DNA of 64,000 nucleotides from Siphlonurus alternatus (lineage: Eukaryota > Arthropoda > Insecta > Ephemeroptera > Siphlonuridae). The stretch is from NCBI GenBank assembly GCA_949825025.1, contig OX463778.1:11851671-11915670 (forward strand). Direction: 5' to 3'. The notes below the pieces were generated by a model. The model did not search any database. It was not told where the DNA came from and worked only from the letters and a program-made list of their open reading frames with translations. Every line of letters begins with the position of its first letter. Position 1 is the stretch's first letter. The position numbers and the translations under genes were made by a program. Shown piece after piece: positions 1 through 64,000 of this stretch.

Positions 1-212
1 CTGCTACGCAAGGTGGTCAGGTGAGACCTTCAAAGTTTTTACTGCATGCAAAGCTCCTTTCTAAATAATTAAGTATACAACTTTTCACTTTATATCTGCA
101 TTAGCTTATAAAAAAATATGTAATGACTTAAAAGTGATAAAACTTCTTAAAAGATGGAAGAAGGGCAGTCGTCATGTTCAATTACTCTATAACTATTTAT
201 AGACTCAAATGG

Positions 213-259
<47 letters not shown>

Positions 260-1434
260 ACTAAAATATCCTTTCAGGTGTTAGCTATACTGTAGTCATT
301 ATTATCAGCTAGATAAGAAATGTTTCATTTTGGTAGAAAATAGAAATATTTAAATTATTTTTGATCCACAGTCAATATGCATAATAAATATTTATTTATG
401 ATTTTAAAAAACAAAATTAAAGAATATTAAAGATAGTTGTTGAGGTGGACCTATAATATACTCCATGTAACTCAATATCAGTAAAAACTCGTTATTATGT
501 AACTTGTTAGGTAAAACTCAATTTTGAATAAAGGATCGAGTCTAGTAAAAAAACAATTAGCATTGCGGGTATAGGAAAAACTTGATGTAAGGTAAACCTA
601 ATTTCGTGAGTCCCTTGACTTTAACTAATAACAAGTTTTTACTGTATATTGTATTAAAGTTTTATAATTAATAAGGTATATATGGCAATAAATCATTCCA
701 GGTACCGTGAGGTGGACGAAGGCTCAGAGCTGGTCCAGTGGTTGTGGAGTATCCTGGAAGGCTTCAGCAACGCCGAGCGAGTCCTCTTCATGCGTTTTGT
801 GTCTGGACGCTCTCGCCTGCCTGCGAATCTTGCCGACCTCTCCCAGCGCTTCCAGGTTTGTGTTGAAACTATATGTTGTCATCTTGACAATCTATATATA
901 CCAATGTGTTTGCTTCCTCAGGTGATGAAAGTGGACCGAGCTCCTGATGGCCTCCCCACAGCACAGACGTGCTTCTTCCAATTGAGGTTGCCTTCATACA
1001 GCAGTCAGGTAAGAGCCATGCAGGCCGGGTGATCATGGACCGCATGTATAATTTATTGACAGCTAGGTTCCAAAAATATTAATTACTACAAATTTAAAAT
1101 TGGAAAAAATCAGAGTAGCATTTACACACTCTGCAATAAAAAAAAAAAATGGTTGATACTCCATTATTATTAATGTAAGAAAATTGCAAAACCGTTAATT
1201 ACAAAACATTGACATATTTCTTAATTGTCTCATATATATATATTTCACCCTAACATCAATTAAGAAAACATGAATATAGGTAAAAATATGTAATTAATAA
1301 AATAATTTGAATTACAGGAGGTGATGGCAGAGCGACTGCGCTACGCCATCAACCACTGTCGCTCCATAGACATGGACAACTACATGCTGGCCCGCAACGC
1401 AGACATGGGTCCAGCCTCGGACGATGAGTATTAG
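1..1434 (+). CDS. HERC1: HERC1, 3' end of gene (HECT E3 ubiquitin ligase C-lobe), partial
   Basis: Four exons are visible: 1-20 (cut by the window edge), 702-855, 922-1008 and 1318-1434, with stop TAG at 1432-1434. All junctions are GT/AG and keep one frame. The protein is the C-lobe of a HECT domain: FSNAERVLFMRFVSGRSRLP, then LPTAQTCFFQLRLP, whose Cys (codon 970-972) is the expected thioester-forming residue, and a tail ending in SIDMDNYMLARN and an acidic DDEY. The tail order matches, from memory, vertebrate HERC1 rather than HERC2, which carries a longer acidic tail. HERC1 is a giant cytosolic/membrane-associated E3 with RCC1-like domains; those lie upstream of this window. Introns are short near the end (66 and 309 bp). 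The fusion of exons is inferred, the HECT assignment is strong, the HERC1 versus other large HERC choice slightly less so. Confidence 0.9.
21..701 (+). other. HERC1 intron with a 40-T tract
   Basis: AT-rich intron. It holds a run of 40 T at 216-255 and one pogo-like MITE at 479-644. Nothing coding is seen. Confidence 0.7.
479..644. mobile_element. MITE family F (pogo/Tigger-like), copy 1
   Basis: Inverted ends CAGTAAAAACTYGTTATTA and its complement bound about 165 bp. The same ends and interior (a motif near TATAGGAAAAACTTGAT) recur at 2391-2580, 43144-43310 and 61310-61495. Ends starting CAGT next to TA are typical of pogo/Tigger elements; that class assignment is inference. Confidence 0.7.
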
Positions 1435-1622
1435 CAGCCCAAAGATCAAATGTGCGATTGACAAAAATGTTGTGAAGCAGCTGCAGGCTTTTGTTGTGGT
1501 GTGATAACTTATTCAGTGTTACTTTTTCTTTCCTTCTCTGACATTTAATGTTTCAATTTTACTTTAATATATGTTTCAATGTTGTGAATGCTAACATAAA
1601 TTCTGTGCAATTAAAAAAATTA

Positions 1623-1628
1623 AATAAA
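1623..1628 (+). promoter_or_regulatory. Probable HERC1 polyadenylation signal
   Basis: An AATAAA hexamer lies about 190 bp after the HERC1 stop codon in AT-rich sequence, followed by a T-rich stretch. It is the first good poly(A) signal after the stop, so the 3' UTR would be about 200 bases. Inferred from position only. Confidence 0.5.
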
Positions 1629-1819
1629 AGTACATATAATGCATTTCTCTTTGTAATTTTTATTTCCGGTGATGTTTAATATATTTATTCCCAAGATTTT
1701 ATTATAATTCAAGTACTATTATAGCTTAGCTGTATGTATAAATACTCGTCATTTAATTGCTAAAGAAATTTTGTAGTGTGTGCTATCGCCACTGAAGTTT
1801 TTATCACTTTCCTTCATGA

Positions 1820-2148
1820 ATGGACAACATACATGAAAATTTTTATTGCAGAAATGAATAGAGGGTACCAAATTATGCTACTCTGAATTTTTTCAGATTT
1901 TTTTGAGACCCAGAACTATTTTTAAATAATTATTGAAAGTGCGGCCACGCCCCCTGGAGGCGTCAATAGGCGTCCAGTTTATATCCTTTTTATTAAGACT
2001 TCAGGGGTGCCAACTGAAATCACAGGACTTTCAATAATTATTTAAAAATAGTTCCGGGTCTCAAACAAATCTGAAAAAATTCAGAGTAGCATAATTTAGT
2101 ACCCTCTATTTATTTCTGCAATAAAATTTTTTCATGTATGTTGTCCAT
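1820..2148. mobile_element. MITE family A, copy 1 (foldback)
   Basis: A 329-bp near-perfect palindrome. The arms run inward from GGACAACATACATGAAAA through AATAGAGGGTACCAAATTA to AATAATTATTGAAAGT. Further copies are at 3517-3836 (diverged subfamily), 5160-5840 (with a nested insertion) and 56415-56754, plus a decayed copy at about 16000-16262. No coding capacity. Confidence 0.85.
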
Positions 2149-2390
2149 TGGCCATATTCTTTTACAAATAAGAATTAGAGGGGGAGAAAGAGGGAGAAGA
2201 CAATAATTAAAAAAATATATTAAAAAGTTATTGTTGACAAATTTTACATTGTTTAAAGAAAAGATGAAAATGCACTTTTTAGAAGTTGTATACTGTATAT
2301 GCAGAGATATGAATACTATTTTAAAAGCTTTATACTATAATATAGACTATCTATTCTCATACAAATATAAATTGCTAACTATATATTATA

Positions 2391-2580
2391 TAGTAAAAAC
2401 TTGTTATTACGTAAAGTCAAGGGACCCAGGAAATTGGGTTTACCTTACATTGAGTTTACCTTATATCAAGTTTTTCCTATACCTGCAATACTGATTAATT
2501 TTTACAGGACCTTTACTCCGTTACTCAATATCAAGTTTTTACCTTATAACAAGTTATGTACTAACAAGTTTTTACTGTAT
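2391..2580. mobile_element. MITE family F, copy 2
   Basis: Ends AGTAAAAACTTGTTATTA and AACAAGTTTTTACTGTAT, same interior as the copy at 61310-61495 but in inverted order. Confidence 0.7.
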
Positions 2581-3052
2581 ACAGTAGAAGGAAAATTTTG
2601 TCATATCTTCAAAAAGTATAATAGCTATAATTATAGTATTTTCTAAAATTAAGATTATTTTTCAGTCATGGACTGAGAAGAAGTTATCAATATGTGACTA
2701 TACCTAACCTTAGCATCTTGCTTGTCCAGAAAACTTGTGACTCAAAACAAAAATCCATTTTTTTTTCTCATTATAATATTTTTATTATTTAATAACAATA
2801 ACAAGTAAGTTATACATTGAAGCATTGTAAATTAAATCTACAATATTATAATTCACTTTATACACAGCATATTGTTATTTTATAATGAACAAGGGGGAGG
2901 ATATTAAATAAATAACTTTGATAAAAACCAGGACTAATCCCCCAAAACAAAACAAAATTACTTTGAAGAAAAATTTGACCTTTAAAATATTGAAGTCTAA
3001 AAACTGAAAGACATTGTTTGAGTAAGAAAAATTGACTGGGAATAAAACAAAA

Positions 3053-3200
3053 TACAGTCAACCAGGGTTACTTTGAAAACCAATCACATGGCAGTTTTCA
3101 AATTGCTCCTGACTGAGCAAGATAGGGAAATTTTAAAGCTGATGTCTGATTGGTGCTTTAAAGTTACCCAGAACTTTCAAAGTAACCCCGGCTGACTGTA
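3053..3200. mobile_element. Short TIR element R (TACAGTCA ends)
   Basis: TACAGTCAACC followed by GGGTTACTTTGAAA on the left is mirrored by TTTCAAAGTAACCC and GGCTGACTGTA on the right, 148 bp overall. Looks like a pogo-type MITE; only one copy is seen here. Confidence 0.55.
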
Positions 3201-3316
3201 TTCTGAATAATATTGGAGTCTATGAGCTCATGACTTTGATTGTAGTCACTCTAGACTGTAGGCAGAAAAACATCATCACATCATCACAAGAGACACATAA
3301 GACTAGAGTGAAGGCA

Positions 3317-6300
3317 CTACATGTTCTCCTCTTGTAAGATCTCCACCAGCTTTGGGTCGTCAAACGAAGCAGTTGTGAATAACCAACCTGAAAATATAAT
3401 AAACAGCTTTGTTATATTTTGCAAATAGGATCAAATGTGCAGAATAGATCTTCCTTTTGCAGGTAAATAGGACTTAATGGGGGATCTTTTTAAAGAGTAT
3501 TCTCTTAACTCCTCCAATGAGATATTAGAATGTGAAAATTTTTGTGGCCTTATCGAAAGAAGGGGTAAAAATATGGTACTGTGAATTTTTTCAGATTTTT
3601 CTGAGACCGGGAACTATTTTAAAAAAATTATTGAAAGTCTATTTTATGATGTCACGGGCGGCACTGCCCTATCCTTTTTCTTAAGGAGTGCCGCCCGTGA
3701 CGTCATCAAAATATACTTTCAATAATTTTTTAAAAATAGTTCCCGTACTCAGAAAAATCTGAAAAAATGCACAGTACCATATTTTTACTCTTTCTTTCAA
3801 TTAAGCCACTAAAATTTTTACATTCTAATTTCTCATAGAATGTCATCTAGGAAATTATAAAAAGAGCTTCACAGTGATTTTAACATATTGTCGTGGTAGC
3901 ATCTAGTTTGCCCATCTCAACTTCGTAGATTTTACATAGATTGCCTATTTCATTTTTATATGTTACCTGAAAATGGATTGAGATTGGTAATGTAAGTAAA
4001 TTCTATTAAGGCGGGATTGACAAACGAGACGCTACCATGATATGTTACCGTAGTAAAAAACAGATTTATATTTGATTTTGATTTATAAAATTAGCATTGA
4101 AATTTTGGTGACTAAAATCTATAAAAATGATGAATACCCTATGAATGATGATATAACAAATACAAAAATATCATACTACTGCATAAGCTGTTATAAACAG
4201 CGGTGTCAACATTTTTCAAGACTGTAAAAACATATTTAGATTTAACTCTCACCCAGTATCCGGCTCTCTCCCAGGGGTGCATGCATGAGCAGGACGCAGC
4301 CAGCTACGTGCTGAACTCGCATGCCCGGGGAGCTGAGCCTGCGGGCGGCCTCCACCTGCGCTGCCGTCGAGGGACCTGGAGACACTCCGGAGACGGTTTC
4401 GCTGGATGGGAAGTCTGCCCAGAAACCTGCGACGCTCAGCTTGGAACACACTCGTCGTGCAGTCTCCTCAAACTGAAACAAAATGGCCGTCAGAAACACT
4501 CTCTGTGGCAATCTTATTTAGAAAAGTTAGGTAACTTTTATTAACAAACTTAATTTCTAAAAATGTACAGAAGATAAAATATAACATCTGCTATGAATTT
4601 TTAAAAGAAGCTCCACATAAGAAGATTTATAAGATAACTCTGCACATAAGTAATTATTTATTTAATTTTTCGGATTTTTACCTTTACCTTTTACTACCTT
4701 CGAAAAGTTAAAAAAACAATGCATTCAATATGAATACCGTTTGCACGAAAAAGTTATTTACTAATATAAGTAATTATAATGCGTCTGATGAAGAGAGATC
4801 TGTAATATCAATCATACAATTAAACTGTCAATCTTTAGATCCTGCTCTGGCTCATGCTAACGAAGGAAAGTTGACAAATTAAAATAAAGACTTTTCAAAG
4901 ATGACATGACAGCACGGAAGTGCTCAGTTATTAATGTGTCTTTAGTTACTTTGATATCTCACCATTGAAAGAAGTCGTTTTATGTCTTTCTCCATGTTCT
5001 TTGGTAAACAGCGAAGGGCCACACAGACTGCTGTGAGATGACCATGGCCAACGTTTGCTCGAGGAAAAAGATCTAGAACCTCTGAAAACAAAATCATGTT
5101 TACTATTCAGTAACAAACTCCATTTTATTCCAAATGTACAATCTAGGTTGTGCAGCTGCATGAAATTTTCTTTTATTTCAGAAATAAATAGAGGGTACCA
5201 AATTATGCTACTCTGAATTTTTTCAGATTTTTTTGAGACCTGGAACTATTTTTAAATAATTATTGAAAGTGTCCCCTGGAGGCGTTAATAGGCGTCTAGT
5301 CGCGTCTAGTCGCTTAAAGGGATACAGGCCTCAAATTACAAATTAGACAGACATTAAGTGTTGCTCGAGTTTATAATAAACATTCGTATTATTTTTACAT
5401 GCGCGCGGTGCGTCTGTGCGAAGTCGCGCTACAAAGAAAGTCCTTGCTGACGTCACAACTCACAGCTAGCACCGATTAGCATTGAGTTGTGACGTCATCA
5501 AGGACTTCATGACGTCATCAAGGACTAAATTTCTTACTTTGAACTGCGACTTCGCACGGATGCATCACGCGTGGAAAAAAATGATGCGAATGTTGATTAT
5601 ATACTCTAAACCCACTTGGCGACTGTCTGATTTGTAATTTGAGGCCTGTATTCCTTTAATGTCTCTATCTTTTTTATTAAGGAATCAGGGGTGCCAACTT
5701 AACTTACAGAACTTTCAATAATTTTTTAAAAATATATCTGGGACTAAAAAAAAAAAAATAATTAAAAAAATCTGAAAAAATTCAGAGTAGCATAATTTGG
5801 TACCCTCTATTCATTTCTACAGTACAAAATGTCATGCAGGTGTTCCAAATTAACTTACGGTCTCTTAACAAATAAGGACAGTCAACAGCCTGGCACCGGA
5901 ACGCCTGTGGTTCACTTGGCACAAATGATAGTTCTCCCGCTAACACAGCCAATTGAGTGACAATCTGAAATGAAAAGCACGGTCAGAACAAGATTAAGAC
6001 GTAATACGGAGGTCTATACGTTACCTCCATGTGTCGTATATAACTTGAATCAGGTAACGTTACATATTGTGGAGTTTTCTTGGGTCTAGGAACTTTCTTG
6101 AACATGCTTGATCTTTGCTTGCGTTGTGGAGAAAGCCCAACATTGCCAGGTAGACAGAAGCGGTAACCTCGCATGCCCAGCAACTCCCAGTTTGCATGTT
6201 CGTTCCATGGGGTCTCATCAGAAGCTGAACAAAGAGACACAATTAGTTTAATTTAAATCAACAAACTAATTTGAAAACTTCTGAACTACCTGTAAATCCA

Positions 6301-9300
6301 GCATTATCAGACAGTACAGTATATGTATATATCACAATAATGCTTACAATTACATTTTCCTGTCACTGTACCCCTGACAACACGAACTTTGCCCCTGCTT
6401 CGTTTGTTGATGCTGCGATTCAAAAATACAAAACATTGCAGATATTTAATTTAGGGAGAGGCAAGAAGAGCACCTAGTCTAGTCATATATCAATAATGTT
6501 CAAGTTTGCCACACCTTTTTAAACTGGGTGGCAACGCCCAGAAACAGAGCAGCAGGAGTAAAGTTTATGGTGTCCAAATATGTATATAAACAATGCACCG
6601 ATGACGGTGATGACTGTGTCTGATCAACCTTAATTTTGCTTTTACAGGAATCTGCTTCAGGATAATGAAATTTAATGAGCGCTGAGAGCCTGCTGTCAAA
6701 TATATACAATATCACAACTGATTTTATGCATAATGTACTGACTATTGATCATACTAGAGGTATCAGTGACCCCCGTGTTTTGTAAAAGAACTAACAACAT
6801 TTCAAAAGGTGTCATGTTTCTCGGGATGGTACTGTATGTATGATAATGTAGTAGCAATGTTGCACCAGTTGTGTGTATGCATACGTGTCTCTCGCTTACC
6901 GGTACCATCCCAAAAAAACATGGAATGGAACTTTCTGAAATTTTGATCAACCTTCTGGCCATGTTAGAGTATCGTCAGGGGTTTCCCAGGGCAGTGTCTT
7001 GGGTCCTTTATTATTTCTGATTTATATAGAGGATTTGCCAAGAGGAGTAAAGTCGAAGGTGAGACTGTTTGCAGATGACAGTGTTGTGTACAGGAAGGTG
7101 GAAAGTGAGGATGACGTTGTTGAATTTCAGCAGGATCTTGATATTTTGCAAGGGTGGGTTGATGATAATGGGATGAAGTTGAATGTGGCGAAGTGTTGTG
7201 TGGTTGTGTTTGGCAGGAAAAGGACAAGGAGGGTGTTGCAGTATATATTGGGGGGTGAAGTTTTGAAAGAAGTTGATAAGTACAAGTATTTGGGTGTGGT
7301 GTTGCACAGAAAATTGATGTGGAATGAACATATTAAGTATGTTACTTCTAAGAGTAGAAAGTTCTTGGAGTTTGTTATGAGAAATCTGAAGGGAGCTACT
7401 ATGTTCGTGAGAGATAGCACTTATAGAGCCATGGTGAGACCCATGCTTGAGTATGGATGCAGTGTTTGGGATCCATACAGGAGTGTTGGGGTGAAGGAGT
7501 TGGAGAAAGTTCAGAGAAGAGCAGCGAGAAGAGTTATGGGCGTATGGGACGATGAAAGTTGGTGGGAGATGGAAAGGAGGTCAGAAAAGAGTTTGAGAGT
7601 GTAACTGCGATGATTGAAAAGTTGGGGTGGGAGTTGCTGGAGGAGAGAAGGAGGGATTGTAGACTTTGTGTTATGTATAAAATAACAAGAAATAGTGAGG
7701 GTTGGAGGGAGTTGAGCTCTCGTATTAAGAGAGGTGTTTACATTGGAAGGAGTGATCACAGTTGGAAGTTGGATTTTGTCGGCAGTAGAAGTGATGTGGG
7801 AAAATATTCCTTCATTAACAGGACTGTAAGAGAGTGGAATTTGCTGAAGGCAGAAGTTGTTGAAGCAGAGAGTTATGAGTTGTTTAAGAGGGTTTTGAGA
7901 CAAGCAAACCCTTCGCGAGCCACCGTGGCGTAGCCACATTTGCAGCATTAATTTTATTATTATTATTTTATTTATATGAAACAGAGATCTGTGATGGTCT
8001 CTGCATAATTACAGTACGTATGAATATACAGTGTGCATAACATCATAAATCATTCCTCAGGCTTTGGATATTGCTTTGGTCCATTGAGAAAAAGTAGAGG
8101 TGTCCGTCCTGACTGAGGTTTTCCACGGTTCCCTCAGTCTCACCTCAGCGAATGCTGGGACGCGTAAGCATGCAGGCCGTGGCCACTATCCGTTCCCTAC
8201 CTTATCCCTACCCAGTACCCCGCCGCGAGCTGTAAGCTCTTAGGGGTGTATCCTTGTAAAAAAAAAAAATTATGCATAATATTGAAGTTCAACTTCAATC
8301 CTATTAAAGATTTAAAGATTAAAGATTAAATAGCAGTGTGTACACACATTACATACATACACCACTGCTTGCGGCTATTGTGGGTATTCCACCACGGTGG
8401 CTCGCTTGCTTGCGGCTGACTCTCTCAGCCCCTCCCTGAACTCACCAACACTCCGAGCATCCACAAGCCCAGAGTCCAACAAATTCCACTCCCTCACCGT
8501 TCTTCTCAAAAAAGAATACTTGCCCACATCATTTTTGCTTCTCCTATACTCCAGCTTCCAAGCATGGTCCCTCCTACCTTTATAACGCCCTTCCTCAGTA
8601 CGATCGCTAAGCTCCTCCCAGCCCTTTTGGTTCCTAGTTATTTTATACATTGCTGTCAGTCTACTTTGCTTCCTCCTTTCCTCCAGATCCTCCCATCCCA
8701 GTTGCTCTATCATTCTAGTCACACTCTCTCTTCCCTTATAAATTTTGTTTTTATCACAGGTAAAGCTCCAGTTCCCCTTTTCTAAAACCCTTCTTGCTGC
8801 TCGTCTTTGTATCTTTTCCATCTCTTTCTTCCCTTTTGCTCTATACGGGTCCCACGCATTACATCCATATTCCATTATTGGTCTAATCAGAGACTTGTAT
8901 GCTTTTTCTCTTACTGTCCTGCCTGCCCCCTTAAGATTCCTCATTACAAACTCAAGATTCCTTCTGCTCTTTGCGGTTACATACCTAATATGTTCATCCC
9001 AATTAAGTTTGCACTGAAGCATTACTCCCAGATATTTGTATTTGTCCTCTGATTTGATTTCTTCCCCCTCCATAAAATATTTAACCTGACTTTGCTCCCT
9101 TCTTTTGTTGAACTTAACCACACTACATTTTCCCACATTAAGCTTCATTTTATTAGCTTCTATCCATATACCCACTGTCTCCAGATCCTTTTGTAGAATT
9201 TGCTCATCCTGCTTATTACTTACTGTCCTATAGATTACGCTGTCATCAGCAAAAAGCCTCATCTCCTATTCTGTAATATTAAAATTATGCACTTACTTCA

Positions 9301-9563
9301 TTATTTGATTTCTTTATAATTTGAGTATTTAACTTCTTATTAAACTCGGAAGATTAAATAAAGATAAATTAAATATTAAGACATTATGGGGTTTGCTTGC
9401 ACAGCTTGCATAATATGGCAACCAGACCAAACTTACTTGGCACAGTCAGTGGTTCATGAGACGTTTTCGGGTCTTTTCCCTTCGAGGAGAAAGCACTAGT
9501 TGCAAATTTAAGAAGATCATTTTGTCCTTTGCACAGAATTCTACAATTCCTAAAGCTAAGCAT
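3317..9563 (-). CDS. MMADHC: MMADHC (cblD) cobalamin trafficking protein, complete
   Basis: Six exons on the minus strand: 9437-9563 (ATG at 9561-9563), 6025-6224, 5859-5964, 4963-5081, 4253-4472 and 3317-3387 (stop TAG at 3317-3319). Exon lengths sum to 843 nt, so 280 aa, close to the human 296 aa; all phases match. Recognisable blocks in order are a basic, Ser-rich N-terminus (MLSFRNCRILCK) like a mitochondrial leader, RFCLPGNVG, CQAVDCPYLLRD, DLFPRANVGHGHLT, the helix FEETARRVCSKL followed by GFWADF, and the C-terminal WLFTTASFDD. In the family this protein takes cobalamin from MMACHC and divides it between cytosolic methionine synthase and mitochondrial methylmalonyl-CoA mutase. The C-terminal domain lacks the nitroreductase catalytic function of MMACHC. 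Intron 1 (3.2 kb) is inflated by LINE and MITE insertions. Start chosen because it is the first ATG of a leader-like exon that joins exon 2 in frame. Head-to-head with the kinase gene upstream. Confidence 0.9.
3517..3836. mobile_element. MITE family A, diverged copy 2, in MMADHC intron 5
   Basis: Palindrome with arms ATGAGATATTAGAATGTGAA to its complement. The mid-arm block (GAATTTTTTCAGATTTTT then GAACTATTTT and ATTGAAAGT) is shared with copy 1, but outer ends and centre (GTCACGGGCGGCAC) differ, so it is a subfamily. Confidence 0.75.
3890..4041. mobile_element. Short TIR element S
   Basis: GTCGTGGTAGCATCTAGTTT on the left pairs with AAACGAGACGCTACCATGA on the right, about 150 bp. Single copy in this window, in MMADHC intron 5. 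Confidence 0.5.
5160..5840. mobile_element. MITE family A, copy 3, split by a nested element
   Basis: Left arm (about 5160-5313) and right arm (about 5660-5840) match copy 1, with AATAGAGGGTACC ends. The centre is interrupted at TTAA by element P. Located in MMADHC intron 3, about 20 bp from the exon at 5859-5964. Confidence 0.8.
5318..5655. mobile_element. TTAA-flanked MITE P nested in MITE A
   Basis: Inverted ends AGGGATACAGGCCTCAAATT and AATTTGAGGCCTGTATTCCT are flanked by TTAA at 5314-5317 and 5656-5659, the signature target of piggyBac-type transposases. The interior holds further paired blocks with TGACGTCA sites. No ORF. Confidence 0.75.
6360..6600. repeat. Dispersed repeat N, copy 1
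   Basis: Ends read GAACTTTGCCCCTGCTTCGT and, inverted, GCAGGAGTAAAGTTTATGGT. Similar blocks recur at about 15560-15970, 33020-33200 and 61930-62125. Looks like a decayed TIR family. Confidence 0.5.
6962..7990 (+). mobile_element. 5'-truncated LINE reverse transcriptase fragment (jockey/CR1-like), frameshifted
   Basis: The reading frame opens at the RT motif SGVSQGSVLGPLLF, goes through the catalytic LFADDS box, the GMKLNVAKC and YKYLGV blocks and the thumb, as far as KVQRRAARRVMG near 7540. It then shifts frame: the continuation (ESVTAMIEKLGWE to SRATVA) lies in another frame and ends at a stop near 7933. The N-terminal endonuclease and front half of the RT are missing, as in typical 5'-truncated non-LTR copies. 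Dead copy, within MMADHC intron 1 but on the opposite strand. Confidence 0.85.
8040..8250. repeat. Dispersed repeat Z, copy 1 (possible LINE 3' UTR)
   Basis: Core TTTTCCACGGTTCCCTCAGT followed by CTCACCTCAGCGAATGCTGG. Related copies at about 17390-17500, 30277-30375, 34325-34470 and 53265-53590. Here it directly follows the LINE ORF, so it may be LINE 3' UTR; that link is inference. Confidence 0.5.
8341..9266 (-). mobile_element. 5'-truncated LINE reverse transcriptase fragment, intact frame
   Basis: An uninterrupted minus-strand frame (stop at 8375, opening at 9262) starts exactly at the catalytic LFADDS box and contains MKLNVGKCSVVKF, KYKYLGVMLQ, RNLKGAGRTVREKAYKSL, IQRRAARR and a C-terminal SFLRRTVREWNLL. 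It is the same family as the plus-strand fragment at 6962-7990 but clearly a different copy. Its frame is intact for 295 codons although the front half is lost. The flanking repeat ATTAAAGATTTAAAGATTAA at about 8303-8325 may be its 3' tail. It lies in MMADHC intron 1 in sense orientation. Confidence 0.85.
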
Positions 9564-10577
9564 CGAACTTTTGATGATATATCAAAGCAAATTAATATTT
9601 TGTAAACTTGTCAAAATAACTTTCCCTCTCCTATCTTCATCAGCTGTTCGGATGACGCAAAAAATACAACTACCAACTTAAAAAAAAATTGGCAAACTAT
9701 TTAGATATAAATTGATTATGTTTAAACAAATTATAATTATTATAAAATGTAAGTTGGTAAAGACTTCTAAATATTTTGTGCTAATTTTATCCATTAATTT
9801 TAATTTTTACACGAGCCCCCACCCACCGGTGCTCCCCTCCTCCCTCCTGAGACCCCTCCCCTCCCCCGCGGCTTTAGCGAGTTGATCTCGCAAACCAACA
9901 AGACGGAAGAAGACATCGAACTTCGTTCATTGAAACAGTGTTAATTTGAAAAAAAATTAAGCTATTGTGTGAGTTAAGTTGCTAAATCTTAACTCAAGAT
10001 CCGGATTAATAGACTAGTTTATAAAACATCGGGCGAGGTGCTTGTTGTGCGGCAGCGCAAAGCAGTTGCGCAGGCGTATCGGCGAGGTCACATCAGTGAG
10101 CGATGCCAAGTGGATAGTTTGGGGCTGGAAATGGGGACGAAATTCAGTGACTGGTAATACATAAATCGCTCCTTATAAAAGGAACGTATTGTTTACTAAT
10201 TTTAGAATATACAAATTTGATTTTAAATATATTTTTTTCATTTTTACCTGAGATTAAGTTAAAATACTTAAAGAATGGAAGTCTCGGACCATCCAAGTTT
10301 AACTTCATGTAATAGCCGTAATTTTCTGAACTTAATTTGTTACGCTTGTAAAACATAATATAATTTATTGTTAAAACACTCTTCTAAATCGTGAAGTTAT
10401 TAAATGTGTTGTGAGAAGTGTTCTGAAGCCATAAAAGTGCAACCAAAAGTGACATGGCTGCTATTGCTACCTGTGACAGGAGGAGCAGCAGCCATTTTCA
10501 GTGCTAATCCATTTAGTGCGGTCTGATTGTGAGTGCTTGTGCCGCCCTGCTTTAGCATTTTGTGGCCTCTGCTCAGT
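9564..10577. promoter_or_regulatory. Head-to-head promoter interval of MMADHC and CSNK1G
   Basis: About 1 kb separates the two start codons. 9815-9890 is C-rich and 10030-10140 is CpG-rich against an AT-rich background; TGCGCAGGCG at 10067-10076 resembles an NRF1 site and GCAGCCATTTTC near 10488 a YY1/Pho-type site. No TATA box is obvious. The parts next to each ATG should be 5' UTR. A bidirectional promoter is inferred from geometry and composition only. Confidence 0.5.
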
Positions 10578-13500
10578 ATGCAGAAACGGGAAGGCCGAGA
10601 ACGTGAAAGAGAAAAAGATAGCAGTCGAGAAGAGGCTAATAAGCGGGTATCGCGAGCAAGCACGGGAGCTGCAGCAGTGACCGCGGGGGGTGCCGCAGCC
10701 CGCAGCAACATGCACAGCACCAGCCGTCATAGCGTGTCCAGTAGTTCGGGGGTACTTATGGTTGGCCCCAATTTTAGGGTAGGGAAGAAAATAGGATGTG
10801 GCAACTTCGGAGAACTAAGATTAGGTAAGATTAACATTTTTATATCAATGTTTTTTTGGTGCAACATAATGATGTTTCAGTGAAGCAGCTGACCCCCATG
10901 TTTCCCCTCACTTCCCCTCCATTCGTTTCTCTTGCAGAGTTTTTTTTATTATTATTATTTTTTATGTATCCGACACCGACAGGATGTATGTAATGTATTC
11001 GTGATATCATGCACAATTCCCTAAATATAATTTAGGATTAAAAAAATAAGAACCAGTTTGATTTTTCATACTGTATGTATTTTTTATCATTGCTTTCATA
11101 AAGGCTGGAAGAACCGAAGAACTGTGGAGATGCTTGAGCTGTCTGGGATCTTAATTATACATTATTAAAAGTTATAGGATACATACATACTCGCTTACCT
11201 ACTGTACAGAACTACAGTATGCATAAACTTATCTGTATTTAATTATTAATCATATCTCTTTAGGACGGCTATGGTGACAAAGAAATATAAAATATATATT
11301 ATGCATACCGGTATGCCGGTAGCAACGTTACCATCAGAAATTTTCTTTCTAAATTTAATATTGAATGAAATTTTATTGCGTTCTACAGCATTATTATTAT
11401 TTTTTATGTAGAGGTCAAGGTGGCTGGGTCAATGAAGACCGTGCTCTATTGACTTTATTTTATTTCCTCCATGTAATATATTGATCAAAGTTTATTTAAT
11501 AAATTTTTTGAAAATATGATTTTTTTTTTAAAATTTAAAATATTTTTGTGTTGTTTTACGATAGCATACCTACCGATTACATATATAATAACTAATAACA
11601 ATAAAACGTATGTACCGGTATGGACCATGGAATAAAGCTTAGTACAATATTTACTTTTCAGATTGTAGGATCGACCCGATCGACACTATAATACAGAAAT
11701 GGCGCTGTCAAGTTTTGAAAATTAAAGCGAAGAATCACCCAGTTTTTGTTAAAATATGTGTACTCATAATACAGTGAAAACATGGTCATTATTATTATTT
11801 TTTTGTATGTACTGTGTAATATTATCGGTATATTTTGTCTACCATACGAGAGGTCTCATGACATCATATGTGACTCAAACCCGCACAATAGACTGTGCTA
11901 GCAGCTCAATATTTTTAAACTACACTACATGCTACAGTAGTAAAATATCACATTGTATATCACATTGTTTGGCTTTATTAATACAAGGAAATGACTAAAC
12001 TGCTGATACCGGTACTTTTTTTATTAGGTTTGTTTATACACTCTGCACACTTCCTGCACTTTATTGACCTAAGTGCATAATAAGAATTTCTTGAGTGAAT
12101 AAAACATCTGCTTTTTTACGAACAGGCACAGTAGGTCTGTTCGTAAATACACAATCAGAAAGAATCGGTTTTTAATTGGTGAACCATCTTTACATGGAAC
12201 ATAAGTATCATCAATAATAATCGATTCTTGCTGATTGTGTATTTACGAACAGACCTAGTGATAATATGTACAGTACACTCAATTTAATTAAAAATGTCCG
12301 ATCCGGCTTTACCGGCATACCTTAACATGACGAAATCGCGGATATTTTTAATCCGGATTAATTGGAGTGTACACACTGTACACTGTTGGTACTTTTCAAG
12401 GGGAATAGAAACGGGATACAGTATTCACATTTTTCTTTCGACATGCTCCCGTAATTATTCATTCTACTGTAAGGTTTATAATGTTTATTAAATTATATTT
12501 TGTACAATCATTGTTATTGTATGTACAGTACAGTATTTTCAATTATATCTAATATCAATGTCTCCTTAATAGATATATTATGTATTTAATAGCTGCAAAT
12601 TTATTGAGGAATGAAGAAAAATAATTATAAAGTTTATTTTTTTGTTTCGGAAAGGTGAAAATGAGGCAGGTGCGACGGCAGGTGTAGTTTTATTATCACT
12701 CGTGCCTGTGAGAAGCTCTCACGCTACACCGTTACTTTAGTGACGTTCAGATGTCTCGATCATCTCCCAAATCGAGTTATGTTGTTAGCAAACGATAAAT
12801 TACCGCCGCGAAAGTCCAGCAGCTGGATTGCACATCCTCTCTCTGTTTATTCTTTGTCTACGTGCATGAATTTCTCAGACCCCATTTATATGTCGTCGTC
12901 TTGTATATTAGGATCTAGCTTTTCTAATTTATAAACAATTTTCAATACCACAGAATGACGTCTTTCAGTTTTCTCGGTTTGACTTAATTATAAAGTAAAC
13001 GTAACCTTCAAAACTTCGTCATTACATTTTATATACAACAGACCTTGCTGGCAACACGTCCGGGTACAATAGGTACCATACTTTTAGTCGCTACATGGCG
13101 CCCTCTTAATGGTTCTGGAAATTCCTATTTATCTTAGCATTATTTATGTAAGATACTTTCCTTATTCTTTCCATCACGTACTGAGTTATTTTTATGATCG
13201 ATGATAAATAATTTTAGTGGTGGTGCGACGTTCAAGATTTTGTCCCAGCACCATTACCTGGAAAATAGCTCCTACCAGATCTTATCATAGCGTCTGGAGA
13301 TAATACCTGTTGAAATAACAAACTTTTAAAACAATAAGGATTTATTTATTTTTCTGTCAACGCTAAATTGTTTTCCTTTTATTTAAAAATATGGTTATTG
13401 TACTAGTGGAAAGTACCTGCTGATTTGTTCTTTTTTTTTTAGTTTTATTGCCCACAAAGATTAGAATTAAGAATTAATCAAGTTGCCAGTGCAAGTGTGC

Positions 13501-16500
13501 TGTAACCTGGTGTTCTCATAAATATGCTGTTCCAGCTGTTTCTTACGTTTATAAAAATCCAGCTGGATCATTAGGGTAACGGACATTCGCAGTCAGCTTG
13601 ATTTTGATATAAAGGAATCGAAGTAATTTTGACCGGGGCATGTAGTTTACTCATTTTTTTTAAATCAATAAGTTGTTACAACATTTTAACGAATTTAAAG
13701 AAAAATGCCAACAGAAGAAAACCATACTGTAATAGTTTATCGATAATGCAACACTGCTTGACGAAATGTCTTGCTTGGCTGCACGAAAGATGATACCTGC
13801 GATAGATAAAGCTACTAGGGCTGCCAACTTTTGCATAGACAATACATTTTTATTATTATTTGTTTGGTACAAAATAGCTCTTCGACGGCTTTTGTATGCA
13901 TGTAAAAGCCTTATGCTGGTAATACCAGTAATATAATAATAATAGTCTGCTGCTACACAGTCATAGGTCTTCGATTGTTCACTCATAAATCTGAGACAAT
14001 GTTAAAAACGAGTCAGGTAGACTTGCATGAGTCACAGGCTGCAAGTTTGAACAGGTCTGTGAGAAATGCCAGCGGCTACTGCTGCTGTGTGGGCTCACGT
14101 CCGCTCACAAGGCCGCCTCCTCCTTACCTCGGACTTTCATTTTTTAACACATACCTTTGCGAGACGGAACGGATGATACGTTATAGCGTGATCTGCCAGT
14201 CTGATAGTTTAGGAACGTCTAACAGGGTTCTAATATTTCAAAGTTAATCACAAGGGGCAGCTGTCCCCTGCCGGTGTCTTGTAGGTGCGCCGTATCCGGG
14301 TATAGAAACCACCTGATGTAGTTGTTATTGATGCTAGGCAATTTTGTTACGTTAGAATTAATTTATAAGTTATTATAAAAAAATGATGATTGAAATTTGT
14401 TTTGTAGTATTCTCCTTGATTATGCAAAACTGAAAATAACCTTCCTCCGTTTGCTAAAATGCAGGGTAGGCAGAAATAAAATCTAGGGTAAATTCATATC
14501 GTTTAGGGTAAGAGACGGGAGTGAAGGAAAAGATAACCCACCCACGCAGTCCGTGTATTTCTCTCATAAATACCCCAAGCACCTGACTAATTAGAGGGAG
14601 GGGGTAGGTACTCCCCCTGGGCGGGGGTGCTGTTAGTTTACTTGAACAACATGTCTGATAACCACGCTCGGTGGTATATAGTAAATCTTGTATGCACTGT
14701 GGTTAAATAAATATTGTAGTATATTATGATGTACAGTACGTAGTTCAACATTATGAAATATATACCAGAACGTTTCTCTGAAATTGGATGGCGCTGAAGC
14801 GTTGTGCCTATCTATATGATACCAGACCGCCGGTGGTAGAAGACGGGTGGCTTCGGCTGCTCGCTGCGAAGCCCCAGTGAGTTAGGAGTAGAGATCTTAT
14901 ACTTTACAGCTCTTTGGTAGCAAGATTTGTTAAGTGTTAACAAATCTTGTTTGGTAGAAGGGTCGCAACGGTGAGCACTGAAGGGTCTGTGAGCCTGCCT
15001 GAAGCCTGAAGGCTCCGTCGGTGCAGATCTTGGTGGTAGTAGCAAATCTAGCATATAATACTCCGAAGGGGTGGCTTTGCCATGAGTCGATCACAGTATA
15101 ATTTGGGGATGGTGAACTGGAGTACTTTGACCTTTCAGGGTGGGGGGTCTAACCTTGAACTCGCCCCTATTGACATGAGTATATAGTTGATGCACTCCGT
15201 CATTGCAAGAACGGTGAAACCATATCCCCTAAAACTGATACTCAATGTCAGTGTGTACTCAGCTGTTGATTGCAGCTGTCAATATTAACATGCTACATTC
15301 ACTCAACTGTATCATATGACATTATTATAAGATCATCCTCGTCACCACTGCTTGACGTCAACTTGGCTCGTTGTATCAGCTGTGTGATGCTTCTATAGTC
15401 TTTTATGGTAACGCGCGATAATTAGTACTGAATGCTAAACAAACGGTCCTACGTCACGGCGATGATCGACACATGGGTCGATATAGGTACACCTCAACAC
15501 ACCAAAAACTTTATGCTTTGTTTGTATGCGTTACTACGCAGTCTATGGAGGATGAGTGAACCAAAATTCTTTTGATATGGATAGATTTGAGTGCTCTTCT
15601 TATGAATCCCAAAATTACAAATCTGCATCCCTCTGTCAATAGAGGCTTAAAGTGTTCCACGGTGAGAAAATTTTCTCCATAAGCCTCCATGTTAGAAAAT
15701 TTGATTTTTTTTCTGTAACTGTTATAGCTATCGATTTAAAAACATCACCTACCCCCATAAGGTCTTCTGATATTGAATCAAGAGCTTATTTTCCTCTGAT
15801 TTTTTTTTTTTTTTTTTTTTTTTGCCAAAAAAGCAATTTCGAGTTTTTTTTTTACATTAGGTTTAGATAGGACGATGGGAACAACGCAATATCAGCTGAC
15901 TTGAAACCTCCATTGGAGCTGCAGCTCTAAGCAAGTGAGGCAGGAGTAAAGTTCGTGTCCTGAGGTGTAAATAATTTTTCAATTTTTGTATTGCATAAAA
16001 CATAATTTTATTCAGATTTTTTCGAATCTTTTATTAAAAAAAAAAAATGATTGGAAGTACTCACTACGCCCCCTGAAATCCTCTCTCCTAAATTTATAAA
16101 AAGATGGATCTAAACACCTACATATGGGTGTGGCAAAACATTAAAGAATTATTTATAATAAAAATAGTTCCCGGATTTGTAAAATTCTGAAGAATATGAG
16201 ACATAACTTTGTATGCTCTATTCATCTATTGCATTAAAAAAATGTCACGTATTGGTTGTCCATTGTCGGACAAAGAGCCGTCCTGAGAAATTTCGAAGGT
16301 CTGATGTACACAATGTTAATAATTCATGGAGCTCATACAGTTGGGTCATGACTCGAGGAGCCTGCAAAGTTGATTTATGTGCAACAAGTCAGTATGTACT
16401 AGACTGCAGTTTTTTATACATCAGTCAAAAGACTAAAGAGAGCGGCTCTTGAGTTAAGCAAGTCACTTGATTAACTATATGAGAAAGATATATGTGGTTG

Positions 16501-16606
16501 CAGCAGTATAATATATAGTAATACATATTATACTGCAGTCATCAGGCGCGGATCCAGAACCAAATTTCGAGAGAAGGAGTGGCTCCTTATAAGACCAATA
16601 TAAATA

Positions 16607-16645
<39 letters not shown>

Positions 16646-16995
16646 AGTAGGAGAAATGCCTATATTTTGCCCATGTTAAATCTGTAATTTCGATTTCGGG
16701 GAGGGGGGGGGGGGGGCTGACAGTCATATATCAAATTTGTATTAAATACTGTATATTATATTTCGCCCATCTGAATTTTGAAAATGCTGTAAATAGTTAC
16801 GAAAAAATTAAAGTCCATCTTCCAATTTTTACGGGCAATGACTGCTAGTGTTTGCTTCAACAGACCCGAAGTCAATAATAAGTCCAATCCAATTCCATCT
16901 TCCAATGTTTTTATCTGTTTATTTAATTATACAGTAGAAAAACTTATTATTCCTACTAATTATATGTAATCACATGCTCGCGTCATATTATCACT

Positions 16996-17041
<46 letters not shown>

Positions 17042-17060
17042 TAAAACATATTATGTTTTA

Positions 17061-17102
<42 letters not shown>

Positions 17103-20100
17103 AGTGATGAATCATACATTACATACACAGTATTTAACTATAATGTACATATACAGTATAGGTATATGAGCATACTGTACTGTATGGCAACGTTGAGCAT
17201 GGACTAGTACTCGAGTACTTGGATGGGTGACAGTTTCAAGTGAAAATTACTTTGCTCCCTCATCCCTCATGGGGTACGTAGTTAAATTAATTTTGTTTTC
17301 CACCCAGTGCAGCGAAATAATGCACTTAATTGTGTGTGGTTCCCCAGGCTTTGGACTTCACTAAAATGGTCCATTTATAAAAAAGTATATAAGAGCTAGG
17401 TGTCCGTTCTGACTGCATGCTGAAGTTTACCACAGTTCCCTCAGTCTCACCTCAGCGAATGCTGGGACGCGAAACAGAAATCGTGACCACGACCTAACAC
17501 ATTTTGTACTTTATTTATTAAAATTCTGATTAATCGCACTTTCATACCATTTAAATTTACAATATAAATTTTATATTTTTAACATTAAATGCATGAACAT
17601 TATCACACCATTACGGTGAGATCTAGTTTATAATAAATTAAACTTCAGTTTAACCTCTATTTACTGATGGAGGGTTAAAAACTTGCCGTAAAGTTAAACT
17701 CGTGTTATGAAATGTGTTGAATTTGATTAAATTCTGTTTGTGTAATAACTTCCATGAAATTAACAATTGTTATGCATTGTGGAACTGCACGCACGTTCCA
17801 TATGATATAAACATGCATCATCAGTGTCATCCATTAGTATGATGAACGGCTGTGGGCTAGTCCAACGTAAATGAGGCGTGACGTTTTTTACACAAACTTT
17901 GCTTGACATTTTACACTGCCAGAGTTTTTTTTTTTTTTTATATTGATGTTTGGAGATTGTGTGAAGCGGAGTTGACATTTTAGAGGATTGGTTCTTTTTT
18001 TTTTAACCTGATTTACTGACATGGATAATATTATAAATAAATAACATAGCTATATAAACATTAACAGAGACCCTACTATAATGGAGGCTTCAAGTCCGCT
18101 GATTTTTTTGGTATTCCCACCGTCCTATCTAAACCAATGTAAAAAAACAAATTGTTTTTTTGGCATAAAAGAAAATTTTTAGAGGAAAATAAGAAATTGA
18201 TTCATCATCAGAAGACCTCTAAATGAGGGGGGGGGATAGGAGATGTTTTCTTAAGGGCATTGGGTGTAGCACCGGTAGTTGGCAACACTGACGTATCTTC
18301 ACCATGTTAATTTTTTATCATTGCTCCTCGGAGTAATTTTTATGCTAGAGCCAAGCTGATTGCTGTAGTATCAAGATAATTAGTAGCCCAAGTGCACAAT
18401 TTGGCTAAATAAAGCCTGATTTAAAGAAAAGTATTTTTTAGTAATTTTTTAAATTTACATGCATTTTTCTAAAATATAAAAAAAATACTTTTCTTAAATT
18501 TAAATCAGGCTTTATTTAGCCAAATTGTGCACTTGGGCTACTAATTATCTTGATACTACAGCAATCAGCTTAGCTCTAGCATAAAAATTACTCCGAGGAG
18601 CAATGATCAAAAATTAACATGGTGAAGATACGTCAGTGTTGCCAACTACCGGTGCTACACACAATGCCCTTAATAGTTACTGCGAAAAAATTCAAATTTT
18701 CCAACATGGAGAAAATTTTCCCGCCGGGGAACACTTGAAGCCTCCATTGCAATTCATATTATTGCAGATATAGGTGCATTGACGGAATAACTCGTGCAAT
18801 TTATAAAACTGATTTCTTCATTGTAGAAGCTAGTCTTACCATGCAATCTTTGTTAGGTGCTATATAAATATTATCATACGGAAATAGGGAGCGATACAAT
18901 AAATGATCAACCTTCTTCCCTTCCCCTCGAATAGTTTTTTTAGACTATAAAGGTGTATTTTCATGGAGCGATGTCAAACGAGGCTTGGCGGGGCGAGAAA
19001 AGCGCACTTGCTTTAATCTCGTATGGCGGCCATGTTGGCGATAAAATCGCTCCCTGTAATGTGAGGTAATCCCGAGCCTTTGATTGGCTGCGACCCGTGA
19101 TTTTCTCGCTTTCCCGCTCAATGGAAATGCACCTTTATATTGTAATTTCTTTACAGAGTTTGTGAATTTCAGCAACAAGGTAGCGGCAACGTCGCAAAGT
19201 GAAATCACGTGTCTCTGTAATTGTATACAAATTGTAGCTGTTCAGTGTCTAACCGAATGTTTGTTTTGTTTTCAGGGAAAAATCTCTACAACAATGAACA
19301 TGTGGCGATAAAAATGGTAAGTACAATCGTCAGGTGCACGTAGGAGGGCTTGTTTCTCACCCTCCCTTTTGATAGGTTGTTTATCAAGTTTATCATGTCT
19401 AAGGTATTGGGGGAAGGGGGATTGTTGCTGAACCTTCTTCGGTAGACTGAAGACGGTCCAATTGGTTGTTTAATTGTTGCGTAAATTGACATGGGAGTAA
19501 AGAGATTCTCCTGCGAAAGTATCTCTCAGAAGTAAGCTCTCCAGGGGGCATTCACAGAAACCTCCACTTTAGCCTCGATTTTTATTTTGGGTTCTTAACG
19601 TAGTGCTCAACCAGGGCCCTAATATGGTTAGTCCCTGCATGACTTAGCACCCGGAATAAAAATCGAGGCCAAATGTGGGGGTTCTTCCGATTCAATGCTT
19701 TTTCAATGCCCCGCCCCCCCCACCCCCTAAAAACTAAAATCGGATAGTGGAGAGGTGCACAGAGGTTGCAACACGAGTTTTTTTCATAGGATTGCGATTA
19801 GTAAAATTATTAATTAAATTAAACTTTAAACTTAAATTTTTTATTTCCGTTTTAATAGTCAACTATTAACCATACTAAACTAAGTATTAAACATACTTAG
19901 ACTGTATGTTTTTTGTTTTTTTTTTTTCTGCGCTGGATTTCCTTATGTACAATATCGTAAGCCCTGCTCAGTGTACATACTTTCTGCACGCAATCGACCT
20001 TATGCACATAAGTTCGATTGGGTTGTCGAAAGTTTACACCAAGTAGGGTTTATAACGAACATACCTACTTGGTCGATTGAGTGCAGAAAGTGCATGGGTT

Positions 20101-23100
20101 TACGAATAGTTATAATTTCATCTTGTCAATTTATATTATGTAACAAGTTTGAATCCCATGCAGTCACTGAAAGTCACTATCAGTGAAATGAAGATAAGAA
20201 ACTAACCTTTACATACAATTCTTAATTATATTAAAATGTTACGATAACACTGAACGTCATGAAATAATTGACGTACTGCTTTGATATTGACGGGGACAAA
20301 TCTATATAATAAACATTCAATACCTGGAGGAAATGTAATAGAAATTCCTTTCGAGATGAATGACCTACATAGCTTCGTCATGTTAAAAGTATTGCTGTAA
20401 TTTATACAATTTGCGTTGCTGATCATTATTACCGGTACTGTGTTCCATCATGTATCCGTGTGCCTTTGTTACTTAACCGGTGTAATAATATAAAGGAGGT
20501 GCTAGATTCCAGGGGGCCGTGGCTGGGGGTATGCGGGTCATAAATCAATTACCCAATTTATTTGTGACCTTTTCCCGCTTAAGTGGACTTGTATGACATT
20601 TTGTTACAGAAAATAGCTGTAATGCATACAATTTGAATATTATTCCCTCGTTTAATATATACTGTATTTAATATATTTTTGTATTTTATTTTTTAGTCTG
20701 GGAACTGATCTTAAAATTTAAGCTATCCCCACCCTATTGTTATATCTCTTTTATACTTGCTATGGGTGAAATAAATAAAATAAAAATAAATACAATAAAT
20801 ATAATTCTATAGACGTCGCTCTTGTTTTCAAAGCAATAAGTCGTGTGATGGCTCATTTTTAATTATGTAAATACAGTAATTAAAGTTCCGTGCTTGATTT
20901 TTTTTTTTGAAAAATATCAATATAATAAATAATAATATAAGTACGTTCAGTTAATTTTTTACCCGTTTTCATTTGTAAATTTTTATATTATGCAAATCTT
21001 TCAAGTTGCGTATTACTCCCTACAATACAAAGCCAAGAATGTGGTTAAAATTATAATAATGGGGTACTGACCGGTATTTGAGTTAGCAATACTAGTAAAA
21101 AGTACTGTGAATTCTATGAAGAACGAGCCCTATTAGAGCATTCTACGACAATTTGCTGATTTTATATGAATTTTTAAAACTTTTTGATGACGTCATAGCA
21201 TTGAATCTTAAATGGGAAAATGCATCAGTTAACATTGCTAAAATGAAAAGTTATTGGGGTAGGAAATTGAAACCTTCATTATCGTGATTCTAGCACCTAA
21301 AACCTAAAAAAAAGTATTTTTTAGTAATTTTTTAAATTTACATGCATTTTTCTAAAATATAAAAAAAATACTTTTCTTTACATCAGGCTTTATTTAGCCA
21401 AATTGTGCACTTGGGCTAATAATTATCTTGATACTACAGCAATCAGCTTAGCTCTAGCATAAAAATTACTCCGAGGAGCAGTGATCAAAAATTAACATGG
21501 TGAAGATATGTCAGTGTTGCCAACTACCGGTGCTACACCCAATGCCCTTAACTGTTCTATTTTCCCATGTAAGATTCAATTTTATGATGTCATTTTTGAG
21601 AGGTTTCAAAAATTCATATAAAATCAGGAAATTGTCGTAGAATGCTGTAATATAGGGCTTGTTCTTCATGAAATTCTCGTGCCTTTTCAAATGTTGACAA
21701 AAACTTGAAACTTTTTTTTGGTCAGTACCCCGTTGTTTAAATTTTAATATTGCACAGATAATATAAGACAATATCTCAATTCTGATTTCGTGTTAAGCAC
21801 TTGATCATTTATGGGTTTCAACTTCCTTCCCTCCGTTATCAATATTAAGAGAATATGTGATGTATTATAAATCTATATAAAGGATATTTCTTTTATTCCA
21901 TCCTTTATACCTTTATTATAACTAATGCATTGTATAACATTATACGAATTAAATAAAAGTTTATCTGTATTTTTTTTTTTTAACTCGTGTTTCAGTAAAA
22001 GGGCAACAGATATATCTAATAAATATGACATTTATAATATATAAATAATACATTTCAGTATAGTCTGGTACTGCATGCATAATATATAAGTCTGCATGGA
22101 CTGTATCGAGTGACAAATATCACTGTGGACAAAATTCTAAAAATATTTCTCCTCGTTCATGAAGTTAAACCTAATGGTGTGAGGCTGTAAATTTATTGTG
22201 TGGGTGTTATTAAGGGAGGGAGATATGCTTCTGCTTCCCACGCGAGTTTTTTGTTGCACGTTTGTTATTTTGTCAGTGAAATTAACTCTTGGCTTGTCGT
22301 GAAAATTTGGCTAACCGACGGGAAAGACGATCAATACGAGGGGTCAAAGACCCTTACTTCTTGTAAATTTATGCATAAGTTGTTGTCACCCGCAAACATG
22401 CTCTGTCTGAACAATATCTCGTCGTAGTAGTAACGTTAAATAGGTTCATGTCTAGTGTTATATAAAGTTATAAAAGGGCTCATGTCAACTGCAGTAGCTC
22501 TGTTCCGTTACGAGTGGACATGCGTCCTTTCACAATTTTTACATTCTCATTGCCAATTGACTTGAGCCCAGCATTTCACGTTACTATGGTGATAAAGTAA
22601 TTCTTGTACGATAATCAAACCCTTAAACATTCTGGGGGGCATTCACAAAGCACTCTAACCCCATCAAGTTTATTTATCCCTGGTACTAAACCAGAGGCTA
22701 ACCATGTTTAGCTCCTAGTTTAGTACCATGTTCAGTACCAGGGATAAAACTTGGGGCTAAAGTTGGGGTTAAAGTGCTTTGTGAATGCCCCCCTCTGCTT
22801 GTTTGCTTATTTTTAATCAAACCCTAATATATAATTGGGTATAAATCTACTTATTAATTATACTCACTGGGTACGATTCACAAAACAGTTATCCAGGTTT
22901 CTAACCACGTTTAGCTTAACCTCGTTTAACTATATCTGTTTTACGTGTTAAACCACCTAGTTAAACGTGGTTAAGCTAAACGTGGTTAGGGCTAACTGCT
23001 TCGAGAATCGCGCCCTCTAAGTTTGAAACCCTGAACCTTCCGAAACGCTAACTTGAGTGTTTCGCGGACTCTTCTGGAACGGGAGCGGCCACCATCCATC

Positions 23101-26100
23101 CCGACATTTGCCTGCGATTGAGGGAAACGTAGAAACCTCAGCCAGGATGGACGCTACAGCTTTTGTCAATGTATCGGAAGTGCAATTGGTCCAAAGCTAG
23201 TGAAACTATACATGGTGGAAAAGCACGACGATTTACTCCTGGGTGCTGTTACAATTCCAATCCAAGTGAACCTTATTGCAAATAAAAAGATGGTACCAGG
23301 ATGTTGCTACTTTTGTTCGGTTTTGAATATCGGATTTAAAAAAAAAAAAAAAAGAACGACACGTACTGTACATTACACTCGCTTTAAAAATGTTTGTAAT
23401 GTTTGATATGCATGCTTTTTATTCACTGCATAAATGAATAGAGCGTGACAAAATGTTATAAATGTATATAAAAAAAAAAAAATCTAAATTCACAAGTCCG
23501 TTGCAATTTGTTTTTGCTGTTTTTGGAATTCATATTTTTGTTTACGTCACGGGCAGTTCTTTCAAAGTACATTATCTAAGAATATAAAATTTTAAAATAA
23601 CAAGATTAGTGCTCTATTCGTCTATATATTTATTATCATATTCATTGGGGGGGAGGGGGGCATATACTGCCCCGAAATTAAACCAACTATAAGCTCTAAC
23701 ATTATATAATAAATAATGGCTCTAATAATTTACAACAGAAAAAAAAAAAATGTGAGCCTCTCTTGTCGTGCAGCAGCCCATTAATTCCTAAATATCTCCA
23801 TCACAATCGTGAAAATAGTCAAATCAGTTCAGTGCGTCGTCATGCACGTCTTGATGTCCACTCCATTGTGAGCAAGATTAAATTTTGTACCCAAGAGGAA
23901 TTTAATAAATGACCGCAAAGAATTGTTGTCGATCACGATGACTCTTAATACTGAACTGGACAAAGCATTGTTTCCATACTTTCCATACCTCCTTGTATTG
24001 ATAAAAGACATTAAATTGAATTCCTGTCTACAAAGCAGTGCTTACATGAACGTGGTTTTCCATTGAGTATGTCGAGCTGATATTTGTTGCCTGAGAAAGG
24101 TGCACTTGCAGGAAAACCGTATGGCGGCCATATTGACGTGAAAAAATTGCTTCTCCGTAATAAAATCTCGCCGTAATTTTGTTCTCGTTAATTTGGCTGT
24201 CATAATTAATATAATTATATATAGTATTACAATATATCATTATAATAAAGGGGTATATTCTTTTCGGTTTCAGTCAGCATATTATGCAGTGTTTCCTAAT
24301 ATGTTGTGTCTGTTATAACGTTTGACGTTGTTTTTTTTTTTTTTTGCAGGAGGCGATGAAGTCGAAGGCGCCGCAGCTGCACCTCGAGTACAGGTTCTAC
24401 AAGCTGCTGGGATCTCACGGTACGTGGGGCTGTGAGCCGTCCTCCTCCCTCCTCTCGATTGCACTCTTTCATAATGTAGCGTCGTTATTAATAAATATAC
24501 CAAAGGCCAGGGGAATCAACATGAATCGAAACCATTTCATCAGTTTGTAATAAGACATGCAGCTATAAACCAAATGGATTGACGCTGCGAATATCTGGGA
24601 ATTAATAATCTATGATCTCTATACGAGAGATTTGCAGAGACCTCCGTGTCTTAAAGGTGGAGTTATACTTGAGCGATTTTCAGCCTGCAACGAGACGCAA
24701 TGTAACATCCATTGGCGGTCGTATTTAGCAAATAAAAATAGTGCATCGAAATTTGATGGTTTCGCTGTCGCAATCGCAATGTAACATCCATTGGCGGTCG
24801 TATTTAGCAAATAAAAATAGTGCATCGAAATTTGATGGTTTCGCTGTCGCAATCGGGCAAATTCGATTTCGTCATAAAATTTCATATAGCTCGTGTGACA
24901 AAATTGCGCCGATGTCGCTCATAAGAATCCGCCAGAAAATATTGTATTATCAATATAAAAACCTTAAATTGTTGGTCACTTTTTCTTTTTTGGCCATATT
25001 AAGACACGACACTAAGGCTCTTAAAAAGATATGAGACATCCCGGTCTTTGAATCACAATCAGCTAGCGTTGAGAACTTGCGAAGAAAAGATGGACAGTAT
25101 TTTAAGTTCTAAACTTGAGTGTCTTGGAAATAGGCTTGTACCCTTCTTGTTGTTTGGGCTACCCCTTTTAAATTAAATGGATTGAGCACCAACATATTGA
25201 TCGCAATCTAAATATTTCACTACATAACCACTTTTTTTACCCCAGGAAACAAGGGCCAATTATTGTTGATATTGATAGAAAAAAAGGACTTTGTAAATTC
25301 TTGATAGAATAACTTACGTAGGTCATTGATTTCATATATAATATTGATCTTTCTATTTTTAGTTTTTTAATATATAGATTTTTATGACCTTTTTCTTATA
25401 ATACGAACATTAAAGCTAATCTCTTTTAATACTTACATCAACATGGTTATATTCGTTTTTTTGTTACTTCTTTGTTATGGGTTTCAAGGTTATGTTTGCT
25501 GGCGAAGCGAGATCGCGTTGTTATATTGATTTCCACGCTCTCAGTCGCCTTCTCATTGCTTCCATTCATATCGCCGCTGTTGCCGCAGCTGTCTTGCCGC
25601 TCTCGCCGCATGGGCAAGCGATGAATGCCGGCCGGCGTAAATAGACAAGAGCTAGTGACGGCACACGTTGTTTGTCTGTCGCACTTACGTCAGCTTTTCA
25701 TTAATTTTTACTTTTTCTGCAACACAAACAAAATATAATAATGCTAACTCGATAATTTACATAATTTTATGAATTTTGGTAAATCCCCATACATGCCTCG
25801 ACAATTTAACAGATTTTTTTTCTTGTAGCATACGAAGTTTTTTATGATATTTTGTTTTTGCCAAAAAATATATTATATACTGTATATTTTTTTTCAGTTG
25901 TAATAAAGTCTGTCGATGAACGCCTATGACGTCATGTACGTGATTGACACTTCAATAATTAAAAAAAAAAGTTCCCATGCAGTAAGAAAAATGGTAATAA
26001 ATAATAATAGCCTAATAATAATTTAATAATTGTTGTGAAAATAATAATTAAATTCTTCGTTTGGATATGAGAAACATGATTATACAATAGAACAATAGAC

Positions 26101-29100
26101 AGATGTTACAGAGGTTAAAATTTGTTTGCTATCAATGACTCGTTATTTTATAATTAAATTTAAACTCTATGATGCTACTGTGACTGATAATGGGTATAAA
26201 TTATATGTAATCAATTGCATATTTTTTATAAACTGACAGTACCGTGAATTAAATTTGTTGTACTTTGATACTAATGCAAACAAGACCAATAATGTGTCGA
26301 TTGCCTGTAATAAAACCAACCGACCTATTGGGATGCAGTTGTAAAATTGATATTTCAACTAAATTGTGGCAATTAATTCTCGAGGGATAATTAAAATGAC
26401 GCACTCCGTCTTATCGGAGTCGTCTTTGGTTTGACGTATTAAAGAGACGCGCAATCTCTCAATATCGTCCGACCGCGACCAAAACTTATATTCGATTGCA
26501 ACATAAACCAGTCCTTGATATATTCAAGGCTTGGGGAAAAGGACGTGTACATTGATTGCATGGGAAATCATATTCACAAGTAGAAGATGGTTCTAAAATA
26601 TTTCGGCATTATTGATTTTCGAATATGTTAAAAAAACAAAAACATAATGAGCATTGGCACACAAAGACTTTTGCATATATGTTATTTTAGAAGTTGACCA
26701 ACTTTTCAGAAGGTTCAATGTTTCCCTGTACGTGATAAGCTTAATAATTGAAGGACGTACAATGGTGCATACCGGAAAATATCTTATTCTGAATTTTCTG
26801 GTCACAAAATTGAATTCTCTGATAGTGTCTTACATACGATTTTCACTCAAATACTTCATATAATATAATTTATGCTATATAAATCTAAATAATAAAATGC
26901 TTCTCTGATGAACAAAAGTTTTGAAGACTTTTCTAATCAAATTACATTCTTGTTTTTATTATAATTATACAGTACATGGTTATAAACGTGGATTTAGCGT
27001 TGCACTGAGCAGTAATTTAATTAATAATTATGATAACCAATTTTATATAATGGTTTCATTTTAAGTTCATTAACTAATTATCAATTCCATATTGCTACAC
27101 GTGTATGGTTTTACCTTGGGTTCTCCTTATATCGATCTTAACGTTGCCCTTATAAACAGAGAAAGCCTCCTCGTTCATCATCAGTGGGCCACACGAGCCA
27201 TAAGCTGATTTCCGGTGCCCGTGACACGTTTACAGTCGGTCACCACCAGTGATGTTGTGGTTCGGGAGATGGACAGGAAGACCTTGCACGATCTTCAATA
27301 ATTATTATATAGAGTATTATAATCGTTGCGTGCAATTTCCCCCTCTATGTAGAACGGGATATTGAGAGCTGGTGGAAGCCCTATATACACAATTTTGGTT
27401 TTAAAAGGGAAAATGTTAGCTGCTGACGAGATTAATTAAACCAACTAAAATTTATCGTAGTAGTGGTTTATAAATTATCTTGATACGGACAAGGAAATTT
27501 GTAGTCTTTTAGAGGATATGCCGAGCGTGCTATGATGCAGTTTGTTGCATAAGATTGTTAGTGTAATTTCAACGTTAATAATAGTCTACAGAGGATTATT
27601 TATTTTAAAGTCAGACCCTACATGCAGACCCTATAGAGGCTTCAAATGTTCCCCGGCGGAAAAAAATTCTCCATAAGCCTCCATGTTACAAAATTTGATG
27701 TTTTTTTCTCAGTAACTATTAAAGCTATTAATTTGAAACTATCTCCTACCCCCCCCCCAAATAAAAAGCAATTTCGATTTTTTTTTTTTAGATGGGACGG
27801 TGGGAACACCGCAAAATCAGCTGACGCTTCAAGTCAGCCGATTTTACGGTGTTCCCACCGTCCCATCCAAGCCTATGTAAAAAAAAAAAAAGGCTTTTTT
27901 TGGCATAAAATAAAATTTTTTGAGGAAAATAAGTTCTTGTGATTCATTAATTATCAAAAGACCCCGAAATGGATGGGGGGTAAGAGATGGTTTCAAATTC
28001 ATGTATAGTTACGGAGAAAAAATTTAAATTTTCTAACATGGTGGCTTATGCTGGAGAAAATTTTGCCGACGAGGAAAGGTGCATTTCCATGGACCGGGGA
28101 AAGCGAGAAAATCGCGTGCCGCAATCAATCAGAGGCTCAGGATTTCCTCGCCTTGTGGGAAGCGATTTTATCGCCAACATGGCCGCCATACGAGATTGAA
28201 GCAAGTGCGCTTTTCTCGCCGCGCCAAGCCCCGCTCGACATCGCTCCATGGAAATGCACCTGAACACTTGAAGTCTCCATTGATGTTATGTCGTATCCCA
28301 GCGAAGTCGGCACGTCGTGTTTTATAGAAAGATTGACCACAGCAAGGAAACTGTTAGAAGGTTGACGAAAATTGTCTAGGAGAATGTCTTTAATTTTTCA
28401 GTTTCAATCCATCTTCCTCATGCACTTCTAACAGTATTCTTGGTTTAATTTAACATTATATTCCTAATGGCTGCTTGAATCTCTATCTAATTAGTTCAAA
28501 GATTAATATGTATAACAATAAGACTAACGTAACATTTGGTTCATCAAGATTGTACCCAGAAAAATATATATGGGAGGGGTTATAGGCTAGAAGGTTATCC
28601 CTATTTTTTTTTTGTATTATTAATAGGTCTGTTCGTAAATACACAATTAGATAGAATCGATTATTTGTGATGAACCTTCTGTACATGGAACATAAGGTTC
28701 ATCACAACTAATCGATTCTTTCTGATTGGGTATTTACGAACAGACCTATTATCTTTCAAGAGGTCTTTAGCCTCTTCCCTAATAGTATTTCTCTAAATCT
28801 GCTCAAGTTCATATTCCATCCCCACAGTTATTACGTAAGCAATAAATGTAATAAGAAATATTCTTCCATTGCAAATATTCCTATTTGCGTTTAAACTAGA
28901 AGACTACAATAATACTTCATATCTGTGATGAGACGAGCGTCTGCATGACCTTTGCATCTATTATACTGGGTGATAACCGGCGTGCTGTATAGCGTAGACC
29001 TAGCTGTGTTTAACATATCTGCTGATGATGCACTTTATAATTAATTTACGGAGCTATTATCACCATATAAGTATTTCTTACAGTATATGATGACTATTTA

Positions 29101-32100
29101 TGACCTCTTTATGAATATTGAAAGAAATATGTCCTCTGAAATGAGGTTAATTATATTGCAACATTGCAAATATCATCCATTAGTTTATGCAGTTTATCAT
29201 TAGATAAAACTTTCAGTGTATAAAATACAAAATTTCGGAAGTATTATATTGCTATTATATCAATTAAAATTGTGGTTTATGAATAAATTATAATATCTAA
29301 TCATTGAAAAGTGTATAGCTTGGCACAAAAGCTAATAGAAGTCGAGAAAATTAAATTTGCTTATCAGTTAATATAGTCTATAAGAGTTTTGTTTGATGAT
29401 AGGAGTATGCTATTTCTAGGCTATTTTATTATGACTTGGCAATTATTATTTTTTTTAATTTGGAATTTGAACTATGAGCTGAATGAAATATATTATAAAT
29501 TTTCACTGATTTCATATTTAAAGCTACCGGTGCATCTGGGAGGTGGTTGGTTGATGCATAGCCCTCTGTTGGCCACCAGAGGGCTATGGTTTATGGCATC
29601 CTCCATTAAGGGGGGGGGGTAGACTCAAACAAGACGTTTTGATAGTGTTCGTATATCGTCCCTCGTCCGCAATAATGAGCTATCTGCCTACCATGATATA
29701 GTTGCAATAATGAGCTGTCTGCATTTTCAGGTGGGCGCAACAATGAGCTTTATTTTATATCAATTTATAGCTCATAATTGCGCTCACCTGAAATAGCAGA
29801 CAGCTCATTGCAACGAAACCATGGTAGGCAGATAGCTCATTATTGCGGACGAGGGACGATATTTCAATTTTTTTCTTATAACGTTTTCACCTGATCGTTT
29901 TGAAACCATCTGCATACCGCACTATATTATTAGCCGTAGTCTTTGTTATTAGCCATCTACTGTAAAAATCCGATTGAATTATAAACTTAAGTTTCTGAGA
30001 TATACTGTCCAGAACAACTCTGGAATTTAAGTACAAAAATTGTTCAAAAGATGGCGCTTCAGAAATTTGTTGACAGTTTTTCTGGGTTATAATTGAATGA
30101 AACTTACTAATTCTTTTTACATTGCTTAACGGCTCTTATATTATACTCTAGGACCTCAGATAGTTTCATAATAATTACAGCAAAACAAAGGAAATAATTA
30201 TTTACTTCCTAGACAATTCCAATAGATGGCACTTTCAGCCTCCCGCCCACCGTTAACTGTCGTCGACCATATTGATGGAGGTTTCCATGGTTCCCTCAGT
30301 CACAAGAATATATTGATACAGGACATGGTTTGAAAGCCACAAAATCCTAAGCAATGCTAGGTCGTGTCCTTAAAGAGCCTGAAAGTTGCGACCACAGTAC
30401 CGTAACCACAGTTGAGGTAAAAATAAAAATAATATTGGAATGATATTTGTTGTAGGCCGACGAGAATGCTTGGTATTTCCTTGCAGTACTTGAGTATGAC
30501 TCACCCCCCGCGAACCACGTGGTACGTCACGTGCGGCGGCGCAAACGTGCCTATATAAACCCTCGCAGGCTTCTCAGCTGGGGAGTCTAATATACAAGGC
30601 TGCTGCAATGCAAGCTGCTGCTAACCTTGCGAGACGAACGTAGAGACAAAATAGAATTAAAACGTAGAAAATATCCTTAAAAAGACACAGGGGGTATCTT
30701 AAAATAAAACAACGTTATTTTTATGAATTTATCACTGCAAATGGGTAAAACGAGTATACTGTCGGTTTCAAAAAGGTATATCCCTGAATAGCATACAAGT
30801 TAAATATCTGGAAGAGAGGTACACCTTTTTAGTTCTGATAGGAAACACTGGAAAAAAAAATATTGCTAAATTTGTTCCATTAGGTCTGCTTGCTGTATTG
30901 ATGTCAAATATGTCTTATTTTTTAACGTCGTGTAAAATACTCGATATAACTTTAATAAAATAATGTTTGTGATAAAATTACGTTCTCGCTTATAGCATGG
31001 TTGGTAAATATTGTGATTTTCCTATAATATAAGCTGCAATCCCCGGTATAGACGTGGGCTGTTGACTTTGGTATAATATATAAAAATATTTCAGTGTAAA
31101 ATCCCATGCAGTTTGCGTGGGCTGAGCTTAACCCGCCACAACACATTAGATCATAATTTATAATTATATACTCTCAAGTTTGTTGCACTGGTTGCATTGA
31201 CTTGCAGCATAATCATTGGTAGCGTTTATATTACCGATCAAGTTGATAGCAAATTATTTTTTTATCGATATCAAGACATTTATATCGGCAAAAGATGAGA
31301 AAATTGACATCTACAATATAGACGTTAGAATATATTTTTTGAAGAAGAAGCGATTTGTCTTATAATATCAAATTTTCAATCGTGAAAAACAAGGTTTTTA
31401 GATTGTGTAATAATTTAGTTAGTCTGTCTGAAAGAGAATAATATGCCAATGTGCCGTGACGAACGTGTAGTTGAATTATAATACGATCAATAAGTACAAG
31501 GTCTTATCAAAATATCAAAGTACTGCAAAATGTAGTAGAGAAAACATTTACGTCTTTGTTTAAAATATTATTTAAATATTCTCCACGAAGTGCCGCTTTT
31601 TATATATTTTTCACATCGAAGAGTTTTTAACAAATTTGATTTTTTTACTGCTCACTGAATCATCCACAATATTAGATATAAACAAGTTACATAAAGTGGT
31701 TTATGGCTGGATGTCTTTCATCAAAAACATCACATAGTTTACACAGAAGAACTCCTCCTTGTTGAAAAGTAGCACGTCGTTCATTCGTCAATCGATACTG
31801 TGAAAATAATTTTTTTATTTGGTTCCCTTGACATATGTTCACAACATCTTCATTATTTTCTGATGAAAGTGTATGTGTTTTTATGTCTCTATCTCACAAT
31901 AGTTATAACGTCAGAGGTCGTACAATATAATTTAATTCAAGCTCAAAGTATAGGAGCGCTATATATGACACGTTTCACCGCCGGACATACGCCCCCTCTC
32001 CTACCGCCTCACCCCTTCTATATATTGATTATGGGTTCACACACTTCTTACAGGCATGCAGGGCAACCCACTCGTGCTAAGCTATAGACGGAGTTACTTT

Positions 32101-35100
32101 TTTTTTTATATATATATAATATGTAATGGCGTTCCTTTTTCTTCTTCGCTAATATACTTAAATTAATTTCTATAATTTACAGTCACGGGAGGAGAAAACT
32201 GCGAAGTTGGAGTACCTGTTTTGTTAAGTTTTATTTTGATCACAAGTAATTTATTTGCTTACCACCATGTTATACTGGAATGTGCTAAAAAACATTATAT
32301 ATAATATATATATTTTTTAGTCAATGTTTCTAAAACAAAAGTGCATATTTTTGCTAAAAGGGTAATATTATATATATTCGTTTAAACCTCATGCACAGTT
32401 GTTCATTACTAAATCTAGCTTTTAACGCCACCGTTCCCTCCCCCGTTCCCCTCCTTCCCCCCATTACTGTACGTACATTGTATGTACCCTTCATTCGAAT
32501 AAAAATTTCCGATTCGGCTATACTTTAACCAAAGAGCTTACATTCATAAGATCTCGAATCTGCTTTAATAGCTTAGTCGGACATTTTTATTCGAATGAAG
32601 TGTATTATACTATTATACACAGCGTGCATGTACGTTACATTCTGTAGTTGCAGTAAGATACAAATTTATATGATGTGGACTGTAGAGGACAAAGAATACA
32701 TGTCTTTTAATAAACTCTGCCCAGTGTTATAAGTTTTCGACACACGATTTCCTAATTAATATAATGTAAGGTTAATCAAGCGTAGAAAGTGTACACTGGG
32801 AAGGGGCATGGTTTACGAATACTTATAGTGTAACCATCCCACCAAAAGTTTAATTTTACCACACCATGATGAAATGCGTGACAACACCCACACACAATAG
32901 CATGATGGGTATAATAATTATTCGTGTTATCCTGTACATTCAAATACAAATTTCAAATTCGGCTATATACATGGCTGAATTGGACATTTATTTCTGAATG
33001 CAGTGAAGTGTACACCTTAGGACAGCACAAAATTTACTCTTGCCTTACTTGCTAGAGTTGCAGCTCTTTAATAGACAAAGAGATACAGATTTGCAATTTT
33101 GGGTGAGGTATTAAGAAGTCTATCAATGTCAAAATAGTTTCGTTTCACCACGCCTTTATTGACTGCAAACAAAACAGAAGCAAAGTTTATGGTGTCCAGA
33201 GACGTACGTTATACGTTGCTGCATACCTTCAGTATATTAAATTGTTTTTTTATCGTAATCATATTTAATATGTAACAATATTATTATAGGAATATACATA
33301 ATATAGTCAAAATTACTTGAAATTCCCGCTGGAGTAGCCGGAAATAAGTTATAGTTTCTGATCTTCCTGTTCATGTCCAATTTTTGTACTTTTACAAATA
33401 AGTCAGTCCTCTTATTGCATACAAACTGTAAATGCATACGGTGCATACAAGCAGGACAGAAACCTCTCACTTCCGGCGGGAATATAAAAATAATTTGACT
33501 GTAGGATACGGTGTACGGTGTGCTGTTAATTAACGCCGTGCATTCAAGATGGTTCGATGTGTCACACAGCTTATCTGAGGTAGAGGACATATTTTTTTTA
33601 ATCAATTATCACTTGATATTTGTGCGATCAGATGATTAAAAATTTAATTTCTCAAAGCCATCATCATCTATCTGTTGAGTATTAATATTAAGAAAACACA
33701 TATTATTTATCTGAAATATCCCACAAGATTGTTTTAGGTGAAAAATTTATATAATTAATTAAGCTCTCTTTATCTGTGTAATATCGGTAAAAAATTTCGT
33801 ATATCTAAAGTACGTAATATCTTTGATGACCATGAATATAAACTTCAAATTCAGTATAATTGTTTTGTTTTATCGTATGCATTAAAAGCATTTGTAAGTA
33901 ACATTTGATAATTTAATATTTTAATTATTAAATGTACCATTTAAGAGATAGTAATAATAAGACGTTTCGAAGATGACACGTCTTATCTCTCGGTTCAGGT
34001 ACATCGGCTTATCAGTCCTAGCAGGGAGGCTAAGTGGCGATATCAACTGATGCCACCGTCTTGTTCTCACTCGCTGCAGCTATCGGTGGCAGTGATAACA
34101 CTGGGGCACGCCCGACAGTACTGCACTGTAAAAAATATATTTAACGTCTTTATGTAACTAAAAATGTAAAGAAGTGGTTAAAATGTTGAAAATGCTTGAT
34201 TTATTAATTTTAAGGTCCGATTCCTTGGCAGGCAAATTAGTATCCAAATAGCAGTGCTATAAGAATTGCACTATAGATGAAATTTATATATAGAATCCTC
34301 AATTACTATACGATCATTATTATTGCGGTTTCCATGGTTCCCTCAGTCACAGCTATAATATATTATACATAATAATAATAGGATGATATAATATATTGGT
34401 TGGCCATAACCACCTTATTCCTGAAATTACTTTGTAAGCGAAATCCTATAAGCAACGCTAGATCGGGTCTATATACGAAATATCTACCAATGTGAACCAC
34501 CTGCATTTTACTGCAACGGGGGGCCGACCCCTAATTAAGGGAGGGAAAGGGGGGGGGGCTATTGCTGTTCCCTAAGGTGAAACTCACGATGACATTGACC
34601 ATAACTTAATTACCGGTACATTTCGAAAGTATAGCTTCATGTAACCTGGCCTTTGGTATTACAAGATTGAGAGATAGTGCTAATATAGCACACGAGTGCA
34701 AGTTCACACTAGATTGTATTGTATAATTCTTTACTAAACACTTTATATTGGGGCCTTTGTTTGTTGATACCCCTGGCACTTAGTAGTGCAAATAAAAGAA
34801 TGCTGTGGATTTTGTTATGTTATATGACATAGAGGGTGGTGCATCATAGGGTAAAATTATCCCTCAAAACTGACCATCCCCTGACTTGAGTATTGCATAC
34901 TGTGTATTATTTTATATTTACTTTACAGGCGTGGTGAGTATTGTCATGGCGTAGGTTGGCAGCTGCTGCTGCTATTATTTTTTTGTGTTTGCATGTGATA
35001 TAGAAGAGAGAGGCTAGCTAGGGCCGATAGACGACACATCTATCCACCAGCAAGTAGCCTGCTTACCGCGATGTTGTCAAGCGATTATGATCCCCACAAA

Positions 35101-38100
35101 AACAAAAAAAAAATGTGCTTGATGAAGCGGTTATAGCCTCAATATTATACACTGCACATACCGCCGGTATGGATGTGTTGGTGTGAGAATGATTCTGGCT
35201 TCAGGCTCTAATACCAAGAGGAAAGCCACTGCTGCTGGGGGCAGTAGTTCGGCCTCCTCCTCAGCTGCCACCTCCTCTTCTCCAGCTGGTAAATTGAAAG
35301 GTAAGGGAGGCGGGGTACCAGCCACGCCCCCTCTCGATCGTCTCTAAGGCAACGTCGTTTCGTGCAGTACATAGATGTCGTGTTATTATTATATATATAT
35401 TTTTTTTTCACGTAATTTTCTAAAAGAGCTTTGCACGGTAATCTTATGGAATGTTTTATTATTAATAAGCAGACGTACATGTTTTTTATGTAAATGGTAA
35501 AATTTTAACCGTGCAAGGCTCTTTAAATTAAAAGTCTTCACTTTGCTGCCTGCTTATCTGTAGCTGAAGCCTCAAAATTCAAGCCGCTCTTTTTGCTCTC
35601 TTTTTTTTTTCTCTCTGTGTGTCTCACGCAGCGTAGTTTGCAGCAATTCTCGTCTCTCGCTGGTCCCTCCTCGCATTATTATTATATACCATAAAACCAC
35701 CTTTGGCTGCTACAGGAGCTTCTTCGGAGCTATAAGCATGATGTTCATCCCCCCACAACAAAAACAACCCCCCTTCGTCCTCAGAATCGAACTAATTGTT
35801 GTAGAGGGAGTTCCTCGGGTCTACCACTTCGGAATTTGCGGAGGACGCTACAATGCAATGGTGCTAGAACTACTGGGGCCAAGTCTAGAGGACCTTTTCG
35901 TCCTTTGCAATAGAAAATTTAGCCTCAAAACTGTGCTTCTAATTGCTGTACAGCTCGTAAGTTATAACTGACTCAAATTATATAATAACGGAGCAGAGAG
36001 TCTAAGATTTCATGTATTTGCATATCAAACTTTAAAAATCTGATACGCAATTTATATAGAGTGGGATTTTAGATTCACTGATTTGTAATAATTGTCTATA
36101 TTAGCTCTTCTCAAATACTACGACATGTATGTACACTCCATTCGAATAAAAATGGCCGATCCGGCCACGCAGGCGCGGATCTAGGAAAAAAGATTCGGAG
36201 GGGGCTGCCTCCATTAGCCCATGTTAAAAAAAAAAATTGGGAGTGGGGGAAGTGCCTATATATTGCCCATATTAAATCCAAAATTTCGGGGGAGGCTGCA
36301 GCCCCCCTAGCCCCCCCCCCCTGGATCCGCGCCTGCGGCCATGTTCAGTATAGCCGGATCTGACATTTTTATCTGAATGGAGTGTACATGCAGGTGTGAT
36401 GTTAAAAATAATTTTGACTTTTGCTTAGCGTTGTAGTTACAAATAAGCACGTCATGAATAACGTGGTATTGTCTATTGAGAAGAGTTAATTTCGAGATCA
36501 ATCAAGTTTTATCTTACGTTAGTACTGGACCAGATCGTAACTAATAAAGAATATTTTTTTTTTCGAATATATTTGTTTTACTACCTACGCGATTGCTAGG
36601 TAAATATTTAAACTTAAATACATATTTTTTATCCGAGTTATATAGATAAGCTCATATATGAGAAACGAAATATATATAGGTAGCGGTAAATGATATATTT
36701 TGTCCTTGTTTTCCTTACATTTTCCTCGAACCCTTTTCTGTCCTATATTTTACGGCACCTCCTTACTCATCTATATTATACATTATACTGACGAAGCTCA
36801 CATACGCCCCCGTTGTGTTATGCGGGTGTTCAAAAGTTCCTTATGCACTGCGGGACTCTTTAGTCCAAACGCTCATGTTGTTTCTATACTGCGCTGCTGC
36901 TACTGTAATATAATTTTCCTCTTCTCGCTCTTTCTCTGCACCTCTCTGTCTTTCTCGCCTGCTTGCAGCCCAAACAACGTCGATGCTGTCTGCGCCCATC
37001 CTTTATATATTGTCCGTCCAGGCTACCCCTGTTGTTGTTTACTGTTGTTGTTTTTTGTGGGTCGGGAATCCCGTAAGGGTCCTCCTGCATGGATGACCCT
37101 ATACGTCGATCTCGGACGGGAAAATTTATAATCCCGTCCGGCGTCATAATATTATATAAATAAAAATAGCACCTCTCTCGTTTGTCATTGCACGCTTGCA
37201 TTTAGACTAGATGAACCATATTGTGACGTCATTAGGTGCATGTGCGCCATTATTACTGACGTCATAAAAATAAACAGGATGGAAGTCGAAGTTATCAAAT
37301 GTAAACTTTTAACATTAAAAATTAACCACTCACTTCCATGTTTCTCTGAATATGGTTCATCTAATCTAATTTTTTTTATAGTTAAATGTTGACAAGTGTA
37401 TAATGTGTGAATGTTGTTGGCTAACCGCTGTTTTTATTATGATTTTTTTTTTATTTAAATTGTGTGCATATACCATCACCTTTTTTTTAAAAAAAATTTA
37501 AAAATAATGTTATTTTCTTTGTTTCATCCATCCATCCCTCCTTTTTTTTTAAATATATGCATTGTTGTGACTTTTGTTTTTGTTTTTTTCTTCTTCTTTC
37601 ATTGGTCCTCCTTGTGTGGTGTTGTTTGATGATGACCACTACCATCAACTACCGACAATCAACAGAGGGTATTCCCGAAGTTTACTACTTTGGACCATGC
37701 GGCAAATACAACGCATTAGTAATGGAGCTATTAGGCCCCAGCCTGGAGGATTTATTCGACCTGTGTGGGCGCAGGTTCTCTCTCAAGACAGTGCTAACGA
37801 TAGCCACTCAGCTCGTAAGTACATCCTCAAAGTCTCGATATGAAAAAAACATCCCCTAGACGCTTATATCACTTTTGCTGCTTTTGCTTTTATTTTTTTT
37901 TAATACATTACCTCCAACAGCTTTTTTGTCTCCATTATCTTAAGGTGGACAGATAATTATTATCAGATAGTGACCACCAGAGGGGGTCTATATGCTAGGA
38001 TGACGTAGTCACGTACATTACATGTACTAAATGACGCATATTTCAAGTAAACGTGATGCATATAGAGTATTTTGTTGTTATTATCAAAATCAAGGCACGT

Positions 38101-39753
38101 TATTTTGTTTTTAATTGTAATAGAGGAGTGACGTCATTAAAGAGGAAACGACGTGCGAATTTCGTTGAAAGTGTGTGCTCCCTTCGTAGTCATCGAGACT
38201 TCTTCTTTCCTTTGCATGTGTTTTTTTTTTTTTTTTTTTTTTTTTTTTTCGTTTTATAAGGTGGATTTACATGGTCGAATTTTCAACGTAAATTATAATT
38301 TTTACACACTTGTTATGGAATTCATTGCAGGCAAATTTGTTGACGCTTCGTGATCTCAATGCTGCGAATTCATGAAAAATTGGAATATCGGGGCTATGGT
38401 ATCAAATTCGCATTGCGTTGCTACTTTTGCTTTTGTGAATCCACCTTTTAATTAACAGAATTCTTCTTTATTATTAATTCTTCTTGAGCTGAAAAAAAAC
38501 TGGCTTTTTCTTCTTTCTACTTCTACTAAAGAGTCTTGAACAAAAAACTTTTTTTTTTCTTTAATTTTCTTCTGATTAGATTTTACCAGAGGCTCTTTTA
38601 ATAAAAAGTTGTATCTTATTTTGTAAAAGTTTTTTTTTTTTATATAAATTTTTTATATCTTTCTTATTTACAAGTAACTTTTTTATACGTTCAGTATAGT
38701 TCAAGTTTATGATATTTTGTATAGATAGCTTTGTTAAACTTGTGTTATTATTTTTTTTAAGTGAAGATAGTACCCTTCCATTTGTCACTCGTAAAAGTGT
38801 AAATGACATTGATGACATGAAATTGGCTGGAGCTGCGACTGATATTGTTGGGTCGTTATCACTTGCAGAGGAAGGGGGGGTCAACTTCGTGTTATCAAAG
38901 TCTGCTTATGCGTAATGAGGAAACAGCAGTAGGCCTCCTTTGCTACATTGGCTTATCTTATCCATGCCAAGTGACTGATGGCGCTTATTGATGACGCTTA
39001 TTCGTTAATCGATTTAACTTTTATATTTTATCGTGTTCGTAAAAAAAAAAGACTCAAATCTGTAAATAATCAAACATTATAATATATTGAATGAATGACA
39101 GCTTGAGCCAATGTTCCAAAGCGTTGTTTGTTTTAAATGGGTTGTTTTGTTTTAATTAATTATCGTTTTATTGAGCATTAAGATTTTACGTGCTGACCAT
39201 TCAACAGCTGTTTCATCTCCTCATGGGCACACGTGACTGACCAAATATGACACAATTAAGACCCTGCTCCACAAATGACACTGTTTAACATATTATACCC
39301 AGAATGGTGCAATGACGTCGTCGATGCCATGCTTGTACTGGAATATTAATAGTAGTAGGGCGACACTTGAGCGAGGGTCCCTGTTGTTGTTTTAGTGTGA
39401 ATATAGGGCAGCAGCAGGAAGCTGTAGAGGGTCCACGTGGACCAGCAGGGGGGGGGGGGGGGGGGAGTTTCCTAGAGCCGCTTAATATCTTCGTCATGAG
39501 GTGAACACCCTGGATTTTTTTTTTTTTTTTTCGCTGCTTCGATGAGATATTTGTTACAAAAATTATATATACAACTTTATATTGTAAATATGCAATGACT
39601 GTTTATAGACCTGTGTATATATTTGCATAGTAAATTATATGCATATAGTATAATTGTTTTTACATTTATTTTTTTAATAAGTAGTGGGATGCGTATTTTT
39701 TGCAAAGCTTTATAAAAATAAAAATGTAATAAAATAAAAAATATTGCTTGATT

Positions 39754-39785
<32 letters not shown>

Positions 39786-42700
39786 TAATATATATATATA
39801 TATTTTCTGTCTTGCTTCTTCCTCTTGCTGTTTTCCCTTGCACTACAATCTTATCCTAACAGCTACTGTCAGCAAATGTTAGTTCTACAAACCTTCCTTA
39901 ACCCTACACCTCCAATAAAAAAAACTATTGAGTTTACCGATGCTAGTGTTATAATAATAAAAAATGTTATAATGTTATAAAGCATTTTTAGTCTAGATAG
40001 TGTGTACCTTTGCTAGGTGGTCCAGTTTTTTTTTTTTATATTAGAATGTTCCCCTTATTAGTGTATTGTTGTATGTATCAAAGGCCAGGCTTGTAGCTGT
40101 ATGTCACTGTTACAGCTCCATAGGATAGAGTATGTTCACTCTCGACACCTCATCTACCGTGACGTCAAACCAGAGAACTTCTTGATTGGACGTAGCACAA
40201 CCAAGAAGGATAAAGTCATCCATATCATTGGTGAGTTCTCTTTACATCCAAGTCTTATTGTTAAAAAAATTATGCTACAGAAAGTTCCATGTTTCCCTGG
40301 AGGGATAGCTTACTCAAAGGCTTAGTTGGGCACCCAAGTTCATTATCCATGACTATTTCCAATGTTATTTTTGAACTTGGCAGCCTAGTTCATAATCCCC
40401 TTGTGACTGAAATGTAACGTACAGTTGTACGAAGTTGAATTAACTCAATTAACATGTGAATTAATATAGCGCAAACTGTAACAGAATTGGAGTCCCATTT
40501 TGTTTAAATTAAAATCTAACTGTGTCTTTGAGTTGGGGATGGTAGCGTCACTGTTGCACATTTGTCGCTTAATACAAGATAGTGGAAACAATGGAATCTT
40601 CTTAAGTGTTGACTAATTTTCTAGCCATTACCATGTGGGTCTCTCATAGTCTCTGAAATCTGGACTGGACTTTCTACATTGGTAATAAATTTGGCTTGCA
40701 TGCACTTAAAATTTACTGTAAATCAAGTCACATTAAGTCCACAAATCAAGCCACTTACCTGGCTTAGAATTCAAGTTATAGTATTATAGTAAATAAACTA
40801 TGGAGAATCTAATCTTTACTCTCTCTTTCTCTGGGCCCTCTGAATATAGCATTCATCACCTTTCTATAATTTGTGTTTTTATGGGTCTTTTGTGTCCTAT
40901 TCTTTCAGTAAAATAAACATCGCATAGCTGATTTTTCATATTGAAAATTAACTATGAAGAAGTAATATTAATGAAAGTTTTACCTATCTGTTGTTAGTTA
41001 ACTTTTAAACTAAAGAAGGTTTTATATACAACAATGCCATGTTTTTAATGCAAGTTAGTTTGGTGGATGATAAAGTATTTGTTACGAAACATTTATAATT
41101 TCACTTTCATTTTTTATTCTTTCAATTTAAGCAGAGCCTATTATATAAAAGATTCATTTTTTTTCTCTTTTCATGTTACCATAATTAAGTCAAATTCTAA
41201 TAATAATGCTGAATAATTTTTTTAAAAATCTTGTAATGTGCAGACAATTCAATCTCAATGTAAACAGTCAGGAAAAAATTCAAATCCTTCTGTCAAACTT
41301 TTGGTACACTCCTCTCCTCAGAAACTTTCCCTCACCAAAAGGTGACAACAGCATTATGCATTATTTGAACTGTATATTGAAGCTGTTGTCATCTGTTGAA
41401 AAAAGAAATTTTCTGGGCTGTACCTTTCTTAGCAAATATTTTCCTGCTTCACCACTCTATCACTGGAATCTCGAACTAAAGGTTCTAGATTCTGTGCATG
41501 GATACAGAATGATACATTGGTATAAAATATACTGCAATAAGCACCTGATCAAAAGTTTTGGTAATTTAGTTAATCTTATGCTTTCTGCGTAACTGCATAT
41601 TATATCTGATTACAAATTAAATCAATTTTATACTTTTGTCCACATTTTCTTAATTTTTATTAGCGAAATCCTACAGTTTTTCAAGATCAGAAATTGATTA
41701 AAATGTCCTTTTTTGTAGACTTTGGCTTGGCGAAGGAGTACATAGACCTGGAGACCAACAAACACATCCCTTACCGGGAGCACAAGAGTCTCACGGGTAC
41801 TGCACGCTACATGAGCATCAACACTCACCTGGGCAAAGGTAATGACATTATATTGTTGTGACTTCTATCAAAATATTTTATTGTTGGTTGGTTACCAACG
41901 GCGGAATTTGTTTTTCAATATTGTTCACAGTGCTCTCTGGGGCTCCTAATACCCAGTCTGCACGCCAGACAATTGATAACATTGTAAATGTTTTCATAGG
42001 CAGTTTATTTAATGTCAATATTTTTATTGTGATGACTCAAAATTGTATTGATAAATAATTGAGATAGTAATGAGTGTGATATTTCATGTTTGCACTCCAT
42101 TTTGTGCTCCTGTAAAGTAGGCAGAGTGCTTTGTGAATGGTGCTCAAGCAACTGGAACTAAATTAGTTATGAATTCTGAAGCTGGCATTAATCCATACAG
42201 TAATTTTCTATTTATTGCACACATTTTTTCCTTACAATAAATTTTCAAATCCTATATAATGCATAGAAGCTGAATTTTTCTTTCAGGAAAAAAATGTATG
42301 CCGTAAATAGGGAAATATCATCTTAATATTCTAAAAATTTGCTGAGAGGTGGAAAATCCTGGCTTAAATCTTTTTACAACATTTTAAATCTAAAATATAA
42401 GCTACATATAGCAAGATCATTTTTAGCTACTTCTGAAAATTACTTTAACATTTGTTAAAAATTGTTAAGCTTTACAATATATTTTACAATAACAAAACCT
42501 CAGTAAAATATTATACATTACAGCTAATGCATATAAATAGGAATATTTAATTGTGGGGTCTACTGCAGTCCATTTATTAAAAGTGTTGTGTTGCAGAACA
42601 AAGCCGGAGAGATGACCTGGAGGCGCTGGGCCACATGTTCATGTACTTCCTCCGTGGCAGCTTACCCTGGCAGGGTCTCAAGGCAGACACCCTGAAGGAG

Positions 42701-45700
42701 CGCTACCAGAAGATCGGGGACACAAAACGTGCAACGCCCATCGAGGTGTTGTGCGAAGGACACCCCGGTGAGTTTACAACAACATGTCTCTACCTGCAGG
42801 GGGATTTTAGAATCAGATGAACCCAAGGATCTTGTACTATGGATAGGCTAGGTCTATGTCAATAGCATTATAGCTACTGAGACAAACAGCCATAGTATCA
42901 TGGCTGCCGAGCGCAATATTTTGTATTGTTCTGGCTTCACAGGCTATGGTAAGATGGAGGACATTCTATTGCTCTACCACCCACTTCCTCCTCACGATCT
43001 TGCCTCACTGACGACAGTGCCCCCATCTATCGATAGTATACAAGATCCTTGGATTAATCGTTGAGTAGGTGTTATTCATCTGATCATGAACCAGTTCAGC
43101 CTTGTAGTTCCAAACTATCAAGTACCGGTATACAAGAAATATACAGTAAACTTGTTATTACATAAAGTCAAGGAAATTAGGTTTATCTTTTATCAAGATA
43201 TGAGTTTTTTTTCTATCCACGCAATGCTAATTATTTTTAATGGGACCACAATCTCCTTTACTCAAAATCAAGTTTTACCTAACAAGTTGTGTAATAATGA
43301 GTTTTTACTGTATTTACTGATAAATAAATCAACAACATACTTCTTGAAAATGGATGAGGCTGTTAAGAACTAGTAAACAGAATTTATGCATAAATGATGT
43401 CTTTTCTTGCACAGTTTGCCAACAAGACATTAATGATTTTCTCCTTTTGTTTCTTGAATGGTTAATCATACAAAACAGAGGCTTAAAATTAAATAATTTC
43501 ATAGAGTGATGATTTAACTATTATATGATTACTATTTGAATTTTTTTCTATGTCTCATAATAAGAAGCTTGTGTAGTAACAGCGATAGATTTGAGCATTC
43601 AACAAGAAAATAAGGCAGGAAAGTCAACAAGTTTCTCACTAACCATGGTTAGTGTTGTTGAAATAGGTACCGACGGGACCACAAAAAATGCCTATTTGTT
43701 TACATGGTATCAGCAACAATGTGTATTGTATCTGTGAAGTTGATTGATCAAAGGTCATTCGATACTGCCTTCTCTTATCACTCATACCTTGATGCCAAAC
43801 GTCTTGTGCCAAAGGCCAGTGTATAGACATTTTTTGTGGTCCCGTCAGTACAGTATATGCTAACCACAATAAGGAAAATGGCTTTAACACCAAAACATGT
43901 GCCTAAGAAAAGAGAAAAGGACGATAAGTGAGAATCCTGGTTATCTTCCTTTGTGAAAAACGTTATTAACTGTGATCTTATTTGTGTTGTTTACAGAGGA
44001 AATGGCAACCTATCTCCGCTATGTTAGAAGACTGGACTTTTTTGAAACTCCAGACTACGAATACCTTAGGAAGCTCTTCCAGGACCTGTTTGAGAGAAAA
44101 GGCTACAATGATGACGGCGAGTTTGACTGGACAGGGAAGACCATGGTGAGCTCGGTTTGCAAGGTGCAGGGGTGTTGGAATGTGGCTGTGGGTGCATTCT
44201 TTTCTTCTCTAGTGTCTGTTACGTGCATCTGTTTGTACTGTTTGTAATTCACGTCCATCTGAGGCACAAAATGTTTGCATAAAAAGGTTAATTTTATCAG
44301 ACTTATATGCATGTGCTTGTTTATGAATTCCATTCTTATTTCTATTTTTGAACTTTTAAAAGTTATGCTTGCAAATTATATAACATTAGTAATATTTTTT
44401 TTGCTTGGACAATCTTTAAAGTACTACTATATCATCCTTCATCCAGGAAAATGAACCATCTACTTACCAAATTATGTGCAAAAATGAGCGTCTGCTATAT
44501 TAGGTACATAATTGCAAATATGAGCTGTTATTTGGTAAAATATAGAGCTCATAATCATCTTCATCTGATACAGCAGGAAGCTCATTATTACTCATGGTCA
44601 TGTTAGGAATTTAGTTTATTATTCTGGACCAGGGACGATATATTACTTTCATACATCTATTGGAGATGTCTCCTTATAAACTAACAATAAGATTACCATT
44701 CTTTACTAAGGGACAGTTTCTTAAATGGCCTATATTCTTTTTCATTTCCATTCTCTCGTTGATCAGTATTAAAATTCCTAAAGTTTTCTGGTTTTATTCT
44801 AACACTTTTTTTTTTTTTTTTTTTTCTCTCAATTCTTATGTCTGCACGCCTTTATTAACAAAATCTGTGTCTGTCTCTCCTGATTTTGTGCATGTCAATG
44901 CTTGAATATTCAGCCTCCTAACTTCCACGTCTTACGTCAAATTCGGAATGCACCGCCCTCACACGTAGAAAGAACCAAATCTGAAAAGGTGGGTCATTGG
45001 TGCATGTTTCTTGTTGGTAATCGTTTGTGTCATGTAGTGATTGATTACATCGTCCACTCGCTAACTCTGTTCTGTGATGTTTCAGTCAACTCCCGTGGGT
45101 TCGCTACAGACGGGACATGAGATTGTCGTGTCCCCCAACAGAGACCGACACCCGACAACAGCAAAGGTACGTTTTTTAAATAGCTTGATGGACCCACTTA
45201 AGTTCTGTCTTGTCTTGCAAAGTTTTGTATTGTCTTGAGTATGTTGTTATGTCAAATCACATAGAAGCATGTGCAAACTTGGTTATTTTTTACACCTACA
45301 TCATTGAACATTTAGATAGTTTTTTGTTGTGTTTACAATCAATTTAAGAACTTATTAATTTAAAATTTAAAATAATAATAATGATGTTTATTTATTAAAC
45401 ACCATTGGTGTACAAATTAAAAATAATATCTGGTGCTAAAAAATTAATGTCAATGTTGTTTGATGTTTTTTTGCAAATTAAATTATCTAAAGTTGGTAAT
45501 AAAAATATATAATAAGTTATTGAAAGCACCACACATTTATTTAGAGATTCACTTAAATTTAGAAAGAATCAGTAGCAGTTGAAATAGTAAGAAATTTCAG
45601 AAATGAAGGATTCATTAAGAAACTTGATAAACTACACTTGCGTCTGGCTAGCGTGCGGCAACCGGTAAGTCGTGCCTGGCTGTCGTTCAGCAAGGCTCGT

Positions 45701-48700
45701 TGTTCCGGCTGATTGCAGTGTGTGTTTGTTTGTGCGTCGCAGGACACTCTGGAGCTGGAAACAGATGATGAGGACGCAGTGTTGATTTTGGAGGTCTGGA
45801 GACACGACGGTAGACAGTGTTTTGCCAGATTAGTAGGCAATAATTTAATCAAAACCAGACCTTGGAGTAGCAACTTTTTTTTTTTTTTTTTTATGAATAC
45901 AGTGTGTAAAAATTAGACTACTCTGATTTGTTTCAGAATGAAATAACATACCTTTAAAGAATTAAAACATACTATTTAATGACAATGCCCCTTTCTAGCA
46001 ACTTTTCTTAATATTTCTTTGAAGCCAAAAGGGGTGGTCAAAAACCGTTATTTCAATTTAATGTCCAATTTTTAAGGAAAATAAACCATTAAAGGTTGTG
46101 ATGTATTATTGTTACTTTCAATTTAATAATAATTACTAGGCTCTAAAAATTCTGAGAGAAAACAGAGCAAGAGAACTATTTCATGCCCTATTCACTTAAG
46201 TAATAATTGGTTGGTATTCACGAAGAGTTAAGGATCGTTTTAGGAAGAGATATTTTAAGAAGCGTTTTTTATACCAGGTAACAGGTAAGAAAAACGCTTC
46301 TTAAAATATCTCTCCCTAAAACGCTCCTTAACTCTTCGTGAATGCCACCCAATAAATTATTTCTTAAGGTTAATACTGTATTATTGCAAGACTATTATAG
46401 CCAGATTAGTAGGCAATACAGTATGTAGAAGACTCACTTTAACTCTAAAAATTAGGTGCTAGAAGAAAACTAGATCAGTAGGTGATATTTGATTCCATCT
46501 GACAGTGAAACTTGCTAATGAAAGCTGCAATTTTTATCACAACGCCTGGAAGTAGTCTCTATCGCTAAAGCCAATCGTTTAGAAGCTGACAGTCCCTTGT
46601 ATGTTTGTAATTTTTGCTAGTAAATTTTTTCAGTTTTCATTCATGTATTGTATTGGCTTTTCTTGTATTTAAACAATTTTGAAACGGTAGTGTAGTCTTA
46701 ACTAAATCATCTCTTCTTATAATGTTGCATATCAATTGTTGTTTGAAAAGCATAAGTAAAGTTTGGCTTTCAAGCGTGTGGATTTAAAACATTGCGCTGA
46801 TAATGTTTATATTTGTGAGCAAGAATTCTGCATATATATTTGCCTTTTATGCAACAACAATCAATATACAGTATAATTAAGTGATTTGATTTGCAGCCTT
46901 TTAAAAGTAGATTTTCATATTTTGTTATAAATTTTAATGGCTATTGTAAAATGAAAATTTATTACGTTTTGTTATTTGTTGTGAATTTTAACCTCCATAT
47001 AAATTGAGTCGAGTAGAGTTGCCACCTCGGTAGGAAGTGTGTGTTTTGCCGCTCGCTTGCCGCTACTGCTACTGCTGCTGCTGCTGCTGTGTGTCTGGCT
47101 TGTGCCCCGTGTGTTGTGGTGGGCTGATGCTGACTGTTGTGCCAGGGCGGAGTCAAGGGTGGCGTGTCTGCATGGCCCGACGCCCCCAAGCAGTCTACGT
47201 TGGGCAACCTCACCCCCGCAGACCGGCACGGCTCTGTGCAGGTGAGTCCTCTCCTTTCCCCCCCCCTCTTGACGTGACATCATTTCGTAGTCTCAGAATG
47301 CAATTAACTTATGTTCAAAAAAATTTGAGGGAACTATATAAATCGTATTTTATTCCTACTTATAATTTATTTTTGTACTTGCGTGATTTATATTCTAAGA
47401 CGATGATTTCTCAAGCTGAAATAACGGTAATTTACGACAATATTAGTTAATACAAGCCTAGCAAATTGAATTAAAGATTATCTCTGTGTCCCACGAAATC
47501 CCTCACAAAAAAAATTGTGGCATTGTGACAAAATGTCTAACGAGCTCACCTTTCACATCTACACTTACATGTTGCATGGCTAGCAATACACTTTACATGT
47601 GAGCAAATTTTGTGTAAGAATGTACAATAACGGTGTTATGACTGTACCAGGTTGTTAGTTCTACAAACGGAGAGCTGGCAAATGACGACCCTACAGCGGG
47701 GCACTCCAACACTCCCATCACCGCGCAAGCAGAGGTTGAGATCGTGGATGAAACAAAGTAAGTCAAATTGAGTCTGCAAGTAGAGAAGAATCAATAACAT
47801 CCACTGAAAGAGTTGACCTTTTTGTAGTTAACACGTTAGTCCCTCTGCATAATTTAAGCAGCAAATATATTCACATGTGATTAATTGTAAGCTAGGAAGC
47901 CATATATTTGAGGACATGGGAGTTGTTTGGTTATAAAGATCAATGTCAAAAAGGGTGGGTATGAGGAGAGAATTAGTTTTACTTGAAACTGTTATATGGC
48001 TTTAATAGTTATTGGACAAGTCCTTTACAAAATGTATACAAGTTTGAAAACTCCTTCCACTGTTATAAATATGGTATATTCTTTTTTTTTTTTATGTATT
48101 ATTTTTTGGCAAAAATAGCAGCTATAAAAGAAAGTACTGTATTTTTATATTTAATAATATTTATTTGTTTGTTTACATTTAAAAAAAAAAAAAAAAATAA
48201 AAAATATCAAACAGAAAAAGAAAAGAAAAGTATAACCTGCAATGTAATAATTAAATAAGTCTCAATGTTGATTATTTGTTTACCCTTCAGGGTTAGCAAG
48301 TACCATTTAGTTAACAGTTAAAAAAAAAAAAAAAAAAAAAATGCGAAGTGTAAAGTTTTTACAGTATTTTGTTTGTTATCTTATTTTTTTTTTTTGGCAA
48401 GTTAAGAGAATAATTTGAGTTAATTTTATATTGTTACCTTCCTATTTGCTGAAGACAATTTGGTAAAAGTTGCTATGATGTCAATGGGAATAAAATGAGA
48501 AATCTTCATCAGCAATTTTGTTACTTTTTACCAATTTGGCTTCGGCAAATAAGATGATATGATGTGTTAATACTGAAATAATCAGTGTAACTACTGTAAT
48601 AAATTAGCAAAACCTAGAGCAGTTTAACCATTATGTACAATAATAGATGATGAAATAAATGTTAGGAACAAATTTTGATAGAAAATGATAATATTTTTTT

Positions 48701-48932
48701 AATTTTAATGGTGACACAGAAAACAAAAAGTATGTTAATAATTGCCTATGTTAAGTTTAAGTTACAGAATACAGTTTTGTCTCTGTTTCTAATTTTATTG
48801 TCTTCAGCTGCAAACTTCTTTGAGTGACAAATATTGTCTTCTTTTTTTCCTCATGTTCTGATGTTGCTTTTTTGCTGCAGGTGCTGCTGCTTCTTCAAGC
48901 GCAAGAAGAAGAAGTCAGGCCGCCAGAAGTGA
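10578..48932 (+). CDS. CSNK1G: Casein kinase 1 gamma (CSNK1G / gilgamesh), complete
   Basis: Exons: 10578-10824, 19276-19316, 24350-24419, then either 35805-35956 or 37666-37814, 40116-40230, 41719-41838, 42597-42767, 43997-44145, 45086-45166, 47146-47241, 47651-47757, 48881-48932 (stop TGA 48930-48932). With either alternative exon the sum is a multiple of three: 466 or 465 aa. Visible kinase parts: Ser-rich N-terminus, [16 protein letters not shown] (P-loop), HVAIKM (ATP Lys), YRDVKPENF (catalytic loop), DFGLAKEY split over an intron, [24 protein letters not shown], then a tail with STNGEL and terminal [13 protein letters not shown]1 gamma is a membrane-bound Ser/Thr kinase held by palmitoylated tail cysteines and phosphorylates LRP6/Arrow in Wnt signalling (family knowledge). 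Start ATG 10578 gives MQKREG; no upstream in-frame ATG is used. The introns hold most of the repeats in this window. Confidence 0.95.
12134..12255. mobile_element. MITE family C, copy 1 (TA-flanked)
   Basis: Ends GGTCTGTTCGTAAATACACA and complement, flanked by TA on both sides; copies at 28626-28746 and 62398-62508. TA duplication and about 120 bp length suggest a Tc1/mariner-type MITE. Confidence 0.8.
12274..12371. mobile_element. MITE family D, copy 1
   Basis: Ends TACACTCAATT ... AATTGGAGTGTA with inner AAAAATGTCCGATCCGGC. Copies at 32484-32604, 32932-33013 and 36132-36386; best end sequence is TACACTCCATTCGAATAAAA. Confidence 0.65.
15560..15970. repeat. Dispersed repeat N, copy 2, split by MITE G
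   Basis: Blocks matching N flank the G insertion: TACAAATCTGCATCCCTCTG on the left and GAGCTGCAGCTC with GGCAGGAGTAAAGTTCGTGT on the right. Confidence 0.5.
15637..15915. mobile_element. MITE family G, copy 1
   Basis: Ends CAATAGAGGCTTAAAGTG and CTTGAAACCTCCATTG; interior carries CTCCATAAGCCTCCATGTTA, a T-tract and GGACGATGGGAACA. Family shared with 18080-18749 and 27631-28282. Confidence 0.7.
16000..16262. mobile_element. Decayed MITE family A copy
   Basis: The right part keeps AAAATAGTTCCCGG, a CTCTATTCATCTATTGCAT block and TTGTCCAT; the left arm is degraded. Confidence 0.45.
16543..16719. mobile_element. MITE family E (hAT-like), copy 1, right end lost
   Basis: Starts CAGGCGCGGATCCAGAACC, contains GCCCATGTTAAATC and a G-rich block. 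Flanks GCAGTCAT and ACAGTCAT look like an 8-bp target duplication (7/8). The right inverted end has decayed into a G run. Confidence 0.55.
16991..17107. repeat. Perfect A/T palindrome
   Basis: TCACTCA, about 40 A, TCTTATAAAACATA, then the mirror image ending in about 40 T and TGAGTGA. The 117-bp unit is essentially a perfect inverted repeat with no spacer. Confidence 0.85.
18080..18749. mobile_element. MITE family G, copy 2, split by TTAA element
   Basis: Left end ATGGAGGCTTCAAGTCCGCT and right end ACACTTGAAGCCTCCATTG. The body matches the copy at 27631, including GGCATAAAAGAAAATTTTTA. Interrupted at TTAA by element I. Confidence 0.75.
18255..18669. mobile_element. piggyBac-type MITE I, copy 1 (nested in G)
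   Basis: A 415-bp palindrome with ends GGGCATTGGGTGTAGCACCG, flanked by TTAA at 18251-18254 and 18670-18673. Arms include GTAGTTGGCAACACTGACGT and AGCCTGATTTAAA; the central loop is about 60 bp. A one-armed copy lies at 21233-21547. Confidence 0.85.
18951..19134. mobile_element. MITE family H, copy 1
   Basis: Ends AGGTGTATTTTCATGGAGCG and ATGGAAATGCACCT. The interior has CGTATGGCGGCCATGTTGGC, shared with 28077-28260 and, degraded, with about 24060-24160. It ends about 140 bp before the CSNK1G exon at 19276. Confidence 0.75.
19545..19690. repeat. K-type foldback (ATTCACRAA ends), copy 1, imperfect
   Basis: Starts GGGGGCATTCACAGAAACC and contains the paired blocks CCTCGATTTTTATT and AATAAAAATCGAGG. 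The right end is degraded. Confidence 0.5.
21061..21731. mobile_element. Foldback element J with nested TTAA element
   Basis: GGGGTACTGACC is mirrored by GGTCAGTACCCC. Arms pair through GAAGAACGAGCCCTAT, CATTCTACGACAATTT and CATATAAAATC blocks. Element I sits at TTAA in the centre. Confidence 0.7.
21233..21547. mobile_element. piggyBac-type MITE I, copy 2 (one arm only)
   Basis: TTAA flanks at 21229-21232 and 21548-21551. The right arm is nearly identical to the copy at 18255-18669, but the left arm is replaced by unrelated sequence, so this copy can no longer fold or transpose. Confidence 0.75.
22634..22793. repeat. K-type foldback, copy 2
   Basis: GGGGGGCATTCACAAAGCAC pairs with GTGCTTTGTGAATGCCCCCC; the inner arms hold CCCTGGTACTAAAC and GTTCAGTACCAGGG. 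Confidence 0.7.
22869..23017. repeat. K-type foldback, copy 3 (divergent)
   Basis: GGTACGATTCACAAAACAG pairs loosely with CTGCTTCGAGAATCGCGCCC; the inner arms AACCACGTTTAGCTTAACC and GGTTAAGCTAAACGTGGTT match perfectly. Confidence 0.65.
24699..24856. repeat. 79-bp tandem duplication
   Basis: GCAATGTAACATCCATTGG and the following bases to GCTGTCGCAATC occur twice in direct order with a 79-bp period and no visible difference, so the duplication is recent. Confidence 0.9.
27631..28282. mobile_element. MITE family G, copy 3, carrying nested H
   Basis: Left part GAGGCTTCAAATGTTCCCCG with CTCCATAAGCCTCCATGTTA, centre CCGATTTTACGGTGTTCCCA, right end ACACTTGAAGTCTCCATTG. Two G half-elements face each other. 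H is inserted near the right end. Confidence 0.7.
28077..28260. mobile_element. MITE family H, copy 2 (nested in G)
   Basis: Perfect-looking ends AGGTGCATTTCCATGGA and TCCATGGAAATGCACCT, 184 bp. Arms are GC-rich compared with the surroundings. Splits the G right end. Confidence 0.8.
28626..28746. mobile_element. MITE family C, copy 2
   Basis: GGTCTGTTCGTAAATACACA and its complement flanked by TA; 121 bp, central AACATAAGGTTCATCAC. Confidence 0.85.
29652..29862. mobile_element. MITE family B, copy 1
   Basis: ATATCGTCCCTCGTCCGCAA and complement, with repeated internal AATGAGCT motifs in both orientations. Copies at 44428-44640 (degraded) and 59500-59712. Confidence 0.8.
30277..30375. repeat. 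Dispersed repeat Z, copy 3
   Basis: GGAGGTTTCCATGGTTCCCT then CAGTCAC, and a downstream GCAATGCTAGGTCG block, resemble the copy near 8100. Confidence 0.4.
30510..30600 (+). promoter_or_regulatory. Promoter-like island (two E-boxes plus TATA)
   Basis: Two CACGTG E-boxes (30516-30521, 30528-30533) precede TATATAAA at 30552-30559 in a locally GC-rich patch, with a CTTCTCAGCTG initiator-like segment about 25 bp on. No ORF follows. Could be an alternative CSNK1G promoter, a noncoding RNA start or a remnant of a mobile element promoter. Confidence 0.35.
32484..32604. mobile_element. MITE family D, copy 2
   Basis: TACCCTTCATTCGAATAAAA and TTTTTATTCGAATGAAGTGTA ends (20 of the paired positions visible), with GATTCGGCTATA inside. 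Confidence 0.65.
32932..33013. mobile_element. MITE family D, copy 3 (short)
   Basis: GTACATTCAAATACAAATTT and GAATGCAGTGAAGTGTAC ends around GATTCGGCTATA-like interior; 82 bp. Followed by repeat N-like sequence to about 33200. Confidence 0.45.
34325..34470. repeat. Dispersed repeat Z, copy 4
   Basis: GCGGTTTCCATGGTTCCCTC then AGTCACAGC, and AAGCAACGCTAGATCG downstream, match the copy at 30277. Confidence 0.4.
35205..35300 (+). CDS. CSNK1G: CSNK1G candidate cassette exon (Ser/Ala-rich 32-codon insert)
   Basis: Acceptor TTCTGGCTTCAG and donor AAAG/GTAAGG bound 96 nt, phase 1 at both ends, open in the gene frame. It would insert 32 residues starting [12 protein letters not shown] and ending SSPAGKLK between LLGSH and EGVPRV, that is in the kinase N-lobe loop before strand beta-4. 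Skipping it leaves the frame unchanged, so it would be an optional exon. The sequence is low-complexity, so it could be a chance open stretch; splice signals and frame argue for it. Confidence 0.5.
35421..35527. repeat. Hairpin between cassette exon and exon A
   Basis: TAAAAGAGCTTTGCACGGT is mirrored by ACCGTGCAAGGCTCTTTAAA, with a loop of about 65 bp. It resembles a small TIR element; it lies in the CSNK1G intron just before the alternative exons. Confidence 0.6.
35805..35956 (+). CDS. CSNK1G: CSNK1G mutually exclusive exon A
   Basis: 152 nt between TTGTAG and GTAAGT, phase 1 in and phase 0 out. Encodes [20 protein letters not shown], then [12 protein letters not shown] and the helix ending TVLLIAVQL: kinase strand beta-4, beta-5, the hinge and helix D/E start. 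The exon at 37666 encodes the same segment. The GGRYN block and the H in VYHFG distinguish it from the vertebrate-like exon B. Confidence 0.9.
36132..36386. mobile_element. MITE family D, copy 4, carrying nested E
   Basis: TACACTCCATTCGAATAAAA with its partner ATTTTTATCTGAATGGAGTG; interrupted by the E element at 36170-36335. Confidence 0.8.
36170..36335. mobile_element. MITE family E (hAT-like), copy 2 with target duplication
   Basis: CAGGCGCGGATCTAGG and CTGGATCCGCGCCTG are inverted ends. The flanking octamers CGGCCACG (36162-36169) and CGGCCATG (36336-36343) match 7/8, the duplication length of hAT transposons. Confidence 0.8.
37202..37370. repeat. Hairpin between exons A and B
   Basis: TTAGACTAGATGAACCATATT-like left end (first 19 bases at 37202) mirrored by AATATGGTTCATCTAATCT. 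The interior has two TGACGTCA-like sites. About 170 bp, 300 bp upstream of exon B. Confidence 0.6.
37666..37814 (+). CDS. CSNK1G: CSNK1G mutually exclusive exon B
   Basis: 149 nt between ATCAACAG and GTAAGT, phase 1 in and phase 0 out, the same phases as exon A. Encodes [20 protein letters not shown], then [18 protein letters not shown] and TVLTIATQL. It is one codon shorter than exon A and the closer match to remembered vertebrate CK1 gamma ([11 protein letters not shown]). Splicing A directly to B would shift frame and reach TAG 18 codons into B. Confidence 0.9.
38258..38449. repeat. TIR element V
   Basis: TAAGGTGGATTTACA on the left and TGTGAATCCACCTTTTA on the right, with TCGAATTTTCAACG/ATTCGCATTGCG pairing partly. 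Single copy; preceded by a long T run at 38221-38249. Confidence 0.5.
39761..39803. repeat. (TA)n microsatellite
   Basis: About 43 bp of alternating TA with one TAA break. Confidence 0.9.
42811..43085. repeat. TIR element T
   Basis: CAGATGAA and CCAAGGATCTTGTACTAT on the left, ATAGTATACAAGATCCTTGG and TTCATCTGA on the right; about 275 bp in the intron after the CSNK1G exon ending 42767. Confidence 0.6.
43144..43310. mobile_element. MITE family F, copy 3
   Basis: CAGTAAACTTGTTATTACAT start and GAGTTTTTACTG end, with the TTTACTCAAAATCAAG interior of the family. Confidence 0.6.
43667..43851. repeat. TIR element Q
   Basis: GGTACCGACGGGACCACAAA on the left, TTTGTGGTCCCGTCAGTAC on the right, 185 bp. 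Confidence 0.65.
44428..44640. mobile_element. MITE family B, degraded copy 2
   Basis: Right end CCAGGGACGATA and internal GAGCTCATAAT and AAGCTCATTATTA blocks match family B; the left end survives only as ATATCATCCTTCATCC. Confidence 0.55.
44914..44988 (+). CDS. CSNK1G: CSNK1G candidate cassette exon in the tail linker
   Basis: 75 nt between TGAATATTCAG and GTGGGT, phase 0 at both ends and open in frame: [15 protein letters not shown], then [10 protein letters not shown]. It lies between the exon ending ...DWTGKTM (44145) and the one starting STPVGSL (45086). Inclusion adds 25 residues after the kinase domain. Composition is protein-like, not low-complexity, which favours a real optional exon; vertebrate CK1 gamma genes also vary in this linker by splicing. 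Confidence 0.6.
45743..45793 (+). CDS. CSNK1G: Possible CSNK1G acidic cassette or alternative last exon
   Basis: After a good acceptor (GCGTCGCAG) the frame reads [17 protein letters not shown], 17 codons, then a weak GTCTGG donor; phase 0 at both ends. If no donor is used the frame runs to a stop near 45915. Acidic peptide between the exons at 45086 and 47146. Weak donor and short length make it tentative. Confidence 0.3.
46208..46351. repeat. K-type foldback, copy 4
   Basis: TTGGTATTCACGAAGAGTTA pairs with TAACTCTTCGTGAATGCCAC, and AAGAAGCGTTTTT with AAAAACGCTTCTT; short centre. Confidence 0.75.
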
Positions 48933-51900
48933 CTAGCTGTGGTCCAGTGCAGTCCAGAGCGGGAGGCGGTGACGCTGCTTCGAGCAACCTCACACTCCAA
49001 CTCGCGAGACTCGATGCTCAGCCCCAGTGGAGAGTTCTTGGCCGCGGCCGCCGCAGTGTCTCGTGGTGGCAGGGTCAGCGCCCCCCAGCCACCTTTGCGA
49101 CCCCTGGCGTGAGCCCTCCCCTTTCTCTCCCTGGGTCCTCAACTTGAGTCTTTGTTTCCTGTGCAACTTAAGCCATCTCCTAGAGGTACTTTTTTTTTTA
49201 AACACTCTCTCCTTTATTATTATAATTACTGCTGTGTATTTGGCTTTATTGGAGCACTGGAAAAAAAGGAATGCTAAAAAAAAATATATTGTTTGTATAT
49301 TTTTTTTCCTCACATGTTGACAATTATTATAATTATTATATGTTTCATCAAACAAGTACTTTTTTTTATTGTGTATATATATAATGTCACTTAACTTAAA
49401 AAAATAATAAAAAAAATATCATAATTATGTAATTTGTTTTTAAAAAAATATATATATTATGGCTGTAATTGTATTTATAATTTGCAAAATTAAAATTTTT
49501 TGATCACCAAGCGAACTTTTGAGTAAAATATTTTCTTTTAATCAAGTTAAGGATCCCAAGGTTAGAATTCAAACCAAGAAAGGTATAATCTTAAAATGTT
49601 AATAAGCCATTATCCTTGTGTATGGCAATTTCCAAGGAGAGAGAGACAGCGAGGTTGTGTATAGGAGAAAAATTTGTACATGTAATGTGCGAGTGAGTGC
49701 TAGATGAGTTAGTGAGTGGTCCTGACTGGTCGTTTCATAAAAAGAGGAGGGTGGTGCTACCCCCACTGTGCCTGACGGGACTAAAACAGAAAATTAAACT
49801 GAACTGTTGTTGCTTCCAACGTTAGTGAAGCTGTCAAGTATGAATATAATATTATATTATATTGAATGTTTTACCAAGAAATTCATACAAAAAATGATGA
49901 AGATTATTAAAAAAAAATAAAAATGACAAAAAATAATTATTAAAAAAAATATATAATACATACCATAAACATCTTAACTGTTATCGGCTTACAACAATGA
50001 TGCTAAAAATATAATTAAATATATTTATTGACCAGCATCAGAAAGGAGTATTATTGAGACTTCTTATTTAATTATTAATTTCTTATATTAAAAATATATG
50101 CGTTATTTGTGCATAGATCAGATAATTGATTATTAAATAAGTACTGGTCACGTTGTTTGTATGTGCAAGAGTGCCCGCTGCTTGTGATAAGGCCGGGTAC
50201 ATGATAGGCCAGGAAAAAATATTTAATAAAATAAATAAATGGGGGCTATAGCCTTTGGCATTACAAATAAACAATTAACACAAACTCCTCTACTCATCCA
50301 CTTAACTGTTTTCAAAGCTGTCTTATAATATTATTGTAAAAATCACAGAAAAAAAAAATATTTTAATTCCATCCAACAGAGACCTGCTGCATATATATTT
50401 ACAGATAATTTATTTGAAGACTGACAATTATAAACAATTTAAAGTTAATAATAATAAAACAAAGTAGAAGTTTAACAAACAAACAAACAAGGTTTTTTGT
50501 GAACGGCTTTTATGCATGTATATCTTGATACTTGCACATAACCCATATCAGTTATTCCAACGTACATCAAGAAATTTGTTGTGTTGTCATCAAACCCAAA
50601 GTGCACCCCAGTGAATATAAGTTTTAGTAAAAGTAAGAAAGAACTTCCAATTGTATTCTGACTTATATATCAGCACTAAAAAAAAAAAAAAAAAGAAAAA
50701 AAGAAAAGAAAGAAAAAGAAAAAAAAAAAGGGAAATGTGTCTTGTCCCAATGCTTTTTATGGTAAAAATAAAAATTTAATTTCTGCCCAATTTTTTTTTA
50801 ATAATTATTTTAATTGTGCTTTAAATCTTGCCCTTTTAATGATGATAATCTATTGCTATTTTTTTGTATTGACTGCTGTCTGTATCAGTAGTTGTTAAGT
50901 TTCACCCAGTTGTCAGTCTTCAGGAGCTACAATAAATGGAAAAGTGCGTTCTACGGACAAGATTGTGTAAGCATCGTCTGTTTAGTGGCGTATGGTGGAG
51001 TTGTTTTCAAACATTCAATTTAACAGAATTTAAGGAATTGCCGTTGGACTTACAGCAGGTTCAGCAGCCATTCGAATGGAACCAGCACAAAATTCTAAGC
51101 CTTGAGTACAACTCTGTGGGAACCATCTAATCATAAGGAGGCTATTAAACTGTCTACTAAACTTCCTATAACAAATCTTTCTTTTGTTATCTTTGTAAGG
51201 AATTGTCATAGCAGGTTCAGCAGCCAGTCAAATGGAACCATAAGGAGGCTTATTAAAAATACTCTCTTTAAATTAATTTGATTGCATGCCCTTAAATCAC
51301 CACCACACGCCATTGATGTATCAATAAAAGTGAATCAACTTTGATGAGAGATCACACGTTCCTCTTCATAACAATTGCATTGTATAAAATTTTCTGCAGG
51401 CACAATTTGATCTCATTTAAAGCTCGATCAAGGTTGATAATAATTTATTCTAATGAAGCATGTCATCATTTTTTTTTTTTTATGTATTTTGTCTTGTTTT
51501 CTTGAGATTTCAATATTGTATTATAGACTTGTATCATAAGCTTCTTTTTTTTTTCTTTTGGTTTCATTCTTTGACATTGTATACATAGTATACATTATTT
51601 GCCTTTAAAAAAAAATTCAGTATATTAAAATAATTATAAAAAATAAGAGGACTGTTTTCTAATTTTTACTATAGAATTGTACATAATGCCTCTGTACTTT
51701 GATGAATAGTTGCACCACAAGCTTTTAGTTTGAATTAAATTAAGAGAGAGAAACTAATTTTTTGATTAGAAAAATTATAATTATAGTTCTTGATGAGATT
51801 AGTATTTTATGATCTTTTAATTGGGCCTGCCTGTGATAGCAAAATCATGAGTCGATCATAATTAACAGCATGAAACCTAGAGCAGGCTTAAAGCTTTGAA

Positions 51901-52053
51901 AACAGCTGAGGGAATGTTTTGGTCTAGTTTAAAAAAAAAAACAGCAGGCTGTATAATATGTATGATCATGTATCACATGAAAATTATTATTATTATTTTT
52001 ACATTTTACAAAAATGAAAAAGCTTAAACGAGATCTCAGAGTTCATGTTAAAC

Positions 52054-52056
<3 letters not shown>

Positions 52057-52098
<42 letters not shown>
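52057..52098. repeat. (AT)n microsatellite
   Basis: About 42 bp of alternating AT. Confidence 0.9.
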
Positions 52099-52101
<3 letters not shown>

Positions 52102-53264
52102 GTAAATTAAAAAAAAATATATGTATCATATGGTTAGACTGCTGAGGGATGCATATATCTTGGCGAGCGCGCATATATGCTTCTATAAATTCCCCTGTAT
52201 ATCTCATATAATTAATTGAGCCAGCGACCAATTCCGAGACCCTGAAAATTGAGATTCATTGAATTTTTAATAGCTTTTCTCAGACAACATTCCTATATAT
52301 TATATATATTTTATTTACTTATTATTTCACTAGAGTATATATAAACAGGATATATAATTATTATATATATAATATATATCATGTTTATTATAATATAATT
52401 TTATTTTAAGTATAAGTAAAACATAGCGTGTGTTATTTAAATTATTTTATACATGATCACTTTCGTTTGAAACTATATAAATATAATAAATTAGCTAGAA
52501 CTTTTTTATTTCATAAAAATATTCTCTGTTCATTTCATAAAATAACAGACCCTATACCGCCCAAGGATTTTCTATACTATAGTATAAAAAGATCCTTGAT
52601 ACCGCCCTATAGGGTATCTGCTAAAATAAATTACGCAGTTAAAAATACGCGGTTATAAATTGAAACAATGTTGCCAAATTGTGTTTGAAGTTTACTTGTT
52701 ACCAAATATAGTTAAAAAAGGGCATTTACTGGAAAATTCTTGCTTTATGAACTGAATTAAATATAATAAATTGTATTTTCAAATGACATGATTCAATAAT
52801 TTAAAAAATTGATTGAAGTTTTGAAAATAGTTTTTTTTTTGAAAAAAAAAAAAAAAAAAAAAATAGTCAGCTGGAGGAAAAGTAGGCGTAACCACGGGCG
52901 TAACTTCAATCTTCCATGTCAATTAATTATGCTGAATATATATGACGAATGACTTTTTTTTTTTTTTACACCAACACCAAACGCAGCCCGTGACCAACGA
53001 AATTTATCAATGTGTGCAATAATAAATGCTTAATTAAGTTGACTATAAACCATTAGAAGAAGAAGAAAACATCGAATGTTGGTGAGTATGCATACATGTA
53101 TGCATATTATATAGTCTGCATACTGTACGTATTATTATAAATGTTGTATCATGCATATAATACATGACATATCATATGTATCGTCATACTGTATCATATA
53201 CATATTACATAATAATATGCCTATAAACATATATTTGGACTTTGTGGTACATATTCATAAAGAG

Positions 53265-53590
53265 TCCGGCCTGACTGGCGTTTTCCACGGTGCCCTCGAT
53301 CAGTCTCATCTAGCTCATGCATGCAGTAACAGGCCGTGGCCCAGGCGCGGATCTAGAAAAAAAAAATCGGGGGGGGGGGAGGCTGCCTAATTTTAAAACA
53401 AATTGGAGAGTGGGCAATAGCCCATGTTAAATCCAAAATTTCGGCCCCCACCCCCCCTGGATCCGCGCCTGGGCCGTGCATGGCTACCATCATCCTTTCC
53501 CCTTTCCCTCTCTTATCCTTATCCCTATTATATGCATATACCACTGAACTATATAACAATGCGTACCCATTACCCCACCTCAAGCCCCAA
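53265..53590. repeat. Dispersed repeat Z, copy 5, split by element E
   Basis: GAGTCCGGCCTGACTGGCGT and TTTTCCACGGTGCCCTC match copy 1, and GCCGTGGCC precedes and GGGCCGTGCATGGC follows the E insertion. Downstream TATCCTTATCCCTATTATA also resembles copy 1. Confidence 0.5.
53342..53471. mobile_element. MITE family E (hAT-like), copy 3
   Basis: CAGGCGCGGATCTAG and CTGGATCCGCGCCTG ends, with G- and C-rich inner arms and GCCCATGTTAAATCC. 130 bp, nested in repeat Z. The flanks share GGCCGTG but offset by two bases. Confidence 0.8.
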
Positions 53591-53877
53591 CAAGCTCATA
53601 GAAAAGGGTGTATCAAATCCTAGTCAGCTTGTAAAAGAAATAATAATGATTGAAGAAATACTAAAATACAGAGAATATAATATATTAACTGCTAAAAGGG
53701 CTGGGAGTTGGGAGGAATTAATTAAGAGCAGCCAATACCCAGATTGAGTGAGGGCTTTATGTGTAAGTAATACATTGCTGTCTTAATTTATGTCAACATA
53801 CAAAAACACCCCTCATTTTCCTTGGGATGACTTTTGCTCTTGTTTTTACTCAATTATCTAACTAATGTTTCACAGCA

Positions 53878-56800
53878 ATGAGTGCCCCACAGTCGGCTGT
53901 AGACCTACTTGATGAGAATCCCTCCGAAGTATTGCACACCGTCTCTGCTCTACTCCTTCAAATTGCTGACAACATCCTTGGCCGGCCTAAAGAAATTAAG
54001 TTCAGGAGACTGAGGTTGTCCAACACAAATGTTGCCGAGAAGCTGATCCCTGCAATTGGAGCAATAGAATGCTTGTTTGAAATGGGATTTGAAGAGGTAC
54101 TGATGATTAAGCATAGTGCTGTTGAAAAAAGTGATGATATTTTGTATTTTTTGATCAGGCGGAGGATAGCTTCGTTCTCCCAGGTTCTGCCTCCCTGGGT
54201 CCCCTCAAGAAAGTCAGGGAGAGACTGGCTCAGAAAAGTTTAGGAACCAACAAACCACCAGCCACTAAAACCCCAGCAAGGTCATTGAGAACGCCACCAA
54301 CTTCATTGAGAATGGTAAATATCAAGAAGTTATCACCACTAAATTTTGTATGTAATATTTTGCTGTAGTTTCTTTGAGGCCAGCAGTTTCTTAGCTGCTG
54401 TAAAAATTTAAAATGAATGCAGTACGAGTTTTTTTCTTATTATTATTTGGAATCATATCCGTGGAAAAAATTACGTATCAGATTCAGCAGCCAGCTGAAA
54501 CTTCACATCACAAGAGTCAACTAAACTCTCAACATTTGACTATTTCCAATCAAAATTATTCGTTTTCATGCTGTAAAATCAGCCCATCACATGGCACTGC
54601 CTGAAAGTTTAATTTACATTTTTAATCAAGCTCTCACTTGTTTTTTTTTTTTTCCAACAGAGACAGCATCCATTCCTACAGAGAGTTGAGGAGACAACAT
54701 TGTCTGTAGCCAGGTATGAAGACCCAGAGTTACAGAGGCGTGCCCGAGCCTGTGTACCCGTGAGCGAGCTCTGGTTGGCCGCTCAGCGACGCCTGCGGTC
54801 ACAACAACTTGAAAAGGTGTGGGATGTTGAACGTCAAGGCCTACCTGACCTGATGCTGTCCGAGCTGCTGGTCTGGTTCAAGCACAGGTTCTTCTCCTGG
54901 GTGGACAAGCCGCCCTGTCACCTGTGCAAGAGCCCTACTAGTTTCGTGGGAATGAGTCAGGACCCTGCCCACCTTGCTCGTGCTTCAAGGACAGAGCTTT
55001 TCTCCTGCTCTAACGGACACACCACACCATTCCATCGCTATAATAACCCAGGGAAACTCCTGGAGACAAGAGAAGGACGTTGCGGGGAGTGGGCCAATTG
55101 TTTTACCCTCGTGTGTCGTTCTCTGGGTCTTGATGCCAGAATAGTATATGACGAAACTGATCATGTTTGGACGGAAGTTTGGTCTTTAACTCAGAGTCGA
55201 TGGCTTCATTGTGATTCATGTGAAGCAATTTGTGATGCACCTCTAACATACCAGGCTGGATGGGGCAAGAAACTGACTTATGTGATTGCATACTCGAGAG
55301 ACGATATACAGGATGTAACTTGGAGATATACCCAAGAACCTACGGATGTTGTTCTAGCAAGAAGAAATCTTTGTCAAGAGAATGAACTGCAGGTTTGTTT
55401 TATTTAATAAATGGACAGTTCGTTAATGTGTTTGTTTTTATTGCATAAATGAATACATCAGAGAAAACTATGGAATTCTGATTTTTGCTCAACTTTTCTG
55501 ACTTAAAAAAAATAATACCCTGACACTAAATAACTGTAACAGTGTAAGTTTAATACTTTTTTTTTTTTTTTTTTTTTGATGCAGCATTGAAATCCTATTT
55601 AACAAAAAGACCCTTACACCAGTGTACATTTTTTTTAAAATTTATTATTGTTTATTAATGCTTATTAAATAAATTAAAAAAAAAAATGAAGTTATGTTAT
55701 GGTCATGCAGTACTAATTAACAAGTTATTGGTATGCAGGATGAGAACTAATGAGAACTAATGTATTTGAATATTTCCATGACAACATCTTGAAAGGAAGG
55801 GGAGGGGGTAAGAGAATGAAAAAAACAAAACAAAAAAAATCTTCTGTAGACATGCAGCTTTAAAAATTTCTACCTCAATGAAAAGATTATTATTTTAATT
55901 TTTAAATAACTGAACTGAGCACAAAGAAAAATATCATAAAATTTCATAAAATTCTTATTGAAGTAAGTGTTTGTTTCCTTGAAAACCACTCTCTCTCTCT
56001 CTCTCCTTTTTTTCTGTTAAAAATGTAAACAAAAAAAAATCTTCTGTAGACATGCAGCTTTAAAAATTTCTACCTCAATGAAAAGATTATTATTTTAATT
56101 TTTAATTAACTGAACTGAGCACAAAGAAAAATATCAGAAAATTTCATAAAATTCTTATTGAAGTAAGTGTTTGTTTCCTTGAAAACCACTCTCTCTCTCT
56201 CTCTCTCTCCTTTTTTCTGTTAAAAATGTAAATAAGAAACCCATTTGGTAAAAATATACTCCACTGTGTAGTACTATACAGTAATTAATACTGTTCTCAG
56301 TAAGGCAAATGAAATAATCTGTATTCATGTATGCAATAAGAAACAAACTCCATAATTTTACAATGCCATACAATGTCCTAATATAAAAAGAAAATCTGAA
56401 AACTGGTGAACAACGGACAACCTACATGAAATTTTTTTATTGCAGAAATGAATAGAGGGTACCAAATTGTGCTACTCTGAATTTTTTCAGTTTTTTTTTT
56501 TTTTTTTTGAATCCCAGAAGTATTTTTAAATAATTTTTGATAGTGCGGCCAAGCCTCTCTTGGAGGCGTCAATAGGTGTCGAGACCTTATCCTTTTTATA
56601 AAGGATGCAGGAGTGCTAACTTAACTTACAGAAAATTTCAATCATTATTTGAAAATAGTCCCGGGTCTCAATAAAATCTGAAAAAAAATCAGAGTAGCAT
56701 CATTTGGTGCCCCCTATACATTCCTGCAATAAAATTTTTTCATGCAGATTGTCCATGGAGGGAAGTATCCAGCGTTTCGCCTGTGCAGGAAGTGTTGCTG

Positions 56801-59480
56801 CGTGTGCGAGCGAGACTCCAGTCCTCCGTGTCGACAGCTCGACGTCGTTTTCTTGAGCGTCGCCTCCTTGGAGAGTTGGCGGAGCTGCTACGAGTGCCGG
56901 GCCAGCAGCGGGCTGTGGGAAGCACCGAGACTCAAGGACGACAGTCGGGCTCACAGGAGTGGCGGCTGCAGAGGTGAGCAACAGTAGCCAACATGAGGAG
57001 GTTGGTGTATTATTTATATCTTGGGGTTCCTTTGTTTACCATGTCATGAATTTTAAAATATCATGGTGTTAGTTTTATGACTTTTTATGTTACCATGATT
57101 ATAATTGACTATGATTGAATGCTATATGCATGTAAAAAGTCATAGAAACTATAAATTATAGTCGAGATTTGTTTTTCGAGCTTTCAAAATTAATTAATGT
57201 AGTAATTCTTTTTACTGATGCTGCATATAAAAAAAAAGTATACTGACTCTGAAATTAGCCATTTGTCAATATACTCCCCCCACTCCTTTTTATAAAATTT
57301 AATTTTGGCAACTGGAAAGTATCCCAAATCAAGACATCTATTTGTTCGCTACATGAGGCTTGTTTGTATTAACCCTGAAGTGAGTGGGTTTCCTGCACAG
57401 CATTTCCTGATCAGGTGGAAACTGGACAACTTTGAAAGTATTCCAATGTTCTCCAGGCGCGAGACGGGCGAGCTGAGCCCGGGGTGGGTGTGGCGGCCGA
57501 ACCCCGAGGAGCTGCGAGCCGGCACGATGGAGGTGGGCTTGTCAGTCGCACAGAACACCTACCAGCGAGGCAAGGGCGAGACAATGCAGGGCTGGTCCCG
57601 CGGAGTCTTTCGAGCGAGCAACGTGGCACGCAAGGAGGAACGTGACTGGAACAAGGCATACTTGGCAAGAACAGGTGAGAGCTGTAGAAGAGTTAGTACT
57701 GTATAATGAAAATTGAGTTTGAGTGTCTTAAGTTCACTTAATCGGTGTGTTGCAGAGGGCAGCAGTGATGCTGGGTGGGTGGAGTGGAAGTTCGAGGCGG
57801 GTGCTGGTACAGAAGTGGGTCAGGTTACCCTACACCTCGGCTGTGCAACCTACGGTTCAGGAAAGGTGCAGTGGCTCCTCTTGGGGGAGCAACCTGCGAT
57901 CACAATCACCATACCCTCGGGTAAGTGGGAATATCTCAGACTTGATACATTAAGACAGAATTCCACCATGATCTCAGACATATTGCTAACAGTGAAGTAT
58001 ATATTTTTTTAAAAGTATTCACATTTATTATAATCTATGTAAGGAGTCATTGTAGAAGTATCAGTATAGCCAATAGACTTCTTATGATGAGCAGCATATG
58101 TGGTTCATTGGGCTATGATAAATCTTTCCATGGAAAATAATACAGTTGCACCCTAAGTTTTTTTGCCATCACCGTTGTTTAACCATACAATATTAGTTTT
58201 CAATCATATCCATTTCTAAGGATTTGAAAGTCTTCAATACCATGGTACTAGCTGTATATTTTTCTACTTTTATTTTTCTCTCCCTCTCTCTCTTTTAAGA
58301 CTCAAAACAAATTAATTAAAATTTATACATAAAAAAATTCTTATCTTATAAGATATCTTATCTTACAATTGTATTAAATTAATGCTTTTAGGTGAGTTTT
58401 CAAGGGGTCGATTGTTGATTTTTTACATCAGCTTTCGTGTTCCACCTTGGCGACACAGTATAAAATAGCGATATTCAGTTCCATAGCAGCATTCACTCTT
58501 ATATCCATAGATCCGACTTTCGCCTTTTCCAAGGCTCATCAGTATGGCTCGTAAGAGGCTGCTACTGACTGCCGAAGCAGTCAGTTCGCAACTGATGAAA
58601 GACGGGAGAGAGCCCCGGCTTTTATTGCCAGCTTGCTTCCCCCACCTCTCACCATGACGTCACTCTGCTTCCCCATTGGTCGTGTTACCAACGGCTTCTA
58701 GAACTTTAAAAAAGTTACTAGAGAGGTCGTGGCACAGACCAACAGAGTAGCAAAGCAGACATTATACTGCATGGATCTAAATATCACTATGAGTGAACGT
58801 TTTTGTATTCACTCATTAATTTATACTGTGTTTACTGACCACGTTGTCAGTTTTTTGGAGGTTGTGTGCTCACGTTAGCACCACGAATTTAAACCATAAA
58901 AGTTCTAGAAGCCGTTGGTAACACGACCAATGGGTAAGCAGAGTGACGTCATGGTGAGAGGTGGGGGAAGCAAGCTGGCAATAAAAGCCGGGGCTCTCTC
59001 CCGTCTCTCATCAGTTGCGAACTGACTGCTTCGGCAGTCAGTAGCAGCCTCTTACGAGCCATACTGATGAGCCTTGGAAAAGGCGAAACTCGGGTCTATG
59101 GATATATTATAAGAGTGAATGCTGCTATGGAACTGAATATCGCTATTTTATACTGTGGCACCAAGGTGTATTAAATTAATCAAACATACCAGCACTGCTT
59201 TTAATCTTAGAAATAGAAACAAAATAAATGGGGGAATTTCTCTTGAGGTGACAACTATGTAATATTTTTTGACCATAGTACAATTTTTGTGACTGTTTCA
59301 GGCCAAGAGTCATTCTCGAGCGAAGCCCTGCAGGGCTGCCACACTGTGACGCTGCGAGCAGAGCTGAGTGGGGGTGACGGGGATGTGGCCTGGCAGCACA
59401 CCCAGCTGGCCCGCCAGGATCTCCCGGACCCCACCTTCCCTATCCAGGTCTTCCTCAGTCTGAGGCCTTGCACGAAATGA
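53878..59480 (+). CDS. NGLY1: NGLY1 peptide:N-glycanase, complete
   Basis: Exons 53878-54096, 54159-54314, 54661-55392, 56789-56973, 57457-57674, 57756-57920 and 59302-59480 (stop TGA 59478-59480); 1854 nt, 617 aa (human 654), all phases agree. Domains in order: PUB (about 1-75, ECLFEMGFEE), Lys/Pro-rich linker, transglutaminase-like core with GRCGEWANCF (nucleophile Cys), DHVWTEVWS (His) and WLHCDSCEAICD (Asp), then the C-terminal PAW sugar-binding domain with WKFEAG and GGDGDVAWQHTQLARQ. The enzyme removes N-glycans from misfolded glycoproteins retrotranslocated to the cytosol; PUB binds p97/VCP in the family. Zinc site: first pair CHLC is intact, but the second pair reads CSNGH instead of CxxC. 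ATG 53878 lies two bases after a splice-acceptor-like TTTCACAG, so a 5' UTR intron (53763-53875) is likely. Confidence 0.93.
55829..56234. repeat. Approximately 200-bp tandem duplication with (CT)n
   Basis: ATCTTCTGTAGACATGCAGC to GTTAAAAATGTAAA occurs twice, period 200 bp at the left edge and 203 at the right because the second (CT)n run is longer. Very few other differences. In NGLY1 intron 3. Confidence 0.9.
56415..56754. mobile_element. MITE family A, copy 4, next to an NGLY1 splice site
   Basis: GGACAACCTACATGAAATTT start and AAAATTTTTTCATGCAGATT then GTCC end; arms carry AATAGAGGGTACCAAATT. The right end is 34 bp from NGLY1 exon 4 (56789). Confidence 0.85.
58496..58557 (-). ncRNA. Hammerhead ribozyme, inverted partner copy, stem III altered
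   Basis: Read on the minus strand: CTCTTA, CGAG, CCATA, CTGATGA, GCC TTGGAAAA GGC, GAAA, then GTCGGATC and TATGG ATA TAAGAG. Core boxes are kept, but the stem III C-G pair is replaced by G and A, leaving triplet ATC; activity is probably reduced or lost. Confidence 0.8.
59049..59115 (+). ncRNA. Hammerhead ribozyme, type I, intact core
   Basis: Stem I is CCATA (59059-59063) with TATGG (59097-59101), extended past an internal loop by CTCTTA (59049-59054) with TAAGAG (59110-59115). Core CTGATGA is 59064-59070; stem II GCC/GGC closes the loop TTGGAAAA; GAAA is 59085-59088; stem III is A-U plus C-G closing a TCGG tetraloop; the cleavage triplet GTC is 59094-59096, so cleavage is expected after C59096. 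Every conserved core position is present. It is in sense with the NGLY1 pre-mRNA, about 205 bases before its last exon. Confidence 0.9.
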
Positions 59481-59499
59481 GCAAAATTAGACAGATAAT

Positions 59500-59712
59500 A
59501 TATTGTCCCTCGTCTGGAATAATGAGCTATCTACCTACCATGATCACATTGCAGTATGAGCTGTCTATTAATTTAGATAGCACAATTATAAGCTTCATTT
59601 TATACTGATTTACAGCTCATAATTGTGATCATCTGAAAAAGCACATATAGCTCATTATTGCAATGAAATCGTGGTAAGCAGATAACTCATTATTCCGAAC
59701 GAGGGACGATAT
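59500..59712. mobile_element. MITE family B, copy 3
   Basis: ATATTGTCCCTCGTCTGGAA and its partner CGAACGAGGGACGATAT, with AATGAGCTATCT-type internal repeats. It starts 20 bp after the NGLY1 stop, so it is probably transcribed in the 3' UTR. Confidence 0.8.
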
Positions 59713-60837
59713 GTCTGACGTGAATTCATGTTCTTATGGAGGAGCATTCAACTACAACGATGCATATAATTGATATACCAATTAACTGGCTTCAACAATA
59801 CTTTCTTTATAACAATTGGTTCAAGGGGATGTGATTAATCCAAACATGTTATCTCATTTTACATAATATATCCGTTTATTGTTAAAAATATGTGTTTGAT
59901 TTTATTTACAGTGTTTTAAAATATAAATTTCTATATCTTTAACAGTGTTTCACATATTGTTTTCCACATTATTTTACAGAATAAAAATTATAATATACAT
60001 GCTTAAAAGTTTAGTAAAAATTATAGGTAAAACCATTTATATAGTAACAAATCTGCTAGTATAGTAATGTAAATAAAGAGAAATTACTGAAATTAGTGTA
60101 ATGCATACATTACATTACCCAACAAAACACAAATTCATTATGTATCATAAAAGCAGTACATTTCTGCAGCAGATATTATTTTTGTACCGTAAATAGTAAA
60201 TATATTATTTAATTATATTTCAATAGCAATGACCAAAGAAAAGCAAAAGGTAAAAGCCATAACAACTGTAATCTCCTTCATCCTCAAAATGTTGGTATGA
60301 TACACGCCTAATATCAAGATAAATATATATATATATTAGGTCCAAACGGTGATCTAGGATATCTTTCAATTATAACATGCCAATTCCTAGCTGCTGCCAA
60401 TATTACTTGTATATATTTTATTCCTGAGCATACAAGTAAAACAATTGAGGTTCAATAAGTATTAACAGAATAAGTGTTACCTGACTACCAATATTATGGA
60501 GTGGATATACAATTCCGTCTTTTTAACAGCTTTGCAAAATCGGACTATTAATTATTGCAGTAGTAAACGCATTGCTGTCACTTTCCTAGTAATATTGGTC
60601 AGCTTGCTTAGGAAAATATATTAGCATAAATTTGAAGGCTATCTGAGAATATTTCTTGCAGAGTTGATTTAGACAACATCTATAACCCTCCCCAACAGTA
60701 AAATTAGTAGCATTACAGCAAATATATTTTGAGCAAAAGACTCACCTAGTGAAATCACCTAAATATGAAACTAGCTAAGATAGCTGCTGCAATAACCAAG
60801 GGCTGTTAATTCAGCACTTTTAAGGGTTAGGTAGCTC

Positions 60838-61155
60838 GCCCAATGTTAAAAAAAAATCCCACACATGAAAATTATAAAAAAAAATTAAAAATTTCTCTAC
60901 ATATACACATATATCTTATCAGTGTCTAAAATATCAGGTATACAATATTTTTGAGCTATGAATTTTTAAAGTTGACTAACATGGAGAAATGGAAGTTCCA
61001 TGTTAAATAGTCAACTTTAAAAATTCATAATTTATAAAACTATAGCTCAAATTTGTATACCTGATATTTTAGCTACTGATAGGGGATGTAGAGGATCGAG
61101 AAAATTTTAAATTTTTTTCATAATTTTTATGTGTGGGATTTTTTTAACATTGGCC
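60838..61155. repeat. Large palindrome O
   Basis: CCAATGTTAAAAAAAAATCCC at the left (first 20 bases) is mirrored by GGGATTTTTTTAACATTGG. Arms continue through CACACATGAAAATTATAA and AAATATCAGGTATACAA to a centre near GGAGAAATGGAAGTTCC. About 318 bp. Confidence 0.75.
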
Positions 61156-61309
61156 GTGTCATCTTACACTTATTAATGTCCAGAAAGAGGCACAAAAACA
61201 TTGATTTAATACCAAAAATGGTCCCAATTATGACCATGCATGCATAGTTAGGTTTTTTTTCATATCTCATGCATCAATTTAATTGTATTTTATTTTCAAT
61301 CTTTTTATA

Positions 61310-61495
61310 CAGTAAAAACTTGTTATTAGGTAACTTGTTATAAGGTAAAAACTCGATATTGAGTAACGGAGTAAAGGTCCCTAGAAATTAATTAGTATTG
61401 CAGGTATAGGAAAAACTTGATAAAAGGTAAACTCGATATAAGGTAAACCCAATTTCCTGGGTCCCTTGACTTTACGTAATAACAAGTTTTTACTG
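61310..61495. mobile_element. MITE family F, copy 4 (best preserved)
   Basis: CAGTAAAAACTTGTTATTAG and TAATAACAAGTTTTTACTG, with TA next to both ends. Confidence 0.8.
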
Positions 61496-61929
61496 TATCA
61501 TATTAATTACTTATGCGTAGTTAAATTGTAGAAAATAGTACTGATTTCATTGACCCATACGTAAGATACAGGAAAGTTAATTTGAGCTTTATATTTTGTT
61601 TCCTAGAGAGAATATAGAATTAATGATAATATGTGCCTTTAAATACAATACAAGATGCCTGAGTCTAATGACAAGTTTAAGTCAACAATTTTTTTGTTTA
61701 TTTACATGAGTACTTTAATTATGCACCATCAAACTTTTTGTCAAGGAGAGTGTGAAATTTACTGCATTAAATATATTCACCATAAGAGCTGAACATTTTG
61801 TAAAATATATGAGACCGATAGACACAAAAGCAGGTATTTGATATACAGAAGAGAATATTTTCAATGTTTAAAACTTGTGTCTTGTTATGAATGTCACATG
61901 TCTGCTTTTGTGTCTCGAGCTCTCTTTGA

Positions 61930-62125
61930 TATACATGACGGCACAAATTTTACTTCTGCCTCATTTGCTGGGACTGCAGCTCCTAGAGACAAAGAGATTT
62001 GAAATTTTGGGAGAAGTAAGAAGAGGACACAGTCTAACCATCCCGAAAAGTTCACCACCTCTATAAACTTCGTGGCAATGCCTACAAACAGAACAGGGGT
62101 AAAGTTTGTGTTGTCCGGAGGTGTA
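61930..62125. repeat. Dispersed repeat N, copy 4
   Basis: GACGGCACAAATTTTACTTC, GGGACTGCAGCTCCTAGAGA and, inverted at the right, GGGGTAAAGTTTGTGTTGTC match copy 1. Confidence 0.5.
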
Positions 62126-62397
62126 TGTCTTAAACATATGTAATCAACTATAACAAATATTTAAAAAAACATGTAGGTGCAATAAACATTTCAACATCAA
62201 ATTTAAATGTACACAATTTTTTTTTATACATTAATTTAATTATTGAACCTATAGGTTATGCAAACATTTGACATATCAAACACACCCTGTTTTGATTCTA
62301 AATATACAGGCATATTTCGTATTGAGCCGTCATAATATTATATTATAATGTACACATTTGGACAACAAAAACTTTACTGATACATAAGCTCTGTTTG

Positions 62398-62508
62398 TAA
62401 ATACACAATCAGAAAGATGCAATTTTTATTGATGAACCTTATGTTCCATGTGCATAAGGTTCATCTTTAAAAATTGATTCTCTCTGATTGTGTATTTACG
62501 AACAGAGC
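62398..62508. mobile_element. MITE family C, copy 3
   Basis: GCTCTGTTTGTAAATACACA and TGTGTATTTACGAACAGAGC between TA flanks; 111 bp. Confidence 0.8.
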
Positions 62509-63494
62509 TATAGACCGAGTGATCTTACCAAGCGGAGGTAAAGTTTATGTTGTCCTGCAGTGTGCATGTACCAGTTATAGAAAATAATGGAAAATTTATT
62601 TTAGGGAAAAGGACTAGTAAACAAACTTCTTTCGTTGTGTCCTTAGTTTTGGCATCCATCTGGTTACCTTGCCTTCCCTTATTCTAGCAAAAGCAGTAAA
62701 TTATTTAAAACAGTATAAACAATACAATTAATAGTAAAATTATGATACACCCTATATAGATACAACTATTTTTTAAAATATACAATAAAATCGTCACAGC
62801 CATAAATTTTATTTATAATTAGACACAAATGAACTACAAAACCCATCATAGGACTTGGAAATGAGTTGCAGGCGTCACAAAGAGTGTAATGTACGTAGTT
62901 TATGAACTTAAAATGTGAAAATTTTATGCAGGGTATATTTTAAGTTCTTGCCGTTAATTACTAAAATAATTTTATCCCCCCAGCCCCCCACACGAATGTT
63001 TAAAGTGTTAAAATTTATGTACTGTATGTATTGTAATGCTTTTACTACAATAATATCTCCTTTGAAAATTAGAAAATAACTAGCAACAGTTTGAACTTAA
63101 AAAACACCCTATTGTCAAAATAAAACTGACGCTTAATACTTGACAGTAGCATCCATTTGGTTGGCACAGTGGAATGTTCAAATGGAACTAGTACAAGCAT
63201 TCATCTGATTGATAGGCTCCTAGAAAACATTAATTCAATTGAACTAGGGGCCAAAAATTGAGTGGGTCAATTAGTCTCCAGCAGGCTGGATTGATTCTTA
63301 CACTTACTATTAAGTAAGGCCTATCAATTTCTCAATATACTCTGAACTTTATAAACTTTAAAACATAATAACATGCAATTGACCACAGTACATCTTATTT
63401 TTCATCCTAGCACTCCCTAATGCTCCTTCTGTACAGTTTCCATTTCCCTTTGCTTGTTTCTTCTACAGTGAAACAAATGTTGGTTGCGTAGATC

Positions 63495-63795
63495 TCACGA
63501 GTTTTTGAGCAGCTGTTCTAGTTGCTCGACCAGCTGGGAGAAGCTTGGTCGCTGATGACTATCTGCATTCCAGCACGGCACCAGCAGAGTGCGGTACAGT
63601 CCTTGGGAGCAGCGAGCCGGGCAGCTGAGGCGCTGGCCAGCCTCGAGTGCCGTCAGCAGCTGCTGAGTCTCCTCCTCAGCAACGCCCAGTCGAGGGTCTT
63701 CACCCAGCGAGAACATCTCAAAGAGAGTCACGCCGTACGACCATACGTCGGAGCTCAGAGAGAATTTGCCATCACGAAGGCTCTCAGGAGCATAC
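63495..63795 (-). CDS. JAK-like tyrosine kinase, last exon (kinase C-lobe), partial
   Basis: On the minus strand an acceptor GTGTTTAG is followed by a frame opening YAPESLRDGKFSLSSDVWSY, then GVTLFEMFSLGEDP, GQRLSCPARC, CWNADSHQRPSF and the end LEQLLKNS with stop TGA at 63495-63497. These are subdomains VIII (APE), IX (DVWSYG) and XI (CW..RP) of a tyrosine kinase C-lobe. APESL followed by DVWSYG and the short tail directly after the kinase domain fit JAK (hopscotch) JH1 best; FAK, ACK or SYK types have longer tails or different APE contexts. The family choice is from memory and the rest of the gene is beyond the window. Confidence 0.7.
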
Positions 63796-64000
63796 CTAAA
63801 CACACAAGGGAGTCGTTATATGAGATCTCTAGAAAACTAAAAATAATTTATCATATTAAAAGAATTATCTAGTTATTTAAATGTTCATAGAAGCAAATGA
63901 AGAGAAATCAAAGGATTTGCTTGAAACTTTTTCTTTAAATATGAATAAAATTTTGGCTTATGATTTCAGTAATTTGTCTTAAACAAAGTTTCATCTTTAC

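Follow-up and report, generated by a model that had tools for sequence, protein, structure and literature searches.

The last intron of NGLY1, in the 64,000-nucleotide stretch of DNA analysed here (the window), carries a hammerhead ribozyme motif on the sense strand, which raises the question of whether the motif serves the gene or arrived there with something else. The domains found, PUB and a transglutaminase core, and a match in the PDB to peptide N-glycanase bear out the earlier note's naming of the host gene as NGLY1. The PAW domain falls in two stretches. Measured against the Pfam cut-off of 31.4 bits, the first (57713-58009) falls short with 25.9 bits and the second (59301-59477) clears it with 42.9. 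The second stretch (GQESFSSEALQG...RPCTK) is followed by the stop codon at 59480 and ends NGLY1, so that roughly 200 nt separate the ribozyme, which is in sense, from the last exon downstream of it, close to the 205 bases given previously.

The hammerhead motif

The motif at 59059-59101 on the plus strand is a real hammerhead motif, with every conserved position present: the conserved core CUGANGA, GAAA and UH is found with its three helices. CUGAUGA occupies 59064-59070 and GAAA 59085-59088. The inner part of stem I has 5 bp (CCAUA 59059-59063 with UAUGG 59097-59101), and beyond its internal loop two additional helices can be read, CUCUUA 59049-59054 with UAAGAG 59110-59115 and, outermost, AGCAGC 59043-59048 with GCUGCU 59121-59126. 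Stem II consists of five pairs (GCCUU 59071-59075 with AAGGC 59080-59084) closed by a GGAA loop, not the three pairs of the earlier note, and stem III of 2 bp (A59088-U59095 and C59089-G59094) under a UCGG loop at 59090-59093. The last base of the GUC is 59096, which sets the expected cleavage. The remainder of the earlier description agrees with this reading: a complete hammerhead, sense to NGLY1 in its last intron, with a five-pair stem I and a further helix past an internal loop (we read two), a minimal stem III with a TCGG tetraloop and a cut after 59096.

We accept the motif as real on the strength of descriptor statistics and sequence context. A strict two-strand descriptor (CUGANGA, a stem II of at least 3 pairs, GAAA, A-U plus one more pair of stem III, UH, and a stem I of at least 4 pairs) gave a single match on both strands of the window, namely this hammerhead; it caught neither the copy in the left arm described below nor any other hammerhead in the window. 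Random sequence gave 2 matches in 200 first-order Markov windows of equal length, or about 0.01 per window, and one of these two had a stem II of at least 4 or a stem I of at least 5 pairs. A loose, pairing-free pattern was discarded as not significant (26 overlapping matches for 12.1 expected, with 26 reached in 7 of 100 shuffles). The covariance-model hit by which the motif was to be checked did not appear: Rfam at gathering scores returned no match in the whole window, and with E up to 10 no hammerhead match came close to its cut-off. RF00008, aligned in the wrong register, reached 24.4 of the 48.5 bits required (E of 0.87 for the window), the RAGATH-1-hammerhead model 19.2 of 56.3 bits at the right-arm hammerhead, and the Hammerhead_HH9 model 18.2 of 52 bits on the minus strand of the left arm, HH9 and HH10 being names of amniote intronic hammerheads. 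The 67-nt stretch of the motif folds somewhat better than its shuffles (z of -2.2, 2 of 200 as good), into a predicted fold that is not a hammerhead. Viral contigs scanned for two ribozyme patterns and prokaryote genomes scanned for one exact stretch of 25 ribozyme bases gave no matches, which says little because those collections are not animal; an 18-base promoter stretch had one viral-contig match, which extends to 20 bases only and was taken as chance.

An insert of two inverted arms

The motif lies in the right arm of an insert whose two ends are both touched by an exact 14-bp direct repeat at an AT-rich site (Table 1). Among the 20-base flanks of 5000 random 783-nt intervals none matched over 14 bases, the maximum being 12, and 26 reached 8. 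Because the TG that opens the right repeat also extends the left-arm match, the right boundary can be placed only to within two bases, and the tail, sharing these two bases with the right duplication, is 59-61 nt long. Aligned over 58443-58707 and 58899-59168, the arms are identical at 259 of 265 aligned bases, with 6 substitutions and one 5-nt gap, which suggests an insert of fairly recent date. Four of the six substitutions lie, with the gap, within 59089-59160; two of the six hit both bases of the second pair of stem III (C-G in the right arm, G.A in the left). The left arm carries a second hammerhead, inverted and 0.5 kb upstream of the right-arm one, in which the core is kept, the second stem III pair is G.A, not C-G, and the internal loop is 5 nt shorter. 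The outer ends are unequal, the left being longer by 61 nt; they lie 70 nt past the ribozyme cut in the right arm and 126 nt past it in the left.

Table 1. Positions of the insert, its parts and the neighbouring exon within the window.
Feature	Position	Strand	Particulars	Basis
Whole insert	58384-59166	.	783 bp, two inverted arms and spacer	Repeat searches, arm alignment
Target-site duplication, left copy	58370-58383	.	14 bp, TGTATTAAATTAAT	Repeat search
Target-site duplication, right copy	59167-59180	.	14 bp, TGTATTAAATTAAT	Repeat search
Left-arm extension (tail)	58384-58444	-	61 nt, 42/61 bases A or C	
Left arm, inverted pseudo-LTR	58445-58707	-	58384-58707 including tail	Repeat search, alignment
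Left-arm hammerhead core	58496-58557	-	Expected cut 58510/58509	Sequence read
Left-arm promoter-like motifs	58655-58662, 58619-58626, 58590-58595	-	Same order as in right arm	Motif match
Spacer	58708-58898	.	191 nt, single-copy	Repeat search
Right arm, pseudo-LTR	58899-59166	+		Repeat search, alignment
Right-arm promoter-like motifs	58944-59016	+	TGACGTCA 58944-58951, AATAAAAG 58980-58987, TCAGTT 59011-59016	
Hairpin directly ahead of ribozyme	59021-59042	+	22 nt, ACTGACTGC TTCG GCAGTCAGT	Repeat search
Minimal type I hammerhead with extended stem I	59043-59126	+	Core 59059-59101; expected cut 59096/59097	Sequence read
NGLY1 last exon	59302-59480	+	PAW end, stop at 59480; outside insert	Start taken from AG before 59302

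CRE-, TATA- and initiator-like motifs, recognized by motif match only, precede the ribozyme in each arm. Both arms share the order TGACGTCA, AATAAAAG, TCAGTT, CTGATGAG, with TCAGTT 23 nt beyond AATAAAAG and followed by the 22-nt hairpin and then the ribozyme. This order predicts transcription outward from either arm, that of the right arm running toward the last exon of NGLY1; a sigma-70 and terminator scan is not meaningful for an animal promoter. No open reading frame of at least 90 aa overlaps the insert, no reverse transcriptase or GIY-YIG endonuclease frame was found in 58384-59166, and Pfam was silent on three insert peptides. A conserved frame from the ATG within CUGAUGA stays open for 33 codons to the right-arm end; we do not claim it because in the left arm it closes after 38 codons, shifted past the 5-nt gap, and because it has no Pfam match. 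A 56-codon open frame in the spacer was set aside, also without a Pfam match.

The window holds no other copy of the insert: matches to the arms or spacer are at most 30 nt, and the sole long partner of either arm is the inverted one. The spacer contains a 10-pair hairpin at 58789-58816. Against a cut-off of 80, the plant MIR396 model of Rfam gave 58677-58929 scores of 33.6 bits on one strand and 32.4 on the other, which most likely reflect the inverted-arm hairpin itself and no microRNA.

Repeats of other kinds were seen elsewhere in the window. A near-perfect palindromic element at 18251-18673, a MITE-like long hairpin, has 175-nt arms that are 98% complementary with 73 nt between them. Palindromic elements with arms of 64-129 nt cluster at 1836-2131, 3517-3836 and 5171-5827, and some cross-match (3715-3785 with 5200-5270). 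Inverted-repeat elements at 59500-59712, starting 20 nt past the NGLY1 stop codon, and at 29653-29862 have the common ends ATATYGTCCCTCGTC ... ACGAGGGACGATAT and probably form one MITE-like family; the short palindromes at 12129-12260 and 62387-62509, which have GTAAATACACAATCAGAAAGA in common, are perhaps another. Opposed reverse-transcriptase fragments, LINE-like by eye, lie at 6999-7604 (+) and 8375-9262 (-), with RVT_1 scores of 40.3 and 22.7 bits for a Pfam cut-off of 29.6.

How the insert may have arisen

We consider it likely that the insert, which lies at an AT-rich site of the last NGLY1 intron, is a short non-coding Penelope-like (PLE-type) retrotransposon insertion, an origin well supported by anatomy and not by sequence homology. 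The inverted arms, the exact 14-bp repeat at the ends, the unequal outer ends, the shared motif order and the published anatomy of Penelope all point to it. The insert has a pseudo-LTR (pLTR) with a minimal hammerhead and promoter motifs (a promoter by motif only), inverted pLTRs, the optional tail and an AT-rich target-site duplication, the tail being 61 nt compared with a published 30-40 and the duplication 14 bp compared with 8-10. It does not encode the telomerase-like reverse transcriptase with GIY-YIG endonuclease of a PLE, and because this frame is absent we class it only as a non-coding insertion of PLE type and do not count it among PLEs proper. Besides the missing frame and the long tail, two further points speak against a PLE-type origin: similarity to the one PLE RNA that was aligned locally (PAc, 361 nt) is at chance level, with 74 of 500 shuffles as good, and this origin does not account for the spacer. 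The insert is placed in no named PLE family.

On this PLE-type origin the insert would be composed of two head-to-head pLTR copies, each with promoter-like motifs, the minimal type I hammerhead and the start of the downstream region. An endonuclease would have made a staggered cut in both target strands, and element RNA would have been reverse-transcribed from each cut end at two different internal start sites, one of which would yield the 61-nt tail. The cDNAs would have run through ribozyme and promoter, been truncated and then been joined mid-insert. Priming from both cut ends could thus produce the duplication, the outward ends and the truncated 5' ends meeting in the middle. This two-strand priming step, taken alone, we put forward tentatively, as a serious possibility that falls somewhat short of probable; priming from both cut ends, one per internal site, is not stated in those parts of the PLE literature that we drew on. 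The insert was probably mobilised in trans, or else truncated. By analogy with other elements, the ordinary place of the ribozyme would be the element RNA made from the arm's own promoter, which it could trim, and in NGLY1 pre-mRNA it would probably be inactive through pairing of the inverted arms and be removed with the intron. A more far-reaching version holds that this was one PLE integration with both strands primed at different internal sites, that inverted pLTR pairs are the normal two-strand product and that the antisense arm silences the ribozyme. We regard that version as doubtful; if true, head-to-head insertion would be a built-in harmlessness in introns for ribozyme-carrying elements.

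The main rival for the origin of the inverted form overlaps with this explanation: a PLE-type insert whose inverted copy came from self-priming or template jumping, not from two-strand priming. Self-priming has been proposed for inverted repeats with palindromic junctions in rotifer Penelope (PMC3846280), and the arms here are nearly identical; however, the junction is not palindromic and holds a 191-nt spacer instead, both outer ends join target DNA, and the crowding of four of the six substitutions and the gap within 59089-59160 may mean two templates. Such a course seems to us unlikely, though not so much so as to be set aside.

We judge it very unlikely that the insert is a foldback or MITE-type DNA transposon in whose inverted repeats a hammerhead-like motif occurs by chance. 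The window is indeed rich in inverted repeats, 25 being listed of 27 (at least 45 nt, within 1.5 kb): of those listed, two belong to this insert, 10 consist of A-run pairs and the remaining 13 include several that are MITE-like. The outer ends of the insert are nevertheless unequal by 61 nt, yet the direct repeat touches both, and the 14-bp duplication is longer than usual for DNA transposons, whose target duplications are usually 2-10 bp. Moreover, promoter motifs, minimal hammerhead and tail follow the order of the PLE layout, and the strict descriptor found no other hammerhead in the window.

The proposal that the hammerhead is a functional intronic ribozyme, cutting NGLY1 pre-mRNA and tuning the splicing of its last exon as suggested for amniotes, draws on its sense orientation about 200 nt upstream of that exon, on its complete core and two-pair stem III on the sense strand, and on precedents in introns of RECK, CTCL and DTNB (PMC6155905). 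The same transcript, however, would contain the antisense left arm. In equilibrium, thermodynamic predictions, whose energy models ignore tertiary contacts, ribozyme stems I, II and III had a probability of 0.0 in all four modelled two-arm transcripts, where 89-90% of the bases of 59053-59115 pair with the left arm. At 7 of 8 modelled polymerase positions (58950 through 59116), 95.6-98.5% of the right-arm bases already transcribed are predicted to pair with the left arm (36.2% at position 58920), and the whole insert folds at -579.8 kcal/mol compared with a mean of -221.5 for 20 shuffles. Even without the left arm, forcing the hammerhead on 59043-59132 costs 6.2 kcal/mol relative to the best fold, and in four one-arm stretches CUGA pairs with UCGG (probability 0.84-0.94), which is not a hammerhead. 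The few differences between the arms, with the fairly recent insertion that they suggest, also tell against a functional role. The earlier idea of intron cleavage competing with splicing is accordingly weak, since a long hairpin of the two arms, without a hammerhead, is predicted for the pre-mRNA; cutting of the NGLY1 intron by the ribozyme is unlikely on these models, and a regulatory ribozyme at this site appears highly improbable. The release of a small circular RNA, also raised in the earlier note, found no backing: a two-cut circle from one transcript is not suggested because the window contains no second direct-orientation copy.

The alternative fold of the single arm fits the cleavage of PAc RNA only with protein (PMC11167929) and the dimers of hammerheads with a short helix III (PMC7229834). 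In stem III, ACUCGGGU of the right arm can self-pair at all 8 positions (two being G-U) and AGUCGGAU of the left at 6 of 8; when two copies were cofolded the best fold was not a hammerhead dimer, and dimer activity of the ribozyme would be a possibility only.

A metazoan retrozyme, that is, non-autonomous tandem repeats with type I hammerheads and circular RNA, is likewise a highly improbable reading: a retrozyme would fit a type I hammerhead and arms that are small (about 270-320 nt) and non-coding, but the arms are inverted with no direct tandem hammerhead unit in the window, stem III is minimal and the right-arm G+C of 49% exceeds the <45% of a figure legend and lies just below the <50% of the text (PMC7229834).

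The PLE-type insert is a known kind of thing, minimal hammerheads in Penelope-like elements being known already. The PLE literature considered here does not settle either the role of these hammerheads or the origin of inverted pLTR pairs, and the locus is usable as a natural record of PLE integration because its ends are clean, with an exact 14-bp duplication and two different outer points. It also carries a warning: repeat context should be checked before a sense intronic ribozyme motif is read as gene regulation.

Comparison with known systems

Hammerheads were reportedly described in PLEs in 2014, and small hammerheads are said to have been reported in 2017 to act as dimers. In amphibians, hammerheads whose helix III is short perform better as dimers (PMC7229834), and PLE hammerheads are usually minimal, without helix III (PMC6155905), in keeping with the earlier remark that a minimal stem III is typical of Penelope-like elements; the one found here is of the kind reported for them (PMC6155905, PMC7229834). 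Metazoan retrozymes share with the insert the type I hammerhead and the nature of a small non-coding retroelement, but are direct tandem repeats with canonical hammerheads (PMC7229834), whereas here the pair is inverted and stem III minimal. The amniote intronic hammerheads are likewise type I and lie inside introns of protein-coding genes; they are conserved across species (PMC6155905), in contrast to this mobile insertion with its inverted twin.

Another parallel is PAc (Poseidon, from Anolis carolinensis), whose purified protein acts at AT-rich sites, where both strands of the DNA are cut and extended by it (PMC11167929). Its reverse transcription begins at two adjacent internal start sites, mostly at an AC-rich stem loop, and the tail is the sequence between the sites (PMC11167929). 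By our own count from that paper, 82-89 nt separate the ribozyme cut from the most-used site downstream of it (PMC11167929), compared with outer ends at 70 and 126 nt here. PAc and the insert have in common a minimal hammerhead overlapping an ORF start and, on the origin proposed here, reverse transcription that begins internally, past the cut, and the cutting of both strands; they differ in that there is no significant sequence similarity, that the PAc ATG overlaps another part of the core and that the PAc ORF is intact, unlike that of the insert (PMC11167929). PAc RNA was cleaved only when protein was added, whereas a PLE hammerhead had earlier, as told in the same paper, been seen to self-cleave at 3-25 mM Mg2+ (PMC11167929). 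Ribozyme mutants of PAc inserted unchanged in vitro, with no reads beginning or ending at the cut (PMC11167929), which tells against a need for the ribozyme, although it may have a role in mobilisation.

There is also a likeness in overall form to Penelope of the rotifer Adineta vaga. The best-described copies there hold an ORF for reverse transcriptase and endonuclease, which this insert lacks, and the term hammerhead is absent from that paper (PMC3846280). The rotifer tail, optional and at one inverted pLTR, is 31 bp and the duplications are 8-10 bp (for example GAATTAAT; some copies have none), compared with 61 nt and 14 bp in this insert (PMC3846280). The rotifer pLTRs have TATA and initiator motifs, an inverted pLTR stands beside a direct one, and head-to-head is the commonest inverted form (PMC3846280); a curation guide likewise gives inverted pLTRs and short 3' extensions as peculiarities of PLEs (PMC8969392). 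With rotifer copies such as Pen2a_Av the insert has in common inverted head-to-head pLTRs, TATA and initiator motifs, a one-sided optional tail and a short AT-rich target-site duplication, and Adineta vaga also has pLTR pairs around unrelated sequence, a further likeness to this insert (PMC3846280).
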